From a virus, in IMG/VR virus record IMGVR_UViG_3300037222_000084, positions 22,894 through 86,893 of that record: DNA of 64,000 bases; one strand, written 5' to 3'. The notes under the pieces were generated by a model, which worked only from the letters and a program-made list of their open reading frames with translations, ran no database searches and was not told the origin of the DNA. Position numbers and translations under genes: made by a program. Positions 1-64,000 of the stretch are shown one piece after another. Every line of letters starts with the position of its first letter. Within the stretch, counting starts at the first letter, position 1.

Positions 1-181
1 CCGATAAGCAAAGCGAAGCAGCACTTCGTGTATATCACATCTCAGTCAGTTTTAAAGCAGCGTTTTAGCAATTATTTTTAAGCTACATTTTTAACTACCC
101 GTAATATTTGGCTTAAACTATAAAATATTTATTTTCTTGCGTTAGCTTTGGCTTTGGTATAATCTACAAACGAGGTGAAAA
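1..181. other. Leading non-coding stretch
   Basis: No open frame with a plausible start is seen here. A small hairpin (CGAAG/CTTCG near 14-28) has no T-tract. The only functional signal I can support is the promoter at 137-163. Confidence 0.5.
137..163 (+). promoter_or_regulatory. sigma70-type promoter with extended -10
   Basis: TATAAT at 158-163 is preceded by TG plus one base, an extended -10. A weak -35 (TTGCGT, 137-142) sits 15 bp upstream. It would start transcription about 10 nt before the GAGGTG ribosome site of the first gene. Confidence 0.6.
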
Positions 182-454
182 ATGTTCATACCACTAGAAA
201 ATCCGATTGTATGTGGCTACAAATTATTGGACCTGACCACCCACTACGAACTGCACTGGCGTAAGGGTGTCTTTCGTGGCGATCTCAAAAAGATAACCAC
301 CTATGCTGTCCTTGAACTTGGCTTTGAGACTGATGAGATCGAGCTAGCCGTACTGGAAATGAACAAGCATTTTCACAACGGATCAGAGTTTGGTATGATG
401 CGTCGATTCATGTTTACTTTTGAGACCAACGAAACCAATATGAAACTGCACTAG
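182..454 (+). CDS. Hypothetical protein, 90 aa
   Basis: I do not recognise this small protein. It is acidic to neutral, has no signal peptide or membrane segment, and contains several aromatic residues and a short helical stretch rich in Glu and Leu. The ATG follows a clear GAGGTG Shine-Dalgarno site, and the strong promoter at 137-163 lies directly upstream, so it is the first gene of the 182-1465 operon. The next gene starts 8 nt after its stop. Confidence 0.65.
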   Translation: MFIPLENPIVCGYKLLDLTTHYELHWRKGVFRGDLKKITTYAVLELGFETDEIELAVLEMNKHFHNGSEFGMMRRFMFTFETNETNMKLH

Positions 455-462
455 GAGATATC

Positions 463-783
463 GTGGAAGATTTTGACAAGGCTAGATGCATATTCTTAAC
501 GTTAATGGCGACCTTCATCGTCGCCATGCTTGTCTACTGCTTTTATCCGTTCAAGCCAGACTATATGGTTGGAGAATGTGGAGCTTTAAGACCACGAAGC
601 GAGCCTTGGGAAACACGAGACCTGTACGTAGACAAGATTCTGGAAGTTGGCAATAAGCATTACCGGCTAGCTGCTTTGAATCATACTAACCTACAAGCTT
701 ATCCAGAAGTAGAAGAGATTAGGCTTTTCGATAGGATTTATAAGAAAGTTGAATGTCCACCCGAACTAAAGGAAGTAAAATGA
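463..783 (+). CDS. Hypothetical single-pass membrane protein
   Basis: 106 aa starting with GTG behind a TAGGAG ribosome site. Residues about 10-28 form a hydrophobic segment (IFLTLMATFIVAMLVYCFY), so the protein is probably anchored in the inner membrane with its C-terminus outside. Three cysteines lie in the remaining part. Its stop codon overlaps the start of the next gene (ATGA), indicating translational coupling. Function unknown. Confidence 0.65.
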   Translation: MEDFDKARCIFLTLMATFIVAMLVYCFYPFKPDYMVGECGALRPRSEPWETRDLYVDKILEVGNKHYRLAALNHTNLQAYPEVEEIRLFDRIYKKVECPPELKEVK

Positions 784-1175
784 AAAAGAAAGCATTAAAG
801 AAACTATCCCAAGCGTTACGATCTGGTCAATTTCAACAGTATCGCGGATCATGCTACAACACTAAGACTGGAGAATATTGCGTACTTGGTGTGGCCAACA
901 GCGTATTCGGCGGATTGACTGGTAAAGAACAGTCGGAGCTATATAGCCTTAGCGAATATACGGTTAAGGCTGTTGGGTTCTCAGATGAAATGCCATATTT
1001 CTTGGGAGTTGCCTTGCATATCCTTAATGATGGCGACTACAACGGGAAAGACTGGCTGAATACCTCCGATAAAGAAATTGGAGCTTTGACTTTCGACGAA
1101 TTGGCTGATCTGATTGACATTGCTTTGTTAGATGGTCCTAAAAAGTATTTCCACAAAAAAGGTGCAACTCTATGA
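780..1175 (+). CDS. Hypothetical phage protein, 131 aa
   Basis: The start chosen is the ATG at 780, which overlaps the previous stop as ATGA and has GGAAG upstream; a longer frame from 753 would overlap the preceding gene by 31 nt. The basic N-terminus (KKKALKKLSQALRSG) is followed by CYNTKTGEYCVLGVA, a pattern I associate with uncharacterised small phage proteins carrying a CVLGV-type segment. No catalytic motif is visible. Confidence 0.65.
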   Translation: MKKKALKKLSQALRSGQFQQYRGSCYNTKTGEYCVLGVANSVFGGLTGKEQSELYSLSEYTVKAVGFSDEMPYFLGVALHILNDGDYNGKDWLNTSDKEIGALTFDELADLIDIALLDGPKKYFHKKGATL

Positions 1176-1465
1176 AATTCTTAATCATTACCCTTTTATT
1201 CTTGGCTGGCTGTGCTAAGTCCAACCCTACGACTACTTGCAGCATGAACTATAGCTGCTACAGCAGCAACATCGGTGGGTTCAATCTACTTTGCGTTGCG
1301 CAGTACGGCACGGGAACACGCTCTGGATCATTCACGGACCAAGACTCTGGCACTGCCGGTAACGAATGTGAAGCATGGGAGTTTGCGTTCATCAACTCAT
1401 ACGGATCTACTAGCTACCCATACGCGCATCCATCTGTAACTCAGTGTACTTGTTCTAGCAATTAG
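1172..1465 (+). CDS. Small Cys-rich lipoprotein
   Basis: 97 aa. The N-terminus is a classic lipoprotein signal: MKF, a hydrophobic core, then the lipobox LAGC, so Cys14 would be lipidated. The mature part is polar and rich in Cys, Ser, Tyr and Gly, with three cysteines near the C-terminus that could form disulphides in the periplasm. It overlaps the previous gene by ATGA and ends the first operon. A phage lipoprotein could act in superinfection exclusion or lysis, but nothing here decides this. Confidence 0.65.
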   Translation: MKFLIITLLFLAGCAKSNPTTTCSMNYSCYSSNIGGFNLLCVAQYGTGTRSGSFTDQDSGTAGNECEAWEFAFINSYGSTSYPYAHPSVTQCTCSSN

Positions 1466-1468
1466 ATT

Positions 1469-1556
1469 ATGCTGGCGTCCAGGTCGATGGTAGACTGCGT
1501 AGAGTACCTACAGGGGCACCTTAGCTACGCCACCAGGCCAGCATTTAAGTTTTTGG
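1469..1556. terminator. Structured terminator between convergent genes
   Basis: An 8-bp helix ATGCTGGC (1469-1476) / GCCAGCAT (1537-1544) encloses a second helix GCGTAG (1497-1502) / CTACGC (1525-1530) and is followed by TTAAGTTTTT. It lies exactly between the plus operon and the convergent minus genes. The enclosed branch makes it larger than a simple terminator. Confidence 0.5.
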
Positions 1557-1898
1557 ATCTTGATAGTAGATTGGCAATTCGGGTAGCGGCACAGACTGAC
1601 CACTCATTGAATGGGTACAGTCTCCGCAGAAGTTCAATATGCCATTTGTTAAGATGTAATGACAAACGAAAGGTAGTGCCTTTCCGTTAGCGTCTAGTTT
1701 CCATTCCCCAGTCCACTGACCATTCTCATCGGTTATGGTTTGAACGCCTGAATGTTTGAAGCTTGGAGTGAATGTTGGCTTATTGAGGTCGCCGTTGAAT
1801 GCCCATGTGTCTGGTAGAGAATGCGTCTCTTTACAGGCTGGACACCAATGCATGTAACCGTCTGTCTTCCTACGAAGGTAGGGACTGACTTGGCCCAT
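1545..1898 (-). CDS. DUF6527-like zinc-binding phage protein
   Basis: 117 aa. The HWCPACKETHSLP stretch followed by WAFNG and PTFTPS, then a C-terminal CHYILTNGILNFCGDCTHSMSGQSV segment, matches what I know of the small DUF6527 family of phage proteins: a CxxC knuckle, a PTFTPS loop, a CxH, and a GDCxH ending. Four cysteines and two histidines could bind zinc. Its biochemical role is unknown. It is the last gene of a three-gene minus operon whose genes abut (1898, 2221). Confidence 0.6.
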   Translation of the reverse strand: MGQVSPYLRRKTDGYMHWCPACKETHSLPDTWAFNGDLNKPTFTPSFKHSGVQTITDENGQWTGEWKLDANGKALPFVCHYILTNGILNFCGDCTHSMSGQSVPLPELPIYYQDPKT

Positions 1899-2221
1899 TA
1901 GGATTTCTTTTTATACCAATCATCAGCGACTGGCTTTTCTTGACTTGGCAAGTCATTCGACTGTTTTACTAAAGCGTCTGCTTGAGCATTGTCAGCGTTT
2001 TCCTGGGCTTGCAGGATGTTGCTAGCTGCGGTAGCCGCAGTGACTTCAGCCTTAGACTTAGCTGCCAACAGGCTAATCATTAAGCTAGAACCTTTAGCGA
2101 TCAAAACCAAAACACCAAAGATAAACAGGAAGATACGGTCGTTAGCCCACATGAATTTTAGGTCGGCCTGTAGACGAGCCCAGAACAGCGACAGTGCAGA
2201 TTTTACATCTTGTGCGTTCAT
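1898..2221 (-). CDS. Hypothetical membrane protein with Ala-rich coil
   Basis: 107 aa, starting with ATG that touches the stop of the gene upstream. Residues about 29-53 form one membrane helix (IFLFIFGVLVLIAKG...). The C-terminal half is Ala/Gln/Asp-rich and probably helical. With the adjacent coiled-coil membrane protein it could form an envelope complex, for example of spanin or lysis-control type, but this is inference from layout only. Confidence 0.6.
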   Translation of the reverse strand: MNAQDVKSALSLFWARLQADLKFMWANDRIFLFIFGVLVLIAKGSSLMISLLAAKSKAEVTAATAASNILQAQENADNAQADALVKQSNDLPSQEKPVADDWYKKKS

Positions 2222-2595
2222 TACTTCTTACCTACCATTTTGGTCAAAAGATCAATCAATCCAGAGTGTTGCTGTCTCAACTCATCGCGCAGGTTCTCGA
2301 TTTTATCGCCTAAGTTCTTGATTTCACTAGTATAAGTAGCTTTTAAATGATCCATGTCTTTATTCACTGAGACTTCTAAGCTATTGATTTTAACAGACAA
2401 AGCTTCGATTTTAGCTTCTAGCTTGGCTTTGATGACCGCATCGTCTTCCTTAGCTGCCTGAATGACTTTGGCGGCATATTCATCACGTTCCTTCCTAAAG
2501 TTCTTAAAAACCTTTTGAAGCGTAACTACAAGCGTGGCTATGCCAATCGCTAATCCAAGGGCACCATAATACTGAGCTTCGCCAAATTCCATCAT
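2221..2595 (-). CDS. Membrane-anchored coiled-coil protein
   Basis: 124 aa. A single membrane helix (about residues 9-27) is followed by a long, heptad-rich, charged coiled coil reaching the C-terminus. This is the topology of an Rz-like inner-membrane spanin, though no family match is claimed. The ATG (or the second ATG one codon on) has no Shine-Dalgarno site, and the promoter block at 2600-2608 ends 4 nt before it, suggesting a leaderless mRNA. Confidence 0.6.
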   Translation of the reverse strand: MMEFGEAQYYGALGLAIGIATLVVTLQKVFKNFRKERDEYAAKVIQAAKEDDAVIKAKLEAKIEALSVKINSLEVSVNKDMDHLKATYTSEIKNLGDKIENLRDELRQQHSGLIDLLTKMVGKK

Positions 2596-2599
2596 AGTT

Positions 2600-2608
2600 T
2601 AAAGATTG
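2600..2608 (-). promoter_or_regulatory. Recurring promoter block (CAATCTTTA)
   Basis: Read on the minus strand this is CAATCTTTA, one of about ten copies of ACAATCTT(T)A seen upstream of mainly virion-type genes. It lies 4 nt before the ATG at 2595 and diverges from the plus-strand tRNA promoter. Confidence 0.45.
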
Positions 2609-2609
2609 T

Positions 2610-2637
2610 TTGACTTCGTGGAAACATGTGCTATAGT
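2610..2637 (+). promoter_or_regulatory. Promoter for the tRNA/holin operon
   Basis: TTGACT (2610-2615), 16-bp spacer, TATAGT (2632-2637) preceded by TGC, an extended -10. Predicted start about 2644, a few bases before the tRNA-like sequence. Confidence 0.65.
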
Positions 2638-2646
2638 CACTGGTAT

Positions 2647-2728
2647 GGCCCCTGTAGCTCAGTTGGTAAGAGCGAACCCCATAGTGGGTGGTAAGAAGTG
2701 CGTGGGTTCAAATCCCATCAGAAGGCCA
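2647..2728 (+). tRNA. Degenerate tRNA (CAU-like anticodon loop)
   Basis: The D-arm GCTC-AGTTGGTAA-GAGC (2657-2673) and T-arm GTGGG-TTCAAAT-CCCAT (2702-2718) are canonical, and the 5' end resembles bacterial tRNA-Ile2/Met. The acceptor pairs only as GGCC/GGCC plus CT/AG with a 1x2 internal loop, and the anticodon arm is best drawn as ACCC/GGGT with a 6-nt loop CATAGT. It may be a decaying tRNA or a tRNA-like structure. Identity is uncertain; CAT is the only recognisable triplet. Confidence 0.5.
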
Positions 2729-2741
2729 TTTAAGGAGACGT

Positions 2742-3035
2742 ATGCGTCAAAAACTTGCTGATTTCTTCAATGCTTTCTTGGACTTACAGAAAGCCCTCAT
2801 CATGTTGCTTCTAATAATCATTGGGGTGACTTTCAGGGTGCTTAATCTGATCTCCGGTAGCGACATGGTTGACCTGCTTAAGAACACCGTGATAGCCTTC
2901 TTTGCGGTCCATGCTACGCAGCATATCGTGTCCACAGTCAACTCCTATTACAACAATAAGAATGCGCCAGACGACCCGCCAGACGATCCTAGTGACCCAT
3001 CTACGCCTCCGCCGCCACCTGGAGTTAAGCTGTGA
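2742..3035 (+). CDS. Holin-like two-helix membrane protein
   Basis: 97 aa from the ATG at 2742, which has a perfect AAGGAG site 6 nt upstream; a longer frame would run through the tRNA. Two hydrophobic helices (about residues 17-38 and 45-62) separated by a short polar turn, followed by a Pro/Asp-rich charged tail, resemble class II/III holins. The following genes also encode small envelope proteins, consistent with a lysis cassette, but no endolysin is adjacent, so this is a topology-based call. Confidence 0.5.
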   Translation: MRQKLADFFNAFLDLQKALIMLLLIIIGVTFRVLNLISGSDMVDLLKNTVIAFFAVHATQHIVSTVNSYYNNKNAPDDPPDDPSDPSTPPPPPGVKL

Positions 3036-3208
3036 GCTGGAAGAAGCCTAAATGGGAAAAACCTAGAGTATTTGTGAATAGAAAAACAGGTGAGCTTATC
3101 GTAGCCCGTTACATGGTGTCAGTAGGTTGGTGGGGAGAAGTCTTGGGAAAAATTGAAATCTATTCAGGAATAGATGAAACGCAACACGTAGATTGTGGTG
3201 AATTATGA
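3032..3208 (+). CDS. Small Trp-rich hypothetical protein
   Basis: 58 aa, GTG start overlapping the previous stop (GTGA) and stop overlapping the next ATG (ATGA). The frame fills the gap exactly, beginning MSWKKPKWEKPRVFVNRKTG and ending with Cys-Gly-Glu-Leu. It is basic at the N-terminus with four tryptophans and has no membrane helix. The precise coupling on both sides is the main evidence that it is real. Confidence 0.6.
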   Translation: MSWKKPKWEKPRVFVNRKTGELIVARYMVSVGWWGEVLGKIEIYSGIDETQHVDCGEL

Positions 3209-3498
3209 GCCCAAACAAAGGCCTACTCAAATTTGCGATTGCGCTATGTCTCATCTTTGCACTCAGCAGGTTGGTTGAATTCATATACATTCATATCCCA
3301 CCGCACAAGGTAGGAGAGTGTTTCGTAATACCTGGCGTTACCGGATTGACAGCCAAGATAATCCATAACTTTCCGATAGATGGATTCTCCGACGTAGAAA
3401 TGACCTTCACATACAGACAATCCACGATAACCGATACTGCATTGGCCACGTTTACAGAACAGCGCCAAGACTTTGGAGAGAAAACCACATGTCTATAG
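3205..3498 (+). CDS. Hypothetical exported/membrane-anchored protein
   Basis: 97 aa. An N-terminal hydrophobic helix (about residues 8-28, KFAIALCLIFALSRLVEFIYI) would act as an uncleaved signal anchor. The remainder is a small soluble domain with two cysteines. It overlaps its neighbours on both sides (ATGA at 3205; 10 nt at 3489), so it is part of the 2742-3890 operon. Possible spanin partner, unproven. Confidence 0.6.
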   Translation: MSPNKGLLKFAIALCLIFALSRLVEFIYIHIPPHKVGECFVIPGVTGLTAKIIHNFPIDGFSDVEMTFTYRQSTITDTALATFTEQRQDFGEKTTCL

Positions 3499-3890
3499 CC
3501 AAAATCGTTTCTTTAGTTGCCGCGTTAGCCATGTTCTCGAATACTGCATTTGCTGGCTGTGATTGGTCTACGATTGTAGCCAATTCAGATGGTACATATA
3601 CCTATTCAAAGACCTTGAATTTATGTGTGGGAAATTTAGTGCAAGACAACGCTACCAAGGCTCAGCAGGTTAGCGATCTGAATAAGGCGATCACTTTGAA
3701 GGACGCTGCTATTACCAAGTCGGACGCCAGGGCTCAACTTTGGCAGGACACTAGCTTAAAGTTAGAATCTAATATTCAGTCGATTGATTCTTATAAGAGC
3801 ACAAGCAATTGGGCATACTTTGCCCTTGGTGCATTGACGATCATTGGTGCAGGCGTAGCCGCAGCGCAAGTACACAGCTTAGGACGCTAG
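3489..3890 (+). CDS. Secreted protein with C-terminal membrane helix
   Basis: 133 aa. A cleavable signal peptide ends at AFA-GC (about residue 22). The mature protein has a Cys pair (CDWST, LNLCVG), an Ala/Lys/Asp-rich helical region about residues 50-95, and a C-terminal hydrophobic helix (WAYFALGALTIIGAGVAAA). This places most of the chain in the periplasm, anchored at the C-terminus. Last gene of the rightward group; a role in lysis is plausible from context only. Confidence 0.6.
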   Translation: MSIAKIVSLVAALAMFSNTAFAGCDWSTIVANSDGTYTYSKTLNLCVGNLVQDNATKAQQVSDLNKAITLKDAAITKSDARAQLWQDTSLKLESNIQSIDSYKSTSNWAYFALGALTIIGAGVAAAQVHSLGR

Positions 3891-4159
3891 TCCTTTATCC
3901 AATTCCAAAGTTCATAGTCCGTTACGTCTATACCGTTAAGAATAGACGAAACACAATGGTTGGTCTGTTTGGCTAGAATCCAAGCAGCAGTATCAACGAA
4001 TTTTTTTGCCGGATATACAAACCATTTAGCTTTTCCAGAAAAGAAAGCCCTTCCTAGTCTTGAGCTTATAGTTTCTTCTGGAGAACCCAAAAGTAAAATA
4101 TTTGCAAATTCGTCTATCCCTAGAAGGATGTTGAAATAATAGCGAGAAACCCTGTTCAT
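3887..4159 (-). CDS. Small phage protein with SPEETISSRLGR motif
   Basis: 90 aa. The segment LLLGSPEETISSRLGRAFFSG resembles a widespread short phage protein in which a (G)GxPxETxSxRxGR motif follows a hydrophobic start and which usually sits in lysis regions. Function is not established. It converges with the preceding gene (4-nt overlap of the 3' ends) and lies directly downstream of the tail fibre on the same strand. Confidence 0.6.
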   Translation of the reverse strand: MNRVSRYYFNILLGIDEFANILLLGSPEETISSRLGRAFFSGKAKWFVYPAKKFVDTAAWILAKQTNHCVSSILNGIDVTDYELWNWIKD

Positions 4160-4184
4160 ATTGGTTATTGTCCTTGTTATCGTA

Positions 4185-7100
4185 TTACTGAGTTTCTATA
4201 ACGTGATAATTCCACTGAAGAACATCTGTGGCGACTCCAGCAGATGCAAAGTTTATAGAAAATCCTGCTGTAGTTGATGTCACATACACTCCAAATATCA
4301 CGACGTTTTGTGCAGTCGTCGCATTGGTAGGCGTAATGACCACAATTGGAGCAACTCCGTATGCCGCATTGAAATTGACCGTAGTCTGCACTCCAGACGA
4401 CAGTGTGCCAATTGAACCCAAAGTAAGATTAACAACCCCTGCCGTATCCGTAGCATTGGCGACAGTACTTGTAGCTCCTGTACCAGCGTTGGCATTTACC
4501 GAAGCTGTGGGAGCGGTAGTTTGCGTTGACTTTATGTGACCGTTGTTTACGATCAAAACAGCGTCTGTAGACGCTACTGCTCCATTTAGTAAGCCAGCAT
4601 TGAGGTTGCTGTATACGAAGCTCCAATTGGCAGCCGTTGTTGGCGTTGCCACCAGTGCCGTAGCTACTAACTCTGTTTCAGATGCCATTGCTTGAATGAC
4701 GCTAGCGTTGGAAGACTGGACCGTAACAACACCCGTACTACTGTTAACAATCGTAAAGGTATCACCAGCAACTATACTTGTGGTTGGCAATTTTACGATT
4801 TGAGTTGTAACACCAGTGAAATACTGTTGAGCCTTAGAGCCCACCACCAAAGTGGTTGTTCCAGCAGCGGTCGCAGTAGTCGCAAAGCCTGATATAAAGC
4901 GATTCGCCGACATGTTTAGGTTGGCATCCCAACCAGCCCAAGAAGAAGCTGTTGCGGCAATAGTCACTGCGGTTTTCGCAGTTCCACCATTTGCAATGGG
5001 TAAGGCAGTGCCAGATAAAGTTACCGCCAACGTGCCAGATGTTGTGATGGGAGAACCAGCAATAGATAAAAATGCTGGAACGGACATCGCTACAGATGTA
5101 ACTGTTCCAGAGCCGCCTACGGTAGTCCAAGTAGGAGCGGCGGTTCCGCCACCAGATGTTAAAATCTGTCCCACGGTTCCGTTGGCCAAAAGCGCTGTTG
5201 TATTTACCGCCGTTTGATACGGTATAGAACCACCAAGTCCACCAGCAATATTCGTGGCGGTAGTTGCAGTCGTTGCACTTGTAGCGGTTGCGGCATTGCC
5301 GGTTGTACTTTGGTTAAGCGTAGGAATATCCGCAGCAACGATTAATCGAGCAGTTGGAGCGCCCGCCGAACCGTTAGGTGCGGCCAAGAAAGTGTTAGCA
5401 GCTTGAGACTGGAAGGTTAAAGTTCGAGTAGCTAGAGTGTAAGTGAACGGATTTGCCGTAACAACTGCTGCCGCCCAGTTCAAACCATCTGCGGCTGCCG
5501 AGTTAGCAACCAAGACGTTTCCATTGGCACCTACAGCAAGAACTGAGTCTCCTCCTACATTATTGGTGAGTAAACCACCTTTGACGCCAACGGCATCTAC
5601 GTGTTTGTAGAAATCAATATTCAATTCAGTTGAACTGATAGATTTACCGACGCCTACATACGTATCGTTGAATGGAGACGGTAGTGGAGAGATTTTTCCA
5701 GCAGTATTATCTATGTACTGTTCATAGCCAACAAATGGGCCGAAGCTGAATCCATTCATGTAGCCGCTTATGTAAATGTCTGCGACTGAACCAACAATAT
5801 TTGTGGCAAATCCCAGCATAACGCCAGGATCGCCAGAAATTGAGCCAGCCGCACCAGTAATAGTGGCTGGAACCCATTGCTGAGCGCCATCGGTCCACAT
5901 AACAACCATATGGTCTGTTACTGCACCGCTGATAGGGTTAGCCAAAAGGACGAGCGATGGAACTTGCGTAGCCGCCACAGCGTTAAGAACTCTATTGAGA
6001 AGAAAATTGTCTAATTGTAGATCCCACGCTGTAGCACTTGTGGTAGCGATGTGGAGAATGAGTCGATAATTTACGCTGTTCGCAGATGCTTTAAATTGAC
6101 CCACGAAAGTTTTAATGGTGCTTACGGGACCCTTTAAGGTTCTTAGCGGAACTACTGGGATTAAAACTGCGTTGGTAATATCGTAGACAAACACTTGTAC
6201 GTCAGAACTTGCGCCAAGAACCATTCCAGAAGAACCGTCATAGGCAAATGAAACTTGAAGTGTTTGGCCCTTATCTAGACTATTGATTATAAAATCTGTG
6301 CTTACGCCTTCGCCTTCGCGATTAGCTGCGTCCTTGCCGAGATCAAAACTAGCAGTTCCTATAATAGGATTGACCAAAGTTCTAGTGAATGTAACGCCCG
6401 TTACAACTCCGCCAGTTCCATCTACAGGCGCAACGTCTCCGCCATTAGCGGTGATATTGGCACCAGTTTCGTATTGCAAATTACCGGCTACCCCAGTAAT
6501 AGCAGCTGTGGCTAAAGCTACTGCTCCAGGAACGGCATCCCATGCAGCCTTAAGCTGTGTTGCTGTGGGGTTATTCGCTACAGTAGGTCCGTTATACCAA
6601 GCAACGGTGACGTGGGTAGACGACACAACCGTAACCAAAGGAGTAAGATAACTCTGTGTAGCATGAAATATGTAGTCGATGTCGATGCCATTACCAGCCG
6701 ACCCAGATGCAACTGCCGTAAACGTAATATCTTGTGCCACAACGAAGGCGGAAGCTGGATTACCCTGATCGTTATATAGATTCCATCCGGTCGTATTGAC
6801 TTCGGCATCTGGATTGGTTATATAATTGCCACGAGAAGCGTCAAGCTTATTGTTGAACGTGCTCCAATCTGCGGCTAACAAATATCCGTTGTGAGTCGCA
6901 TCTGCTACGTGCTGAGCAATAGAAGTGCCACTGCCGATGACAGCGCCTGTTCCGCCCGTAATAGTGATTCCATCAGTGCCTGCATCGGTGAGATTACCAA
7001 ATGTCAAAGCTGCTTGCTTATTGTTAAAAGTTGACCAGTCTGTTCCAGAAAGGGCACCTGTTACTCCAGCAGAAGCAATTCCTAGGCTTAATATTTGACC

Positions 7101-9080
7101 AGAAAGTCCTAATCCGCTTGGAGTACCTAGGGTTATGTCGCCAGTGTTGGTGCCCAAAAGAGCAGATACTGGGGATGGTATTCCGGTTATGCCACTCCAA
7201 GGTACAGAAGTCGCCGTGCCAGCCGTGTATACTGAGTATCCAGACGAATTGTTGAGATTGGTGTCGTCAATGACGAAATACATCAAGCCAGTGTCTGTCT
7301 GACTAACAGTATCGCCGTTTTGAACTGTCGCCGTCGTTAAGGCAAATCTGGCTGTTTGATTCGCAACAATCACTAAGCGCTCTAAAGCAGCAGGAGGAAT
7401 TTGCGTAATAGGAACTAATCCAGAAGCATCTAAGCTAGCATAGCCATTAGCTACGCCCTTGTTGGCAATATTTTCTGGGGTAAATCCCAATGCTGCTTGC
7501 TTAGAATTAAATGTGGTCCAGTCAGCGCTACTCAATAGTCCAGGCTGTGAACTTGAGGCTGTTTGTATATCAACCGTAACATTGGGACCAACTGTCGAGT
7601 TAGCACCAGATCCGACGCTTACGCCTGTAGTCGAAGTAGATATTGACCCAAATGTCAAAGCTGCTTGCTTATTGTTAAAAGTTGACCAGTCGGTCTGGGA
7701 TAAAAACCCGTTCGTAGAACCATCGGCCTGCGGAATAGATATGTTTGGATTAGCACCGCCAGAACTAGCCAACGGAGCACTCGCAGTTACAGACGCAACT
7801 CCTCCGCCACCGCCAGCGTCAACCTGAGCTTGTATTTTTTGAAAGGCTTGAAGGATCGTATCTGTTGCCAAAATCGCGCTATTGGGTCCAGAAGCAAATC
7901 CAGTAAGAAATTTACCGATAATCGCCGAATTGGATAGCGTAACTACGGTTGAACCAGGGCCAACTCCAGTGGCTTCACCTGTCAGCTGGGTGATAGCAGC
8001 AGGAGCACCCGAGATTTGCGAATAAGGCAGTGACAAGCTTGACAGTGTAGTCAGGGTAGAGTTGCTAAGTGCTGTAATATTTGCAGCGATACCAGTGGTA
8101 TCCTGATTGAGCGTAGGAAAATTTGATGCAATAGCAGCAGCAATGCTAGTTCCATTGCCGTATAGGATACCCGTGACAGTAGTGCTAATCGTGATTGCAG
8201 GAGTAGTTGTAGCTGTAGCTACAGTTCCAGCGAATCCATTTGCACTAGCAACGGAAACGGATGACACCGATCCGCTTCCAGCGACTGCCCATACGCCATC
8301 GGCACGCAGGAAATTGGTAGTTCCACCGCCAGAGGCAGGGACTGAACCATTAAGTAAATTTGTAAATACTGGTAAAATTGCATTGACTTGAGCAACGCTC
8401 AAAGCAATAGGAGTTGCCGTGCTGCCAGTATTGTTTCCAAGAATAGTATTTGAGGCAATACTTGGAAGCTGTGCAAGCGATGCTTGGCCAGTCAGCTGTG
8501 AAAACGGCAATGCCAAGGATACTAGTGTCGTAAGAGTAGAATTGGTAGACGCAGTGATATTAGCAGCTAGTCCAGTCGTGTCTTGGTTCCAAGTAGGGAC
8601 AGTGCCTGTCAGACCGCTGTACGGAACGCTAGCGGCGCTTCCAGCAGTGGTTGCGTGAGTGGCTGTCGCTGCGTTTCCAGTAGTGTTCTGATTCCACGTA
8701 GGAACAGCACCAGTCAGACCGCTGTATGGCACACTAGCGGCACTACCGGCAGAAGTCGCACTTGTAGCAGTCGCTGCGTTGCCGGTTGTACTTTGGTTCC
8801 AGGTTGGAACTGTTCCAGTCAATTGAGAATAAGGAAGTGCCAACGCAGACAGTGTAACCAAGGTAGCGTTTGATGTAGCTACTAAAGAGGCAACCTGAGA
8901 TCCTCCGCCAGGACCGGCAACAACGTCTCCAGTCAGTTGGTTTAAGCCACCAGCGCCCAATGCAGCAGCTAGGACAGAAAACGTAACGCTCTTGTTGACT
9001 CCACCTTGAACTAGAGTGTACAGGTCTGGACCACTGGTCGCGAAAGCTACTGGTAATTGTGAAATCTTAGTGTTTGCCAT
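4185..9080 (-). CDS. Long repetitive tail fibre protein
   Basis: 1631 aa, by far the largest gene here. It is made of low-complexity beta-rich repeats: about ten units around YSxLTGxVPTWNQxTTGNAATAT, and several units of SxADWxTFNxKQAALxFG, both typical of phage tail fibres that fold as trimeric beta-helices. A Cys-free globular insert lies at about residues 750-960. The C-terminal 90 residues (GTLSSGVQTTVNFNAAYG... to NYHVIETQ) form a distinct tip domain, the probable receptor-binding end. It is last in the minus-strand tail block, after tube and sheath, as expected for a fibre. Confidence 0.85.
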   Translation of the reverse strand: MANTKISQLPVAFATSGPDLYTLVQGGVNKSVTFSVLAAALGAGGLNQLTGDVVAGPGGGSQVASLVATSNATLVTLSALALPYSQLTGTVPTWNQSTTGNAATATSATSAGSAASVPYSGLTGAVPTWNQNTTGNAATATHATTAGSAASVPYSGLTGTVPTWNQDTTGLAANITASTNSTLTTLVSLALPFSQLTGQASLAQLPSIASNTILGNNTGSTATPIALSVAQVNAILPVFTNLLNGSVPASGGGTTNFLRADGVWAVAGSGSVSSVSVASANGFAGTVATATTTPAITISTTVTGILYGNGTSIAAAIASNFPTLNQDTTGIAANITALSNSTLTTLSSLSLPYSQISGAPAAITQLTGEATGVGPGSTVVTLSNSAIIGKFLTGFASGPNSAILATDTILQAFQKIQAQVDAGGGGGVASVTASAPLASSGGANPNISIPQADGSTNGFLSQTDWSTFNNKQAALTFGSISTSTTGVSVGSGANSTVGPNVTVDIQTASSSQPGLLSSADWTTFNSKQAALGFTPENIANKGVANGYASLDASGLVPITQIPPAALERLVIVANQTARFALTTATVQNGDTVSQTDTGLMYFVIDDTNLNNSSGYSVYTAGTATSVPWSGITGIPSPVSALLGTNTGDITLGTPSGLGLSGQILSLGIASAGVTGALSGTDWSTFNNKQAALTFGNLTDAGTDGITITGGTGAVIGSGTSIAQHVADATHNGYLLAADWSTFNNKLDASRGNYITNPDAEVNTTGWNLYNDQGNPASAFVVAQDITFTAVASGSAGNGIDIDYIFHATQSYLTPLVTVVSSTHVTVAWYNGPTVANNPTATQLKAAWDAVPGAVALATAAITGVAGNLQYETGANITANGGDVAPVDGTGGVVTGVTFTRTLVNPIIGTASFDLGKDAANREGEGVSTDFIINSLDKGQTLQVSFAYDGSSGMVLGASSDVQVFVYDITNAVLIPVVPLRTLKGPVSTIKTFVGQFKASANSVNYRLILHIATTSATAWDLQLDNFLLNRVLNAVAATQVPSLVLLANPISGAVTDHMVVMWTDGAQQWVPATITGAAGSISGDPGVMLGFATNIVGSVADIYISGYMNGFSFGPFVGYEQYIDNTAGKISPLPSPFNDTYVGVGKSISSTELNIDFYKHVDAVGVKGGLLTNNVGGDSVLAVGANGNVLVANSAAADGLNWAAAVVTANPFTYTLATRTLTFQSQAANTFLAAPNGSAGAPTARLIVAADIPTLNQSTTGNAATATSATTATTATNIAGGLGGSIPYQTAVNTTALLANGTVGQILTSGGGTAAPTWTTVGGSGTVTSVAMSVPAFLSIAGSPITTSGTLAVTLSGTALPIANGGTAKTAVTIAATASSWAGWDANLNMSANRFISGFATTATAAGTTTLVVGSKAQQYFTGVTTQIVKLPTTSIVAGDTFTIVNSSTGVVTVQSSNASVIQAMASETELVATALVATPTTAANWSFVYSNLNAGLLNGAVASTDAVLIVNNGHIKSTQTTAPTASVNANAGTGATSTVANATDTAGVVNLTLGSIGTLSSGVQTTVNFNAAYGVAPIVVITPTNATTAQNVVIFGVYVTSTTAGFSINFASAGVATDVLQWNYHVIETQ
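6997..7040 (-). repeat. 44-nt perfect direct repeat in fibre gene
   Basis: The same 44 bases occur at 7648-7691, encoding the DWSTFNNKQAALTFG unit. A perfect nucleotide match between repeats that elsewhere differ suggests recent duplication or gene conversion. Confidence 0.75.
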
Positions 9081-9091
9081 AAATCATCCTT

Positions 9092-9544
9092 CTACTGAAG
9101 TAGAATTGTTCCAGAGCTATCTTCTAGCTCGAAAAAGTCGCCGTTTTCAAGCAATAGAAAGCTATCTTCAGGAGGAACGGGAAACTGACCGCTTTTGCTA
9201 CGTTTTATTACGATTCTGATTGGCCCTTTAGGAAAATTAGGCAGAAGGGTATGGTTCCAATACTCAAGCCAGAATTCCCCAAACAAATCAGCAGGTTGAA
9301 ACCTTTGACCCTGAATTAAATCAGGGAAATCCACATCATAGCCCAAGTTCGTATAGTACTTGTATATATCGTGTGGATTTACGTCACCAAACGTGGTAGC
9401 GCTGACGAAAGACACGTCAAGAGCTATGGCTGCTCGTATCTGCTTATCGGCGTCAGCTATAAACAATGCGTTATCAGCTGCTGTTAAAGCGGCTTTCTGT
9501 GCTTTTTGGGCCGCTAAAGCTGCGGAAGCTGGTATAGATGACAT
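9092..9544 (-). CDS. Hypothetical virion-associated protein, 150 aa
   Basis: The N-terminal 50 residues are Ala/Lys-rich and helical; the rest is a compact domain with many aromatics. No known motif is recognised. It lies between a terminator for the tube gene (9575-9600) and the fibre gene, and has its own promoter block at 9549-9558, 5 nt before the ATG. There is no Shine-Dalgarno site. Its place directly ahead of the fibre suggests a fibre chaperone or attachment protein; this is inference. Confidence 0.6.
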   Translation of the reverse strand: MSSIPASAALAAQKAQKAALTAADNALFIADADKQIRAAIALDVSFVSATTFGDVNPHDIYKYYTNLGYDVDFPDLIQGQRFQPADLFGEFWLEYWNHTLLPNFPKGPIRIVIKRSKSGQFPVPPEDSFLLLENGDFFELEDSSGTILLQ

Positions 9545-9548
9545 GCTA

Positions 9549-9558
9549 TTAAGATTGT
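9549..9558 (-). promoter_or_regulatory. Recurring promoter block (ACAATCTTAA)
   Basis: On the minus strand ACAATCTTAA ends 4-5 nt before the ATG at 9544. A terminator immediately upstream makes an independent promoter necessary for this gene, which supports the motif being functional. Confidence 0.5.
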
Positions 9559-9574
9559 CATTAATCGCTAAAAT

Positions 9575-9600
9575 GAAAAAGGCCCGACGAAGCGAGCCTT
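9575..9600 (-). terminator. Intrinsic terminator after tail tube gene
   Basis: On the minus strand AAGGCTCG/CGGGCCTT forms an 8-bp hairpin (one G-U pair) with a 6-nt loop, followed by TTTTTC. Confidence 0.75.
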
Positions 9601-9628
9601 AGACTTAATTTGAATGTAAAAATTATAA

Positions 9629-10129
9629 CTACGGCAGGCTGTTGCCTGGATCGCTGTCGTTGTTGTCTTCGTTGTAAGCAATCGTACCAATGTACGTGAT
9701 GTTCACTTTGGAAGTAGCTTTAGCGTTGTAGTTCGTGTTATTCGAGGTTGGAACACAACCCAAAATAGTCTCTAAAATTTCGCCAGTCTGACGGTCCACG
9801 ACGGTGATCGTGAAAGGGTCAAAGAGCAAAAGATCGCTGACTAATGGGAAGGCAGGCAAGGTGTGAACACCAGAGCCTACGACTCGAAAACCGGAACAGG
9901 TCACGTTGACAGCTTCACTCGAAGTTACTGCGATCTCGTCTGGGCTATAACGACCCAAGAGGAAGATGGGCTCAGTTCCTAAAGAACTAGCTACAGTACA
10001 GCTTTCGAAAATGCCGACTAGATGATTGTTCACGTATACTTTGGCCCGTGCTCCAGTTACGACTTTACCGCCTTTTGTAGCGGTATAGCCTTTCTGAAGT
10101 GGATTCGGGCTAGATGGATTTCCTGGCAT
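9629..10129 (-). CDS. Tail tube-like protein
   Basis: 166 aa, directly downstream of the sheath gene, the usual place of the tube gene in contractile phages. The sequence is beta-rich: a short N-terminal arm, then GARAKVYVNNHLVGIFESCTV, IFLLGRYSPDEIAVTSSEAV, and a VTCSGFRVVG strand, consistent with the two-layer beta fold of tube/Hcp-like proteins. A hairpin terminator follows the gene, allowing high independent expression. Assigned from context plus general character, not from a diagnostic motif. Confidence 0.65.
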   Translation of the reverse strand: MPGNPSSPNPLQKGYTATKGGKVVTGARAKVYVNNHLVGIFESCTVASSLGTEPIFLLGRYSPDEIAVTSSEAVNVTCSGFRVVGSGVHTLPAFPLVSDLLLFDPFTITVVDRQTGEILETILGCVPTSNNTNYNAKATSKVNITYIGTIAYNEDNNDSDPGNSLP

Positions 10130-10154
10130 AATATCTCCTTAATTACCTAAAAGA

Positions 10155-12314
10155 TTAGCTTGCTGCCGATTGTTGAACTTGCGAGATGTTAATGCTGATC
10201 GGGATGAAGTAGATCGCAGTTGCAAGTTTGATTTCGACACTAACATCCATTTCTGGTGCCAGAATGGTGATTTTACCGTTCTTCCAGCCAAGTGGAGCGT
10301 CATCGCTAGCTGCGATAAGCTTCAGTTTCTTGTAACCTTCCATCTTTTGAGCCAAGTAGCTCAAACCAGTCGCAGCGTCTACATCAGCCAAAGACTGACC
10401 GACGAAAGCGGCTTGGAAGCTTGCAGCAAGGTCAAGAGCCAGAATGTCCGAGCAGTAAACCGCTTGGATGCTGTTGTACACGAAATTGGTGTCAAAACCG
10501 TAAGTAGTTTGATCGCTAACCCACAGACTTCCTGCGGTCGAAGCGGTCAAGATCAACATACCAGAAGACAGCGCGTCTTCAACGTCACCAGGACTTCCCG
10601 AATCAAATCCGGTAGGATCTGTGTAGGAAATAATGTTAGCCAACTTGTTACAGATAGACTTATAGAATCCACCGGCTTGCATACCAGCTGCGATTGTAGC
10701 CGTATACCAGGGTTGGAACTTAGTGATAACACCAACCGAGTTGACTTCTGTCGATCCTTGGAAAGCCAAGGAACAACGATAGCTGGCGAGACCCAGAGCC
10801 GCAGCTTTGCAATTCGCATACGTGTCTTGCATAGACAATACGCAGATGCGGTTGCGTTTGAGCTTAACAGTGCTGTACGCGATGCAATGGTTCTTGACCA
10901 ATGCGTTGGTAGCTGCGATAGTGTAGGTAGAGCCAGGATCGGTCAAACCAGCAGTAATGTCCTTCGATGCATCTTGCGAGAACAAAGGAACGATGATGTT
11001 TACTTGAACACCTGCAACTTGTTGCAGAGCATTCACGATGTCGATGGCCAGAGTTGGTCCTCTTGCTCCGCCAGACAGGAATGCCTGACCAGCCATAGGA
11101 AGTGGCAGACCTGCTGCGACAGCAGCGTTGAAAGCTAATGCAGACGAAGTGCCCAAAACTGATTGAAAAGTGTTAGCAGCATCTTTGATGCGTCCAGGCA
11201 TTGCGCTTGCAGCAGTAGAAGCGATACCTACAGCGGTAACGGCATCCAGTGCAGCGGTAGACTGTTGTTGAGCAGAAGGCGCTGCCTGAGCAGTGTAGCC
11301 TGGCTGAGCATTCAGATAAGCGGCCAAAATACCGATGGTAGCATAGTGAGTAAGATCTACACTCAACGCTGCACCGATTCCACCAGCGACAGTTGTCGTC
11401 AGCATACCAGTAGTCTGGTTGATTGTAATAGTTGCAGTCGTACCCTGATACCCAATATTGAGAGCGATATCTGGAACAACGTTAAGAGTCTCGTTTACGC
11501 CAGCAGAAGGATTGTTGATCTGGACTTCAACCTGTGCTTCATCAGAAGAAGCAGTCAGAGCAGCAACCAAACCAAGAGCGGCCAAGTCACCAGGAGTAGA
11601 GTCGATCAATTCTAATGCTTGTCCGTAACCATTGGCAAATGGAGTAGCGTCAACCACAGTCAACTGAATGCTAGTCGTTGGAGCAGCTGGATTAGCAGAT
11701 GCTACGATAGTTGCCGGTAACAGGCCGTTAAGCTCAGCTACAAGGTGAGGAACAGTGTCGTGCTGTGTAGGAGTCGCGCTAAGAGTGATAACCGTAGCAG
11801 CACCGCCGTTTAAGCGGAAGCTGAAAGACTGACCATTGAGCGGAGCGCCGAATGCAGGAATTGGAGAACCAAGAACGTTGGGAGCAACTTCTGCTTGAAG
11901 AGTGCTGATTTGATAAGAATAACCGTTTCCAGCAACTCCAGAATTCTGGAATACCAAACTACCGTATCCACCAGCGATAGCAGCAGATGCCTGAGCGCTC
12001 GTGTTAGTTTTAACGATATAGATAAGATTTGCAGATCCTTTGATGTTTGTATCGTTAGAAGGAGCGGTCAGCGCGTCGAAAGCATCTACGATTGGTCCAC
12101 TCGTATAGATGTTTTGAACCTTGGCCAGTTGATCTGGAGTAAAAGTGTTGTTTTTCAACGCGACTTGCTGATAGCTAGGACCGCCATCGGCTTCACCCAT
12201 GATTACGATAATGCCGGATTGACCTAAACCTACGGGTTGCGATTGCACCGTGATGTTAGGATATGCTCCAGGAATATTTGTATTTAATAAACTTGTAACT
12301 ACTCGTAGAGACAT
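10155..12314 (-). CDS. Tail sheath protein
   Basis: 719 aa. The N-terminus (VVTSLLNTNIPGAYPNITV) with an early PGAY motif, an extended, variable middle region, and a C-terminal domain with repeated beta-alpha elements ending in an EIKLATAIYFIPISINISQVQ strand match contractile tail sheath proteins. The middle (about residues 120-330) contains beta-rich insertions. It precedes a tube-like gene and establishes that the virus has a contractile tail. A TAAGGAG ribosome site lies upstream. Confidence 0.85.
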   Translation of the reverse strand: MSLRVVTSLLNTNIPGAYPNITVQSQPVGLGQSGIIVIMGEADGGPSYQQVALKNNTFTPDQLAKVQNIYTSGPIVDAFDALTAPSNDTNIKGSANLIYIVKTNTSAQASAAIAGGYGSLVFQNSGVAGNGYSYQISTLQAEVAPNVLGSPIPAFGAPLNGQSFSFRLNGGAATVITLSATPTQHDTVPHLVAELNGLLPATIVASANPAAPTTSIQLTVVDATPFANGYGQALELIDSTPGDLAALGLVAALTASSDEAQVEVQINNPSAGVNETLNVVPDIALNIGYQGTTATITINQTTGMLTTTVAGGIGAALSVDLTHYATIGILAAYLNAQPGYTAQAAPSAQQQSTAALDAVTAVGIASTAASAMPGRIKDAANTFQSVLGTSSALAFNAAVAAGLPLPMAGQAFLSGGARGPTLAIDIVNALQQVAGVQVNIIVPLFSQDASKDITAGLTDPGSTYTIAATNALVKNHCIAYSTVKLKRNRICVLSMQDTYANCKAAALGLASYRCSLAFQGSTEVNSVGVITKFQPWYTATIAAGMQAGGFYKSICNKLANIISYTDPTGFDSGSPGDVEDALSSGMLILTASTAGSLWVSDQTTYGFDTNFVYNSIQAVYCSDILALDLAASFQAAFVGQSLADVDAATGLSYLAQKMEGYKKLKLIAASDDAPLGWKNGKITILAPEMDVSVEIKLATAIYFIPISINISQVQQSAAS

Positions 12315-12326
12315 TTTTTGCTCTCC

Positions 12327-12614
12327 TTAATTCTTAATTTTTTTCAGTCCGAAGTGAGCAACCCCAGCTTCGAATTTTGAGGGTTCGTCCATTTTTGAAG
12401 ATTTCAGGTGTAACCACACGATTTCCTCTAATTCTTTGGTCTTGCCATATTTACGCTTAGCCTGTGTCCAGAAAATCCTGAACTGCTCACGTTTTTGTTG
12501 TTCTGTCAACACGGCTTCCTGTGGAACATATAAAGATGCACGCCAAGCCTTTGCTTCTTCTAGCGTCATTTCCTGTTTATTTTCCATAGGTTGTACCTTC
12601 TTCTCTTTCGCCAT
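12327..12614 (-). CDS. Hypothetical protein upstream of sheath
   Basis: 95 aa from the ATG at 12614 (MAKEKKVQP), which lies 1 nt after the stop of the previous gene; a TTG at 12629 would add five residues. The chain is charged and helical with several tryptophans (EAKAWRASLYVP, FRIFWTQAKRKYG, EEIVWLHLKSS). Location between a low-complexity virion protein and the sheath suggests a tail or neck assembly factor. Not recognised. Confidence 0.6.
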   Translation of the reverse strand: MAKEKKVQPMENKQEMTLEEAKAWRASLYVPQEAVLTEQQKREQFRIFWTQAKRKYGKTKELEEIVWLHLKSSKMDEPSKFEAGVAHFGLKKIKN

Positions 12615-12615
12615 A

Positions 12616-13407
12616 TTAGCTAAGTGCAATGCCCTTTTTTACAGGAGCAACAGCGGGTGCAGGTGCAGCTACTGTTTTTGGTTGACCCATAGCCGTTCCA
12701 ATGTTGGAGTTTGGCTGTTTCAGTTTCTTTTTAGCGCTCGTGTGGCCAATAAAATGAGCCAATTTAATGTGGCCCTTTACTTGCGGACTGGTTCCCCAAT
12801 CTGCGTTGTTACCTTCAGCTTGCTCATGAGGGTTGTTCTCGGGAGCAGGAGTAGCATTAGCGGCTTCAGGATGTGTACTAGCCGGTTTCATTGCAGATTC
12901 CTCTTTAGGAGGGTTCGAATGATCTGGCTTTCCTACTGGCGGAGCATTCTTTGTCAAATCTGCTTCGGCAATAGCTTTAAACAATTCTTCAGTTTTTTCA
13001 AGTTTGAAATACTGAACATTGTGCATACCAGAGGCGAATTCGCCAGTTTTTCGTAACAATTGATATCCAAATTCTTCTTCAGACTTATCCATTTTTTGGC
13101 TTTTCCCAGCAACTTTTTGTTTAGCGTCTTTACCGGATGTACTAAAATTATCTGGTTCATCTGGTGCTGCGCCACCGCCGCCACCGCCTGAACCTTCACC
13201 GCTTCCGCCTTCGCCTTCTGCTCCATCTGCTCCTGGGGTTGCTTCTGCTTCAGGATCTACTTCCGCATCTTCAGGTTTAGCTTTGGCCTTTAAAGATGGA
13301 ATAACAGCGGCCTTTGCCAAGCTATGCGCCTTAAGCAATTCTTCAGTCTTGGCTAAAACTGCCAAAGCTGCTTCTTTTGCGCTGTAAAATTTCTTGCTTT
13401 CGGCCAT
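12616..13407 (-). CDS. Low-complexity virion/scaffold-like protein
   Basis: 263 aa. A helical N-terminus (KEAALAVLAKTEELLKAHSLAKA) is followed by an acidic Gly/Glu/Ser/Pro-rich linker with a run of glycines, a short Lys/Glu helix (KLEKTEELFKAIAEADL), and an Ala/Pro-rich tail. Such composition is typical of internal scaffold or head-core proteins. It contains the DKSE tetrapeptide shared with other head proteins. A GAGGG ribosome site and the promoter block at 13429-13437 lie upstream. Confidence 0.6.
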   Translation of the reverse strand: MAESKKFYSAKEAALAVLAKTEELLKAHSLAKAAVIPSLKAKAKPEDAEVDPEAEATPGADGAEGEGGSGEGSGGGGGGAAPDEPDNFSTSGKDAKQKVAGKSQKMDKSEEEFGYQLLRKTGEFASGMHNVQYFKLEKTEELFKAIAEADLTKNAPPVGKPDHSNPPKEESAMKPASTHPEAANATPAPENNPHEQAEGNNADWGTSPQVKGHIKLAHFIGHTSAKKKLKQPNSNIGTAMGQPKTVAAPAPAVAPVKKGIALS

Positions 13408-13428
13408 GGTTTCCCTCTTGTACCTATC

Positions 13429-13437
13429 TAAGATTGT
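13429..13437 (-). promoter_or_regulatory. Recurring promoter block (ACAATCTTA)
   Basis: Minus-strand ACAATCTTA 21 nt before the start codon at 13407, leaving room for the GAGGG ribosome site. Confidence 0.5.
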
Positions 13438-13525
13438 CTGGCTATCATACTCATCAGATAAGTAGTTGATTTCATTGAGTTTATTTTTTAAAGCCTGCTA
13501 AAGTATTGATTTCCATGTCTTATAA

Positions 13526-13534
13526 TAAGATTGT
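13526..13534 (-). promoter_or_regulatory. Second promoter block copy (ACAATCTTA)
   Basis: A further minus-strand ACAATCTTA, followed by TTATAAG, at the very end of the 13536-14540 gene. Two copies within 106 bp precede the 12616-13407 gene. Confidence 0.4.
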
Positions 13535-13535
13535 C

Positions 13536-14540
13536 TTAGTCTTCACTGTTCTCGTCTATGGTGGTCCAGGTCTCTTCTGTGGCGTCTATAATAGGCGGCG
13601 TGTCAAGATTGCTTAAGATCTTGATTCCACTAGTGATTTCGCAACAATCGACACCCTTGATTATGGACGATTCGATGAATCTGCGTGGTAGCTTGATCCA
13701 GCTATTTTCTACTTGACCTGACAAAACGATCATTCTAAGATATGACAGTTCGCCACCGTCCCCACCTATATAATTGGGGTCCATCAGGATCTCGCCGCTA
13801 CTGATAGAGCTTTGGGCAAATCCGTTACCCTCAAGGAGACTTTCGCGGTATCTGAGGATTGCATACATTACAATGGAGTGCAGCCAAATCAAAGTCTGTA
13901 CGTCACCATGGGTTTGGCAGGTTATCGTGTATGAGTCCTGAAAGAAAGCATGCTCAACTCTAGCCTCGTAGAAAGGAAACTGAGGTATTACGGCAAGTTC
14001 GGTCGCATCGACGCCCAATCCTGGCTCGATAAAAAACATACCAGCAGATACGGCCAAAATAGGGTATCCATTGCCGTTTGCAGGATTTACAAGTACCATT
14101 CCAGGAGTAACCACTTCAAAACCAGCAGTGTTAGGGTCTATGCCGATTTCACCGGACGCTTGATCGTAGCTAGTAGGAACGAAAGGTTTTACTACGAAAG
14201 CAATCGGTTTGCCAATTTCCAAAGGCAAGAGCATTTTCTTGACCGTAGATAGGTCGGCCATGTGCTTCATCTCTGGTATCTCTGGGGTAGGCCCAGGAGT
14301 AATAGTTACACAAGGCAACTCATCTTTGTCGTTGCGAGGACGCATGTAGACGTTGATGTTGTTGTTCATGAACCATTCTTTAGCAGCATCTATTTGTTTT
14401 TGGCCGTACTTGTCGGAAATGTAAGGAATGGCCTTGAGGCTATCAAAGACGTGATCTAACAACCATGCGTTTTTGCGCATCTCATCCAGGCCTAGATCGA
14501 CCATAGTTTTTATAATTACGTCACCTTGAAAGATGCCCAT
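13536..14540 (-). CDS. Probable neck/tail-completion virion protein
   Basis: 334 aa, no signal peptide or membrane helix. The mixed alpha/beta sequence begins with an amphipathic helical region (KTMVDLGLDEMRKNAWLLDHVF) and has several Pro/Gly-rich loops. It is unrecognised, but the gene sits between an HK97-gp10-like neck gene (sharing one base at 14540) and the sheath block, where phages encode head-tail joining and tail-terminator proteins. I infer a neck role. Confidence 0.55.
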   Translation of the reverse strand: MGIFQGDVIIKTMVDLGLDEMRKNAWLLDHVFDSLKAIPYISDKYGQKQIDAAKEWFMNNNINVYMRPRNDKDELPCVTITPGPTPEIPEMKHMADLSTVKKMLLPLEIGKPIAFVVKPFVPTSYDQASGEIGIDPNTAGFEVVTPGMVLVNPANGNGYPILAVSAGMFFIEPGLGVDATELAVIPQFPFYEARVEHAFFQDSYTITCQTHGDVQTLIWLHSIVMYAILRYRESLLEGNGFAQSSISSGEILMDPNYIGGDGGELSYLRMIVLSGQVENSWIKLPRRFIESSIIKGVDCCEITSGIKILSNLDTPPIIDATEETWTTIDENSED

Positions 14541-15337
14541 TATTTACCGTTCCATTTGTCTACGATGCCAGGGAGGATTTTCTCTTCCCATTGGCGTATC
14601 GCTTCTTCCATGGCTTTATCCATGTATTTTTTAGCTTTCAGGCCAGGGTGTAGCCATTTGCCATCACTTGCAGGACCAGCAGAAACTGTGCGAAACGTAA
14701 GAATGTCTCTTCGAACGTTTCCAGTATTCTTGTCGATCTGCTGATAAATAGACAGCCCTTGTAGCCGTGGCGTGTTACCTTTGCCAGGTATTTTCATGCC
14801 AATGTTGCCACCCATAGTTCCGTCTTTTCTTTGATCTCTGAGGTTAACTCCCCATTTTAGATCGTGCAGTTTGCCAAGCTTAGGACTACCATCTTGATTA
14901 TATTCAATATTCTTATATGGAATTTTTTCACTTTTCAGTTTTCTTTTAATAGCATCAACCAAAAGCATCGTAGACGGTTGCGTTTGGGTTGGTTTTGTAT
15001 CATACTTGAAAGGTATAACCCTGTGGGTTTTGCCTTGCAGTAAATCTGGCTTCATATCGTGGGCAGTGAGTCCTTCTTCTATCCACATAGCTTTCTCATC
15101 AAGGGTAATTACGTACAGGCCTGGAGCAGAATCGTCTACGTCAGACAATGCTTCCATGTAGATATGCTGAGTCGAATTAAGTTTGTCGTCTCCACGCTGA
15201 GCTTCCATGGCAATCTGAGCACGAGTCAAAGTAGCAAGCTCGCGCATGGCACTATTTATGTCTGCCTCTACTTCTTTGGCAAACTCTTGAAATTGCGCTG
15301 CTATAGCATCAGCGTTTGCGCTAAGCTTTAGGCTCAC
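14540..15337 (-). CDS. HK97 gp10-like neck/tail protein
   Basis: 265 aa with GTG start inside the end of the small gene upstream. The helical N-terminus (FAKEVEADINSAMRELATLTRAQIAMEA) and the C-terminal segment KWLHPGLKAKKYMDKAMEEAIRQWEEKI are characteristic of HK97 gp10-like minor tail proteins, with the conserved HPG followed by a long helix. The family usually acts at the head-tail interface; at 265 aa this one is longer than the usual 110-150 aa, with a Gly/Lys/Pro-rich insertion in the middle. Confidence 0.7.
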   Translation of the reverse strand: MSLKLSANADAIAAQFQEFAKEVEADINSAMRELATLTRAQIAMEAQRGDDKLNSTQHIYMEALSDVDDSAPGLYVITLDEKAMWIEEGLTAHDMKPDLLQGKTHRVIPFKYDTKPTQTQPSTMLLVDAIKRKLKSEKIPYKNIEYNQDGSPKLGKLHDLKWGVNLRDQRKDGTMGGNIGMKIPGKGNTPRLQGLSIYQQIDKNTGNVRRDILTFRTVSAGPASDGKWLHPGLKAKKYMDKAMEEAIRQWEEKILPGIVDKWNGK

Positions 15338-15497
15338 GAGGCACCTTCTGAGGGTTTTCTTCTTTAATTGGCAATGGCTTCACTGGTACTCCAGTAGGAC
15401 TTTGCACCTTGCCGTCGCGCATAGTGATCCACCGAGTTTTCTTAGTAATCGGATCAATCACTTTCTTTTGACCTTTTTCATTAACAGCACCTTCCAT
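15321..15497 (-). CDS. Small basic protein, start uncertain
   Basis: 58 aa from the ATG at 15497; rich in Lys, Pro and Val and including KKTRWITMRDGKVQSPTG. Its TAG lies inside the next gene, whose GTG start at 15337 is read in another frame. No Shine-Dalgarno site precedes the ATG, but the frame stays open upstream to an ATT at 15551 with AGGG six nt before it, which would add 18 residues. An ATT start is rare but possible. Function unknown. Confidence 0.55.
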   Translation of the reverse strand: MEGAVNEKGQKKVIDPITKKTRWITMRDGKVQSPTGVPVKPLPIKEENPQKVPREPKA

Positions 15498-15559
15498 GTA
15501 CGGCGTTCGCGCTACGTGTTGTGTTGTTTGAGAGGTCGGCAGTTTTCCAATGGGTTGCC

Positions 15560-17557
15560 CTATCGCCCCTGAAGCTTTGGGTCGGCACCACTATCTGGAT
15601 GGGCAGGATACAAATTGTTGTAGTCTGGATTTCCTCCAGCTGCTTCAGTCTGAGCTTGCGGATCGTTGGTTTGATCTTCTGGCATTCCACCAGCAGGTTG
15701 TCCTTCTAGGACGCCTTCTTCAGGAGATAAAATGTTTGGAGATTCTTCTACTACGCCAGACGGCTGAGCAGCTTGGTCTTGGTCTAACCCAAGAAGCTTG
15801 GCCATTTCTATCATCGCTTTAAGCATAGCGATAGAAGACGCGTATAATTGAGGTGCTTCTAATTTAGCACGCTCAAGTATCATCTTACAGCCTTTGAATC
15901 CTTCCAAAGCTTCGCCAACCATAGCAACAACTTTTTCTCGTTTGATGCTGTCGGCATGACTGTCCAACCCTTGTTGCAGCACAGACGTAACATCTGGAGC
16001 ACCATCTGGTTGTTCGCCAAGTCCCATATCAGTGGGAGTATTCTGGCTATAGCTTTCTGGACGGCTAACGTTGCCTTCCATGTTAGTACCGCCAGGCAGG
16101 TCTGCGTCGTCAGCTTGACCTTCAGCGCGTAATGGAACTTGGTCAGCTCCAAGTGCGTCGATTTCATTTGTAATGCTTTCTATAGAATCGCTATTTTCTG
16201 GAGTACTGGTAGTTCCAACAGGAGGAGCAAACGGTTCTTGATATTCTTGAGCAGCAGGCCCGCCTTGTGAGTTTTCAAGAATGATGTTCTGATTGGATTT
16301 TGAATCAGTAGGTGCGGCCAATTTCGAGGGTTGCGAAGAAATAGCGGCAGGCTTGTCCATTCCTGGACGAGCAAGATCCTGACCGGCATAGTTCTGGCTA
16401 TCTTGAGTGGTAGGCAGTAATTCAGTAGAGGGATCGTTTGGACTTATGTTTTGATCGTCTCCGCCCATAGACTGAGCAGCTACTTGACAATAAGGACAAT
16501 CCTGTTCGTGACCTTCAGCATTAGGATCATGCGAGCCCATTTCCTGGCAATAAGGACAATCGTCAGTGTGACCTTCAGCATTAGGATCGTGATTCATTAC
16601 TGCGCAATAAGGACAATCATCGGCATGTCCTTCGGCATTAGGATCGTGCATTTGTACACAATAAGGACAGCTTTCGTCTTGAATGCCCTGAGCACTCAAT
16701 TCTTGACAATAAGGACAGTCGTGCTGTTCAGGAGCGGGCGCGGCCTCAACGGTAACATCTTCGTCTTTAGTTAGATTCGGTTTTTGTTGTTTCAGAGCGT
16801 GCATGGTATCATGATGGCGAGACATAGCCGTAGCTTTGTCACCAGCACGGGCATTTAGCCCAGCAGATGAAGCGCCAAGCAATTTTTTACTATGAGTAGA
16901 TTGATCTTTGTGATGATCGCTAGTAAAACCGGATAAACTGTCGTGCGTGCCCTTAGCTCTTGTTCCTGGAACCTTTTCGCCAGGTTTATCCATGTGCTGC
17001 GGCATCTTATGTTGATCTGGTCTAGGAGATGCCTTAGCCAGTTCGTCTTTAGTGATTGATTTGTCTTTGCCGTCCATAACCGTATCCTGTCCTTCAGGCC
17101 GCAAATAAGCGTCACCCTGTTTCTTTTCTTGTTCAGAAGCTGTCCCGTCTTCTAGTTTCAATTGAACTTGCTGAATTTCCTGTTCAATCCTGGGATCGTA
17201 GATGACTACTTGGTTCTTACCTCTGAATTTTGCCACTATTAGAGACTTGCCTGCCTCAGATAAAGTTTTACCTATACCTACAGACATAGTAAGCCTAGTA
17301 GCAAAATGATAATCCGTTCTCAACTGTTCAATATGATCTAGCGCTTCATGAGGTAAATGGAAGGTCCCTTCGTCACCGCCGCCAGATATAATTCCGCCGT
17401 TGTGCTCCTGAGCCCATTTTTTGACTATCTCGTGGCCAAGATTTATTCTTTCAGAGACTTCGCTCAGGGCAGCTGGATCATTGGACAATATAGCACGACC
17501 AACAAGCCTTCCAGCATTGTCACCGTCGTATGCTAATATCCACTGAAAATTATCCAC
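15560..17557 (-). CDS. mCpol/GGDEF-like nucleotidyl cyclase fused to zinc-knuckle repeats
   Basis: 665 aa. Residues 1-122 look like a GGDEF/Cas10-type palm domain closest to the minimal CRISPR polymerase (mCpol) family: YDGDNAGR (metal ligands D11, D13), GGGDEGTF (59-66, the GGDE loop), SVGIGKTLSEAGKSL (92-106) and AKFRGKNQVVIYD (109-121). Families with this palm make (cyclic) oligonucleotides or c-di-GMP. A charged linker follows, then five CPYC motifs (281, 297, 315, 334, 354) spaced 16-20 residues apart around DPNAEGH, probably zinc knuckles. The last 300 residues are acidic, Gln/Pro-rich with a helical segment at about 545-595. The gene lies among neck and tail genes, so the product may be virion-associated. 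Assignment is by motif; activity is not shown. Confidence 0.55.
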   Translation of the reverse strand: MDNFQWILAYDGDNAGRLVGRAILSNDPAALSEVSERINLGHEIVKKWAQEHNGGIISGGGDEGTFHLPHEALDHIEQLRTDYHFATRLTMSVGIGKTLSEAGKSLIVAKFRGKNQVVIYDPRIEQEIQQVQLKLEDGTASEQEKKQGDAYLRPEGQDTVMDGKDKSITKDELAKASPRPDQHKMPQHMDKPGEKVPGTRAKGTHDSLSGFTSDHHKDQSTHSKKLLGASSAGLNARAGDKATAMSRHHDTMHALKQQKPNLTKDEDVTVEAAPAPEQHDCPYCQELSAQGIQDESCPYCVQMHDPNAEGHADDCPYCAVMNHDPNAEGHTDDCPYCQEMGSHDPNAEGHEQDCPYCQVAAQSMGGDDQNISPNDPSTELLPTTQDSQNYAGQDLARPGMDKPAAISSQPSKLAAPTDSKSNQNIILENSQGGPAAQEYQEPFAPPVGTTSTPENSDSIESITNEIDALGADQVPLRAEGQADDADLPGGTNMEGNVSRPESYSQNTPTDMGLGEQPDGAPDVTSVLQQGLDSHADSIKREKVVAMVGEALEGFKGCKMILERAKLEAPQLYASSIAMLKAMIEMAKLLGLDQDQAAQPSGVVEESPNILSPEEGVLEGQPAGGMPEDQTNDPQAQTEAAGGNPDYNNLYPAHPDSGADPKLQGR

Positions 17558-17870
17558 GCTTCCCTCTGAGTACTTCTAACAACATCTCAATATTTTCTGG
17601 GTCCCAGCCTTTACCGAATCGAACCTTCACGCCATCTTCTGATTTTGTAAGGTATACTTTACTATTCATATCGCTGCCCATACAAACACAACCAGAGTAT
17701 GCTTCATTTTTGAAGATACTTTGACCACAGTCTGGACACGACACTTGGTCGTTCTTAGAAAGAGATACCTGATACTCTTTCTTATGTAACTTATGCTTTC
17801 TACCTTCCAAAAATTCATTAAGAGGTGAACTCTTTTTGGATTTATCTGGACGGTCTAATGCAGACGACAT
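17550..17870 (-). CDS. Small zinc-ribbon-like protein
   Basis: 106 aa. The central segment SCPDCGQSIF...GCVCMG provides a CxxC pair and a CxC pair that could bind zinc. The N-terminus is basic, and the C-terminus (DPENIEMLLEVLRGKRG) is an amphipathic helix. Its stop overlaps the start of the cyclase-like gene by 8 nt, so the two are translationally coupled and may act together. Confidence 0.6.
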   Translation of the reverse strand: MSSALDRPDKSKKSSPLNEFLEGRKHKLHKKEYQVSLSKNDQVSCPDCGQSIFKNEAYSGCVCMGSDMNSKVYLTKSEDGVKVRFGKGWDPENIEMLLEVLRGKRG

Positions 17871-17883
17871 CTGAACGCTCCGA

Positions 17884-18390
17884 TTAAGTATTAGGCTCGT
17901 TTACAGGAGCGCCCCAAGGAGCGGTTGTTTGCTGCGGATTTTGCGAGTTGTTATGCGGTTGAGCTTGAATGAATGTGGGATCGTCAATGATAAACACAAG
18001 CAAGGTAGCAGCAGTCGATGCAACCCAGTTCCATTGAGCAGCAGCAAGATATGTCCAAGCATTTGGCTGACATGGAACGCCAACGAAAACGTTGGTTCCA
18101 GAAACCTGCACAGCACCAGGAGCTTGAGGCGTCATAGTGTTATCTCCAACAGTCACAGCGCCAACGGCACCGGCATTGTTGTAAATAGCAAGGTTGAGGC
18201 CTGCACTTGGCAATATACGAGGAGTCGAAGCGTCGGTTGTAAAACCAGCAGCACCGTTTCCGAGCGGAATCAACGCACGTCCTACTTCTGAGGATTTTCG
18301 TGATCCAGCCTTTTCACTCCAGCTTAGAAGCTCAATAGCCGAAGGATCGCGGGATTGGTCGCCTGGTATTTGTCTGTTCTTAATTTGCAT
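17884..18390 (-). CDS. Probable virion surface protein, 168 aa
   Basis: After a polar N-terminus the sequence is beta-rich and low in charge, with a Gly/Ala/Val/Thr composition (AGAVGAVTVGDNTMTPQAPGAVQVSGTNVFV) similar to phage decoration proteins. The C-terminal 30 residues are Gln/Pro/Asn-rich. A CGGAG ribosome site and a promoter block (18416-18425) precede it, so it heads a transcript through the cyclase-like gene into the tail genes. No specific family recognised. Confidence 0.55.
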   Translation of the reverse strand: MQIKNRQIPGDQSRDPSAIELLSWSEKAGSRKSSEVGRALIPLGNGAAGFTTDASTPRILPSAGLNLAIYNNAGAVGAVTVGDNTMTPQAPGAVQVSGTNVFVGVPCQPNAWTYLAAAQWNWVASTAATLLVFIIDDPTFIQAQPHNNSQNPQQTTAPWGAPVNEPNT

Positions 18391-18415
18391 AACTACTCCG
18401 TTTCATTGTATTTCT

Positions 18416-18425
18416 TAAAGATTGT
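18416..18425 (-). promoter_or_regulatory. Recurring promoter block (ACAATCTTTA)
   Basis: Minus-strand ACAATCTTTA 25 nt before the ATG at 18390; full match to the consensus. It lies between the 18437-19402 gene and the 17884-18390 gene. Confidence 0.55.
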
Positions 18426-18436
18426 TTTGGTGTTGA

Positions 18437-19402
18437 TTATTCGTCATCTTTGCCATATCCGTCGCCATATGCGTCCATTTCGACCTTGACCCCGTATTTA
18501 TTGGGATTTTGGGCTTCAATGGGAGCTGCATCTTTGCGTTTAGGATCTACTGGCCTGTTTTGATTCAATGCGTCACCACGGTTTTGGTTGTGATACATGT
18601 ACTCGCGCTGGGCTATAGCGTGGTAGGGCATACGTTGAGGGGTTCGCCCATTACCATCGGTGACGTTTGTAACCCGTACTTCTTTCAATAAAATTGTGAT
18701 GTACCAATAAGCATTATAGAGGTATCTTACTGAATATACTCGACCTTTTCCAGTATCTGGATCAATACCAGGATTTCTACCACCGTCTACCCAACGAATA
18801 TTGCCGTCTTTTGTTATGCTATAGTCTACGCCTTGCATGTATTCGAAGCCACGGCTGTCGATCAGCGGTACTTCCATTTCTTCAATTTTGAACATGGGGA
18901 CATTGTCTTGTCCAGCGATGTAGTTCATTTTCTGAGGATTTGACACTTTCACGTCAACGGTTGGGTCTGAAACGTAAATTCTATCGCCAGGTGACAGGTA
19001 AATGCGCTTGCCGTCAGCGAGGCCTAAGTTATTGTAAAAACGAGGCATTACGAGCTTGCTCTCAGACGGATCTAAGATGCTACCACTAGCCCTATTTCTA
19101 GTTCGTGTGTTGTCAGTCATGGTAGCCGTAAAGCGACCAGCCAAAGTGTAAATATTGCCGTTTGACGTAATCGTGTCTACACCGTCACTTCTGCGGTAGT
19201 CACCACGGTCCTTTTGGCCAATAGGACTAGGCATGCCCTTATAGTGAAAGAATTCGACGCCCAAACCGACCACAAAGTCTTCCAATCTATCAAGGTCGAA
19301 AGACTCTTGAATATAGGGAGCAAAGGCTGGAATGGTATCCACCTGTATGTCGCCACTAGGGTCTAGTGGTTTATTTGGACTGTCAGATCCGCTATCGGAC
19401 AT
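18437..19402 (-). CDS. Structural protein of the neck/tail block
   Basis: 321 aa, soluble. N-terminal 30 residues are disordered (Ser/Asp/Pro), followed by a mixed alpha/beta body containing repeated acidic loops and a DGNIRWVDGGRNPGIDPDTGKG turn-rich segment, then a long C-terminal charged tail. The ATG overlaps the stop of the upstream gene. Unrecognised; position in an unbroken run of virion genes suggests a head-tail connector or adaptor. Confidence 0.55.
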   Translation of the reverse strand: MSDSGSDSPNKPLDPSGDIQVDTIPAFAPYIQESFDLDRLEDFVVGLGVEFFHYKGMPSPIGQKDRGDYRRSDGVDTITSNGNIYTLAGRFTATMTDNTRTRNRASGSILDPSESKLVMPRFYNNLGLADGKRIYLSPGDRIYVSDPTVDVKVSNPQKMNYIAGQDNVPMFKIEEMEVPLIDSRGFEYMQGVDYSITKDGNIRWVDGGRNPGIDPDTGKGRVYSVRYLYNAYWYITILLKEVRVTNVTDGNGRTPQRMPYHAIAQREYMYHNQNRGDALNQNRPVDPKRKDAAPIEAQNPNKYGVKVEMDAYGDGYGKDDE

Positions 19403-19572
19403 TATTTACACTCTCTGTTTAAGCAAAGGTCTGCTACTTCTTTCAGTTTCTTGTCTGATTCATCGCAAACTTCTTTTACGGTTTCCATGAACCTATCCCA
19501 GTCTATATCACTCATTCCCTTTTCAGGCTGTTGAGTGGATTTTTTACAAGGTTTAAGTTTCTTTTCGCCCAT
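19402..19572 (-). CDS. Small acidic/basic helical protein
   Basis: 56 aa from the ATG at 19572, which has a strong GAAGGAAGG ribosome site; an upstream in-frame TTG at 19587 is less likely. The sequence begins MGEKKLKPCKKS and continues with an amphipathic helix (DRFMETVKEVCDESDKKLKEVADLC). Four cysteines are present. Overlaps both neighbours slightly. Function unknown. Confidence 0.55.
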   Translation of the reverse strand: MGEKKLKPCKKSTQQPEKGMSDIDWDRFMETVKEVCDESDKKLKEVADLCLNRECK

Positions 19573-19573
19573 G

Positions 19574-20083
19574 TTACCTTCCTTCAATCCTGATCTTGTG
19601 TGCTCCGCACGAAAGAACTTTCTCTGAGGTAGCTCCAGCTAAGGCTCTACTGAATTTTTTATCGAGGTCCATATCACCAAACACCAACGTGCTCTTGTCT
19701 AAATAGGCGTTAACCGAATACACTTTGTTGTTTGCCTGGGTAACTTGGAATTCTATTTCATTGCCAATTTGCACTGAATACAGGTCGTGTCCAGATTTGC
19801 GCAATGAGTCAGACAGAAAATGCGAGTGACTCTCTACCGTTGGCTCGTATCCCGTCAATTCGCTTTTTTGCATGGAAGGTTGAAATTCTGGATGTTGACG
19901 CTCTAGGTTGAATTTCACAATAGCAGGGTGACTGCCAGCCGCTAGTGCCTCTTCTTGAAGTTTACCTCTTGGACGACCAACGGCTATGTGGAATCCACCG
20001 CGAGTTTTGATCATTTTTACGGGTGCTCCGTTTAGGACACCAACGTCGTCTACTGATTCAATTTCATTAGGTGTGAGTTGCAT
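19574..20083 (-). CDS. Hypothetical protein, 169 aa
   Basis: No family recognised. The fold looks like mixed alpha/beta with several short strands (NEIEFQVTQANNKVYSVNAYL) and includes the MQKSELTGYEP segment carrying the KSE tripeptide found in other virion proteins. It starts immediately after the stop of the 2H/transglycosylase gene (1 nt), indicating co-expression. Confidence 0.55.
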   Translation of the reverse strand: MQLTPNEIESVDDVGVLNGAPVKMIKTRGGFHIAVGRPRGKLQEEALAAGSHPAIVKFNLERQHPEFQPSMQKSELTGYEPTVESHSHFLSDSLRKSGHDLYSVQIGNEIEFQVTQANNKVYSVNAYLDKSTLVFGDMDLDKKFSRALAGATSEKVLSCGAHKIRIEGR

Positions 20084-21148
20084 TTATTTTTCCTTGTCAT
20101 AGGCATCTTTGATTTTTTTAACATGCCAATGTTCGTCTATGTTCTTTTTTTCTTTCTGAGCACGGTATGTACCCTTTACACCTTCAAGCCATGCGTACCC
20201 GATTTTGTTTGGATTTTGGCCAAAATGGTGTTCTAATCGAGCCAAGTGTTTCTGCGCTACAGTGTCTTCTAATCCAGGGTTGTCGTGCATGTACCTACGC
20301 ATATCGTCACCGCGAAGCGCCATGCCCTTAGCATATTTGGCTTTTAGGTCCGTGTTCATGTGGATAGTATCGCGTATAGTGGAAGGCATTAGGGCGTACT
20401 TTCCATATGCGCTCTCGCCTGTGTGCATTCCACCAGCTGGCTTATGGTTGGTCATCTTGCCGTTTTGACTTTCTACGGTTGCGATAGTATTGAGCATGCG
20501 CTGACTGCTATACGAAGGCTGATGCTGTTGAATACTGGCCGGTTCTCTAGGAGGCGAAGCATCTTTGATTGTAGGGCTAGACTGCATAGCGCCCATTACG
20601 CCAATTGCTGCGGCAACGTGTTTGATGCCTTTGTCTAATTTTTCAGATTTTTCAAACGTGTGAACAGGGTTATTTGCGCCGTGTTCAAGAGTCAGAGGAC
20701 CAAACTCGATATCGTCGGCGGTTACGCCGTTTTCTTTAAGGTCATCGTAGAGCACCTTGTCGATGGTTACATGGGTCATGAAATTTTTGTAAACATTACC
20801 TACGTGTCCGTAGTGATCGTAAAGAGCCTTGTATTTTGGAGGCAAACCTTCTATCTTGAGCATGTAGTAGTCTAGCTTAGACACTTCCGCCGTAAAGATG
20901 ATTGGTTTGAACGTCAAATCCTTAGGATCTGGAGAGCAAATATCATGCTCCTTGACGTACTCTTTCATTTCATCTAAATCAAATTCTTTGGGATTACCAA
21001 ATATTTTGAGAGACATGTGCAGAGGAATATCGTCAACAAGGGTAGCGCGACCTTTGATTTTTACGCAGAACAGTACGTCACAGCCTTTTTTGGCTTGTTC
21101 CTTATAACTGCTGTGTACTCCGACGCCACGCTTCTCTGCCGCGCCCAT
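20084..21148 (-). CDS. 2H phosphoesterase fused to lytic transglycosylase-like domain
   Basis: 354 aa with two recognisable parts. Residues about 20-160 carry the paired H-x-(S/T) motifs of the 2H phosphoesterase superfamily (LHMSLKIF with H44/S46 and THVTIDK with H126/T128) in beta strands, at a spacing typical for the superfamily, which includes LigT-type RNA phosphodiesterases and the phage anti-CBASS nuclease Acb1. Residues about 215-330 resemble an SLT/lysozyme-like domain: catalytic-type Glu in ATVESQNGK (E226), then GESAYGKYALMPSTI, a variant of the GxxGLMQIMPxT loop. A Lys/Ser/Pro-rich linker joins them. In the virion block such a protein would open peptidoglycan during entry and could deliver the phosphoesterase. 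Substrate unknown. Confidence 0.6.
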   Translation of the reverse strand: MGAAEKRGVGVHSSYKEQAKKGCDVLFCVKIKGRATLVDDIPLHMSLKIFGNPKEFDLDEMKEYVKEHDICSPDPKDLTFKPIIFTAEVSKLDYYMLKIEGLPPKYKALYDHYGHVGNVYKNFMTHVTIDKVLYDDLKENGVTADDIEFGPLTLEHGANNPVHTFEKSEKLDKGIKHVAAAIGVMGAMQSSPTIKDASPPREPASIQQHQPSYSSQRMLNTIATVESQNGKMTNHKPAGGMHTGESAYGKYALMPSTIRDTIHMNTDLKAKYAKGMALRGDDMRRYMHDNPGLEDTVAQKHLARLEHHFGQNPNKIGYAWLEGVKGTYRAQKEKKNIDEHWHVKKIKDAYDKEK

Positions 21149-21981
21149 TAGAAACTCCCGACTAGATACCTATTAGAGAAAACGCTTCTTAGCTGTTTTT
21201 TCAAGGTTTCTCGTTTTTTCTCAAGATCCTCAATGCGTCTAACATATACGTTAGGACCAGGACCACTTGACGATTGAGAGATACCATCTTGACTTTGCGA
21301 CTGTGAGTTAAAAATGAATGTAGCTGCGATCATGCTTAAGACAGATATTGCTGCAATTGTACCGATAAGTTCGTTAACCGCTACTGGCACTTGACCTTCT
21401 GTATTGGATAAACCAGCGGTGTAGTTGATCTGCCAATATGCTGGAACCCAATTGAGTCCATCCATAACGGTCAAAAATGCAATACCCGCATTTCCAACTG
21501 ATCCGCCAACTTGATTGACGCCGTATGCTGCCAAAAGAGGAATAACGTTGATTAAGCGTTTTGAGAAATTTGTACATTCTACCCAGGTAGGAGGAATACT
21601 GAAAATGTTGTTGTTGTCCGCGCTGACAATTGCCAGCGACTCCAAACTTATGATTGGGCCTTTCTCGGCCATGATATGAATATACGACTTGTATAAAGCA
21701 TAGTCAAATGGAACTTTGTGCTGAAAGGCTTCACGCAGGATAGTAGATCCTATCATAAGCTCCGCTTCATTCATTGCCCAGTTTAACTGTTCTGTAATTT
21801 CTATATCTGTGATGACATCGCCGTTTCTGAATCTCAACGGAATACCTTTGAGAAACAAACGCTTGAACTTATCAGCGGCAAGCAAAGGCTCGCATCTAGT
21901 CAAAAGACCAGACGTTTGCTGAGCGTGAACCGGATAAACGGCTGTACCTGAGGTTTTTACCCCTGTTTCTCTAAAATCCAT
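21148..21981 (-). CDS. Virion protein with C-terminal membrane-like helix
   Basis: 277 aa from the ATG at 21981 (MDFRETGVK), which overlaps the previous stop as TAATG; a TTG at 21996 would add five residues. The N-terminal 170 residues are a mixed alpha/beta domain. A hydrophobic stretch (about 200-225, VNELIGTIAAISVLSMIAATFIF) and a final coiled-coil segment (RRIEDLEKKRETLKKQL) follow. It precedes the 2H/transglycosylase gene with a 1-nt overlap. Possibly a head-tail connector or entry-channel component. Confidence 0.55.
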   Translation of the reverse strand: MDFRETGVKTSGTAVYPVHAQQTSGLLTRCEPLLAADKFKRLFLKGIPLRFRNGDVITDIEITEQLNWAMNEAELMIGSTILREAFQHKVPFDYALYKSYIHIMAEKGPIISLESLAIVSADNNNIFSIPPTWVECTNFSKRLINVIPLLAAYGVNQVGGSVGNAGIAFLTVMDGLNWVPAYWQINYTAGLSNTEGQVPVAVNELIGTIAAISVLSMIAATFIFNSQSQSQDGISQSSSGPGPNVYVRRIEDLEKKRETLKKQLRSVFSNRYLVGSF

Positions 21982-22430
21982 TAGCAAGACCCACAAGTCG
22001 AGACAAGCTCGACAGCCATAGCATTCATGAGCACGAACTTTCTAGTTACACTGCCTTCTTTCAGGGTGAAAAATAGGTTTCCGCTATTGACAGCCTGGGT
22101 GCCAGAGAGAGATACTGCCCATATAGAACTGTCACAATCGTCTGGTTGAAATGCCTGCACTACGAGTTGTTTACTGTCGTCGATTGAGCAAAATGTTACT
22201 TGCGCAGAAGCTGGACTGTTCACGCCACAACCGGCCATGTAGCGAAGGCTGGACGTTGGACCATTGGAGTTTTGTCCGTTAGATCCGTTCATATTGTTGA
22301 TATTTTGGTCTAAGTCAACGAACTGGAAATACAGGGTATTTGGATCTCCCAGACGGGTTTTCCATTGCAAGGCGTAACCAAACTGGTTGACATTTGCATA
22401 ATTTACAATCAAGTTTGCGGATAATCTCAT
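21981..22430 (-). CDS. Hypothetical virion protein, 149 aa
   Basis: Beta-rich soluble protein with a Gly/Asn/Ser-rich loop in the middle (NNMNGSNGQNSNG) and four to five cysteines (CGV, FCS, DDCD, CGSC) that could form disulphides. It is the first gene of the 4.2-22.4 kb minus-strand block and has a CGGAG ribosome site plus a promoter block at 22464-22472. Not recognised; structural by context. Confidence 0.55.
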   Translation of the reverse strand: MRLSANLIVNYANVNQFGYALQWKTRLGDPNTLYFQFVDLDQNINNMNGSNGQNSNGPTSSLRYMAGCGVNSPASAQVTFCSIDDSKQLVVQAFQPDDCDSSIWAVSLSGTQAVNSGNLFFTLKEGSVTRKFVLMNAMAVELVSTCGSC

Positions 22431-22463
22431 TGTTTTGGGCTCCGATCTATGGTATATTCTTAC

Positions 22464-22472
22464 TAAAGATTG
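22464..22472 (-). promoter_or_regulatory. Recurring promoter block (CAATCTTTA)
   Basis: Minus-strand CAATCTTTA followed after five bases by AATATACC, 33 nt before the ATG at 22430. It drives the large tail/neck block. Confidence 0.55.
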
Positions 22473-22476
22473 CCAG

Positions 22477-22498
22477 GATCGGCCAAAAGATCGGCCAA
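22477..22498. repeat. Tandem GATCGGCCAA repeat (operator-like)
   Basis: GATCGGCCAA occurs twice (22477-22486 and 22489-22498), 12 bp apart, in the divergent region between a virion operon and the plus-strand nucleotide hydrolase gene. The one-turn spacing is typical of a regulator binding site. Confidence 0.4.
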
Positions 22499-22534
22499 TA
22501 AACTGCTAAACTAGTGTAATCACAAGGATTAAAC

Positions 22535-22945
22535 ATGTCGGAAGATAAGAAAGCCCCCGTTTTAGGCACTAACCCAAAAGACCTACTTGGGATCAAGAAA
22601 GTCCAGTTAAATCTGGTGCCTGCCTCAAGCATCATATACCAGGCATTGGCGATGGAAGACGGAGCTAAAAAGTATGGCCCTTACAATTGGCGAGAAAACA
22701 AAGTAATTGCGAGCATTTACGTCGCAGCTGCTATGCGTCACCTGATGCAGTGGTACGATGAAGGCGAAGAGTTGGCAGAAGACAGCAAGAAGCCACACTT
22801 AGCTCACGCCTTGGCCTGTATAGGCATCATAGTGGACGCCCTGGAGACTGGCAACCTATCTGACGACCGCCCTGTGCCTGGCTCAGCGTCTAAATTGATC
22901 GCTAAGTGGGAACAAATAAAAAAGGCCCAGTTACCCAAGCCTTAG
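22535..22945 (+). CDS. dATP/dGTP diphosphohydrolase-like (MazZ-type) enzyme
   Basis: 136 aa. The sequence follows the DUF5664/MazZ-like pattern: KVQLNLVPASSIIYQALAMEDGAKKYGPYNWR, then AAMRHLMQWYDEGEELAEDS, then PHLAHALACIGIIVDA. Glu/Asp residues in the second and third segments would bind metal in this all-alpha NTP-pyrophosphohydrolase fold. Members hydrolyse dGTP/dATP to monophosphates and in some phages support the 2-aminoadenine (Z) genome pathway; no PurZ or DatZ homologue is seen in this window. It is the only plus-strand gene among minus-strand virion genes, preceded by CAAGGA. Confidence 0.75.
   Translation: MSEDKKAPVLGTNPKDLLGIKKVQLNLVPASSIIYQALAMEDGAKKYGPYNWRENKVIASIYVAAAMRHLMQWYDEGEELAEDSKKPHLAHALACIGIIVDALETGNLSDDRPVPGSASKLIAKWEQIKKAQLPKP
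22916..22943 (-). terminator. Intrinsic terminator of the 23.0-24.9 kb gene
   Basis: On the minus strand an AAGGC.../...GCCTT hairpin (about 9 bp including G-U pairs, 22922-22943) is followed by TTTTTTATTT. It lies inside the 3' end of the opposing gene. Confidence 0.55.
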
Positions 22946-23005
22946 TTGATCATTCTTTACAGATCGGCTAGGCCTATCGTCCCTAGCGCCCGTTAAATTT
23001 TCTAA

Positions 23006-24889
23006 TTAGCTAGTAATTACGTCGTCATCCAGCGTAACTGCGGTCTGGGCGTATAATGCGCCATGGACAGTTGCAGTTGTTTGAACTGCAATGTTCGTTT
23101 GGCCCAAGATGACGCCTTCGAAAACTGAGCTAACTCCAAGAGTTACAGCGCCACTCACTTGCCAGAAGATGTTCTGTGGCAGCAATCCGCCAGCCAAAGT
23201 TATGTGTACAGAAGTGCTAAGGCCTAAAGTGCCAGCTACCTGCATGATATACACGTCGCTTGGTCCACCGTTAAGGGTGAGCGCGGTTGGGATAGTAACA
23301 CCAGTAGTCCATTTGTACAGACCAGGGGTAAGCGACAATCCGCCAAGGTTTCCGCCACCAAGATTTGTGTGGTCAGGGCTAGTACGTCCAGCCGCATCAG
23401 TATACGCTGCTTGCATATCGCTAACAGCCGTAGTCAGATTGGATGGAGTAGGTGCCGTGTAATCTGCTGCGAAGATATGGCCAGTAACGTTTGGAGCAGT
23501 AGAGAATGTTCCGCTACCATCCATAGTTAAAGTAAATCCGGTGATCGCTGTTGCAGCGATTGGGCTGACTGCCATTTGGCCAGTGATTGCTGAACCAGAG
23601 GTATCGCTGATACCAGACTCAGACAAGATTCTGTAGTTTCCAGCGGTAGCCAGATTTACAGCGGCGGGACTGTTGCCAATGACATAAGCTGCGCTTGCGA
23701 TTGCAGAATTTGTGTCACCAGCGTGGACTGCCAATGCTTTGAGAGTTTCGCTAGAAGCTACAGACACAGGGCCTGAGTACAGAGTGCTTCCAGTGGTAGG
23801 AGTCGAACCGTCAGTAGTGTAGTAAATGGTCGATCCAGCTGTAACCGTAGAAATCGTAACCGATTGTATTCCAAGATATGATCCAGCGACTGGCGACATT
23901 GTTGGAGTTGCAACCGTAATTCCACCAGAAATAACATATGCAACGCTAGAAACGTTCGAGTTCAAGAAACCAGATGCAACCGAGATAGCTTTAACGGTTT
24001 CGCTAGAGCTTACGGAAATTGGTCCCGTATATAGGGTGCTTGCCGTGGTAGGAGTCGATCCATTAGTAGTGTAATAAATAGCGGCACCTACGGTAAGCGA
24101 AGAAAGGCTAACCGTTTGTGAGCTAGAATAAGTTCCAGCTGGAACTGAAGCGGCTGGAGCAGCTGCTTGATTAAGTACTGCGGTAGCTACAGTCGTAACG
24201 ACTGCGCCTAACACGGTAGCTGTTAAACCAACAGTATCAGCTGCAATAGCGGCTTGCGTATCAGCAGCGATAGTCGCAGCAGAGTCGCCTGAATTAATAG
24301 TGACTTCGACGCTTACTTGGCCAGGTAGAGTGGGATCTGTGTTTGATCCACCAGTAACATTGTACCAAACTACGTAAGTGTTTGCGTTACCAGCATTGTA
24401 AAGAAGAAAAGATGCGCCAGGACCAGTTGAAGGAAAAAGGCTACCGGCAGGCAAAGTAGACTGTACTTGTTGCCATCCGGTGTTTCCATACGTAGAAACA
24501 TTCAGAGAAAAACCAGCAGGCATAGACTGATTCTTTGGCTTGTTAGTGAGTTTGATAGGATTCGGAACAAAAGGAATAAGGTTTCCGATATTACGAGCAG
24601 CAAGAGCGGAAATTCCACCTGCTACGTTGGCTATGAATTCAGCCGCTAAAAGAGCGTTGGAAAAACCGTCTACCATTACTCTAATATCGTGTACGGAAAG
24701 GGCTTGTGTTCCAAGCATAGCTGCCTGGATGTTATCTGCAACTTTTTCATCGCCCATAGCAATGACCAATCGTTTCATGGTATAATGCGACAGTATGGAG
24801 CCATTAACGACGGCAAGGGCCAATTCGTTGCCAGCGATCTTACTAGTCAGCATGTCTACGAGATCGGCGGTTGTCTTTGTGGTTAGCAT
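23006..24889 (-). CDS. Virion adhesin with ice-binding-type (DUF3494) domain
   Basis: 627 aa. Residues 1-100 are helical and may anchor the protein to the particle. About 105-240 form a Thr/Val/Gly-rich beta region. Two tandem domains of about 75 residues (about 245-400) repeat TVSLSSLTVGAAIYYTTNGSTPTTASTLYTGPISVSSSETVKA with few changes; this is the CHB_HEX_C_1 type seen in bacterial surface proteins. The C-terminal 215 residues match the DUF3494 ice-binding/adhesion beta-solenoid: NYRILSESGISDT, GHIFAADY, DMQAAYTDAAGR, LTPGLYKWT, LNGGPSDVYIMQVAGTL, NIFWQVSGAVTLG, LGQTNIAVQTTATVHGALYAQ. Near the capsid genes it may be a head fibre binding ice, glycans or surfaces. Own promoter block and terminator. 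Confidence 0.75.
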   Translation of the reverse strand: MLTTKTTADLVDMLTSKIAGNELALAVVNGSILSHYTMKRLVIAMGDEKVADNIQAAMLGTQALSVHDIRVMVDGFSNALLAAEFIANVAGGISALAARNIGNLIPFVPNPIKLTNKPKNQSMPAGFSLNVSTYGNTGWQQVQSTLPAGSLFPSTGPGASFLLYNAGNANTYVVWYNVTGGSNTDPTLPGQVSVEVTINSGDSAATIAADTQAAIAADTVGLTATVLGAVVTTVATAVLNQAAAPAASVPAGTYSSSQTVSLSSLTVGAAIYYTTNGSTPTTASTLYTGPISVSSSETVKAISVASGFLNSNVSSVAYVISGGITVATPTMSPVAGSYLGIQSVTISTVTAGSTIYYTTDGSTPTTGSTLYSGPVSVASSETLKALAVHAGDTNSAIASAAYVIGNSPAAVNLATAGNYRILSESGISDTSGSAITGQMAVSPIAATAITGFTLTMDGSGTFSTAPNVTGHIFAADYTAPTPSNLTTAVSDMQAAYTDAAGRTSPDHTNLGGGNLGGLSLTPGLYKWTTGVTIPTALTLNGGPSDVYIMQVAGTLGLSTSVHITLAGGLLPQNIFWQVSGAVTLGVSSVFEGVILGQTNIAVQTTATVHGALYAQTAVTLDDDVITS

Positions 24890-24926
24890 TTAAAACTCCT
24901 TTAAAAGAACGTCTATCATTCAACGG

Positions 24927-24935
24927 TAAAGATTA
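24927..24935 (-). promoter_or_regulatory. Promoter block variant (TAATCTTTA)
   Basis: Minus-strand TAATCTTTA, one mismatch to the consensus, 37 nt before the ATG at 24889, followed by an AAAGGAG ribosome site. Confidence 0.4.
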
Positions 24936-24946
24936 ATACGGGTCAT

Positions 24947-25642
24947 TTACTCTTCTGCTAAATAGCAGATGCTGCCATCTTGCACCACTTCTCTGGTAGC
25001 TCGAATAGGACGCTTGCTGGCTGGGTAATACATTCGATCTAAGCACGAAGCGTTAACAAAAGTGGTAGGACCAACGTATTCGATCCCACGGGCTTCGTGA
25101 ATATGACCAAAAACATGTAATTTCACCTGTGTTTTCAATATCTTATCCATCAAATCTTGGCAACCAGCACGCTCTTTTGGAGTACCGTCAACATAGGAAA
25201 CAACGTCTAAGAATCCAGCTGGAGGACCATGCGTAATGAGCAATTCGGTATCATCTGGAATCATGTCCCAGTGACGTTTAATATCGGGTCCACGATCACG
25301 GTTAAAGGCCCAGCTATGAAACCAAGGTTGGACTGGCGAGCCCCAAATCTTGACGCCTTCTAGGTCTACCCCAGAATCGTTCAAAAGAATAATGTTGCGA
25401 TCTTGGCATGCTTCAGCGAGCAACGCAGGAGTGCGCTCAAAACCCCAATCGTGGTTTCCAGGGACTAGTATGGTATAGTCATAGTCCTGTTTTGCATACC
25501 AGTCTAAAAATGTAAGAATTTCAACTTCACTACCACGAAGACTGACATCTCCAGAGTGAATCAAAATATTGCCACCGTCACACTTGAATCTTTCGTGCTG
25601 ATTATGAGTATCTGATAGTAGATCTATGATTAATTTTTCCAT
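24947..25642 (-). CDS. Calcineurin-like metallophosphoesterase (MPPED type)
   Basis: 231 aa with all the metal-binding motifs of the superfamily: LLSDTHNQH, ILIHSGDVS, VPGNHDWG, ITHGPPAGFLD and VFGHIHEARG. The spacing and the TxNxxH start resemble the MPPED1/UPF0046 branch, several members of which hydrolyse 2',3'- or 3',5'-cyclic nucleotides. The substrate here is unknown, but it is notable in a genome that also encodes a cyclase-like palm domain. Transcribed from its own promoter (25648-25656) just after the capsid terminator, with only 5 nt between -10 and ATG. Confidence 0.8.
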   Translation of the reverse strand: MEKLIIDLLSDTHNQHERFKCDGGNILIHSGDVSLRGSEVEILTFLDWYAKQDYDYTILVPGNHDWGFERTPALLAEACQDRNIILLNDSGVDLEGVKIWGSPVQPWFHSWAFNRDRGPDIKRHWDMIPDDTELLITHGPPAGFLDVVSYVDGTPKERAGCQDLMDKILKTQVKLHVFGHIHEARGIEYVGPTTFVNASCLDRMYYPASKRPIRATREVVQDGSICYLAEE

Positions 25643-25647
25643 ACCCT

Positions 25648-25656
25648 GTTATATCA
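25648..25656 (-). promoter_or_regulatory. Extended -10 promoter (TGATATAAC)
   Basis: Minus-strand TGA-TATAAC ends 5 nt before the ATG at 25642. A start point at the usual distance would fall on or at the ATG, so the transcript would be leaderless or nearly so. It follows a strong terminator. Confidence 0.55.
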
Positions 25657-25663
25657 CTAAAAC

Positions 25664-25694
25664 GAAAAAACCCGCTAAGAAAACCTAGCGGGTT
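25664..25694 (-). terminator. Strong intrinsic terminator after capsid gene
   Basis: On the minus strand AACCCGCTA (25686-25694) pairs with TAGCGGGTT (25669-25677), a perfect 9-bp stem, followed by TTTTTTCG. Confidence 0.9.
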
Positions 25695-25722
25695 AGAAAT
25701 TTTACAATTTAGAAACTAAGGA

Positions 25723-27123
25723 TTATCCGCCGCCAGGAATCAATTGGCCAGTGATGTTCTCAAGCAACACGTTTTTGCGTGGCTGATACATTGCCAAAGA
25801 CAAGAAGCGGAAGTGAGCTTCGGGCAAGCTCAGGTCGTTTACTGCAAGTTTCAGCTTGCTGTAAGGAGCCAATTGAGCGAATCCCATGGTGTTAGCTTGC
25901 ACCAAGAAACCAGTGATCGAACCAGGCTGACGATTGCCCAAGTCTGTGAAGACAGGGTTTCCGTTGTTCTGTGCGATACGACCGATAAACTTTGCAGAAG
26001 CAGCTGAACCATTAGCAGCTGAACGATACACGTTGTAGTACTGAGCATTAGCAGCAGCAGTGATAGTCACTGTCAACTTGTCACCAGCAGCAGCAGCAAC
26101 ACCAGCAGAAGCGGCAGATGGGAAGCTTTCGCCGCGCATCGAAACCGACGTTACGTAGTATTGATACGTACCAGCAGCTAACAACGAACCAGCAGCACCG
26201 GCATCAGCAACAGCCGGAGCAGCGGGAGCGGCTGGCGAACCAGTCCGTGCGCGTGCAGGGCGTGTTTTGCCAGACAAGAAGCGCGAAGCCTCAAGGCTAA
26301 CAATTGCAGACGAGGTCCACTGAGTGCGCAAATGAGCACCAGTAGCTTCTTGAGCCGAACCTGCTAACATAATGCGCTCTTTTGCGTGCGCGATTTTGTT
26401 ATAAGCCGACAAGCTGATAGGATCTAAGATCAAACGATCAGCAGCGCCCATGTTCATTGCAGAACGAACAGAGCTATCTTCGATAATACTTTGGGTAAGA
26501 GTTCCACCGACTGAAAGAACTACAGTTTGGTCTGAGCCAAATTCTGCGAACATCAAGTCCTGTGTGTTGGACTGAGCGTCCGACTGACGAACTTGTTGGT
26601 CAACACCAATCATGTTCGGAACTTTTGCTACGGCGAGAGGATTGCCGTCAAAAACGCCTACGTTAGAGAAATCTGACTGTCCACGGAACGAGTCAAACTC
26701 AATGTCACCGGCCAATTTCATGGCAGCGTCAGCAGCAGCGCGATCTTCAGCTTTTACACCGTCGAATGCACCGATCATGTTGGACGCGACAGTCACCCGA
26801 CGAGTCGTGCTGTAGTATGCCATGGGCACAACTGCACGAACGTAGTTAGACGTGTCTTCTTCACCCACGCCACCTTCGAATTGGGCGGACCCACCGAAAA
26901 TACCGTAGTCAAGTTGACGGTTGAATTGATGCAATTGGCTCTTAACATCTTTCGATGGGAGCATTTTTTGCAATTTGATATGGGAATCGTCGAATGTGAC
27001 GTTCTGCATCACGGGCGACATATCCTCGATCATTAAAGCTGCGCCCTGAACTAAGCGATCTGGAGATGCGAGGTACGAACCTGCTTCCAAAGCTTTCATA
27101 AGGGACTGAAGTTGTTCAATCAT
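25723..27123 (-). CDS. Major capsid protein with inserted Ig-like domain
   Basis: 466 aa. The length, the strong ribosome site (AAAGGAG), a dedicated terminator and a scaffold-like gene directly upstream all fit a major capsid protein. The body has HK97-type features: an N-arm, a long spine-helix region (about 120-150), a P-domain-like middle (VVLSVGGTLTQSIIEDSSVRSAMNM, DRLILDPISLSAYNKIA) and a C-terminal beta section ending in MYQPRKNVLLENITGQL. Residues about 300-395 are a separate Ala/Gly/Pro-flanked fibronectin/Ig-like insert (SLLAAGTYQYYVTSVSMRGES, YYNVYRSAANGS, FTDLGNRQPGS). Residues 9-30 (KALEAGSYLASPDRLVQGAAL) recur in the 29.0 kb protease fusion. Confidence 0.8.
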   Translation of the reverse strand: MIEQLQSLMKALEAGSYLASPDRLVQGAALMIEDMSPVMQNVTFDDSHIKLQKMLPSKDVKSQLHQFNRQLDYGIFGGSAQFEGGVGEEDTSNYVRAVVPMAYYSTTRRVTVASNMIGAFDGVKAEDRAAADAAMKLAGDIEFDSFRGQSDFSNVGVFDGNPLAVAKVPNMIGVDQQVRQSDAQSNTQDLMFAEFGSDQTVVLSVGGTLTQSIIEDSSVRSAMNMGAADRLILDPISLSAYNKIAHAKERIMLAGSAQEATGAHLRTQWTSSAIVSLEASRFLSGKTRPARARTGSPAAPAAPAVADAGAAGSLLAAGTYQYYVTSVSMRGESFPSAASAGVAAAAGDKLTVTITAAANAQYYNVYRSAANGSAASAKFIGRIAQNNGNPVFTDLGNRQPGSITGFLVQANTMGFAQLAPYSKLKLAVNDLSLPEAHFRFLSLAMYQPRKNVLLENITGQLIPGGG

Positions 27124-27146
27124 TTTGTTCTCCTTTAAACCGCTGC

Positions 27147-28316
27147 TTAGTTCTTAAACAGGTGGCTAATTGTGTTAAAATTCGATCCACCAAGATAGAA
27201 AGAGTTGATTGCATCTCTGTCCGACTTGGTTAATTTTGAGTAATCTTGCTTCTTCAAAAGTTCAGTAACTTCTGATTTTGAAAGCTCTTTTGATCCTGTG
27301 ATGTCTTCACCCTTGGTGATAGTTCCCAGTTCGGTAATGGCTTTACCTTGTGGCACAGTGACTTTGCTAACCAATTTGGCTAGAACTTCAGTTGCCTTGT
27401 CGAAACTTTTCTTGAGTTCCGCGCTAGATGCCTTTTCAGCTTCCAACTCAGATTTCAATAATTCGACTTCTACGTTTCCTTCAGACTTGTGCATTTGAAC
27501 TGCCTTAGATGCATCACTAGCAGGTGATTTTGCGCCAGGAATTTTTCCAGGAGCAGCAGCATCTTGTTTGCCACCATTGCGTCTATCGAACTCAGATTTG
27601 TTAATCTTCGCACCGTTAGCAGCACTTGCAGCAGATTTAGCACCCAACGCATTGTGCGGAGGAGCACCTTTAATTCCACCGTTTTTCTTATCGGGGAACA
27701 TGTTATCGCCTTTATCTGTAGGCTTAGAATTGATAACGGGATTCTCTTCGCTAAGTTCGCTATGGCCAGGCTTTTCAGACTTGCCCATTTTTTCTGACAT
27801 TCCCATTTTCATAGGAGCAGCAGCAGCTTCGGGAGCAGCTTCAGGAGCGGCTTCCATTCCAGGAGCAGCAGGTGCTTGCGCACTCATTGCATCTAGGGCT
27901 TGGCGAACACAATCGTGGTGAGCCATTAACTCTTCACGCGACATGGAGGCATACATTTGACACATATGAGCCATATCTTCTTCATCATAAGCTCCACCCA
28001 TGGGTGCAGCAGCGCCAGGAGCAGCAGGTGCAGCTTCTTGGCCTTCTTCAGGTGCAGCTTCGCCTTCAGCAGGAAAAGCGCCTTCTTCAGGAGCGGCTTC
28101 TTCTTCAGCAGGTGCAGCTTCGCCTTCAGCAGGAGCGGCTTCTTTCGGAGCAGCTTCTTTCTTCTCAGGCGGCTTAGATTCTTTCTTCTCTTTTGGAGGA
28201 GCAGACTCTTCAGCCTTAGCGAGGGAATGTAATTCCTCCGCTTTATTCAAATGGACAGTAAATTCTTTCTCTACTGTCTCAATGAGCTTGGCAAGCTCGA
28301 TTTCAGTGTAAGACAT
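27147..28316 (-). CDS. Scaffold/head-core-like protein
   Basis: 389 aa, highly charged and low-complexity. An N-terminal helix (IELAKLIETVEKEFTVHLNKAEELHSLAKAEE region) is followed by about 80 residues of Ala/Pro/Glu repeats, a small helical CQMYASMSREELMAHHDCVRQAL domain, a disordered Lys/Gly/Ala section, and a C-terminal coiled coil (VELLKSELEAEKASSAELKKSF). The gene is immediately upstream of the capsid gene, the usual place for a scaffold. It contains five KSE tripeptides, a possible protease signal. Confidence 0.65.
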   Translation of the reverse strand: MSYTEIELAKLIETVEKEFTVHLNKAEELHSLAKAEESAPPKEKKESKPPEKKEAAPKEAAPAEGEAAPAEEEAAPEEGAFPAEGEAAPEEGQEAAPAAPGAAAPMGGAYDEEDMAHMCQMYASMSREELMAHHDCVRQALDAMSAQAPAAPGMEAAPEAAPEAAAAPMKMGMSEKMGKSEKPGHSELSEENPVINSKPTDKGDNMFPDKKNGGIKGAPPHNALGAKSAASAANGAKINKSEFDRRNGGKQDAAAPGKIPGAKSPASDASKAVQMHKSEGNVEVELLKSELEAEKASSAELKKSFDKATEVLAKLVSKVTVPQGKAITELGTITKGEDITGSKELSKSEVTELLKKQDYSKLTKSDRDAINSFYLGGSNFNTISHLFKN

Positions 28317-28342
28317 GTTGTCCTCCTAAGTTGCCTGTTTAA

Positions 28343-28819
28343 TTAGACGGACTTAGTTGGCCAATAAAGAGGTTGAATATCAACAACAGGTGCAGCAGCA
28401 TTCAGAGCAGCAGCAGTTGCAGCAGTTCCGTTTGCGATTTCTTTCAATTGGAATTCACAGCCACAAGTTTGTGCTTCAAATTGGATTTGAGCCAAGTCTG
28501 CGCGAGCAGGAAAGGGGCCTGGAACCAATGACAGTTCATAACCGAGTTGCAGCAAATGTGGAGCATATGCGAAAGTTTGGTTGCCGAAAATGTCTTTCGA
28601 AACCATGTCAACGTTCGAGATTTCAATAACAACTACTGGTTGACCAGCAGCGACGTTGGTGCCGTGCGAAATGGTCAGAACCGGCCACGATGCGCCATTA
28701 GCGTCTACGTAAAAAGACTCAGTAACCGTGTTAAGGCCAGCTGCGTTAGCGTTCAAGCGAACGTTCAAGCGGTCAGCGAGATCTCGGATAAGTGCCAGGG
28801 CTTTTGCGTTTGAATACAT
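28343..28819 (-). CDS. Probable capsid cement/accessory protein
   Basis: 158 aa, first gene of the capsid operon. N-terminal helix (AKALALIRDLADRLNVRLNA) followed by a beta-rich body (FYVDANGASWPVLTISHG, GQPVVVIEISN) and a C-terminal Ala-rich segment before a PLYWPTKSV end. One CGC motif. Size and position next to capsid and scaffold suggest a decoration or cement protein, but no family match is claimed. GGAG ribosome site present. Confidence 0.55.
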   Translation of the reverse strand: MYSNAKALALIRDLADRLNVRLNANAAGLNTVTESFYVDANGASWPVLTISHGTNVAAGQPVVVIEISNVDMVSKDIFGNQTFAYAPHLLQLGYELSLVPGPFPARADLAQIQFEAQTCGCEFQLKEIANGTAATAAALNAAAPVVDIQPLYWPTKSV

Positions 28820-28986
28820 TTGGGATTCTCCTTTGTTTTTACGTAGAAAGTGCCGTTCATTAAGGACCGGCTAAGTGTTCGTAACTTCTAAAAGATTTTC
28901 ACTCCCGAAAAAAGTGCCTTATTTCAGGTACTTAGAGGGTAAAAGCTGCCAAAACCGGATTTTGACCTACCTTTTTTACACATAAG

Positions 28987-29005
28987 ACAATCTTTAGTGA
29001 TATAC
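28987..29005 (+). promoter_or_regulatory. Composite promoter: ACAATCTTTA block plus extended -10
   Basis: ACAATCTTTA (28987-28996) overlaps an extended -10 box TGATATAC that follows immediately, and TTTACA lies 17 bp upstream of TGATAT. Both promoter types of this phage seem to be combined. The 200-nt divergent gap holds nothing else I can support. Confidence 0.55.
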
Positions 29006-29021
29006 GCTATATGGAGTTAAA

Positions 29022-31007
29022 TTGGGCACATATGTAGATGGAATAGGCGCAAGCCAAAATATAGACAGTAGCGGCGAGATCGTTGACATCTCAGGATTGG
29101 ACATTTCCAGCCTAGAAGTCGATGGTTCATTGAACTGGGAACACAAAAAAGACCTGCCAGATCAACTAGTTGGCAAGATTCTCAAGGCCAAAAAGATCTT
29201 CTCTGATAAAGACTGTGAAGACGACCGACAGAAATATTTCTGGGAAAAGTGCAAAGTTCCGTATCTATATGTATTAGGCGAACTGTTCGACGATTACACC
29301 GATTCTGCCCGCACCGTTGCTGGTTTGTTTCGATATGACCTAGACCATCGTGGCAAAAACGCTAAGGATGTCGTGGGTTTCTCTGTCGAAGGTGCCACTA
29401 TACACAAAAACGGCAATACCATCACTCGCTCCATAGCACGCAAAATTACCTGTACGTCGCTACCCTGCAATAAACAGGCTGTGGCTGAAATGGTCCCTAA
29501 AGAGGGTAAAAAGCCAAAAGACAACTTGAGTAATATTTTCAAAACTGAGAGCTACGTCGAAATCGAGGTAGTGAACCTTCCTAAGCAGCCAAATCTGTGG
29601 GAAATGTTAAAAACTGAGTCTTTGATGAAAAGGGCAAAAGCCATGTTCGCCAAACCAGTCAAGAAAGACGAAGCTGCCCTGACTTCTGGTGCCGGAACTT
29701 CCATGGCATTAGGCGGCGGCGCTCCATCGTCTCCATCGCTGTCGTGTTCAGAACCAGATATGGCTAAGGCTTTGAAGGTAGCAAGTCCACTTGGCACGCA
29801 TTTAGGGAATACTACTAGCGGTAAACCAGTACACAGCCACGCGCAAGTTGGTCAAACGGGTTTTTCAGCAGAAGAACATGGCGAAGCCGCACAACTTCAT
29901 CAAAAGGCTGGTGCCGCAAGCCCATCAATGTTTCAGCATCACAAAGGCAAAGCTGATCTACACAACTCTGCCGCCGTTAGAATGAAAGACGTTGCTATTA
30001 AGAGACAGGCAGCTGCTAAGAAAAATACTATGGTTGCTGGACCTAGTGGCGGCGCTCCAAATAAATTGTTCAATCCGAGAACCAGTGGTACTATAAATTA
30101 TAAGAAATCGGAAACGTTGCAACCTGGCGAAAAAGGCAATAGCGTAACGGCTAACCAAAAACAGGAACGTGATCGTAGGGCTCAAGAGGCATATCCTAAT
30201 AGCAGTAAGCGTAATTTTGACAAACACGTAGTCAACCATAGCGAGTCGAATCCTTCAAACCAAAAACGTGCGAGCATTCCAAATCAGCAAACTGCTCCTT
30301 CTGCTAAAGAAGCCGGTGGACCAAGCAATAACATGCTGCACAACAATATTTTGGCACCAAAACGCACTATGCATAAAGCCGCAGGCGGTGCTGGCGGCGG
30401 ACTTGGTGGTGGCGGTATTTCTGCTGGAGTATCTAGCATGACTACTGTTCAAGCTCCAACGGTTCCTAATCCTAAGCCAAAGACCGTTATGCCAGTTGGT
30501 AAAATCACGAAAGCACTCGAAGCCGGTTCTAGTCTGACTTCGCCTGCTAATCTATCAGGAGGCGCTGCTTTGGGTAAAGAAAGTCTTGAAAAGTGTAACT
30601 GTAATATGGCTAAATGCGCTTCTTGTGGTCCAAAATTGGCCAAGGGCGGACAGTTCTCTGGTAACGTTCCCAAAGATGCTAAGATTAAAGATTTGCAGCA
30701 TAAAATTGATAGTGGCACGTATAAGCCTGACGCTAAAAAGATAGGCGAGAGCATGTTGAATCATCCTAGCAAACCCCTAAAAGGCACTAAGGTGCAAAAG
30801 TCTGAAATGCTGCAACGCGCAGAGTCAGAATATGCTTCATGGGAAAAACGTGAAGAATTTGAAAGTTTTATGAAGTCTCGTATGCCGCATATGACCAAGG
30901 GCGAAATCGTCGCATTTGGCCAGGCTATGATTTTGAACAAATCGTTTAAGATGGAAAAGTCCTTGAATGGTCTTCTTGGCCTGTTGAAAGAAGAACCTAA
31001 AAAATAA
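29022..31007 (+). CDS. Prohead serine protease fused to scaffold-like region
   Basis: 661 aa, TTG start behind TATGGAG. Residues 1-160 match phage prohead proteases (S78/S77-like): LNWEHKKDLPDQLVGK with the catalytic-type His41, then DVVGFSVEGATI with Ser121, then ARKITCTSLPCNKQAVAEM, the usual strand after the active site. These enzymes cut scaffold and capsid N-arms during maturation. The remaining 500 residues are low-complexity, basic, Gly/Ala/Ser-rich, and end in a helical segment (EFESFMKSRMPHMTKGEIVAFGQAM). Residues about 497-517 copy the capsid protein N-terminus (KALEAGSSLTSPANLSGGAAL), suggesting a shared assembly or cleavage element. Unusually long for a protease; probably a protease-scaffold fusion that processes itself. 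Confidence 0.7.
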   Translation: MGTYVDGIGASQNIDSSGEIVDISGLDISSLEVDGSLNWEHKKDLPDQLVGKILKAKKIFSDKDCEDDRQKYFWEKCKVPYLYVLGELFDDYTDSARTVAGLFRYDLDHRGKNAKDVVGFSVEGATIHKNGNTITRSIARKITCTSLPCNKQAVAEMVPKEGKKPKDNLSNIFKTESYVEIEVVNLPKQPNLWEMLKTESLMKRAKAMFAKPVKKDEAALTSGAGTSMALGGGAPSSPSLSCSEPDMAKALKVASPLGTHLGNTTSGKPVHSHAQVGQTGFSAEEHGEAAQLHQKAGAASPSMFQHHKGKADLHNSAAVRMKDVAIKRQAAAKKNTMVAGPSGGAPNKLFNPRTSGTINYKKSETLQPGEKGNSVTANQKQERDRRAQEAYPNSSKRNFDKHVVNHSESNPSNQKRASIPNQQTAPSAKEAGGPSNNMLHNNILAPKRTMHKAAGGAGGGLGGGGISAGVSSMTTVQAPTVPNPKPKTVMPVGKITKALEAGSSLTSPANLSGGAALGKESLEKCNCNMAKCASCGPKLAKGGQFSGNVPKDAKIKDLQHKIDSGTYKPDAKKIGESMLNHPSKPLKGTKVQKSEMLQRAESEYASWEKREEFESFMKSRMPHMTKGEIVAFGQAMILNKSFKMEKSLNGLLGLLKEEPKK

Positions 31008-31010
31008 GTG

Positions 31011-31038
31011 TTGCTAAAAGCCAATTGTATGTTATATT
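31011..31038 (+). promoter_or_regulatory. Promoter of the structured-leader gene
   Basis: TTGCTA (31011-31016), 16-bp spacer, TATATT (31033-31038) preceded by TGT (extended -10). The predicted start, about 31045, is the first base of the structured leader. Confidence 0.55.
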
Positions 31039-31044
31039 GGCTTT
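31017..31044. promoter_or_regulatory. Inverted repeat across the promoter (operator-like)
   Basis: Perfect 9-bp arms AAAGCCAAT (31017-31025) and ATTGGCTTT (31036-31044) flank the promoter spacer and overlap the -10. There is no T-tract, so an operator is more likely than a terminator, although the preceding gene ends just before it. Confidence 0.5.
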
Positions 31045-31130
31045 AGTGCAGTTTAACCTCTGTACTCTGGGATGACTCGTAGGTGAGTGGAAGACCAGTA
31101 AATCGAGAGTAATAACTTGCACTCAGAGGA
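31045..31130 (+). ncRNA. Structured leader with pseudoknot that can hide the ribosome site
   Basis: AGTGCA (31045-31050) is complementary to TGCACT (31118-31123), and CCTCTG (31057-31062) to CAGAGG (31124-31129), which is the Shine-Dalgarno site of the next gene. The two pairings cross, so they make an H-type pseudoknot. Inside are further helices: ACTCT/AGAGT (31064/31106), CTGG/CCAG (31067/31095, partly exclusive with the former) and ACTC/GAGT (31075/31085). Candidate riboswitch, protein-binding or autoregulatory element. Confidence 0.5.
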
Positions 31131-31133
31131 CAC

Positions 31134-31712
31134 ATGGACTTAAATCTCCGCAAAGCACGCAAACTTGAAGCAAAAATCTTAGCATATGCCAATGCTATGT
31201 CCCTTTCATCTGCCGTAAAAGTACGCATCATGGCAAGTGAATCAGAACGCTCAGACGCACTTTCTGCCGGTCGCTCAAAATTCCTATCCGACGTTTCCAC
31301 CCAAAAATCCCTTATTTTAGCCCGTTTCAATATTCGCCAAGCTATCTCTGACGCTAACCAAGCTGTAGGGATCAATGCTTTAATCAATAAGCGCGAAGGC
31401 ATTCAAGCACTCCTAGAAAAGTCAACTGGTACGGTTGACGCATTGGACTATAAAGAGGCCACAGATTTAGCCGATGCCAAGAAACGCTCTCTTGAAAACG
31501 GCGACTCCAGCCGTGCATACGGCGAGACTTCGGTCACTTTTAGTCTACCAGTCGCACTCGTCCACGACGTAGCTGGTTTCAAAGCACACGAATTGGCTTT
31601 AAAACGACAGCTTGAAGAAACAGAAGACGAATTGTCACAAAAGAACCTGGGAGCGAAAGTTACGCTTCCTGCTGATACCGTTAAATTGCTCCAGTCCGTT
31701 GGATTGCTGTAG
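31134..31712 (+). CDS. Hypothetical helical protein, 192 aa
   Basis: Not recognised. It is mostly helical, with a basic N-terminus (DLNLRKARKLEAKILAYANAM), several Ala/Ser-rich helices, and a C-terminal coiled-coil segment (FKAHELALKRQLEETEDELSQKN). No membrane helix. The gene stands alone under an operator-like inverted repeat and a structured leader that could mask its CAGAGG ribosome site, so its level appears tightly controlled. It could be an abundant nucleic-acid-associated or regulatory protein; this is inference. Confidence 0.6.
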   Translation: MDLNLRKARKLEAKILAYANAMSLSSAVKVRIMASESERSDALSAGRSKFLSDVSTQKSLILARFNIRQAISDANQAVGINALINKREGIQALLEKSTGTVDALDYKEATDLADAKKRSLENGDSSRAYGETSVTFSLPVALVHDVAGFKAHELALKRQLEETEDELSQKNLGAKVTLPADTVKLLQSVGLL

Positions 31713-31936
31713 TAGCGATCCTGTCATAGTGCTGGAGCTAGTGAAGTGAAAGGGCATTACTACATGGCTGACTCAACCACCCAGTAGAGTCAAACCTGTT
31801 TTGTCATTCTCCCGATATAGCGCCTGCCAAGGTGCATTGTTACATTATCGGTATTGTAGAGGATTTATACAGGGCGTTATTTGGGGATTGATTTTTATAC
31901 ATTGTTCGCCCAATCCTTCACTTTTTTGGATATAAA

Positions 31937-32479
31937 ATGAAACTGATTCCTTTTAGAACAAACAATTACACGTCGGATACCCACTTCGCAGTAGACGATG
32001 ACGACTTTGACTTGGTTTCAAAATCCCAATGGCGCTGCAAGTGTAATACTGGCTCGAACCATGTCACTCCGCAATACCACGTATCCAGAAAAGCTACGGC
32101 TGAAGAAAAGAAAAACGGAGCGCCAACAGAAATATCTTTGCATCGTTTTGTGATGGGCGTAGGATTAAAATATGCCAAAAAAGATGAAGAGGTTGACCAC
32201 ATCAACAGAAACCAGTTCGACAATACAAAGGCAAATCTCAGAATCTGTACCAGGCATACGAATCAAAGGAATAAAGGCAATAATTCTAGAGTGGGATTTG
32301 GCCTGTGGGGAGCTACTTTCAATAAAGCTCTGAAAAGAGATAAAAAATGGCAAGCTAATTTCCACATAAAAGGGAAAACCTATATGGTAGGGTATTTTGC
32401 CACAGAAAAAGAAGCCCATGAACGTGCCGCTACGCGTTATGAAGAAATTACAGGAAACAAGCCTCGAATAACTTTGTAG
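31937..32479 (+). CDS. HNH homing endonuclease with AP2 domain
   Basis: 180 aa. The central HNH nuclease shows the family core EVDHINRNQFDNTKANLRICTRHTNQRNK, where the His in VDH, the Asn in NLR and the HxNxxN-like end form the metal-binding ββα motif. The C-terminal 55 residues (WGATFNKALKRDKKWQANFHIKGKTYMVGYFATEKEAHERAATRYEEI) are an AP2 DNA-binding domain, a common pairing in free-standing phage homing endonucleases. It sits alone in a 0.8 kb gap between other genes and no intron is evident around it. Confidence 0.85.
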   Translation: MKLIPFRTNNYTSDTHFAVDDDDFDLVSKSQWRCKCNTGSNHVTPQYHVSRKATAEEKKNGAPTEISLHRFVMGVGLKYAKKDEEVDHINRNQFDNTKANLRICTRHTNQRNKGNNSRVGFGLWGATFNKALKRDKKWQANFHIKGKTYMVGYFATEKEAHERAATRYEEITGNKPRITL

Positions 32480-32508
32480 TTGACAAAATTTTTTAAGAGT
32501 AGTAACCT
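32480..32508 (+). promoter_or_regulatory. Promoter of the NAD+/ADP-ribose operon
   Basis: TTGACA (32480-32485), 17-bp spacer, TAACCT (32503-32508). The same TTGAC(A/T)-N17-TAACCT layout is found before tRNA-Pro (41927-41955). A TCCTGC/GCAGGA hairpin (32524-32547) lies in the leader. Confidence 0.5.
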
Positions 32509-32586
32509 TTAGTAGGTAAGAACTCCTGCCGATATGATAGCGCAGGAAAACATTCAAATGGCATAGGATATTTGCCAGGAGATACA

Positions 32587-33378
32587 ATGATCTATTTAAA
32601 CGGTAATCCCGTTAATACCACTCTCTTCCCTGACAACACCAGTCAAGTATGGAAGATACCCACCCTCGAAATTCCAGACACCAATTGGGTCCACGTAAAA
32701 TGGGACTTTTCGCATGAAGGCGAGTTTATCCAATTGGCCCAGCTTAAACAATTGCTCGATAAACGCGGTTTTCGTGCCGCATTGCGTCTTAGCTACCTGC
32801 CCTATGGCCGTCAAGACAAAGAAGTTTCAAACGACGCCACTTTCGCGCTTCGCACTTTCAACAAATACATAGACTTTATGGATTGGGACGAAATCATCGT
32901 AATGGACCCGCATAGCTCCGTAATCATGGACTATGTTCGTAATGTTCGGGCCGTATATCCTATCCAAGAACTCGAAAAGACACTAGCGCATACGGTTTCT
33001 ACTTTGGTCTGCTATCCCGACAAAGGCGCACTCGAAAAGTACACTAAAGTGTATCGCAGCATCGTTGAAGACGAATTCATCTATGGTGAAAAGGTCCGCG
33101 ATCAATCTACTGGAAATATTACAAGTTATCAATTAATCGGCAACCCCAAAGGCCACAGTGTCCTCATTGTTGATGACATTTGCGACGGCGGTGCCACATT
33201 CAAGCTTCTTGCCAAAGACCTATTGGCAGCAGGAGCTACGGAGGTAAATCTTTTTGTAACCCATGGAATTTTCTCACGAGGTCTGAGAACGCTCCAAGAA
33301 TCAGGAATTAAACGCATATTTACTCAAGATGGCGAAGCTAGTACCCATCAAGATCAAATCACTTATAGGAGATTATAA
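32587..33378 (+). CDS. Ribose-phosphate pyrophosphokinase-like protein (Prs/Adps family)
   Basis: 263 aa from the ATG at 32587 with AGGAG upstream. Family motifs are clear: SYLPYGRQDK (catalytic loop), VMDPHSS, CYPDKGALEKY, and the PRPP-binding loop VLIVDDICDGGATF. Cellular Prs makes PRPP from ribose 5-phosphate and ATP; it is about 315 aa, so this is a shortened phage form. In known phage NAD+ reconstitution pathways (NARP1) a Prs-like enzyme (Adps) instead pyrophosphorylates ADP-ribose and is encoded just before a NAMPT-like partner (Namat), the same two-gene layout as here. Which substrate is used cannot be told by eye. Confidence 0.8.
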   Translation: MIYLNGNPVNTTLFPDNTSQVWKIPTLEIPDTNWVHVKWDFSHEGEFIQLAQLKQLLDKRGFRAALRLSYLPYGRQDKEVSNDATFALRTFNKYIDFMDWDEIIVMDPHSSVIMDYVRNVRAVYPIQELEKTLAHTVSTLVCYPDKGALEKYTKVYRSIVEDEFIYGEKVRDQSTGNITSYQLIGNPKGHSVLIVDDICDGGATFKLLAKDLLAAGATEVNLFVTHGIFSRGLRTLQESGIKRIFTQDGEASTHQDQITYRRL

Positions 33379-33379
33379 C

Positions 33380-34870
33380 GTGAAAAATTTAATGAAAAGC
33401 CTACCGACTACAGTCCTCTGCGATTTCTATAAAATTGCACACCGTGCAATGTACCCAACTGGAACAGAAGTGGTTTATTCCACCTGGACACCGCGAGCCA
33501 GTCGCATGAAAGGCATAGATCAAGTTGTTGCCTTCGGCATGCAAGCCTTCATCAAGACCTACTTGATTGATTTCTTTGACACAAACTTCTTTGGTCGAGA
33601 AAAGTCCGTTGTAGTCGCTGAATACAAACGATTGATTTCAGCCACTCTTGGAGACCCCAATCCAGAGACCAAACACATCGAAGACCTTCACGATCTTGGC
33701 TTTTTGCCACTTTCAGTTAAAGCTCTCCCAGAAGGAACTCTTGTTCCGCTGCGCGTACCGATGATGACCCTCCAAAACACAGACAAACGGTTTTTCTGGT
33801 TAACAAACTTCGTAGAATCTTTGGCTTCTTGCGAGTTGTGGCAACCCACTACCAGCGCGACTATTGCGCGTGAGTACCGCAAGATCATGGACAAAGCAGC
33901 AATGGAGACGGTTGGCGACACTGGATTCGTAATGTTCCAAGGTCACGATTTCTCTATGCGCGGCATGTCTTCTCTGCAATCCGCAGTTTCTTCTGGCATG
34001 GGCCACCTGCTGTCATTCGTTGGCACAGACACTATTCCAGCAATTGTTGGAGCAGAAGTGCTCTACGGCGCAGATGTGACGAAGGAACTCGTTGGAACAT
34101 CCATTCCAGCCACAGAACACTCAATCCAATGCACTTACGGCGATGACCTGAAATACTTGGAGCGCATGCTCTCAGTGGTTCACCCAAATGGCTTCGTTTC
34201 CATCGTTTCTGATGGTTATGACTTTTGGGAAGTTATTCGCAGCGTGCTCCCTGCTCTCAAATCCAAAATCATGGCTCGTAGCGGTGGACCCGTTGGAGAC
34301 CGTGTGGTTATTCGCCCTGACTCTGGCGACCCTGTGCTGATAGTTTGCGGCGATCCAGATGCAACTCCTGGAAGCCTTGAGTATAAAGGCGCTGTAGAGG
34401 CTCTATGGGACATTTTCGGCGGGACCGAATCCTCTAAAGGATACAAAGTCCTCGATTCCCACATTGGCCTGATCTATGGTGACGCTATTACTCTCCGTCG
34501 TTGTGAAGAAATTTCCGAACGGCTGAAAGCCAAAGGTTTCGCCTCGATCAACTGCGTGTACGGCATTGGTAGCTACACCTATCAGTACAACACCCGTGAC
34601 ACCTTCGGATTTGCTCTTAAGAGCACATTAGCCGTGATAAACGGCGATGAAAAGCAGATTTTCAAAGATCCGAAAACTGATAATGGCATCAAGAAGTCAC
34701 AGAAAGGCCGTGTGGTCGTTCTTAAGGATGGCAATTCACTCAAGTTCGTCGATGGCCTTGGACTCAACGATGTCGTAGAAGGCGACCTGTTGACAGAAGT
34801 GTTCCGCGACGGTAAACTGTTGGTGGATCAAAAATTCTCCGAAATCAGAGCACGGCTCGCAGGACAGTAA
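33380..34870 (+). CDS. Nicotinamide phosphoribosyltransferase-like enzyme (NAMPT/Namat)
   Basis: 496 aa from the GTG at 33380 with a TAGGAG site; a start at 33329 would overlap the previous gene. NAMPT signatures: CDFYKIAHRAMYP at the N-terminus, GHDFSMRGM, SIPATEHS (the substrate-loop region), VVIRPDSGDP, YGDAITLRR and GSYTYQYNTRDTFGFALKS. The family joins nicotinamide to PRPP to make NMN; the phage NARP1 enzyme Namat joins nicotinamide to ADP-ribose pyrophosphate and gives NAD+ in one step. Coupled 1 nt after the Prs-like gene and 1-nt overlapping the NADAR gene, it forms the core of an NAD+ repletion operon. Confidence 0.85.
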   Translation: MKNLMKSLPTTVLCDFYKIAHRAMYPTGTEVVYSTWTPRASRMKGIDQVVAFGMQAFIKTYLIDFFDTNFFGREKSVVVAEYKRLISATLGDPNPETKHIEDLHDLGFLPLSVKALPEGTLVPLRVPMMTLQNTDKRFFWLTNFVESLASCELWQPTTSATIAREYRKIMDKAAMETVGDTGFVMFQGHDFSMRGMSSLQSAVSSGMGHLLSFVGTDTIPAIVGAEVLYGADVTKELVGTSIPATEHSIQCTYGDDLKYLERMLSVVHPNGFVSIVSDGYDFWEVIRSVLPALKSKIMARSGGPVGDRVVIRPDSGDPVLIVCGDPDATPGSLEYKGAVEALWDIFGGTESSKGYKVLDSHIGLIYGDAITLRRCEEISERLKAKGFASINCVYGIGSYTYQYNTRDTFGFALKSTLAVINGDEKQIFKDPKTDNGIKKSQKGRVVVLKDGNSLKFVDGLGLNDVVEGDLLTEVFRDGKLLVDQKFSEIRARLAGQ

Positions 34871-35358
34871 TGAAAACCGATCAATTCGCATTTTTCTATG
34901 GAGGAGCCTTAAGTCAATGGGCTCCTTCCCCATTCACTCTGGACGAAGTGGAGTATTCTACTGCTGAACAGTATATGATGGCTATGAAGGCTGATTATTT
35001 TAATGATCAAGATACCAAAGCCAAAATAATGGCCACTGATAGTCCTTCTGAGCAGAAGTCACTAGGCAGGATGGTTAAGAATTTCAATGCAGAAGCTTGG
35101 AATGCTGTTTCTAGGGGATTCGTGTACAAGGCGAACATTGCCAAATTCACTCAAAACGACTGGTGTATGAAGGAACTGGAACGAACCGGAGACCTAGAAA
35201 TCGTTGAGGCTAGTCCGTATGACCGAATCTGGGGCATTGGCCTTGGAACTAGCGACAAACGAGCACTTGACAAGACCCAGTGGCTTGGTACAAACTGGTT
35301 AGGTGAGACTTTGATGAAAGTACGGAAGGACCTACGTGAGCAAAACAGTCGAGTGTGA
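34870..35358 (+). CDS. NADAR (YbiA-like) domain protein
   Basis: 162 aa. FAFFYGGALSQWAPSPFTLDEVEYSTAEQYMMAMKADYF at the start and YDRIWGIGLG...WLGTNWLGETLMKVRKDL at the end are the hallmarks of the NADAR/DUF1768 (YbiA/RibX) fold. Members cleave N-glycosidic bonds, and some remove ADP-ribose from guanine bases in nucleic acids, reversing DarT-type modification. Its start overlaps the NAMPT-like stop (TAATG), tying it to NAD+/ADP-ribose metabolism. Either housekeeping hydrolysis or reversal of an ADP-ribosylating defence toxin would fit. Confidence 0.8.
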   Translation: MKTDQFAFFYGGALSQWAPSPFTLDEVEYSTAEQYMMAMKADYFNDQDTKAKIMATDSPSEQKSLGRMVKNFNAEAWNAVSRGFVYKANIAKFTQNDWCMKELERTGDLEIVEASPYDRIWGIGLGTSDKRALDKTQWLGTNWLGETLMKVRKDLREQNSRV

Positions 35359-35530
35359 TTGTATGATGTGCCAAAAACCACTAGAAAACTACGATCCACA
35401 GATGTGCTGTGGCGGGTTCGATTGCGGGTGTATGGGCCTTCCTACTAACCCTCCTATTTGTTCTGAAGAATGCTGGGATGCGCTTATTAAAAGGAATAGT
35501 GATGGGCAAAGTAACGACAATAAAGGGTAA
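35336..35530 (+). CDS. Small Cys-rich zinc-binding-like protein
   Basis: 64 aa, GTG start with AAGGA five nt upstream, overlapping the end of the NADAR gene by 23 nt. It has ten cysteines, in CDCMMCQ, CCGGFDCGC and ICSEECW clusters, the pattern of small zinc-finger phage proteins. The gene lies inside the NAD+/ADP-ribose operon and overlaps the macrodomain gene. Function unknown. Confidence 0.6.
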   Translation: MSKTVECDCMMCQKPLENYDPQMCCGGFDCGCMGLPTNPPICSEECWDALIKRNSDGQSNDNKG

Positions 35531-35945
35531 TCTCTTTGATGCTCCAGAAGGCTCCATAATCATTCATGCGTGCAATACTAAGGGCGTATGGGGATCTGGC
35601 ATAGCCAGGGAGTTCGCCAAACGGTTCCCTAAGGCCCGTGACATTTACGCTCAAACTTGTCAAGAACAAGGACCGTCTCTTATTGGGAAATGTCTTCTAA
35701 TTCCAGCTGGGAGCCACGTTATTGGCTGCTTATTCACTTCAAAAAACTATGGACAATTCGTAGATTCTCCTGCTAAGATATTAACAGCAACCAGATTGGC
35801 CATTGCTCATTTGATTCTTCAAAATGAGAGCAAGTTGCCCATGCATATGTGCAAGATAAATGCTGGATTGTTCAACGTTCCTTGGCCTAAAACCAAGGCA
35901 ATATTGAAAGACGCCGATGTTGAATTTGTAGTTTACGATTTTTAG
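35502..35945 (+). CDS. Macrodomain protein (ADP-ribose processing)
   Basis: 147 aa from the ATG at 35502 with AAAGGA upstream; longer frames run through the Cys-rich gene. The N-terminal KGNLFDAPEGSIIIHACNTKGVWGSGIAREFAKRFP segment contains the macrodomain ADP-ribose pocket (the N in ACNTKG, the GSGIA loop), and INAGLFNVPW corresponds to the second substrate loop. The architecture resembles ADP-ribose-1''-phosphatase/TARG1-like macrodomains that remove ADP-ribose from nucleic acid or protein. Last gene of the NAD+/ADP-ribose operon, beside a NADAR protein of related chemistry. Confidence 0.8.
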   Translation: MGKVTTIKGNLFDAPEGSIIIHACNTKGVWGSGIAREFAKRFPKARDIYAQTCQEQGPSLIGKCLLIPAGSHVIGCLFTSKNYGQFVDSPAKILTATRLAIAHLILQNESKLPMHMCKINAGLFNVPWPKTKAILKDADVEFVVYDF

Positions 35946-36065
35946 GTCCGTGTGTAGATATAGAAGGGGATACCCTTCGTGCGGTGCGACCCCGCAAGCG
36001 GCCAGGTGCATGTTGCTTAATCGACGTTTCGAATCCGTTATGCCTGGGAAGCCTTTTGAAAGGAC
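35945..36065 (+). other. Structured, partly tRNA-like spacer
   Basis: Contains a GAAGGG-GATA-CCCTTC hairpin (35963-35978), a T-arm-like hairpin TGCGG-TGCGACC-CCGCA (35980-35996), and CCAGG/CCTGG (36002/36044) enclosing a second T-arm-like sequence with TTCGAAT. GGTC at 35945 could pair with GGCC at 36000. It looks like tRNA remnants or a structured 5' leader. Confidence 0.35.
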
Positions 36066-36069
36066 TGTT

Positions 36070-36651
36070 ATGTTTAAGCAAAGCGTTGTCTGGAACAAAG
36101 TTACTGAAGTGCTTCCTGAAGCAGGGAGAGAATACCTAGTTTGGACTGGCCGTGGAATGCTAGTCTCGGACGCCGATTTTTACGATGAAGAGTATTTGTC
36201 AAATATTCCCGCCTCAATGATTGAGGACTACAAAAAATCCGTAGGGTATTTCCAGGAATTTGGCCATAAATATTATTTTGACGATGAAAAAGTTCACTGG
36301 TCAGAGCTTCCACTTGCTCCAGGTGAGGAAAATCCTTCACAGCCAGATCCTATGGACGGAATGGTTTCTAGGGACGCGTATCTCACAAAAGACGGCACAA
36401 TCATTGGTATTCATGCGATAGGGTATCCAGAACCATACGAATGGACAGAAGTTGCTCTAGACGGCACAGAAACCCAAAAGACCTCCGATTTCATGCAAAT
36501 GGAAATTTGGGGAAACGAATACGACGAAAATCATCAGATGCTTGGCCGTGGATCTTTCAGAGTTTTCGATCAATTTGAGAGTGAAGTGAAAAATTGGGAA
36601 GCAGACGGTTGGGTGCGCCGTGAAGGACCCAAAAAGAAAGAAGTCACATGA
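36070..36651 (+). CDS. Hypothetical protein with DUF551-like start
   Basis: 193 aa from the ATG at 36070, which has AAAGGA upstream; the frame is open back to 35950 through the structured spacer, so the shorter start is preferred. The first 35 residues (VVWNKVTEVLPEAGREYLVWTGRGML) resemble DUF551-like phage modules (W-x-V-x-x-x-LPE-x-x-x-x-x-LVW). The remainder is acidic with several W and Y. No enzyme motif. Confidence 0.6.
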   Translation: MFKQSVVWNKVTEVLPEAGREYLVWTGRGMLVSDADFYDEEYLSNIPASMIEDYKKSVGYFQEFGHKYYFDDEKVHWSELPLAPGEENPSQPDPMDGMVSRDAYLTKDGTIIGIHAIGYPEPYEWTEVALDGTETQKTSDFMQMEIWGNEYDENHQMLGRGSFRVFDQFESEVKNWEADGWVRREGPKKKEVT

Positions 36652-36887
36652 AATACTTACTTTTATTGCTTATTTCGACTAATTGCTGGGCCTCTGAGTA
36701 CAAATTCACCTACAACATGAAGGACGGTCGCCAACTCAAGGTCAAACAAGAAGGGCCTACTCGTTGGAAGGCCCTAGAAGATGCTGGAGTTTTTTGTGGA
36801 AAATTCTTTGGTATTGGATCTAAGGATATGTCAGAGCAAGAGATAGACGAAATCGTCATATCGTGTGCTAATCCAGAGTTTAACTAA
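36648..36887 (+). CDS. Small exported protein
   Basis: 79 aa. A cleavable signal peptide (KYLLLLLISTNCWAS) is followed by a short mature domain of about 64 residues with two cysteines (GVFCGKF, ISCANP) that could form a disulphide in the periplasm. It overlaps the preceding gene by ATGA and converges with the minus-strand gene at 36880. Function unknown. Confidence 0.6.
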   Translation: MKYLLLLLISTNCWASEYKFTYNMKDGRQLKVKQEGPTRWKALEDAGVFCGKFFGIGSKDMSEQEIDEIVISCANPEFN

Positions 36888-37392
36888 CGGTCAACTCGAA
36901 TTCGTCGATGCCGTCTAGCGAGGTCATCCACTTTGCGAACGTGGCTTTGCTATTGGTAATCATTTCGATGTTACCGCTCATCACGTCAGCTTCTCCCATG
37001 AGCACACAGCCTTCTGAGTCTTTATTGTAGTTGCCCCAGTGAAATAGCAAATCGGTATGTCCAGCAATGCCAGTGATTTCGAACGTGATGAAGTCTTCAG
37101 TCATGTTGTGCAAACGGTGAGGACCACGAACACACTTCCATACGCCATTGGTGATCTTAGGCGCATTTCCATAGGAATGCTCCAGAGTATGAGCCACTAT
37201 GTTACCTTTGCTGTCACTTAGCTCACTAAAAACGCCGTCTACACGAAACTGTTTTCGCGTCAACTTGAAGGAGACCTTTTCTGGTTTAATTTGTGGGATT
37301 GCAGGTGCTTCAATAGCCTTAGGAGCCTGCTGCTTAATCAACGCGATCAACTGCGGTAAATACTGTTTTAAAAGCTCAAATATAGCGCCCAT
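36880..37392 (-). CDS. DUF5675-like (L,D-transpeptidase-type) protein
   Basis: 170 aa from the ATG at 37392, chosen because of the AAGAGGAAAC ribosome site; a longer frame from 37419 lacks one. The N-terminal 35 residues form an amphipathic helix. The body matches DUF5675: HTLEHSYGN, GVWKCVRGPHRL, FEITGIAGHTDLLFHWGNYNKDSEGCVLMG. The His...GN...SxGC order is like the L,D-transpeptidase catalytic region, and this family often sits in phage lysis regions, so it may act on peptidoglycan. It has its own upstream promoter block and no lysis partners next to it. Confidence 0.65.
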   Translation of the reverse strand: MGAIFELLKQYLPQLIALIKQQAPKAIEAPAIPQIKPEKVSFKLTRKQFRVDGVFSELSDSKGNIVAHTLEHSYGNAPKITNGVWKCVRGPHRLHNMTEDFITFEITGIAGHTDLLFHWGNYNKDSEGCVLMGEADVMSGNIEMITNSKATFAKWMTSLDGIDEFELTVS

Positions 37393-37428
37393 GTTTCCTC
37401 TTGTCTTCTTATGAGACATCTGTTACAT

Positions 37429-37437
37429 TAAAGATTA
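37429..37437 (-). promoter_or_regulatory. Promoter block variant (TAATCTTTA)
   Basis: Minus-strand TAATCTTTA, 36 nt before the ATG at 37392, in the divergent gap before the 2OG oxygenase gene. Confidence 0.4.
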
Positions 37438-37449
37438 CCTGGAGGCCGT

Positions 37450-38262
37450 ATGAAAGTAGCTATTTGCAATTTACAATCTGCTGATTTCGAAGAAACACTG
37501 TTAAAATCACTAGTTAACACTGGTTTTGCGGTATTGACGCATCATGGCATTGATTTTCAGCTTATAAAGGATTCACAGACAGAGTGGCGTAAATTTTTCA
37601 AACGCGAGAAGCTATACAAGAACCTTTTCATTAACGGCAACGACTCCAACATGGGCTATAAGGGCATGGGCTCAGAAAAAGCTGTTGGAGCTAAAGCAGC
37701 CGACTTGAAAGAATTCTTCCACTACAAAATTGGCGAAGAAATCCCTGAAAATGCTCAAGGCCCCACAGAAAAACTCTTTGTTCAACTCGAAGGCCTGGGA
37801 ATGCAAATCCTTGAAGTGTTGGATAAAACCAACGGCACTACCTATCGAAACGACTGCTTTGGTAGCTCTAAAACCCTGTTCCGAGCGTTGTACTATCCTG
37901 CAATTGATTTTGAAACCGCAGACGGCGCTGTACGTGCTGCTGCCCACGAAGACATTAACCACATTACCATGCTAGTCGCCGCAAGTGCTCCTGGACTTGA
38001 GGTTCAAGACAATTACGGCAAATGGCATGCAGTGCCACACGAAGACAATTCGGTCGTAGTCAATATTGGCGATATGTTGAAATTAGCCAGTAATGGACTG
38101 TATAAATCTACAACCCATCGCGTAACTGGTGGCGATTCTAAGTCTGACCGCATCAGTATGCCGCTTTTTATTCACCCGCACAGCTTCGTCCGTTTGGCTC
38201 AAGGGATCACCGCTGGACAATTTTTAACCGACCGCTTGAATACTATTTACGGCAAAAAATGA
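37450..38262 (+). CDS. 2-oxoglutarate/Fe(II)-dependent dioxygenase (IPNS-like)
   Basis: 270 aa. The double-stranded beta-helix core carries the iron triad H166-x-D168 (AAHEDINH) and H223 (STTHRV) and the 2-oxoglutarate-binding RxS motif (R234-I-S236). The N-terminal DIOX_N-like part (SLVNTGFAVLTHHGID) and overall length match the isopenicillin-N-synthase-like branch. Such enzymes hydroxylate or desaturate small molecules, nucleobases or amino acids; the phage substrate is unknown. CTGGAGG ribosome site. Confidence 0.8.
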   Translation: MKVAICNLQSADFEETLLKSLVNTGFAVLTHHGIDFQLIKDSQTEWRKFFKREKLYKNLFINGNDSNMGYKGMGSEKAVGAKAADLKEFFHYKIGEEIPENAQGPTEKLFVQLEGLGMQILEVLDKTNGTTYRNDCFGSSKTLFRALYYPAIDFETADGAVRAAAHEDINHITMLVAASAPGLEVQDNYGKWHAVPHEDNSVVVNIGDMLKLASNGLYKSTTHRVTGGDSKSDRISMPLFIHPHSFVRLAQGITAGQFLTDRLNTIYGKK

Positions 38263-38522
38263 TAAATACGCTTATAGGCCTGGCAGCAGGCACGCTTTTG
38301 GCTGGCTGTGGCATCCCACAGGCGATAAAAGTAGTTAAAGACGGACACGCACGAGGCATAGCCCTCAACATGATGCTAATGCTCATCTCAGGTCTGTTTT
38401 TGATGGGTCTGTATATTTACTTGCAGCACGGATTCGACATTTTGATACATGGAGAGTACGCCATTAGCGTGGCAGTATGGGGAATCTCCCTTTTTTACTA
38501 CTTTTTCCCAAGGAAAACGTGA
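38259..38522 (+). CDS. PQ-loop (SemiSWEET-like) membrane protein
   Basis: 87 aa with three predicted membrane helices (about 4-22, 35-57, 64-84). The first helix holds the PQ motif in GCGIPQAIKVVKDGHARGIALNMM, the signature of PQ-loop/SemiSWEET transporters, which work as dimers of three-helix units and carry sugars or other small solutes. The ATG overlaps the stop of the oxygenase gene. A transporter of this class is unusual in a phage and may supply a substrate to a neighbouring enzyme. Confidence 0.7.
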   Translation: MINTLIGLAAGTLLAGCGIPQAIKVVKDGHARGIALNMMLMLISGLFLMGLYIYLQHGFDILIHGEYAISVAVWGISLFYYFFPRKT

Positions 38523-38854
38523 AGTTATCACTAATTTTAGGCGACAAACAGCACACTGTGACTTGGGACAAAGATCTTAGCGATTTCCCCAATGTGGTCA
38601 CGTATGACGGCAAGTACTGGGAATGGGTTTGTTGGGACGATGATCCAAATGGCCTGGTTGATAAGGTATTGACGTTTGGTATTACTAGAGAATCAGCCCT
38701 GCCTGTGAACATGTTTGGAGTGCTGTTCCCAGTTCCCAATTTAACCTATATGTTTCAACTTGATACGGCCACTGGACCATGTGAGTGCGGTGCAAAATTT
38801 ACTTCCTTTCCAGATCAACATATGATATTATGTCCTAAATGGAGTAAAACATGA
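38519..38854 (+). CDS. Hypothetical protein, 111 aa
   Basis: GTG start at 38519 behind AAGGAAAAC, overlapping the previous stop (GTGA). Trp-rich, acidic N-terminal half (DGKYWEWVCWDDDPNG) and a C-terminal zinc-knuckle-like CECGAKFTSFPDQHMILCPKW: two Cys, a His and another Cys in an order resembling a CxC...HxxxC ribbon. Its stop overlaps the DNA ligase start, so the two are translationally coupled. Confidence 0.6.
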   Translation: MKLSLILGDKQHTVTWDKDLSDFPNVVTYDGKYWEWVCWDDDPNGLVDKVLTFGITRESALPVNMFGVLFPVPNLTYMFQLDTATGPCECGAKFTSFPDQHMILCPKWSKT

Positions 38855-39999
38855 AACTACCTATTCTGTACAAGAAGACTTCCACGGGCGCAATTCAGTC
38901 GTGGAGAACTTTTGTGATCGACCAACGTGGCTCTGCCACAGCCGCTGTTATCGTCACGGATTTTGGACAAGTGGAAGGCAAGATTCAAACCACCCAAGAT
39001 TTGATCCAAGAAGGCAAGAACATTGGTAAAAAGAACGAAACTACTCCTCGCCAACAGGCAGAGTTAGAGGCTAAAGCTAGCTGGGAAAAGAAGAAGAAAA
39101 GCGGATACGTCGAATCTATTGGCGATGCCATGGATAACAAGACCGACGACCTTATCGAAGGTGGCGTTCTGCCCATGTTGGCCAAAAAGTTCTCAGAGCA
39201 AGCCAATAAGATCAAATATCCCTGTTTTACTCAGCCAAAACTAGACGGCATTCGCTGTGTTGCCATCGTCAAAGACGGTGCCTGTACCCTTTGGTCTCGT
39301 ACCCGCAAACAGATAAAATCCTGCCCACACATCGTTCAAGAGCTAGAAGCAGCATTCGAGACTAGAGATATTATCCTAGATGGTGAGCTTTATAACCACG
39401 ATTTTAAGTCAAATTTCGAGCACATCGTACATTTGGTTCGCCAAGACAAAACCCCAGACCCACAGCATACTGACGTGCAATACCATGTTTACGACGTGAT
39501 TGAGGATAAGCTATGCGGTCCCACTTTCGCTGATCGCACTGAAAACCTCGATATTATATTTGCTGCCTACGAGTTTTATAGCATCAAGCAAGTTGATACG
39601 GAAGAAGTCGAATCTGAAGATCAAGTAATGGAGTTTTTTGAGAAATTTCGTGCAATGGGCTATGAAGGCTCCATGCTTCGTAATTACGACTCAAAATACG
39701 TCAATAAACGCTCTAATGATCTTCAAAAAGTCAAAGAATTCGATGATGGTGAATTCAAGGTCACTGGTATCAAAGAGGGCCGTGGTAAATTGGCCGGTCA
39801 CGCCATTTTCATTTGCGTTGACAACAAAGGCGACGAATTTGAGGCTAAACTCAAAGGCGACACGTCCAGACTTAAAGAGTATTTTGACGACCATTCCCTG
39901 TGGAAGGGCAAACAGTTAACCGTACAATATCAAGGGCTTACTGGTAAAAATAAAGTTCCACGTTTCCCTGTTGGCGTGGCGATTAGAGACTATGAATGA
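38851..39999 (+). CDS. ATP-dependent DNA ligase
   Basis: 382 aa. The adenylation motif KLDGIR (K130 as the AMP-accepting lysine) is followed by WSRTRKQIK (motif Ia region), ILDGELYNHDF (motif III), YEGSMLRN (motif IV) and LQKVKEF (motif V), with an OB-fold at the C-terminus. The first 85 residues (ILYKKTSTGAIQSWRTFV...GKNIGKKNETTPRQQA) are a WGR-like DNA-binding module found in other phage ligases. It seals nicks during replication and recombination. Overlaps both neighbours (ATGA). Confidence 0.9.
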   Translation: MKLPILYKKTSTGAIQSWRTFVIDQRGSATAAVIVTDFGQVEGKIQTTQDLIQEGKNIGKKNETTPRQQAELEAKASWEKKKKSGYVESIGDAMDNKTDDLIEGGVLPMLAKKFSEQANKIKYPCFTQPKLDGIRCVAIVKDGACTLWSRTRKQIKSCPHIVQELEAAFETRDIILDGELYNHDFKSNFEHIVHLVRQDKTPDPQHTDVQYHVYDVIEDKLCGPTFADRTENLDIIFAAYEFYSIKQVDTEEVESEDQVMEFFEKFRAMGYEGSMLRNYDSKYVNKRSNDLQKVKEFDDGEFKVTGIKEGRGKLAGHAIFICVDNKGDEFEAKLKGDTSRLKEYFDDHSLWKGKQLTVQYQGLTGKNKVPRFPVGVAIRDYE

Positions 40000-40229
40000 T
40001 CTCCCCAGAGCACATGAAGGAAATCAAGGAAAACTGCTACCACTGGTCCAATAACTGTGGCGGCTGTGAGACTTGTGACAGAGAGTTCCGCAATCCACCT
40101 CTTTACGACCATCAGGAAACGCTATGTCTGATTTCCATGATCGAGGATAGGGATAAGAAGATCAAGGACTTAGAAGATACGATAAAATGCTTGAATCTGG
40201 CCACTGGAAATGGTATTCTCAAAGCTTAA
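39996..40229 (+). CDS. Small Cys-containing hypothetical protein
   Basis: 77 aa beginning at an ATGA overlap with the ligase stop. The N-terminal part has a Cys/His cluster (NCYHWSNNCGGCETCDREF) that may bind zinc; the C-terminal part is a charged amphipathic helix (MIEDRDKKIKDLEDTIKCL), probably a coiled coil. Function unknown. Confidence 0.55.
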   Translation: MISPEHMKEIKENCYHWSNNCGGCETCDREFRNPPLYDHQETLCLISMIEDRDKKIKDLEDTIKCLNLATGNGILKA

Positions 40230-40246
40230 CACTATAGGAAGGTCAA

Positions 40247-40654
40247 ATGATGAAGTTTTTACATTTTCAGATGCCTAGGGACAAAAAGGCTTCTGCTCGT
40301 TTACAAAAACACTACCAGAGCAGAACAGTGGCCGTCGAAGCAGCAGCGCCAGACGTAGTTCGCGCTCTAGCCGCAGACTTTGTCTTGACGCATCCTACTG
40401 AACAGTTCTTAATGCACGTATTGCGAGTTGGAGTCACATTTTTACACCCAAGTGACAATTACTTCAAACAGGTGGGACGCGACACTGCATCCAAAAAGAT
40501 GGAAGATATTCCGCTTAAAGTTGTTGGAGTACAAATTACGCCTACACACATATTCGTAAAACTCCAAAGATTCAAAGGCATGGACCTTAATTTACGCTTA
40601 AATAAGGCTACTAATTTTTCAACCGTTACAGGAAGAGTTTCAGACGAGGAATAA
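40247..40654 (+). CDS. Hypothetical protein, 135 aa
   Basis: ATG at 40247 (a second ATG follows immediately) behind AGGAAGG. The first 50 residues are basic and helical with an Ala/Val-rich helix (VAVEAAAPDVVRALAADFVLTH); the rest is a small beta-rich domain. No family recognised. Placed between the DNA ligase and RNA ligase genes; the RNA ligase starts at the base after its stop. Confidence 0.55.
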   Translation: MMKFLHFQMPRDKKASARLQKHYQSRTVAVEAAAPDVVRALAADFVLTHPTEQFLMHVLRVGVTFLHPSDNYFKQVGRDTASKKMEDIPLKVVGVQITPTHIFVKLQRFKGMDLNLRLNKATNFSTVTGRVSDEE

Positions 40655-41503
40655 ATGGACCCCAAATTTGAGTCATTCCCAGATATCAAGAAGCTTGGCA
40701 CTGCCGTACTTTTCATTACTCAGAAGATCCATGGCGCTAACGCGCAAGTCTTCATCTTTCAACAAGAAGATGGCACTCTAGGCTTGGCCTGCGGTTCTCG
40801 TTCACAATGGGTATCGCCTGGCAAGGACAATTTTGGATTCGCCCAGATGGTCTACGCCAACAAACAAGAGTTCATTGACAAACTTGGTCCTGGCCGTCAC
40901 TATGGAGAATGGGCTGGTTCTGGTATCAATTCTGGCGAGGGACTTAAAAACAAGACCTTCGTTCTGTTTGACCACTGGAAATATCCTCCTGAGCGCCCTC
41001 TACCTCCAAATACAGTAGTCGTCCCAGTCCTTTACTCTGGTCCATTCGATATGTCCAAAGTTCAAGAATGCATGGATGACCTCAAAGCCAATGGCTCTAA
41101 GCTGGTTCCTGGATTTATGCGTCCAGAAGGCGTTGTTGTCCGAATCAAGGGCGAACGCTACAAAGTCGTGTTCAATGCAGAAGAAACTGCCTGGAAAGAC
41201 GGCGATCCTGAGTATCAGAAGAACAAGTCGCGTGAAGAAAATAAAGCAGCTACGGAATACGCCCATTTACTACAGCCTATTCGCCTGGAAAAGCTCCTTT
41301 GCCGCGATGAAGTCTATTTGAAAGAATACCCCAAAAGCATGGGCAAAATTGTTACTGATTACTTCGCCGATTTGGTAAAAGAAGACCAAGTACAAGGCAC
41401 TGAGGTTGAAATTCAAGGCATTCGCAGAAGCTTAGGACGTACCATGTTCAAATTCGTCCAAGAAACAGTGGAGAAACAAAATGCCGCTCAGCAAGGAACA
41501 TAA
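40655..41503 (+). CDS. RNA ligase (Rnl2-like nucleotidyltransferase)
   Basis: 282 aa. Nucleotidyltransferase motifs: KIHGAN with K24 as the AMP-accepting lysine (motif I), GSRSQWV (Ia), HYGEWAG (motif III, E85), RPEGVVVRIKG (motif IV) and YKVVF (motif V, K170). The KxHGAN form is characteristic of Rnl2-type RNA ligases and related phage enzymes, which seal nicked RNA including tRNAs cut by host defence nucleases. The C-terminal 85 residues are helical. GAGGAA ribosome site. Confidence 0.85.
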   Translation: MDPKFESFPDIKKLGTAVLFITQKIHGANAQVFIFQQEDGTLGLACGSRSQWVSPGKDNFGFAQMVYANKQEFIDKLGPGRHYGEWAGSGINSGEGLKNKTFVLFDHWKYPPERPLPPNTVVVPVLYSGPFDMSKVQECMDDLKANGSKLVPGFMRPEGVVVRIKGERYKVVFNAEETAWKDGDPEYQKNKSREENKAATEYAHLLQPIRLEKLLCRDEVYLKEYPKSMGKIVTDYFADLVKEDQVQGTEVEIQGIRRSLGRTMFKFVQETVEKQNAAQQGT

Positions 41504-41720
41504 ACTCACCAAGCCCAGCGAAGGCTGGTGGGCATGCCAAAGACAAATGCAGGATTCTTTAATGGGTCGCTGTATGGTTTTGGAAGAAAAGATAAATAAG
41601 GCTATTGAAGCCGGTTTCACAGCAGAAGTGGTGCTACTAGAAAGCGAATACGTGATTACCGATAAGATCCGTATGCACCTGAAAAACGTTTTACTTTGGG
41701 ACACTAGCCGTGGCAAATAA
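41481..41720 (+). CDS. Small helical hypothetical protein
   Basis: 79 aa, overlapping the RNA ligase gene by 23 nt and the next gene by 11 nt. Basic N-terminus with two adjacent tryptophans (KPSEGWWACQRQM), then amphipathic helices. No motif recognised. Dense overlaps on both sides support coding. Confidence 0.55.
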   Translation: MPLSKEHKLTKPSEGWWACQRQMQDSLMGRCMVLEEKINKAIEAGFTAEVVLLESEYVITDKIRMHLKNVLLWDTSRGK

Positions 41721-41946
41721 AATCGTTCCATACAAAACAGACTGTCCAGATGGTATTTTACCCACTGCGTTAAACGCAGCAGCACGCAATTTCGCCTCTA
41801 TCATAACTGGCCACGAGTCCCATGGCATGGAAAATGCCCTGTTCATTGAGACCTGGAAGGCCTGCTTTCAAGCTATGCAAGAAATGGGCATGGTCAAAGA
41901 CGAATATATGGTTTCTGAGAAACCCATTGACTTAGACGACGAGTAG
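41710..41946 (+). CDS. Small acidic hypothetical protein
   Basis: 78 aa with GTG start within the end of the previous gene. Sequence has a polar start (NKIVPYKTDCPDGILP), helical middle (ENALFIETWKACFQAMQEMGM) and acidic end (PIDLDDE). The promoter of tRNA-Pro (41927-41955) overlaps its last codons. Function unknown. Confidence 0.55.
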   Translation: MANKIVPYKTDCPDGILPTALNAAARNFASIITGHESHGMENALFIETWKACFQAMQEMGMVKDEYMVSEKPIDLDDE

Positions 41947-41955
41947 TAGTAACCT
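41927..41955 (+). promoter_or_regulatory. Promoter of tRNA-Pro and structured RNA
   Basis: TTGACT (41927-41932), 17-bp spacer, TAACCT (41950-41955). A start 7-8 nt downstream falls at 41962-41963, the first base of the tRNA. Confidence 0.6.
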
Positions 41956-41962
41956 TATAAGT

Positions 41963-42039
41963 CTAAGCGTGGCCGGAAATAGGTGCGGGCTAGGTCTGGA
42001 ACCTAGAAGATGCAGGTGCAAGTCCTGTCGCTTAGACCA
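41963..42039 (+). tRNA. tRNA-Pro (UGG), CCA encoded
   Basis: Acceptor CTAAGCG/CGCTTAG is perfect, with C1-G72 and A73 as in bacterial tRNA-Pro, followed by an encoded CCA. The anticodon stem CTAGG/CCTAG holds the loop TCTGGAA, anticodon TGG; position 33 is C rather than U. T-arm GCAGG/CCTGT with loop TGCAAGT (G at position 55). CCA is a common Pro codon in this phage. Confidence 0.8.
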
Positions 42040-42053
42040 TTTTATATAATATT

Positions 42054-42621
42054 GGCGTTAGGGACTTTGACCATATCTTAACTGATGGATCAAAGTACGG
42101 GTGGACAGTCCGAGCTTGGATGCTAGCCTGAGACCGAACCGTGAAGCTAGGGTTTCGTAGAAATACGGCCCAAAGTCCTAACGAGAGAGTTCCGTGAGAA
42201 CTTTCGTTAGTTGTTCTATGGTGTATAGCTAAACTAAGCTCTATATCAAGCTATTGGGAAGGCCATAGAAAGCTAGGTAGACCGACAGAGTTTGCGGCGG
42301 GTTGTAGTTTAATTACGAAAACATTTGCCAAAAAAGGGGTTGCAAACCCTTCTGGAGTAACGACCAGACTACCTATTTTTTTATTTGTTTTTAAGCGGTT
42401 GACGGGAGGCCAAAATCCCACCTGGAGCAGTAGCGAATGACCCGCTGAGCAAGGTCGGCGTAAACGGGAGTTACCGCTTTGTTTTTAGATAGAAGTGTGG
42501 TAGATGCGTTGAATATTCTGTACGAAGCTCACAAACACGCTGGACCCGCACGGTTGGTGCCCATACAAATGCGCGTGGCACCGCAGACCTGTCAGCGCGA
42601 CCTGACGAGCTAGAGTAGCGA
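42054..42621 (+). ncRNA. Large structured RNA region downstream of tRNA-Pro
   Basis: No plausible ORF exists in this 0.57-kb stretch, but long helices are dense: CGTTAG(G)GACTTTG/CAAAGTCCTAACG (42056-42069/42171-42183), a CTAACG...CGTTAG hairpin (42178-42209), TTCTATGG/CCATAGAA (42214/42263), TAGGTAG/CTACCTA (42274/42369) closed over TCTGG/CCAGA and AGGG(G)TT/AACCCT hairpins and followed by T7ATTTGTTTTT, AAGCGGT/ACCGCTT (42393/42473) followed by TTTGTTTTT, GGTGCC/GGCACC (42556/42577), GTCAG/CTGAC (42591/42602) and GCTAG/CTAGC (42609/42622). Size and location next to a tRNA in a large phage resemble the ornate RNA classes ROOL and GOLLD; identity is not established. It may be one RNA or two or three shorter ones ending at the T-tracts. 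Confidence 0.65.
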
Positions 42622-43392
42622 CTAGCCTATCTTTCTTTGTTCTGAGTAGAGATCGAAGCCTTCAGATTGATAGTCTAGTTTACCATTCTTATCAAATCCA
42701 AAACCCCTAGTGAGATAGACTAAAGTGCAGCGACAATGTGGATGAAGGCCAAAGGCAGACGGAGAATTCTCGCCGCGCTTATGGTAACTTTGCTTAAGTT
42801 CGCTAAACTTGTAAAGCCTGGGCGTGATCTGGTCAGGCATCATGTGGAGCCTCAAGCACTCCTTACAGGTAGCGTTGTCACGGACGACTACGAAGAAGCA
42901 AGTTGGATCATTGTCACCAACACTAGCTGCCATTCGACTTATACTCATTAGACTGCCAATATTGCGCAGTTTGGTCGCCTCAGACTCAACAATAGCCAAA
43001 AGTTTAAATCTAGCCTTGTTCATTTCTTCTGTGATTACCGCTTTAACCGCCGATTCAGATGCTCGTTCACCGCGCACGCTGGCCTCTTTGGTCAGGCCGT
43101 CAATTCGCTCAATGAGATTCGACTTAGTTTGGCTCTTTACCGATTCAATATATCCATCAGCACTAGCCAATAGGCCCTTCAAAGCGTCCTGCTCTATTGA
43201 GTTTGGAACCTTGTTTTCCATAGCTTGAACGAATAGGTGCGAAAGCGCCATATTTGGTGCTGTACTGAAAACCATGGTCTTTTTGTTTTTGAATCTGGGG
43301 AGATTACCTAGGAACTGCAAGGCAATATTATCGAACATGTTTTCGATGATAGTGCCAATGTTTTCCTTGCCAGAACTAGAGATCCCATTCAT
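42622..43392 (-). CDS. MuF-like minor head protein
   Basis: 256 aa. The C-terminal half carries the Mu gpF/SPP1 gp7 head-morphogenesis signature: RDNATCKECLRLH (CxxC), then SAFGLHPHCRCTLVYL (HPHCRC), probably a zinc-stabilised fold. The N-terminal half is helical. In related phages a few copies enter the head with the portal and are needed for assembly or ejection. The gene lies two steps downstream of the portal gene, the usual order. Its stop overlaps a GCTAG/CTAGC hairpin shared with the structured RNA region. Confidence 0.75.
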   Translation of the reverse strand: MNGISSSGKENIGTIIENMFDNIALQFLGNLPRFKNKKTMVFSTAPNMALSHLFVQAMENKVPNSIEQDALKGLLASADGYIESVKSQTKSNLIERIDGLTKEASVRGERASESAVKAVITEEMNKARFKLLAIVESEATKLRNIGSLMSISRMAASVGDNDPTCFFVVVRDNATCKECLRLHMMPDQITPRLYKFSELKQSYHKRGENSPSAFGLHPHCRCTLVYLTRGFGFDKNGKLDYQSEGFDLYSEQRKIG

Positions 43393-43395
43393 GGG

Positions 43396-44079
43396 TTAGT
43401 CCTTCTTGGTAACGCCCTGAATGCCCAATTGAGCAAGGATGTCTTTGCTACCGCGTGCTTCTTCGTCAGCCCATTTTGACATTACGTCGCCTACGATTTT
43501 TTCTTGCATAGAAACGGCCTGTTTAGCGTTGGAAGTCATATTGTGGTTAGCTTGCGAACTAACCTTGAAAGCTGGACGATGCAAAGCCAAAGCGATGCCC
43601 TTAATAGCTTCATGAGACTTTTTCAATTCAATGGCTTGCACTTGGTCACGTCGAAAAGCACGAATGCCCTCAACTGATTTCATAATGTCCGATCTTTCAG
43701 CTGGATCTAGCTCTGATTTACTGAGCATGCTTTCAAGCTTGGAAATGTGTTGATCTAACTCAGTGCCGTCTGGATGTTCTGATTCAGCCATTGGAACAGC
43801 TGGTTGTGGAGCACTTGCAGGTGTCGCACCGCCAGGCATAGGAGCAGCTTGATCGTCGCCAGGCGCAGAAGCACCGCTGTCGTCGCCAGGAGCACCGCCT
43901 CCACCAGGAGGTTGTTGAGCAGCAGCTTCTTCAGCTTGTTGCTGTTGTTGCATAGCCGCGTCTTGAGTAGCTTGTTGAGCGCCCTGTTCAAAGCCTAAAC
44001 GGAAAGCCATGTCTACAGAGTTCATGTACTTCGCTTTTAGTTCTTGATATTTTTGTCGCCAGTTGATGTCGCCTGCCAT
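43396..44079 (-). CDS. Gln/Ala-rich internal head-like protein
   Basis: 227 aa. Helical basic N-terminus (NWRQKYQELKAKYMNSVDM), a Gln-rich run, a 45-residue Gly/Ala/Pro/Asp linker, and a helical C-terminal half (HISKLESMLSKSELDPAERSDIMKSVEGI). Located between portal and MuF-like genes. Composition and the SKSEL segment link it to the scaffold-like proteins of the capsid operon; likely a head-core or portal-associated protein. Confidence 0.6.
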   Translation of the reverse strand: MAGDINWRQKYQELKAKYMNSVDMAFRLGFEQGAQQATQDAAMQQQQQAEEAAAQQPPGGGGAPGDDSGASAPGDDQAAPMPGGATPASAPQPAVPMAESEHPDGTELDQHISKLESMLSKSELDPAERSDIMKSVEGIRAFRRDQVQAIELKKSHEAIKGIALALHRPAFKVSSQANHNMTSNAKQAVSMQEKIVGDVMSKWADEEARGSKDILAQLGIQGVTKKD

Positions 44080-44088
44080 ATATACCTC

Positions 44089-45948
44089 TTAAATGTTCTC
44101 TTCGCCTTCTAGTTCATCTTCAATCTGCATTCTCAAAAATTCCATAGCATATGGACGTGGAGCTAAATAGGCTTGCACCGATGCAGGATTTGTCTGAGCT
44201 AAAAGTTGTAACCATTGCAAAAAGAAGGGATCTCGTTTATACTTCAATATAGGGTCTACGATTGCTGAAGGATCTCCAAAAAATGGACCCATTAGCTCGC
44301 TTACGTTCTTGTATTTATCGGCAAGTAACTGCCAACGTTCATTCAGAGGAAAATTGCCTCCGAGAATCTTTCCAATAGGCTCTTTATCAACCTCATGTAG
44401 GACTTCGTCGTAGGACATGTGAACGACCATGTCCTGTTGCAAACGAGTAGTCTCTTGTTCTTTCGATTGAGCGTCTAGACCTGCCAGCTTGATGACGCAG
44501 ATTTTGGCCAATAACGGATCAATGATAGGAAACAGCCGTTGATTGAAGAAGTTTTGAAACTTCAGGATCAAAGGACGCAATCCAGAATCTCTGGAAGCGG
44601 TTAGTTTGAATTCGTTGTTCGACTCGGACAAGGTTTGCGAGTTAGTGCCTTTCGATAAATGGCCATAGCCAGGAAGCTCGTCAGGAGACACGCCAAAAGC
44701 GGATAATATGTTACGAGCAATTTGGTCATACATAAACTGAAATTCATCGCCTAATCCTTCGCCGACCATTGGGAGCCAGCTAACGTTGTCTTCTGTGCCG
44801 ATACCAAAAATTGGTGTACGGAATGAGTTCGATACGCTGTTAATGCCAGCGTTGAACTGAAGCTTCATATTGTCTAGAGTCTGTTGGTCAACTTCGTCCG
44901 ACTGGATGACAAGCATTCCCTTTGTCGCACGACCATTCTGGAAATACAGTTTCTTGTAAGCGTCAATACTAATGTGAGTAGTAACAGAACTGACAACGGT
45001 ATCGAGAGGGCTAATTGGGTAGCCGTTATGCTCCACATCAGTAGATGGGAAAAGAGTAAACACGAGCATTTCGTCGTGAGTAAAAGCTTGCCTTGGAGTG
45101 CCGTCAATAACTTGTAGCCACGCATACCGATCTTCCTGAAGCATGTTTATGTCGATATTGATTTTTTCGCCTGTAATGCTTTCTAATGCACGGATAGCGG
45201 TAGCTCGTAGGTTGTTACCTACATATTCGCCTTTTCTTACAGCCCTGACGATAGTAGCCACGTCGATAGCGCGAAAACGATGGAAAGGATAATTACCGTC
45301 TTCATCAGGAGGAACAGAACGATCATAAATGACCTCTGTAGCGAAACGTCCAAAAGTCAGACCGTTTCTAGCTTGAATGTCCATGTATTCGCCAAGGGTG
45401 ACTTTTTCTTGATTTTCTAATTGATCGGTGTGTCCGCACTGGAGCAAGATCTTTTCAAAACGCTTCATGCGCTCTTTGACTTTGTCAAATTGCTCAGGAG
45501 TAAGGATTTTGTAGAATTCTGGCTTGATTTCGATTTCTAAACCGAAACCAAAACGGTCGGGACGCAGGTCTCCAAACAGAGACATCATATTTCCGCGACA
45601 TCGTAATATCGCAGCAACGAGATGGTCTGTGATTCGGATTTGTTTTAGAACTTCATCTGGTAACGCTCTGCGTTTGGTTTTATACAGACCAAGGAAGTTA
45701 TCAGACGGTGCAGGGTTCTCAGTAAAGGCCAAGGCTGGAGCACGTTTTGAGTTGGCCGTGCCGCTGGCTTGTTGCAGCGCGTACATAAGAGGGCCAGCAT
45801 CAGACTTCTCGAAGCCAGACTTTTCCAATTGCTCGTCCATACTTGGACCCATAGCAAAGACCATCTTGTTCTTGACAGAATTATTGATAGCGTCGGCGGC
45901 TCGTACTGCGTCTTGTGCTATTTGTTCTGGCGTTTTCTGATCTGACAT
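44089..45948 (-). CDS. Portal protein
   Basis: 619 aa. The sequence fits phage portal proteins: VLKQIRITDHLVAAILRCRGNMMSLFG and FEKILLQCGH in the wing, YDRSVPPDEDGNYPFHRFRAID, DEMLVFTLFPSTDVEHNGYPISPLDTVV, and the stem/clip region FQFMYDQIARNILSAFGVSPDELPGYG...SQTLSESNNEFKLTASRDSGLRPLILKFQNFFNQRLFP. Twelve copies form the channel for DNA packaging and tail joining. Extended -10 box only 6 nt before the ATG, so the mRNA may be leaderless. First gene of the portal-MuF transcript. Confidence 0.85.
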   Translation of the reverse strand: MSDQKTPEQIAQDAVRAADAINNSVKNKMVFAMGPSMDEQLEKSGFEKSDAGPLMYALQQASGTANSKRAPALAFTENPAPSDNFLGLYKTKRRALPDEVLKQIRITDHLVAAILRCRGNMMSLFGDLRPDRFGFGLEIEIKPEFYKILTPEQFDKVKERMKRFEKILLQCGHTDQLENQEKVTLGEYMDIQARNGLTFGRFATEVIYDRSVPPDEDGNYPFHRFRAIDVATIVRAVRKGEYVGNNLRATAIRALESITGEKINIDINMLQEDRYAWLQVIDGTPRQAFTHDEMLVFTLFPSTDVEHNGYPISPLDTVVSSVTTHISIDAYKKLYFQNGRATKGMLVIQSDEVDQQTLDNMKLQFNAGINSVSNSFRTPIFGIGTEDNVSWLPMVGEGLGDEFQFMYDQIARNILSAFGVSPDELPGYGHLSKGTNSQTLSESNNEFKLTASRDSGLRPLILKFQNFFNQRLFPIIDPLLAKICVIKLAGLDAQSKEQETTRLQQDMVVHMSYDEVLHEVDKEPIGKILGGNFPLNERWQLLADKYKNVSELMGPFFGDPSAIVDPILKYKRDPFFLQWLQLLAQTNPASVQAYLAPRPYAMEFLRMQIEDELEGEENI

Positions 45949-45954
45949 ATATAC

Positions 45955-45963
45955 CTTATATCA
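45955..45963 (-). promoter_or_regulatory. Extended -10 promoter (TGATATAAG)
   Basis: Minus-strand TGA-TATAAG ends 6 nt before the portal ATG at 45948; no Shine-Dalgarno site is present between them. Confidence 0.5.
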
Positions 45964-45968
45964 CTTGT

Positions 45969-47444
45969 CTATTCAGCAGCCGCTAAAAAGACGTTTGCAG
46001 CGACTAGGCCGTTATTGGTTACACTCAGGGAGTATATGGTAGAGGTGAGCATCAGTATTCCAGGAGTGCTAACACCTAGGGCTGACGATGGAAGTCCAGT
46101 AGGGCAATTGGTCACAACGAAAGGTTGAATTTGTGCTGCCAAAGCGACCCCATTTACGGTCACGGTTAGGTTTTGGTCGCTTTCCATATAGATGATTGAC
46201 TTAGCCATTGAATAAATTACAACTGGCGATAGAATGTTCGTTTCTTGTGGCAAAATTGCCGTGGAAGAAAATTCCAAAGATTCTGCGTATACAGCCGTTA
46301 TTACGTAGCTGCCCCATGAGACTGGGGAGAAGCCTGACGAGATCACGAGAGTATCGCCGACTTGTACGCCTGCATCGCTAAAGATCTGCAATTGCGTAGC
46401 AAAGCTAGCACCTAAAGTGATAGGTCCTTCTCCGACAGCCGCAGTATTCACAACTGAGAAGCTAATAGGAGTCATTGAGATAATTTGAAATGTTCCCTGA
46501 TTGTCAGCATTGAAATCGCTACCAACCGTCACGAAATCGCCCACTACGACGCCGCTAGTGACCAAATTCAATGGCTGTGCAGCTGCTCCGCCAGATAGAG
46601 ATATAGTGTCAGGAGATTCGCCGCCAGACAAAGCCATGGTTGCGCCAATGGCTGGTGTTTGTGTACCAAGACCAGCAGTCTCGGTAACTTGGTCTCCTGG
46701 ATTAGCAGCATTCCAAGCAGCGACTAGACCAGATATGGTCGAAGTGCCATCGCCAGTCAGGACTATCGAATTACCTGCGGCTCCTATGTTGTTGGCTGTC
46801 AATGTGATAGGAAGGGTTGTTCCAGTTGGAGTGCCAGTGTAGCTAGCAAATGTGCCCACAGTAGGGGTTTGACTGCCATCGCCGGATGTTAGCGCAATCG
46901 TGTTACCAGGGTTGGCCGTATTCCAGTTTGCGATCAAGGTGTTTATGGTCGAAATGCCATCGGTGTCCAGAACTACGGTATTACCGATAACTCCGAGACT
47001 AGTCGCTGTAATAGTTACAGAGGTCGTCATTCCAGTGACAATGCCAGTAAAAGACGCTGCGGTGGCAAAAGTGCTAGTGAATGTAAAAGTTTCAACTGGG
47101 CCATTTACGGTAGTCGTTACCTGTGTAGTCGATGCTATTGGAATAGCTCGTGGGGTACGGAAATCAGGCTTAGTGCCAGATGCCCAAGAAAGCACGTAAA
47201 CAGTTGTATTTAAAGGCTTTAATGTCAAGGAATAGTGGGTAGTACCGTCCTGTAGCGTGGTACGGACTCCGCTAGATAGGAGCTGGGTCGTTCCAGGAGC
47301 GATTGTATAATCTTCACTTTTAGGGTTATTTACGACCAAACCCTGTAGGTCTCTGGCCCATTTGATTGGACTACGAGAAGGCGCATTGGAAGGCCTGTTA
47401 TCGTCGTAAGCATTCAAAATTACTGACAAACTCAATTTACTCAT
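45969..47444 (-). CDS. Repeat-containing virion surface protein
   Basis: 491 aa, beta-rich and almost Cys-free. It has a folded N-terminal domain (about 1-110), then two to three tandem units of about 60 residues with the pattern GNxIVLxxDGxSTIxxLxAxWNxANPGxxxxxTxGxGxQTP, followed by a Gly/Ser-rich region and a C-terminal domain with SMAKSIIYMESDQNLTVTVNG. A similar unit (GNGIDIDYI...AAWDAVPG) lies in the tail fibre. Such modules decorate phage particles. AAGAGG ribosome site and a promoter block at 47474-47483. Placed between terminase and portal. Confidence 0.65.
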   Translation of the reverse strand: MSKLSLSVILNAYDDNRPSNAPSRSPIKWARDLQGLVVNNPKSEDYTIAPGTTQLLSSGVRTTLQDGTTHYSLTLKPLNTTVYVLSWASGTKPDFRTPRAIPIASTTQVTTTVNGPVETFTFTSTFATAASFTGIVTGMTTSVTITATSLGVIGNTVVLDTDGISTINTLIANWNTANPGNTIALTSGDGSQTPTVGTFASYTGTPTGTTLPITLTANNIGAAGNSIVLTGDGTSTISGLVAAWNAANPGDQVTETAGLGTQTPAIGATMALSGGESPDTISLSGGAAAQPLNLVTSGVVVGDFVTVGSDFNADNQGTFQIISMTPISFSVVNTAAVGEGPITLGASFATQLQIFSDAGVQVGDTLVISSGFSPVSWGSYVITAVYAESLEFSSTAILPQETNILSPVVIYSMAKSIIYMESDQNLTVTVNGVALAAQIQPFVVTNCPTGLPSSALGVSTPGILMLTSTIYSLSVTNNGLVAANVFLAAAE

Positions 47445-47473
47445 TAATTAGACCTCTTTAGGTATTGCTACCT

Positions 47474-47483
47474 TTAAGATTGT
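47474..47483 (-). promoter_or_regulatory. Recurring promoter block (ACAATCTTAA)
   Basis: Minus-strand ACAATCTTAA 29 nt before the ATG at 47444; it overlaps the last codons of the GIY-YIG gene. Confidence 0.5.
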
Positions 47484-47992
47484 CTGGCGAGGTACGAGAA
47501 GGTAAATTGGTGTTTTAGGCGCTTTCTTTGCCCCCTTAGGACCCTGCTGATCTGTTTTGGCTTAACATTGAAGAATTCAGAGCATTCCCTAACCGACTTC
47601 CATTCCTGGCCAGTCTCATTACATTTTATTGGCTTCCAGTGTTTGGCTGTAATTCTATCTCTGGTTTCCTGATTCATAGAAGCCCTATCGCCACCATCGG
47701 TTAAATTATAACCATCAGGGGCCAACGTTTTGAGTACAGCTATCCAGGATTTTTCAGATTCATTTAGAATACTTACCAAATCTTCATGTGAATCGCACTT
47801 GATTTCAGAAATTATTTTGATTTCAAAATTTTCTTTACCGTATTTTTCTATGGCGCTTTTTAGCGCTGCACATCTGCTATATTTTGAAAAATGGGTATTT
47901 AATCTCGCAGCAATTGGTTTTATTGTTTGTCCCACATACGTCTTACCATTGATTTTATTAATAATTCTATATACATAGCCTATATGTCCCAA
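47474..47992 (-). CDS. GIY-YIG homing endonuclease
   Basis: 172 aa. The N-terminal nuclease has GYVYRIINKINGKTYVGQT (the GIY...YIG strands), an Arg helix (AARLNTHF) and the metal-binding Glu in ILNESEKSWIAVL. The C-terminal KCNETGQEWKSVRECSEFFNVKPKQISRVLRGQRK is a NUMOD/intron-encoded-nuclease HTH DNA-binding module. It overlaps the end of the terminase gene by 13 nt in another frame, so it must have entered at the very 3' end of that gene without destroying it. Confidence 0.85.
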   Translation of the reverse strand: MGHIGYVYRIINKINGKTYVGQTIKPIAARLNTHFSKYSRCAALKSAIEKYGKENFEIKIISEIKCDSHEDLVSILNESEKSWIAVLKTLAPDGYNLTDGGDRASMNQETRDRITAKHWKPIKCNETGQEWKSVRECSEFFNVKPKQISRVLRGQRKRLKHQFTFSYLARQS

Positions 47993-49839
47993 TGGAAGCC
48001 CCCGCGTTTGCCGGTTCCGCCACGCATACTGCCGCCCTCTTGTACGCGTTTTGCAATTTCCTCTTTCATCTGCTGATTTGTGGTAGGATTTGGGTTGTCT
48101 TCTGGGCTAGATCTGACATCTGTCCATGCCACTTCGGGTTTGGAACTACCCTTGACAGGGAACAGGTTTTGGCCAATGTAACGTGCAGCATCGGCGATAT
48201 CCGCTATTCCACGCTCATCATCAGGCTCAGTAGTCAAGTTTCCCTGACTGTCCATTTTGAACCGATGTTTTTGGAGTGCTGATATGACTTTTTTGGTGTT
48301 CTGAGTAGCTACAACTTTGAGAAAACGTTTTCCGGTAGCACCAATGATTTTAGCGCGAATGCTGTCGATACCGCCCAGCACATCTTTGGTGAATTTTGGA
48401 GACTTCATGCCATTCTTGTTGAACGACTTGATACTTGAGGGCATAGCTTGGTCGCAGAACCACTTTTGTATTCCGTACTTGTCTCTATATGCCATTGCTG
48501 TTTGGAGTACGTCGGAGAATTCTAAGCCAGGAGCGGCAAAACAGTCGATAACCCAAATCTCGCCAGTGGGCATCTTGCACACTATCAAAATAACAGAGTC
48601 ATGTGTAAATCCCCAATCCACTCCAGCGTAGAAAGGAATGTCCGCTTTTTGAAGCTGATACAGGAGATCCATTTCTGTGACGAATGCCTTAGAGTTCGGC
48701 CCCATCAGTGCTGAATATGCCTCTTTAAGCGTAATCACGTTACCTTTTTCAGGAACCGTACTGAAACGAGGATAAACTAGACCTTCAGATCCAGGCTTCC
48801 AACACATAAGCTGTGCTTCAGCGGTGTCAGGGTCATTCTCTCTGAATTTCTGAATCACAGACACGATAGGCTTGTAGAACCCACCAGTCGCGTGATCTGG
48901 CTTTTGAGATAGTCGCTTCTTACAAACTGGGAGCAGAAGACATTCTTTACATCCGTCGTACACGTCCGTAATCAACTCATATTTGGTTTTTTCAGCGTCA
49001 GGAAGTAGAGCGAATTCCTCTGTGTAAATCTGCTTTAACGGCAGATTCTTGGCCACATACATGTCTCTCACTGGACCATCAGGAAGATGTCGTGAAGGAG
49101 GACACTTCTCTGTAACGTCCAAAATATTCCAGCTGAGAATTTTATAGTTCATTGCTGGTGCTTCGTCAATGGCCTTGGTCATGTTGCCGAAGGCGTATTT
49201 ACGAGTGGACAGGTAGACCTTAATACCGTGGATACCCTTAGAGTATCCAGTGATATTCTTACCCTCTTTAATAGCCTTAGGATCAGCCAAATCAAGTTCG
49301 TCAAGTATCAAAATATTTGAGTGAAGACTGTTCATGCCCTTGGGAGTACAAATTACGATTTTAATGAATGGAGTCTTTCCTTGTGGAGTCTTAAACTTAG
49401 CGAGACGCTTATTTTTGGTTTTATTTTCCCATCCGGCTATGTCCAACAACGGTTGTATTATAGTGAAGAATCCTTCAATATAACCAAGAGCAATTGACGA
49501 CTGATCCTCTGTCGCCGCTGCATGGCCCACTTCTAACTGAAAATGCAGCACAAGTAATACTTCTAGAATAGCGACGGAAACAGTTTTCATTCCTTCGCGA
49601 CAAGACATGAGAATATATCCAGGATTTTTGTCACCAGTGTTATGTTTAAAGGTGTTATAGACTTGGAAGACGCTGTCGAGAGGCGTGCTGGTGCTATCTG
49701 GATCTGTTATCTCTAGTGGTAATTCAAGACCAAGATATAACTTAACCCAGTTTCTTATGTCTTCTGCCGAACTAAGGGGCATGAACATGTACTCAGCTAA
49801 CTTCTTTTGTTCTTCATAGGGCAAAATACTAAAATCCAT
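47980..49839 (-). CDS. terL: Terminase large subunit
   Basis: 619 aa. ATPase: a deviant Walker A SCREGMKT (79-86) and Walker B ILILDELD (176-183) with catalytic-type Glu. Nuclease: GVDWGFTHDS (D408) and WFCDQAM, followed by a DIADAARY segment that supplies the last acidic residues of the RNase H-like fold. It pumps DNA into the prohead through the portal and cuts it. A Cys cluster (CKECLLLPVC, about 297-306, plus C246) suggests a zinc-binding insertion between ATPase and nuclease. Overlapped at its 5' end by an EDxHD-type and at its 3' end by a GIY-YIG homing endonuclease gene. Confidence 0.85.
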   Translation of the reverse strand: MDFSILPYEEQKKLAEYMFMPLSSAEDIRNWVKLYLGLELPLEITDPDSTSTPLDSVFQVYNTFKHNTGDKNPGYILMSCREGMKTVSVAILEVLLVLHFQLEVGHAAATEDQSSIALGYIEGFFTIIQPLLDIAGWENKTKNKRLAKFKTPQGKTPFIKIVICTPKGMNSLHSNILILDELDLADPKAIKEGKNITGYSKGIHGIKVYLSTRKYAFGNMTKAIDEAPAMNYKILSWNILDVTEKCPPSRHLPDGPVRDMYVAKNLPLKQIYTEEFALLPDAEKTKYELITDVYDGCKECLLLPVCKKRLSQKPDHATGGFYKPIVSVIQKFRENDPDTAEAQLMCWKPGSEGLVYPRFSTVPEKGNVITLKEAYSALMGPNSKAFVTEMDLLYQLQKADIPFYAGVDWGFTHDSVILIVCKMPTGEIWVIDCFAAPGLEFSDVLQTAMAYRDKYGIQKWFCDQAMPSSIKSFNKNGMKSPKFTKDVLGGIDSIRAKIIGATGKRFLKVVATQNTKKVISALQKHRFKMDSQGNLTTEPDDERGIADIADAARYIGQNLFPVKGSSKPEVAWTDVRSSPEDNPNPTTNQQMKEEIAKRVQEGGSMRGGTGKRGGFHWDI

Positions 49840-50686
49840 GTTTGCTATCCAAAAATGTCAGACATTTTTCTATGCATTTTTCTTTGTCTTCTATCCATTC
49901 CTTGTCTGTTATGTGAATGATCCTAATGCCTCTTGAAAAAAAATAGTCATCTTTTATTTGATGGTAGTTCAACACGTCTTCGTCTGGCCAACTCTTCCTT
50001 TTTGGATCGGATCGCATTTTTTCAAAAGAATGCCAATATGTACCATCAAACTCTATGCCCCTATTTGATTCAGGAACAAAAATATCGACATCAAAGCCCT
50101 TTATATGAGGTTTCGATTCTATTTTCACCTTTCTATCCCTTAATTTAATTGCGTTTGGATACTTCGATTTTATGAAAAACATCAAATCTTTTTCAGATAC
50201 AGACATCGTTTTGTCTTTTGACATATGTTGACAAATTTCGTCTAGCATATGACGCTTTCTTGCTGCTTGGTATGCCCCAAGAGACTTGTTTTCGAACTCA
50301 GCCCTACTTTTATATTTTAGCGCTTCCTCTTTAATATCGCAATCCTTCCACGGATGAGTTGGACTTTCTCCCATATGAACGCATATTTGGTCCAGTATTC
50401 CTCTTTTGTAAGCCGCTTGATATGCGACTCCACTTCTCATAAAATCTATTCTAGTAGAATATTTTAGAGCTTCCTTATATAAAGACGAATCGTCCCATAC
50501 ATACAAAGCGCTATTTTCTCCAGAGCTAATTTGCCATGCCGGTAGCATGTGAGAACAAATTTCATCAAAAATTCCACGTCTGATAGAGGCCATCACAGCT
50601 GCTGCATTGCCGCTTCTAAACGCGCCACGAGTATTATATTTTAGCGCTTCTTCAAAAAGAAGCTCTTTAGTCCATTTTTTTCTCAT
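49829..50686 (-). CDS. EDxHD-type homing endonuclease with DNA-binding repeats
   Basis: 285 aa. Residues 5-150 contain three repeats of about 45 residues, each with EALKYxTRxxF...YxAAxxRGxLDxICxHM, a predicted helical DNA-recognition module. The C-terminal 110 residues have the Vsr-like fold of I-Bth0305I-type (EDxHD) nucleases: FDVDIFVPESNRGIEFDGTYWHS and RIIHITDKEW. The gene overlaps the start of the terminase by 11 nt in another frame. Codon use is more A/T-rich than the terminase, consistent with a mobile gene. Confidence 0.75.
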   Translation of the reverse strand: MRKKWTKELLFEEALKYNTRGAFRSGNAAAVMASIRRGIFDEICSHMLPAWQISSGENSALYVWDDSSLYKEALKYSTRIDFMRSGVAYQAAYKRGILDQICVHMGESPTHPWKDCDIKEEALKYKSRAEFENKSLGAYQAARKRHMLDEICQHMSKDKTMSVSEKDLMFFIKSKYPNAIKLRDRKVKIESKPHIKGFDVDIFVPESNRGIEFDGTYWHSFEKMRSDPKRKSWPDEDVLNYHQIKDDYFFSRGIRIIHITDKEWIEDKEKCIEKCLTFLDSKHGF

Positions 50687-50849
50687 ATTTATTTTTTACT
50701 AGCGTCAATAGCTTGGCCTCTTTCTCTTGTTGGCGGTCGTCCTGACGGCCACTATGTTTAATTTTCTTTTTCATGGCCTTGTTTCCGCCATTGGGACCAA
50801 CACATTGTCGGCATTGGCACCCAGTTTTATTCATCCCTTGGAATTTCAT
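50667..50849 (-). CDS. Small basic zinc-knuckle-like protein
   Basis: 60 aa from the ATG at 50849 (MKFQGMNKTGCQC); an in-frame GTG at 50882 or ATG at 50834 are alternatives. A CQCRQC cluster near the N-terminus could bind zinc; the rest is very basic (KKKIKHSGRQDDRQQEKEAK). It overlaps the start of the homing endonuclease by 20 nt. Function unknown. Confidence 0.5.
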   Translation of the reverse strand: MKFQGMNKTGCQCRQCVGPNGGNKAMKKKIKHSGRQDDRQQEKEAKLLTLVKNKYEKKMD

Positions 50850-50970
50850 CTTCGATCTCTTTCTTGGCTTTCTTGCGGCCACGTTTCTTACAGGCTATCT
50901 TTTTCTGTTTCGTGTAGGCTGTGCAACAATAGCACATGTTCTTGGCACGCTTCTGGCCGTATGGTTTCAT
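50827..50970 (-). CDS. Very small basic Cys-containing protein
   Basis: 47 aa from the ATG at 50970. Sequence MKPYGQKRAKNMCYCCTAYTKQ followed by a run of Lys/Arg and an acidic end (EIEDEIPRDE). CYCC plus a later Cys may bind zinc. It overlaps the upstream gene by 4 nt and the downstream gene in another frame; this exact fit supports coding. Upstream sequence has only a weak ribosome site. Confidence 0.5.
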   Translation of the reverse strand: MKPYGQKRAKNMCYCCTAYTKQKKIACKKRGRKKAKKEIEDEIPRDE

Positions 50971-51329
50971 GGCTTGGGTGCTTGATGAGCAAAATAATAA
51001 GTGCCATCTGGTTTATAGAACGTAAGTCCCATAAACAGGTTAAACTGGTGGAGACCACCGATCTTGTCTGGATAAACAGCTCGAACCCAAGTAGAATCTA
51101 TTTTGCTTCCGTCTTCAAACCATGGGTGCTCAAAAGCCAACACGTACTGATTTGACAATGAGGCAACGTGCCGTGGTCCGGTGTAACCCAGATATTTCGT
51201 ATTTGGTGGAAGGAACGGCTTAATAAGCTCAACGTGCTCTTTGATGTTTTCTTCGTTGCTTTTACCAGTGCCAAAGCCAACCATAGATGCTATACAGGAT
51301 ATGCCGTATTCATAAGTCACAAAGCCCAT
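50967..51329 (-). CDS. Hypothetical protein, 120 aa
   Basis: Aromatic-rich soluble protein with no recognised motif. Segments such as NTKYLGYTGPRHVASLSNQYVLAFEHPWFED and WVRAVYPDKIGGLHQF suggest a compact alpha/beta fold. Its ATG overlaps the previous stop by one base, and its own stop overlaps the following start. Part of the chaperonin-terminase operon. Confidence 0.6.
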   Translation of the reverse strand: MGFVTYEYGISCIASMVGFGTGKSNEENIKEHVELIKPFLPPNTKYLGYTGPRHVASLSNQYVLAFEHPWFEDGSKIDSTWVRAVYPDKIGGLHQFNLFMGLTFYKPDGTYYFAHQAPKP

Positions 51330-51595
51330 TAGCCAGTAACCTCAAAAAGATCCTTGTTAGTATCTACGCTAAGAATGTCAACCCAGCATCCAGCAGAACA
51401 CGCCATTCTAGCGACCTTAGAGGTGTCGTTGTTTGTAACGGCAATTTTGATCAATTCTCTTGGTTTAAGATAGTCCGTAAATCTATTGAATGCGTCTTTA
51501 TCGAGTAGCACGAATCGTGGATATTTGCCGGTATCTAGTACGTACTGGCTGACTTTGTTGTCGATATAGCTTTGGTCAACCATTTTAATACTCAT
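51329..51595 (-). CDS. Hypothetical protein, 88 aa
   Basis: Small alpha/beta protein: DQSYIDNKVSQYVLDTG, PRFVLLDKDAFNRFTDYL and IKIAVTNNDTSKVARMACSAGCWVDIL. Two cysteines. No family recognised. It overlaps the small ORF at 51585 and abuts the next gene. Confidence 0.55.
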   Translation of the reverse strand: MSIKMVDQSYIDNKVSQYVLDTGKYPRFVLLDKDAFNRFTDYLKPRELIKIAVTNNDTSKVARMACSAGCWVDILSVDTNKDLFEVTG

Positions 51596-51653
51596 AGTCG
51601 CAAGGAAGAGGTTTGTGGGGCAGTGGAATGCTACGATTAGGATTGTTGCTCAT
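51585..51653 (-). CDS. Possible 22-aa peptide coupled to GroEL-like gene
   Basis: ATG overlaps the chaperonin stop as TAATG and has AGAGG six nt upstream. The frame (MSNNPNRSIPLPHKPLPCDY, then Glu-Tyr) ends 11 nt inside the next gene. It fills the gap with a good ribosome site, but at this size it may be only a re-initiation bridge. Confidence 0.35.
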   Translation of the reverse strand: MSNNPNRSIPLPHKPLPCDYEY

Positions 51654-53425
51654 TATGGCCTCTCGTTAGCTTCATTTACATGTGCGTTTGGATTTTCTAC
51701 GTTTCTGGTGAACTCACTGTCCAGCCCAGCTTCGGTGCGCTCAAAAACATCATCCCTAGGATGACATACCATTCCGCCCATAGTACCTAAGATTACCGCA
51801 ATACTTACGGCGTTGCTCAAACTCTCTGAGACGGCTTTGGTGGCGTCAAATAGGCCTAATTCCTCGGCTTTTCCGAATTTCTGGTTTTCAATATCGTACA
51901 CTAAACCGCTGTCCATAACCAGTTTAGATATCACGTCCGAAATCTCTTCTGACGTGTGGCCAGCGTTTTCTAGCAGTCTCAAAGGCAATGACATAAGGGC
52001 TGGAACCAACACGTCTCGTGCGGGATCTCCAATTTCTAATTCAGCTCCTAATTTAAGAGCAAGATCAATTGCGACACGAGCGCCGCCAGGTAGAGCGCCG
52101 TGACTAATAGCAGCACGAACCGAGCACACAGCGTCTTCACAGCGGTCGTGCGCTTCCTTAAGTTCACCATTTGAACCACCGTAGATGGTGAGTTTTGCGA
52201 TTCCATTCGTAATTTTTCCTATGCGTTCTTGTAGCCATGTTTTTTCAAATGCGCTTTCAGGGTTAAGCATCATAGTTTTCAACTCTTCTGCGCGAGCCTC
52301 AATGTTGATAGGCTCTGGATCACCGATAACAGTAGTACGGAAACGATAAGTTTCAATGCTAGTCATTCCAGAGCCAAGGTCTGCCAAAGTAGCAGTTGAG
52401 ATTTGATCTTTCATCCCAAACAGTTTGGCACCAGTGAAAGCAGACAAATCCTGAAGGAAATGCAGCTGACTGTTCACGACTTGAACCATAGGAGTAACTA
52501 GCGGTAGAACATTGATAGTGTTTGGATCGGAGAAATTGAAGGCCAAATTAATAAGGACGTTCTCACTGAATCCATGTGAAAAGATGACCAAATTCTTATA
52601 CTTAGAGTCTTTTTCGTTCATGAACTTATTACCAAGTTCAACGATCAAAGGCATGATTGCAACTAAGTCGTTTACTTGTCCATCGAACAACAAAAACAAT
52701 GGGTCTTCAAGATAGCAACGTTGATTGGCCTGATCGTTGATAAATGCGGTATGAAGCTTGCCGATTGAGTCTTCATAGCCCATTGGAATAGGGAAACCGT
52801 CAATACGTTCAACCGTGTAATTCTTTTTGCCAGACAATTCGCGGATAGTAACGTGTGAAGCGTCGCCGTAGCCAATCTCTTCGAATGCTTTAATAACAGC
52901 AGACGCCATTTCTTCATCGCCATTAGCGCTAATCTGTGCAACCATCTTTAAGAGGTTTTGATTGCTCTCGTCGATTTTGATGCTACGATCAAGAATATAA
53001 GGAACAAGAATAGAATCTGTAACTTTTGCAATCCGACGTGCAGCTTTCTGCGGACTATATTTTGGATTTTTTTCACAGAAGTCGAAAAGGTTCTCAATCA
53101 AAGCGTGGCTGAGCACGGTAGCGGTGGTAGTTCCATCGCCAGCTTCAGAAGCAGTCCGCATAGCGGCGTCACGAGCTTGTTCAATGATTAGATGCTCATA
53201 GGCATCAACCGATCCCAGAGATTTAAACACGGTCACGCCGTCTTTGGTGTTTTTATTGGGAATGCCAGGATAATCGCTTTCGATCAGGATATTTCGTCCG
53301 CCAGGGCCAAGAGTGCGACCGACTGCGCGAGAAACTCGACTCATTGCGCTAAGAACCTTCTTTTTAAGAATTTTCTCGTCTACTTCAAATATCTTAGGTG
53401 CTGATTTAGCTTTGCGACTTGACAT
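51653..53425 (-). CDS. groEL: GroEL-like group I chaperonin
   Basis: 590 aa. Cpn60 signatures: VGRTLGPGGRNILI, TKDGVTV, EAGDGTTTATVLSHAL (ATP-binding GDGTT, residues 96-100), SHGALPGGARVA, and DATKAVSESLSNAVSIAVILGTMGGMV matching the C-terminal equatorial helix. The apical domain (about 200-390) is strongly diverged and the GGM-repeat tail is replaced by an acidic stretch. It is longer than E. coli GroEL (548 aa). A GroES-like protein is encoded at 56.2 kb. Phage chaperonins of this kind fold virion proteins. Promoter TTGACA-N17-TATAAG at 53556-53584. Confidence 0.9.
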   Translation of the reverse strand: MSSRKAKSAPKIFEVDEKILKKKVLSAMSRVSRAVGRTLGPGGRNILIESDYPGIPNKNTKDGVTVFKSLGSVDAYEHLIIEQARDAAMRTASEAGDGTTTATVLSHALIENLFDFCEKNPKYSPQKAARRIAKVTDSILVPYILDRSIKIDESNQNLLKMVAQISANGDEEMASAVIKAFEEIGYGDASHVTIRELSGKKNYTVERIDGFPIPMGYEDSIGKLHTAFINDQANQRCYLEDPLFLLFDGQVNDLVAIMPLIVELGNKFMNEKDSKYKNLVIFSHGFSENVLINLAFNFSDPNTINVLPLVTPMVQVVNSQLHFLQDLSAFTGAKLFGMKDQISTATLADLGSGMTSIETYRFRTTVIGDPEPINIEARAEELKTMMLNPESAFEKTWLQERIGKITNGIAKLTIYGGSNGELKEAHDRCEDAVCSVRAAISHGALPGGARVAIDLALKLGAELEIGDPARDVLVPALMSLPLRLLENAGHTSEEISDVISKLVMDSGLVYDIENQKFGKAEELGLFDATKAVSESLSNAVSIAVILGTMGGMVCHPRDDVFERTEAGLDSEFTRNVENPNAHVNEANERP

Positions 53426-53555
53426 TATGTCTCCTTAATTAGCGCGGCCTTTGGCACACGGTATCCGCCCCTAGTGGGGAGATCGCCGCTCAAACCCTTA
53501 TGGTTTTACCTTAGGTCCCTAGCAATGCATCTGGACGCCAGTACCGCGTAAGATA

Positions 53556-53584
53556 CTTATATCACTTCTTGCAAACCGTGTCAA
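53556..53584 (-). promoter_or_regulatory. Strong promoter of the chaperonin operon
   Basis: Minus-strand consensus TTGACA (53579-53584), 17-bp spacer, TATAAG (53556-53561) with TGA in front (extended -10). It lies 131 nt before the start at 53425, leaving a long leader. Confidence 0.75.
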
Positions 53585-53597
53585 TATGAGATATAGT
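53569..53597 (+). promoter_or_regulatory. Promoter of the helicase gene
   Basis: TTGCAA (53569-53574), 17-bp spacer, TATAGT (53592-53597), only 5 nt before the ATG at 53603. It overlaps the divergent chaperonin promoter, so the two probably compete. Confidence 0.6.
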
Positions 53598-53602
53598 GTA
53601 TT

Positions 53603-55114
53603 ATGCAATTTGAAATTACCAGTCCTACCAAAGCTTTAGTCCTTGACGCAACAGATCAAGAAATGGCCAGTCTTCGTGATAGTCTTACCTATACTAACAC
53701 GGCAGCGGCCCATGATGTAAAGCGTCATTTTAATAACCGCTGGTTACGCAGCAAAAACAATGCCGCCTGGGAAAGTCGTCTAAACTTTCTCAAGTCAAAG
53801 GTAAAGAATACGCTGGTTTATGAGGATAGTGACGGCAAGACGTTTATTCGTCCAGGATCACTGTCCTATCTTGGCGCAACTGTTGCTAATTACGACAATA
53901 CCACCAACAATGTGGTGTACCCAACTCCAAAGAAAGTGGCATGGGCCAAAAAGCTACCATTTGAGCTGTATCCGTATCAAACGTCCAGCATTGAGAAGCT
54001 AATTCCTATTCAACACGGTAATGTGGAGCTTTGCACTGGTGCTGGTAAAAGCGCAATCATTCTGAACCTTTGCAGAGAGACTGGTTACAAAACTGTTATC
54101 GTAGCGCCATCACGCAGCATTTTTAGAGAATTGATGAAAGCCTTCGAGACCTACCTTGGAAGAGACAAGGTTGGCGGCTTCGGTGACGGAAAACGCAAGA
54201 TCGGTAAGAGATTTACCATTGCAATTGGCGACAGTCTATGCAATGTCAAGCCTGGCACTCCAGAATGGGAATTCTTTAGTAAAGTCGATATGATGATCGT
54301 TGATGAGTCTCACACCTGGGGCGCTGAAACGCTAGAAGATATTTGTCACGGTGTTCTTGCCAATGTTCCAGTCAGATTTTTCATGTCAGGCACCCAGACA
54401 CGCGGCGACGGTGCTGAAAAACTGCTCCAGTCAATTATTGGCAGGACCGTACACACACTGACTACGGCAGAAGCCATTGCAGGTGACTATATCTGTAACC
54501 ACAATTTTACAATCGTACCCGTGAATTCGTCTAATCCCAATTATAATGACGAAGACGTTCTGAAAATGAAAAGAATTCACTTCCTAAACAACAATAACAT
54601 AGCCAAATGGATTGCTCAATTGGCCAATGCAGCGGCTACCGCTAACGGTGAGCAAACGCTTGTACTCGTTGAGGAATTAACTCAACTGAGCATGTTAATA
54701 CCCATGCTGAAAGTGCCATACGCATACGCGCACTCAGAATCTAGCAAACTGAAGCTAGAACCTCTTGGTCTAGAGAAAGTGGACACTGACGAATCCGTTG
54801 AAAAGTTCAATAAGGGCGAGGCTATGGTACTTCTTGGTACTTCTTGCATTGCAACTGGCACCAATATATACCCAACCCATTACGTGGCCAACTGGTGCGG
54901 TGGAGCATCGGAGATCAGGACCAAACAAGGTACGGTGGGTAGATCTGTCAGAAAGGGCAATCAAAATCCATTCAAAGACAAGTGCAAGCCAAAAACCCTG
55001 GCTAGGATATTCGACTTCGACGTTAGAGATGTGTATGTTTTACAACATCACCTGGAACAACGCGAAGCCTACTACGCTGACTCTGGGACAGAAATTAGGC
55101 GTCTAGGACGATAA
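53603..55114 (+). CDS. UvsW-like SF2 helicase
   Basis: 503 aa. Superfamily 2 motifs: ELYPYQTSSIEKL (Q-like), ELCTGAGKS (Walker A, K149), VIVAPSRSIFREL (Ia), MMIVDESHTWG (DESH, 234-237), FFMSGTQTRGDG (III), VLLGTSCIATGTNI (V) and KQGTVGRSVRKG (VI). The N-terminal 115 residues resemble the accessory domain of T4 UvsW. In T4 this enzyme drives branch migration and unwinds R-loops, switching replication from origin- to recombination-dependent mode. Probably translated from a leaderless mRNA. Confidence 0.85.
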   Translation: MQFEITSPTKALVLDATDQEMASLRDSLTYTNTAAAHDVKRHFNNRWLRSKNNAAWESRLNFLKSKVKNTLVYEDSDGKTFIRPGSLSYLGATVANYDNTTNNVVYPTPKKVAWAKKLPFELYPYQTSSIEKLIPIQHGNVELCTGAGKSAIILNLCRETGYKTVIVAPSRSIFRELMKAFETYLGRDKVGGFGDGKRKIGKRFTIAIGDSLCNVKPGTPEWEFFSKVDMMIVDESHTWGAETLEDICHGVLANVPVRFFMSGTQTRGDGAEKLLQSIIGRTVHTLTTAEAIAGDYICNHNFTIVPVNSSNPNYNDEDVLKMKRIHFLNNNNIAKWIAQLANAAATANGEQTLVLVEELTQLSMLIPMLKVPYAYAHSESSKLKLEPLGLEKVDTDESVEKFNKGEAMVLLGTSCIATGTNIYPTHYVANWCGGASEIRTKQGTVGRSVRKGNQNPFKDKCKPKTLARIFDFDVRDVYVLQHHLEQREAYYADSGTEIRRLGR

Positions 55115-55137
55115 ATAGGCGTTTTTACATGGTTATG

Positions 55138-55146
55138 TGATATAAG
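55138..55146 (+). promoter_or_regulatory. Extended -10 promoter (TGATATAAG)
   Basis: TGA-TATAAG (TATAAG 55141-55146), 11 nt before the ATG at 55158. No clear -35. Probable promoter of the sigma-factor operon. Confidence 0.55.
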
Positions 55147-55157
55147 TTCTTGAGGCC

Positions 55158-56240
55158 ATGGTTGGCCAGGGAACACGTATCATGCAGAAGCCTAAGAAAC
55201 ATGACGCATCGTTCGACGATTCATTCTACAAGTTGGCAGGCGAAATAGCTGTCGCGCTAGCCAGAAATAAGACTGAGGAAGAGAAAGGTCTCACCTCTAC
55301 AGAAGCCCAGAAAAGACAAGTAGAAGAATTACTCGATGCTGAAAAGAAATTCAAAGAAGTAGTCCTCAAGTATCGTCAATCGACTGAGGTCTATAAGAAA
55401 TTTTTACAACGAGTCTGTATTCAGAATCGCAATATACTTTCAGCCCGTCCTTATTTCCGTGAAGCAGCTACTACTTTTAGCCAGTCGATAACTCCAGCCA
55501 TAAAAACTAGCAATATCGAGGTGTTGAAGCAGTTCAACATCAATTATCAATTTATCAAATTCATAAAAGACAATTGGCTAGGTCCTTTCCCTAAACGTGC
55601 AGACGAACTGTTTGCTCGCGTCTTCAAAGCTCGCACCATCCTCATTGAAAACAACATGCCATTGGCGGTCAATCGCGCAAAGTTGTTTTACCGCAAAACC
55701 CCGCGAAGTCACTTGACTTTGATGGATTTAATTGGTATATGTAGTATGGGACTAGCAGCTGGCATCGACAAATGGTGCGGAAGTTACACTCCAGTATTCA
55801 GATCAGTTTGCATTGGCCGAATGGTCGGCAATATGATTGACTGCTACAGCGAAACCATGCTACACTTCTATCCATCCGATAAGAGGGTCCTATATAAGGC
55901 CAACTCCATACGTGGTCGCCAAGGCATAGATGAGATCAACGAACTTACAGACGCAGTCAACAAATCTTTCAAGCAAGACGAAAAAGACGGAAAAAGCATT
56001 CCCAAATATGAAGTCAAGGCAGGAGAGTTGAGCGATCTAATGAACGCTGCCAGCACGGTTTCTGCGGACTCTACTGTCAACGATGAAGGATATGGGGTCT
56101 ACAGCTACACTCAAGATGCCAGCCAAGATATCGAGTCAGCTTTTATCGAAAGAGAATCGACCGTAGAAATGCTTATGTATGCGAAACATCTACCGATTTT
56201 GCACCGCAAGGTCCTACGTTTAAAGGGCATCAAAATATGA
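55158..56240 (+). CDS. Sigma-70-family factor lacking region 4
   Basis: 360 aa from the ATG at 55158; an ATG at 55182 with AGGGA upstream would remove eight residues. The N-terminal 150 residues are helical and charged. Region 2 is visible at about 163-230: ENNMPLAVNRAKLFYRK, HLTLMDLIGICSMGLAAGIDKW and TPVFRSVCIGRMVGNMID correspond to the 2.1-2.4 helices that bind core polymerase and melt the -10. A region 3-like part follows. The chain stops at LPILHRKVLRLKGIKI, where region 4 would begin, so -35 recognition is probably absent, as in T4 gp55. It probably reads the ACAATCTT(T)A late-type block. Confidence 0.75.
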   Translation: MVGQGTRIMQKPKKHDASFDDSFYKLAGEIAVALARNKTEEEKGLTSTEAQKRQVEELLDAEKKFKEVVLKYRQSTEVYKKFLQRVCIQNRNILSARPYFREAATTFSQSITPAIKTSNIEVLKQFNINYQFIKFIKDNWLGPFPKRADELFARVFKARTILIENNMPLAVNRAKLFYRKTPRSHLTLMDLIGICSMGLAAGIDKWCGSYTPVFRSVCIGRMVGNMIDCYSETMLHFYPSDKRVLYKANSIRGRQGIDEINELTDAVNKSFKQDEKDGKSIPKYEVKAGELSDLMNAASTVSADSTVNDEGYGVYSYTQDASQDIESAFIERESTVEMLMYAKHLPILHRKVLRLKGIKI

Positions 56241-56686
56241 AAACCTGCAACTATTGCATGAATCCAACAGAAGCTGAGCGCTATAGCATGTGCTACGACT
56301 GTTGGTGGGAACGAGATCCTAGAAATATTAAAAACGGTGGAACCGTTGACCTGGAGAAGAAAATGGGAGGAATAACGTCTTTAAATAATCGTTTTATCGT
56401 TGAACCATACAAAGGTGATCGTACATTAAAATCCAACGCAACTAGCGGATTTGCAATCGTACAACAGAAGGTGTCCCTAGTCGGTCTCACCCTTTTAGCG
56501 GACGTTGACATTTTAGGCAACGGTACGGCTCTCCATTTCTACAAAGGATCTAAGGTATACATTAAAGAAGAACTTCTGTTCACTCAACCTTGGGCAAAAA
56601 ACGTCTTTGAGAGCGATGCAATTGAAGGAAAGTTCATCATAGTTGATTCTGGCTACGTTGAATTTATCAAGCAGGTGATCCCATGA
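56237..56686 (+). CDS. GroES-like co-chaperonin with N-terminal zinc knuckle
   Basis: 149 aa. Residues 1-25 contain two CxxC pairs (CNYCMN, CYDC) that could bind zinc. Residues about 48-149 follow the GroES beta-barrel: NRFIVEPYKGDRTLKSNATSGFAIVQ, GLTLLADVDILGNG, FYKGSKVYIKEEL, AIEGKFIIVDSGYVEFI. The mobile-loop equivalent is LKSNATSGFAIVQQK. It is diverged, as T4 gp31 is, but with a GroEL homologue 3 kb away the pairing is convincing. ATGA overlap with the sigma gene ties expression to late control. Confidence 0.65.
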   Translation: MKTCNYCMNPTEAERYSMCYDCWWERDPRNIKNGGTVDLEKKMGGITSLNNRFIVEPYKGDRTLKSNATSGFAIVQQKVSLVGLTLLADVDILGNGTALHFYKGSKVYIKEELLFTQPWAKNVFESDAIEGKFIIVDSGYVEFIKQVIP

Positions 56687-56925
56687 AATATTTACTATTA
56701 GCCCTATTGTTGACTGGCTGTGCTTCCAATGGTATCAAGGACTTCAACTGCTACAAAGTCAGTGGACCTCAGACAGCCTCTGGCCCTCTCAATAAGCATG
56801 AGTTGGAACGGATGATAAAAGAAACTGATCTGCAAGTGAAGCTGTTCTCAGATAAGCCCGTATACTATGTATGCGAAGAAGTCACCCCAGTGAAAGAACC
56901 TAGACAGTACCCCAAGGGCAAATGA
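56683..56925 (+). CDS. Small lipoprotein
   Basis: 80 aa. Lipoprotein signal with lipobox LTGC (Cys13). The mature part has two further cysteines and a helical, charged middle. Overlaps the co-chaperonin stop and the endonuclease VII start (ATGA on both sides). A second phage lipoprotein besides the one at 1172; function unknown. Confidence 0.65.
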   Translation: MKYLLLALLLTGCASNGIKDFNCYKVSGPQTASGPLNKHELERMIKETDLQVKLFSDKPVYYVCEEVTPVKEPRQYPKGK

Positions 56926-57308
56926 AGACTTGTAATGTTTGTTATTTAGAAAAAGACAGTAAAATGTTTCAACATGGAACCAGAAGGTGCAAGTCTTGTG
57001 ATTCCAAGAGGGCTTCTGTGTGGAATAAAGCCAATCCACATAAACGAAGAATAGTCAGTAGAAGAAATAAACTGAAAACACAATACGGAATCACGCCAGA
57101 ACAGTACGATGCTATGGTTTTAGCGCAAGATTCTAAATGCTCTATTTGTTTCAAGAAAACGAAACTAGTAATAGACCACGACCATTCGACTGGTAAAATT
57201 AGAGAACTACTTTGTAATAATTGTAACGGGGGAATAGGGTATCTCAGAGATAGTCTCATTAACCTAAAAAATGCCGTTAACTATTTGGAAACACATGCGA
57301 ATACTTAG
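56922..57308 (+). CDS. Endonuclease VII-like Holliday-junction nuclease
   Basis: 128 aa. Two CxxC pairs at the N-terminus (CNVCYLEKD and CKSCDSK) may bind zinc. The core YGITPEQYDAMVLAQDSKCSICFKK...VIDHDHSTGKIRELLCNNCNGGIGYLRDS contains the zinc-binding CxxC/CxxC and the DHDH catalytic histidines of the T4 gp49 (recombination endonuclease VII, ββα-metal) family. It resolves DNA branches before packaging. Shorter than T4 gp49 (157 aa). Confidence 0.85.
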   Translation: MKTCNVCYLEKDSKMFQHGTRRCKSCDSKRASVWNKANPHKRRIVSRRNKLKTQYGITPEQYDAMVLAQDSKCSICFKKTKLVIDHDHSTGKIRELLCNNCNGGIGYLRDSLINLKNAVNYLETHANT

Positions 57309-58296
57309 GATCGGAGATCCGCATATCAAACCCAGCAACCTTGAGGAAGCTGAGAAATTATTTCACTTCATCAATGACCAGATCTTGGAACTACAGCCAG
57401 ATCGAGTCGAGATTCTTGGTGATTTGTTTCACACGCACGCCATCATTAGGATGGAAGTATTGGAGTTTTGGAATGGTTGGCTTGATGTATTAGTAACCCA
57501 TGAGAATATTGAATTTGTTATTCTTATAGGCAACCACGATATGACTGGAAGCTATCATTCTCACACTTCAGCCTTAGGTGTGTTCAAACACATGGCCAGG
57601 AAGCATCGGAATCTCAAGATTGTTGAGAATCCAAGGACAGAAGGAATTTATGGATACGTCTCCTATACCCATGACAGAAATACGTTCTATGATATTGCAC
57701 GCGGGCTTGCTAGTGAAGGAGCCAAGATACTCGTGTGTCATCAGTCATTTCTCACATCCAAGTTCGAGTCTGGCACCTATGATCCAGACGGTTTTGACCC
57801 CAGCCAAATCCCCTTCGATCTCATCATCTCAGGACATATTCACGCCCATCAAAAATGTATTGCCGATGGAAAGACCATAATCCATCCTGGAACGCCTAAA
57901 TGGGACACTCTGTCTGACGCGAACCAGGAAAAGGGCATTTGGCTGTATGAGCATGACGATGTAACTGGCGCTATCCTGTCAGAACGCATGATCGGCACCA
58001 AACATGTGGTCACAAAGATCGTAGAGATCGTGTGGGAAGAGGGAAAGCCACTTCCAGCCATCGAGAGTGGCGTTAAGACGACGATTGAGCTGATTGGCTC
58101 ATCAGCATGGGTATCAGAGCACAAAAAGGCCCTAAAGGGCCATTACGGGCTCAAATCGCAGATTACAGACAGGGCAGACAAGTCGGAACGCAAGCCTGGT
58201 AAGAATTTCCAGGATTTTATGTTGAATCTTTACGTGACCAAGGCAGACAAGTCTAAGTTATTGGAATATATGAGGAACAATGGAATCATCGGATGA
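57295..58296 (+). CDS. SbcD/Mre11-like nuclease (T4 gp47 type)
   Basis: 333 aa from the ATG at 57295, overlapping the previous gene by 14 nt. Phosphodiesterase motifs: RIGDPHIK (I), EILGDLFHTH (II), LIGNHDMTG (III), LVCHQSF (IV) and ISGHIHAHQ (V). The C-terminal 90 residues form the cap/binding part. With the SbcC-like ATPase at 60.5 kb it would make the phage recombination nuclease that processes DNA ends, as gp46/gp47 do in T4. Five genes separate the two, unlike the usual adjacent order. Confidence 0.85.
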   Translation: MRILRIGDPHIKPSNLEEAEKLFHFINDQILELQPDRVEILGDLFHTHAIIRMEVLEFWNGWLDVLVTHENIEFVILIGNHDMTGSYHSHTSALGVFKHMARKHRNLKIVENPRTEGIYGYVSYTHDRNTFYDIARGLASEGAKILVCHQSFLTSKFESGTYDPDGFDPSQIPFDLIISGHIHAHQKCIADGKTIIHPGTPKWDTLSDANQEKGIWLYEHDDVTGAILSERMIGTKHVVTKIVEIVWEEGKPLPAIESGVKTTIELIGSSAWVSEHKKALKGHYGLKSQITDRADKSERKPGKNFQDFMLNLYVTKADKSKLLEYMRNNGIIG

Positions 58297-58666
58297 TAAT
58301 GCAGCAAATGTAGTCAAAGACATGGCCAAATTGGTCCTAGTTGCTGGCAAGATTTCTGACATGCACGTAAAAAATATGCAGATGTACCCGTTGATCTACT
58401 TCAATGGCGTGAAAACAGTAAAAATTGACTACGATCTGTCCCACAAGGCCGACGCTTTAGTGGACAAAGATAATAACCTAACCATCAACGCTCCGCACAG
58501 AAGCAACGTTGTCACGTACTACCTGACAATGCATGAAGGTGCCGTCAACGACAAACTGGACAAGCGCTATGCCGCTTTGACAGCTTCTATCAGGACCTTG
58601 TTTTGGAAAGATGTAGTGGTAGAAGTGTTCATGGACGAGAAAATCGTCTATAAGAGTAAAAAATGA
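58280..58666 (+). CDS. Hypothetical protein, 128 aa
   Basis: Starts within the end of the SbcD-like gene (17-nt overlap) and ends with an ATGA overlap. Mixed alpha/beta: KDMAKLVLVAGKISDMHVKNMQM, YPLIYFNGVKTVKIDYDLSH and SNVVTYYLTMHEGAVND, with a Lys-rich end. No family recognised; the location suggests a recombination accessory protein. Confidence 0.6.
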   Translation: MESSDDNAANVVKDMAKLVLVAGKISDMHVKNMQMYPLIYFNGVKTVKIDYDLSHKADALVDKDNNLTINAPHRSNVVTYYLTMHEGAVNDKLDKRYAALTASIRTLFWKDVVVEVFMDEKIVYKSKK

Positions 58667-59322
58667 GCGGTGAAGAAAGCAAGGCTCTAGTACCAGAAGT
58701 TGTCGATAACTTAAAAATTACCGATATTTCTGAACAGAGCATGAAAAAGGTACAAAGATATATCGACGATGGGCTCCCTGGCATTGCCACCATAGACGAA
58801 ACCAAGCTCGCAAAGATCACAGAACTGTACCTTGGCGGCAAGACCTATGACCAAATAGCCAATGCTACCAGGGAAGATCGCACGAAAATCATGTTCGTTT
58901 CCCATAGATACAACTTATGTGATATAAGAAAAGAGTACATGCTAGAACTCAGCGACCATATGAAACGTCGCATATTAGAGTTTAAGCTGACTAGCCAGGA
59001 TCACCTTTTGAACTTGGCTCAGATGTACCAGAGGAAGCATGGTGGAAAGATCATGCGCTACTTGGAAACAAATGACGAGGCTCATACCGATCAGATCAAC
59101 CTCAAAGAGCTTGATCGCTATATGAAGATAGTCGATTTGATCCAAAAATCTGTCGCTGAACCCGCCAAGGACAAAGGGCCGCTTATCGGTCTGAATGTTG
59201 GCGACGGCGCTACCGTTACTCGCAAAGGCGACAACGAGATAGAAATTACGCCTAAACAGAAGGCTATTGGCGATGTGCTGAAACACTTTGCTGATCTGAG
59301 ACGAGAAGAAGAGAAAAATTAA
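58663..59322 (+). CDS. Helix-turn-helix DNA-binding protein
   Basis: 219 aa. Residues about 50-80 (KITELYLGGKTYDQIANATREDRTKIMFV) look like a helix-turn-helix of the YxQIA type, followed by a long helical region. The C-terminus has a GDGATVTRKGDNEIEITPKQKAI beta segment. Small terminase subunits have this layout (N-terminal HTH plus helical oligomerisation core), but the gene is far from the large subunit, so a transcription or recombination role is equally possible. Confidence 0.5.
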   Translation: MSGEESKALVPEVVDNLKITDISEQSMKKVQRYIDDGLPGIATIDETKLAKITELYLGGKTYDQIANATREDRTKIMFVSHRYNLCDIRKEYMLELSDHMKRRILEFKLTSQDHLLNLAQMYQRKHGGKIMRYLETNDEAHTDQINLKELDRYMKIVDLIQKSVAEPAKDKGPLIGLNVGDGATVTRKGDNEIEITPKQKAIGDVLKHFADLRREEEKN

Positions 59323-59343
59323 CCATATAACTAGGAGTTATAG

Positions 59344-60237
59344 ATGAGTTTTGTAAAAAAGACACTGGTATTAGCAGTGCTGGCATTATCCGCATGTACG
59401 TCAGTACAGCCAAAAGTAGGACGTTCAGCGGTTTCATGGGATGCTACAGCAAATAGTGTCAAAGTTACAAACATGGCGGGAAACCATGGCGGTACAGGAA
59501 TTATCCTAAAATCTTCTCCAACTCAGTCTCTTGTTCTGACCAACTCACACGTTTGTGGTGTAGTAGAAGAAGGCGGCAAGGTATCAGGCGAAGCCGGTAC
59601 ATTCGCAGTTTCAGAGTACAAAAAAGCTGAAAGCCACGATCTGTGTCTTATTAAAGTGTCAGGCGACCTACGAGGCGGAGTACGACTTGCAAATCGTCCT
59701 CCAGTGGCATATGAAGACGTAGCGCTAATCTCTGGCCATCCAGCCCTGTATCCAAACGTGAAGACGGTTGGACATTTCTCTGGTCGTCAAAATATCGCTA
59801 TTTTGGTTGGTTTCAAGCCCTGCACAGACGACGACCTAGCTGATGAAAACAAAGTCCCCTACTGCGCAATGCTTGGTGGACTGCCTATAGTTAAGCAGTA
59901 TGATTCTGTTCTTGTCACGGCTACAATCATGCCAGGATCAAGTGGCAGCGCAGTATACAATGGAAGCATGGAACTTACTGGCGTAGTATTTGCTGGATCG
60001 GGCGAACTTGGATATGCTTGGACTGTGCCCTATGAATACGTAAAGAACTTTTTACAAAAAGAAGCGCACACTCTAAAGTATACGAAACCTTCTAACGTGC
60101 TGAGCCTGTTTCCTGAAGGTGCAAAGAAGTCTAAAGAAAAAGAGAGCATGCAGAAACTTGTAACGTTATGTGAATCGGCAGACAAGGCGAAAATGAAAAG
60201 CCTTTGTGCGATCCTCAATAACGACATGCTGAAGTAA
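59344..60237 (+). CDS. Trypsin-like serine protease lipoprotein
   Basis: 297 aa. Lipobox LSAC (Cys18) predicts a lipoprotein. The S1-type fold has a complete triad: LTNSHVCG (His), ESHDLCLIKV (Asp) and ATIMPGSSGSAVYNG (Ser in GSSGS), with TGIILKSSPTQSLVLTNSH before the His. Extra cysteines (VCG, DLC, PCTD, YCAM) could form disulphides. The last 50 residues are a charged helical tail. A secreted, membrane-tethered protease is rare in phages; it might act in the envelope on host or competing-phage proteins. GGAG ribosome site. Confidence 0.75.
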   Translation: MSFVKKTLVLAVLALSACTSVQPKVGRSAVSWDATANSVKVTNMAGNHGGTGIILKSSPTQSLVLTNSHVCGVVEEGGKVSGEAGTFAVSEYKKAESHDLCLIKVSGDLRGGVRLANRPPVAYEDVALISGHPALYPNVKTVGHFSGRQNIAILVGFKPCTDDDLADENKVPYCAMLGGLPIVKQYDSVLVTATIMPGSSGSAVYNGSMELTGVVFAGSGELGYAWTVPYEYVKNFLQKEAHTLKYTKPSNVLSLFPEGAKKSKEKESMQKLVTLCESADKAKMKSLCAILNNDMLK

Positions 60238-60238
60238 A

Positions 60239-60487
60239 ATGCCTCTAATCGCCTATCTTTGCGAGTGTAAAAACTCCAAAAAGAAATATTTTCGGCAGGT
60301 AAAAGACATACCTGCCGTTATTATTTGTGATAAGTGCGAAAAATCAATGAAAAAATGCTTGTCTTCTCCTACGAATTCGTCTAAGATAACAGTAGACAAT
60401 GGCCTGCAAGCCAGAGCCATCGAAATCATGCCTGACATTATCGAGATCAACAAGGCTCGATCAGAAAAAGACTACAGGGAAGAATAG
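60239..60487 (+). CDS. FmdB-like zinc-ribbon protein
   Basis: 82 aa. MPLIAYLCECKNSKKKYFRQVKD...ICDKCEKSMKKCLSSPTNSSKITVDNG has the CxC...CxxC zinc ribbon and SSPTNSSKI ending seen in phage FmdB-type proteins, with a conserved QARAIEIMPDIIEINKARSEKDYR tail. Usually found near replication/recombination genes; here it directly precedes the SbcC-like gene with a shared base. Function unknown. Confidence 0.65.
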   Translation: MPLIAYLCECKNSKKKYFRQVKDIPAVIICDKCEKSMKKCLSSPTNSSKITVDNGLQARAIEIMPDIIEINKARSEKDYREE

Positions 60488-62544
60488 TGCTAGATTTACT
60501 CGATCTGCAATTCGGCAGCATCGGTAGGTTCGTAGAAAATCAACAAATAGATTTTTCTTCATTAAACGAATTTATCCAAGTTGACGGGCAGAACAATAAC
60601 ACAACAGGGTCAAGCGGAAGCGGCAAGTCAACCGTATTCAATGCGCTAGACTACCTACTTGGTCTTAACGACCTTCCCTCTACGATTCTACAGTCAAGAT
60701 ACACCGACAGCACTATATCTGTTAGTGGCAAGTTCTCATGGGATGGCCAAGCCGTAGAGATCACTCGTGGCAAAAAACTCAAAGTTAAAATTGGCGATAA
60801 AGTAGTAGAAGGTAGCAGTGCCCTATCAGAAGAACAAATCGACAAGATTCTTGGTATGCCCAGAAAGATCTTTCGAAAGCTTCTTCACAAACGTCAGAAA
60901 GAGGGCGGATTTTTCCTGGACTTTACCCCAGCTAAAATGCACGAGTTCCTGATTGACTGTTTGAATCTGGCTGATTTCAGAAAGTTTGATCTGGCTGAAG
61001 ACGTTAAGATAAAAGATTTAACTAAGAAGAAAACAGAAGAAGAAGCATTCTTAAACGGTCAAGAAGTGGGTCTTTCGGCCACGCTAGAAGCTATATCGTT
61101 CCTCGGTTCTCCTCCCGTTAGACAAATGGATCAGGAAACGATCTTAGGCCTCAAAAAGAAAGTGGACGAGGCTGAAAGTCAGTTCAAATCCATAGCAGGA
61201 ATCTGGAGTCAGGTTCTGCATGACCATGACCTTTTGCGACCAAAGAATCAAGTGGTTCCATTTGACAGGTCTGGGATAGACAAGTGTTCCGACGAAATCC
61301 TAGGTCTTAATCAAAAGCTGAACTCTCTCTTCCAAGAAGACAAGGACCGTGTAGCCAAAGTCAGAGAGGCCAGAGCTAAAATCAAGCAAGCCCAAAAAGA
61401 CGCCAGCGCAGCTATGGTGTTGGCCCACAGTGCTAAGCTGGAGACCGTAAAACTTGCAGAAGAGGTCAAAAAGATCAGAGCTGCTATTTGCCCTACTTGC
61501 GAACAAAGTTGGATAACAGAACAGTACAGTACACAGGAGCGAGAAAGGCTTACCCAGATACTACGGCTGAAATCCACCATAGACCTTGGCGATTTATCGA
61601 GACAGGCCCTAGAATCTCTCAACGAAGAAGACGTAGCGTTAGAGGGTCAAGACCAAGGCAAGGTCCATCCTGACATGCCAGACATAAATGAGAAGCTTAG
61701 AGACGCGCACGCCAGACACTTGGCCGAGAAGCTCAGGGGAGATGCGTGGATTGAGCAGCAAAACTCCGCAAATAATGCGGAGAATGAAAAGTTTACACAA
61801 AAACAAAAAGATGTGCAGTTTAGAGCTAACGCTGAGATGGACCAAGCCAAAGGAACGCTCGACCTGGCGCGAAGAGTTTTCGACAATGCTGTGAATATTT
61901 TTCGTTCATATTCTGATTCTAGTGCTCAATACGAAAAAAATCTGAATTCCTTGAAAGAAAAAGAAGTAAAATTTACAAATAAGATCGCAGAAGTAAAAAA
62001 TAACATTGAAGATATTTCAAACAAGCTTGCTCTGGCAGAAGAAACTAAAGCGGCTATCAAACAATTCCTTTCGTATTCGTTCGACAATGCCATCGAGTCG
62101 ATTGGTACTCGTGCTACTGAAATTATTCGTTGCATTCCTAACATGAGTAATGCTACTATACAATTCGATGGTACAAGAGAGACCGGCGATGGCAAGATCA
62201 AAGATGAAGTGAATGCGGTCCTAGCTGTCGATGGAGAAGAAGACGTACCGATCAAGAGCTTGTCTGGTGGAGAGCGATCTGCCCTGGATATAGCGGTAGA
62301 TTTAGCGGTTATTGATTTTATCGAGACTAAATCCGGCAAGGGAATCAACCTGTTTATCTTGGATGAACCCTTCACAGGACTTGGACCAGTTGAAATTGAA
62401 ATGGCCTTGGAAGTGTTGAAAAACTCCAATACGAATAAGAAGATAGTAATAGTTGACCATAATTCGGAAGTAAAACAGATGGTGCAGAATCGACTCGTAG
62501 TGGTCAGAGACGGTTTAACCAGCAGGATTGAGAAATCAGCATGA
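60487..62544 (+). CDS. SbcC/Rad50-like ATPase (T4 gp46 type)
   Basis: 685 aa, GTG start. ABC-ATPase halves flank a long coiled coil: Walker A GSSGSGKST (41-49) near the N-terminus, LSGGERSALDIA signature (about 590), Walker B LFILDEPF (about 622) and IVDHN at the C-terminus. In the middle of the coil, ICPTCEQSW (about 336) is the CxxC zinc hook that links two molecules. With the SbcD-like protein it forms the end-processing nuclease used for recombination-dependent replication. Overlaps the next gene by ATGA. Confidence 0.9.
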   Translation: MLDLLDLQFGSIGRFVENQQIDFSSLNEFIQVDGQNNNTTGSSGSGKSTVFNALDYLLGLNDLPSTILQSRYTDSTISVSGKFSWDGQAVEITRGKKLKVKIGDKVVEGSSALSEEQIDKILGMPRKIFRKLLHKRQKEGGFFLDFTPAKMHEFLIDCLNLADFRKFDLAEDVKIKDLTKKKTEEEAFLNGQEVGLSATLEAISFLGSPPVRQMDQETILGLKKKVDEAESQFKSIAGIWSQVLHDHDLLRPKNQVVPFDRSGIDKCSDEILGLNQKLNSLFQEDKDRVAKVREARAKIKQAQKDASAAMVLAHSAKLETVKLAEEVKKIRAAICPTCEQSWITEQYSTQERERLTQILRLKSTIDLGDLSRQALESLNEEDVALEGQDQGKVHPDMPDINEKLRDAHARHLAEKLRGDAWIEQQNSANNAENEKFTQKQKDVQFRANAEMDQAKGTLDLARRVFDNAVNIFRSYSDSSAQYEKNLNSLKEKEVKFTNKIAEVKNNIEDISNKLALAEETKAAIKQFLSYSFDNAIESIGTRATEIIRCIPNMSNATIQFDGTRETGDGKIKDEVNAVLAVDGEEDVPIKSLSGGERSALDIAVDLAVIDFIETKSGKGINLFILDEPFTGLGPVEIEMALEVLKNSNTNKKIVIVDHNSEVKQMVQNRLVVVRDGLTSRIEKSA

Positions 62545-62885
62545 ACCACGCCGAAAAACTCTTATCGCATCTATACACGTCGAACCAGACGGTAGCGTAT
62601 GCGACAGTTAAGGGTTTGATGGATGAAGTGGAAGATCTGAAGAAGCAGTTGGCAGAAGCGAAGTCGTTGACGCCAGAGACTCATTTGGTAACTTTGAAAG
62701 ACTTCGAACTGATGGTGAGCTGCGCAGCTCAAGAATACGTGAAGAGAGCTTTTCCGATAAAACTGTCGGGCAAGCAGGTGTCTTCGGGACATGAGCCTCA
62801 CTTCTTCTTAATAGAGGCCTTTGTTGCGCATTTGAATAGGTATGAGATTTTAAGAAAACCAGTCACTTTTGACTATAGGAGATAA
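62541..62885 (+). CDS. Hypothetical protein, 114 aa
   Basis: Helical N-terminal half (MDEVEDLKKQLAEAKSL, probable short coiled coil) and a more compact C-terminal half with SCAAQEYVKRAF and FLIEAFVAHLNRYEIL. No motif recognised. Coupled to the SbcC-like gene by ATGA and 1 nt before the next start. TATAGGAG at its end serves the following gene. Confidence 0.55.
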   Translation: MNHAEKLLSHLYTSNQTVAYATVKGLMDEVEDLKKQLAEAKSLTPETHLVTLKDFELMVSCAAQEYVKRAFPIKLSGKQVSSGHEPHFFLIEAFVAHLNRYEILRKPVTFDYRR

Positions 62886-62886
62886 C

Positions 62887-63177
62887 ATGGGACGACCAAA
62901 GAAAGAAGCCTTGACCTTTGAAGGCAAAGTACAAAAAGAAATGCCTGAATTTGCTCGCGAAGTCGCTGGCTTAGATGTTCAGGCCCTCAAAAACCGCATT
63001 GCAAAGTATGCAAGCGAACTGTCCAAGTCGGAAGAGTGCCAAGAGAACGACGAAGCATTGTCTACCTCTAAGGCTGAAGTAAAAGAGTTGGGCGCACCCT
63101 ATCGTGAAGTGAAGAAAGCTGTAGCCACTAAGACTCGCTATTTGCTTAGCCTCATTGAAGAAAAAGGTGGACAGTAA
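62887..63177 (+). CDS. Small charged helical protein
   Basis: 96 aa from the ATG at 62887, with AGGAG upstream (MGRPKKEALTFEG). The N-terminal GRPKK resembles an AT-hook-like DNA-binding tip; the rest is a Lys/Glu-rich helix with a C-terminal KTRYLLSLIEEK. A longer frame from 62869 lacks a ribosome site. Possible DNA-associated protein. Confidence 0.55.
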   Translation: MGRPKKEALTFEGKVQKEMPEFAREVAGLDVQALKNRIAKYASELSKSEECQENDEALSTSKAEVKELGAPYREVKKAVATKTRYLLSLIEEKGGQ

Positions 63178-63787
63178 AATCGAACGCATTCTAGCTCTAG
63201 ATATGTCAACAAAAACTGGATGGGCCGTCTTCACTGTGGATGGCCAAGATCTAGCTTTATTGGGATTTGGTCAGAATACGCAAATTCCAGAGTCTCCTGG
63301 TATGTACCCTGAGAACTTCGTTGAATGGGCTCACCAATGCTACGATGCAATTATTACACTCATCGACAAGTGGAAACCTGACACTTTGGTGATTGAAGAG
63401 ACGGCTTCGAACAGTAAGTCTATTTATTCGCAAAAAATATTGGAATGGATTCATTATTTAGTTGCAAAGTATATAAAAGAGAGTAAGATAAAGGCTGTAT
63501 ACATAATGTCTGGCACTTGGAAAAGTGAAACAGGCGTTCTGATGAACGGCGACGAAAAGAAGCATAACAAGGCCGTTAAAGAGTACAAAGCAAAGAACGA
63601 TACGTCTATCGCATATGACCCAAAGGGCAAACGGATAGGCAAGATCACAAGGAAACACGTCGCAATCCGCAGAGCCAACGAGATTTTTGTAAAATTTCTA
63701 ATAAAGCCCTTGCTGAAAAAAGATGAAGATACCGCAGAGTCCCTTTTACTAGGGTACTGTTACTGCCTACGTAGGATGAAAGTATGA
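63167..63787 (+). CDS. RuvC-like RNase H-fold nuclease
   Basis: 206 aa from the GTG at 63167 (a TTG at 63155 is possible). The RNase H-fold motifs of RuvC-type resolvases are present: ILALDMSTKTGWAVF (first Asp, D12), LVIEETAS (Glu), and a C-terminal KHVAIRRANEIF...DEDTAESLLLGYCY (DxAE/D pair). Such phage enzymes resolve Holliday junctions or trim branched DNA. The presence of endonuclease VII as well gives two junction nucleases. Overlaps both neighbours. Confidence 0.75.
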   Translation: MDSKIERILALDMSTKTGWAVFTVDGQDLALLGFGQNTQIPESPGMYPENFVEWAHQCYDAIITLIDKWKPDTLVIEETASNSKSIYSQKILEWIHYLVAKYIKESKIKAVYIMSGTWKSETGVLMNGDEKKHNKAVKEYKAKNDTSIAYDPKGKRIGKITRKHVAIRRANEIFVKFLIKPLLKKDEDTAESLLLGYCYCLRRMKV

Positions 63788-64000
63788 GTAAAGATTACAT
63801 GGATGACGATAACGCTTCTGACGGATTCAGAGACGGACAAGATGAAGAGGTTGGACCCAACGAACAGGTTGGCGGCGGCGGCAACTACGCCACGCAACAA
63901 CCCGTTGCTGCGTCTACTCGTCGCGTGTTCCCTACTCAAAAAACTATTGAACTGCCAGTAGAGCAACAGCCAGTATATAGTGGAGACGGCGAAACCCACT
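63784..64000 (+). CDS. Partial CDS running off the window
   Basis: The ATG overlaps the RuvC-like stop (ATGA) and the frame stays open to the end of the window, 72 codons. The visible part is acidic and low-complexity (MSKDYMDDDNASDGFRDG), with a Gly run, then RRVFPTQKTIELPVEQQPVYSG. This looks like a disordered N-terminus, as in some phage ssDNA-binding or scaffold proteins. Identity cannot be given. Confidence 0.6.
   Translation, partial: MSKDYMDDDNASDGFRDGQDEEVGPNEQVGGGGNYATQQPVAASTRRVFPTQKTIELPVEQQPVYSGDGETH

Follow-up and report, generated by a model that had tools for sequence, protein, structure and literature searches.

The non-coding interval between tRNA-Pro and the head gene, in the 64,000-nucleotide stretch of DNA analyzed here (the window; positions 22894-86893 of an 86.9 kb virus record), is best read, with a probability around 0.6, as a cassette of small RNA genes, two of which are copies of an autonomous, cloverleaf-shaped, trans-acting phage RNA with protein- or nuclease-facing surfaces. 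Judged from sequence comparison, the two copies are members of a family which had not been described before and has no entry in Rfam 15; no description of it was found in the literature searched, the coverage of which is incomplete. Comparison of large Mx1-related phages, in which the family recurs, shows at the level of predicted structure a shared architecture, covariation of the helices, a U-tract end, a promoter frequently of its own, and copies often in tandem.

The portal protein of the window's phage is 47% identical to its counterpart in Myxococcus phage Mx1, and up to 94% identical to those of metagenomic relatives. Portal alignment led to 80 relative loci; viral contigs searched with the head gene as anchor gave no match. 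Upstream of the gap lies a plus-strand operon made up of DNA ligase, RNA ligase, small ORFs and tRNA-Pro (anticodon TGG; 41963-42036, plus strand), the latter matched by Rfam RF00005 with 36.6 bits and not called by ARAGORN in the window. Downstream is the convergent head gene (42622-43392). The vicinity of tRNA-Pro had been pointed out in the initial annotation and is confirmed; the promoter said to coincide with the tRNA start is not, as no promoter-like site was called there. Family copies are found in the ligase-to-head interval of loci L039 and L030, as in the window. In L013, the closest relative (its portal is 94% identical), this gene pair is separated by just about 100 nt, which are unrelated, and the interval is therefore hypervariable. 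Most of the other family loci searched with ARAGORN are devoid of tRNAs, which makes the tRNA adjacency incidental.

Other features of these genomes were recorded in passing. The window encodes a protein with an ice-binding-like domain (PF11999) and chitobiase-type domains (23006-24889, minus strand), a 665-aa protein with an mCpol/Cas10-like polymerase domain (15560-17557, minus strand), a nicotinamide phosphoribosyltransferase (33329-34870, plus strand) and a cpn60-type chaperonin (51653-53425, minus strand); Mx1 also has one of each of the last two. Insertions of about 1.1-1.3 kb, probably inteins or introns, interrupt at fixed sites the head gene in L014, L027, L057 (residue 220) and L053 (178), and the portal gene in L083 and L088.

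The gap had been described as about 0.57 kb (42054-42621) of strongly structured non-coding RNA, an observation real in part, and interpreted in a way which was right in part. No ORF of at least 60 aa is found in 41947-42621 on either strand, and the 13-bp helix with one bulge (42056-42069/42171-42183), the 8-bp helix (42214-42221/42263-42270) and two T-tracts (42376-42382 and 42480-42486) are all present. As a statistical claim, strong structure does not hold: the minimum free energy of the gap corresponds to z = -1.45, 1 of 20 shuffles folding as well (p about 0.08). Perfect 8-bp stems number 2 vs. 1.7 expected from shuffles, perfect stems of at least 7 bp 11 vs. 6.7. The bulged 13-bp helix is the sole unusual stem, matched in 2/60 shuffles. 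Because folding energy is ordinary and most stems are near chance, structure was tested by comparison. What emerges is not a single ornate RNA of 0.57 kb, as had been suggested, but a row of separate units, about 100-150 nt each, behind tRNA-Pro. A structured element is there, its end having been misplaced; it reaches about 42632 and overlaps the head gene's stop codon.

All units lie on the plus strand. In unit A (42056-42183; z = -1.9 as a single-sequence fold) the 13-bp helix closes a domain, and unit C (42214-42270; z = -0.81) is a hairpin whose closing stem is TTCTATGG/CCATAGAA. Homologues were found for none of units A to C (42056-42270), unit A having been looked for by blastn in named phages and in the whole records of relatives. 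Unit D (42274-42375), identified by descriptor scan and by the covariance model R3 described below, is a probable first copy of the family. Its closing stem P1 (UAGGUAG/CUACCUA, 42274-42280/42369-42375) is directly followed by a U7 tract (42376-42382), and its last hairpin, hp4 (42351-42355/42364-42368), has the loop AGUAACGA, one difference away from the family consensus NGU(A/C)GCGN; no P2 arm was identified in this unit. Unit F (42487-42632) is the second and better-supported copy, a family member by statistically supported sequence homology. P1 (AGAUAG/CUAUCU) spans 42487-42492/42627-42632, a candidate P2 (GUGUG/CGCAC) 42495-42499/42547-42551, with an internal loop UAGAU/UGGAC resembling the AGAU/UGGAA of relative G029, hp4 (GCUAG/CUAGC) 42609-42613/42622-42626, with the loop AGUAGCGA at 42614-42621. 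UUCUUUG directly follows P1, in a U-rich tail extending to 42639. The folding energy of unit F is unremarkable (z = -0.88), as is that of most family members.

The family came to light because the 3' hairpin of unit F (GCUAG AGUAGCGA CUAGC) recurs in the relative G032. Scanning for stem plus loop, P1 not required, revealed the hairpin also in G008, G029 and G049, and in all five sequences the strand immediately following hp4 pairs with a strand about 130-240 nt upstream, closing the RNA. More members were found in the recA-like/orf311 spacer of G021, in L039 and L035, and by descriptor scans, a relaxed regular expression for P2 returning mostly noise. The family resides in about 12-14 related phage records. 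Three copies are found in G035, three in G023, two of which are adjacent, and two each in G001, G029 and the window. The RNAs, about 100-260 nt long, are built on the same plan. A P1 stem of 6-8 bp is followed by a linker, mostly of 2 nt, and by P2 (GCGUG/CACGC), which has 5 bp and an internal loop conserved as either GAAAGCUG/CUAGAGA or AGAU/UGGAA; variable middle hairpins precede hp4, which has 5 bp and the 8-nt loop NGU(A/C)GCGN. The 3' strand of hp4 abuts that of P1, and a U-rich tract follows.

Covariation in all three conserved helices (P1, P2 and hp4) gives this predicted structure good support. When nine members, unit F among them, were aligned by blocks, one bulged base having been taken out of G035c, 144/144 helix cells pair and 12/16 pairs are changed on both sides, figures which are partly circular, since some members had been picked for pairing and variable arms had been removed. 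A covariance model built from seven full sequences (R2) matches further copies in G035 (G035b, E = 1.2e-11), G029 (2.7e-9), G049 (2e-7), G023 (4.6e-15) and G014 (8.7e-13), and unit F with E = 0.029 in 1.8 Mb. Among 19 distinct R2 members, 96.6% of helix cells pair and double changes are seen at 15/16 pairs, with a covariation score of 0.595, vs. 0.238 in shuffled and at most 0.12 in slid alignments; having been fitted to the model, this alignment leans towards structure. Model R3, built from nine members without the window sequence, finds in the window 42487-42639 (29.8 bits, E = 2.4e-6) and 42275-42381 (14.2 bits, E = 0.028), and the two copies keep the same order with filters off. The E-values of both models are rough, the calibrations being short. 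In the large relatives G033, G036, G042 and G044, whole-record searches returned no family match with E of 1 or below, which shows that the model does not match indiscriminately; counts from whole-record searches are lower bounds, as the coarse first look missed the window's own copies. The homologues and the covariation that the initial annotation had proposed to look for in related phages are thus found, and its suggestion of a new class stands. Its other suggestion, membership in ROOL or GOLLD, does not, no match to these, to group I/II introns or to HEARO being found in Rfam at E up to 10.

Between the two copies resides a different element, D4 (42393-42479), recognized by blastn and by its four members. 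The closing stem (42393-42399/42473-42479) is followed by a U-tract (42480-42486), and the conserved stretch UUGACGGGAGGCCAAAAUCCCACC occupies 42399-42422. By blastn against whole records of relatives, window positions 42396-42474 match G002 (79% identity, E = 7.7e-9); pattern scans added G046 and G049, and a covariance model from the first three members matches the fourth (E = 0.001). All carry UUGACGGGARRCCAARA, after which the window and G002 continue with UCCC, G046 and G049 with CUCC. In the window, UCCC (42416-42419) may pair with GGGA (42466-42469), and the downstream partner switches in step, from GGGA to GGAG, accounting for two compensatory pairs. A pseudoknot with a UUG/CAA helix is thereby implied, the evidence from four sequences being suggestive. 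In G049, D4 sits inside the P2 arm of the family RNA. A pattern search of bacterial genomes for D4 gave no true match.

Sigma70-like promoter sites scoring at least 9/12, and ending 3-8 nt before P1, precede 6 of 21 family copies, vs. 0.4 expected from shuffled upstream sequences; none of 200 shuffle sets reached the observed mean score. The position of these sites places the putative 5' end of the RNA at P1. A U-rich tract is found after most copies. The two copies in the window have no good promoter of their own (6/12), and are thus probably read from the tRNA-Pro/ligase operon, the transcripts presumably ending at P1 plus U-tract. The gene neighbours of the copies are unrelated, and some copies, including those in the window, lie at convergent gene ends where their own strand carries no further gene downstream, which favours a role in trans. 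Several members fit snugly between co-directional recA-like and orf311 genes, where a role in cis is conceivable. The copies in G021, G029 and G014 fill co-directional intergenic space, with a U-tract and then a Shine-Dalgarno-like AAGGA, and the next start codon lies about 9-12 nt beyond their end; hp4 of the window scored as terminator-like. These data would suit a leader, an attenuator or a multi-branched terminator serving the adjacent operon. Such cis-acting elements are an unlikely explanation of the family, at odds with the copies located at convergent ends, the differing neighbours, the tandem copies and the several promoters placed at P1.

According to the trans-acting reading, the mature RNA would have a rigid frame, P1 being stacked on the flush hp4 arm much as the acceptor and T arms stack in tRNA. 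The frame would expose two conserved single-stranded surfaces, the internal loop of P2 and the loop of hp4, to a putative RNA-binding protein or nuclease of host or phage, for which the RNA might be a decoy, a scaffold or a regulator; the arms of the variable middle may be specificity or spacer modules. A bolder version, according to which the family represents autonomous phage RNAs of a new, tRNA-shaped class, tandemly amplified and shuffled between loci, and acting in trans on host defence nucleases directed against tRNA or RNA, as their bait or scaffold, is doubtful.

The 7-bp stem, the 2-nt linker and the final hairpin set flush against this stem make a tRNA-like topology, tRNA-Pro is a neighbour, and relatives commonly carry tRNAs and tmRNA, all of which could suggest that the cloverleaf-like frame is a decayed tRNA, or that the units are degenerate or expanded tRNA or tmRNA genes. 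This is quite improbable. With E up to 10, neither the tRNA nor the tmRNA model of Rfam matches the units, RF00005 matching tRNA-Pro only, and tmRNA (RF00023) is unmatched in the window's record at E up to 1. The conserved loops of P2 and hp4 are not tRNA sequences, and covariation maintains the stems, unlike what decay would do. Phage-encoded tmRNAs were located in Mx1 (46646-47023, overlapping an annotated Hef-like endonuclease ORF), G021 (142799-143196) and G004 (102679-103104). Separately, elements resembling tRNA, which have acceptor, D and T arms and an extended anticodon region containing CCAAAAG, are found in L245 (about 2410-2305, minus strand) and L017 (about 4815-4930, plus strand); their GACCAAAAGTC hairpin is also present in the G002 array.

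Scattered loci, tandem copies and absence from the closest relative might equally denote a mobile RNA, intron-like, HEARO-like or a transposing non-coding RNA, inserted at changing sites. The odds are just as poor, since intron and HEARO models are unmatched, the borders of the copies are a promoter and a U-tract rather than target-site marks, and no associated endonuclease or transposase was seen. That the gap is a neutral spacer with chance hairpins is less probable still. In its favour, shuffles come close in folding energy and in most stem counts, and units A to C lack homologues. Against it, D, D4 and F have homologues that are statistically supported and carry compensatory changes, and with D4 and F chance is thereby refuted. 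Identity with ROOL, with GOLLD or with any other of the known large ornate RNAs, suggested by total size and tRNA neighbour, can be practically discarded, given no Rfam match, units of 100-260 nt and a differing architecture, the ROOL/GOLLD identity being refuted at the sensitivity of the Rfam search (window, E up to 10).

Further candidates were tried and rejected. RNase P RNA, brought to mind by ACCUGGAGCA and similar stretches, has no Rfam match at E up to 10, and the bases are lost in homologues. Matches to the 16-mer AATCCCACCTGGAGCA are mostly in unrelated tRNAs and genes. Group I intron and retron have no model match and no associated gene. For Ro/Y RNA, the TROVE protein was not found in the window's record; Ro60-like TROVE proteins are encoded in G010 (39034-39906) and Mx1 (56915-58564). 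Neither the region nor one family member matched named phages by blastn, and Rfam 15, run with E cut-offs of 1 to 10 on the window units, G002, G049, G021 and the G035 array, gave no match.

With this family, the few structural RNAs of phages that lack an assigned function gain a concrete new entry, and the several copies with defined ends can be expressed, deleted, or used as protein bait. By description, the family can be likened to T4 'species 1' and 'species 2', small stable phage RNAs encoded beside tRNA genes. ROOL and GOLLD are structured phage non-coding RNAs often located near tRNA islands, ROOL having no assigned role either (PMC12286853). ROOL, however, is a large RNA forming an octameric nanocage, whereas the family has three conserved helices in about 100-260 nt and is unmatched in Rfam. 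GOLLD combines a conserved 3' part and a variable 5' part (PMC12286853), but many GOLLD RNAs exceed 800 nt and feature other conserved motifs. The tmRNA (RF00023) is structured, phage-encoded, of similar length and present in the same phage group (Mx1 and two relatives), yet differs in locus and sequence. The closest likeness in plan is with tRNA, which has the same closing stem, 2-nt linker and last 5-bp hairpin flush with the closing stem; the family RNAs differ in length, in dispensing with the anticodon arm, and in carrying the 8-nt NGU(A/C)GCGN loop in place of the T loop.
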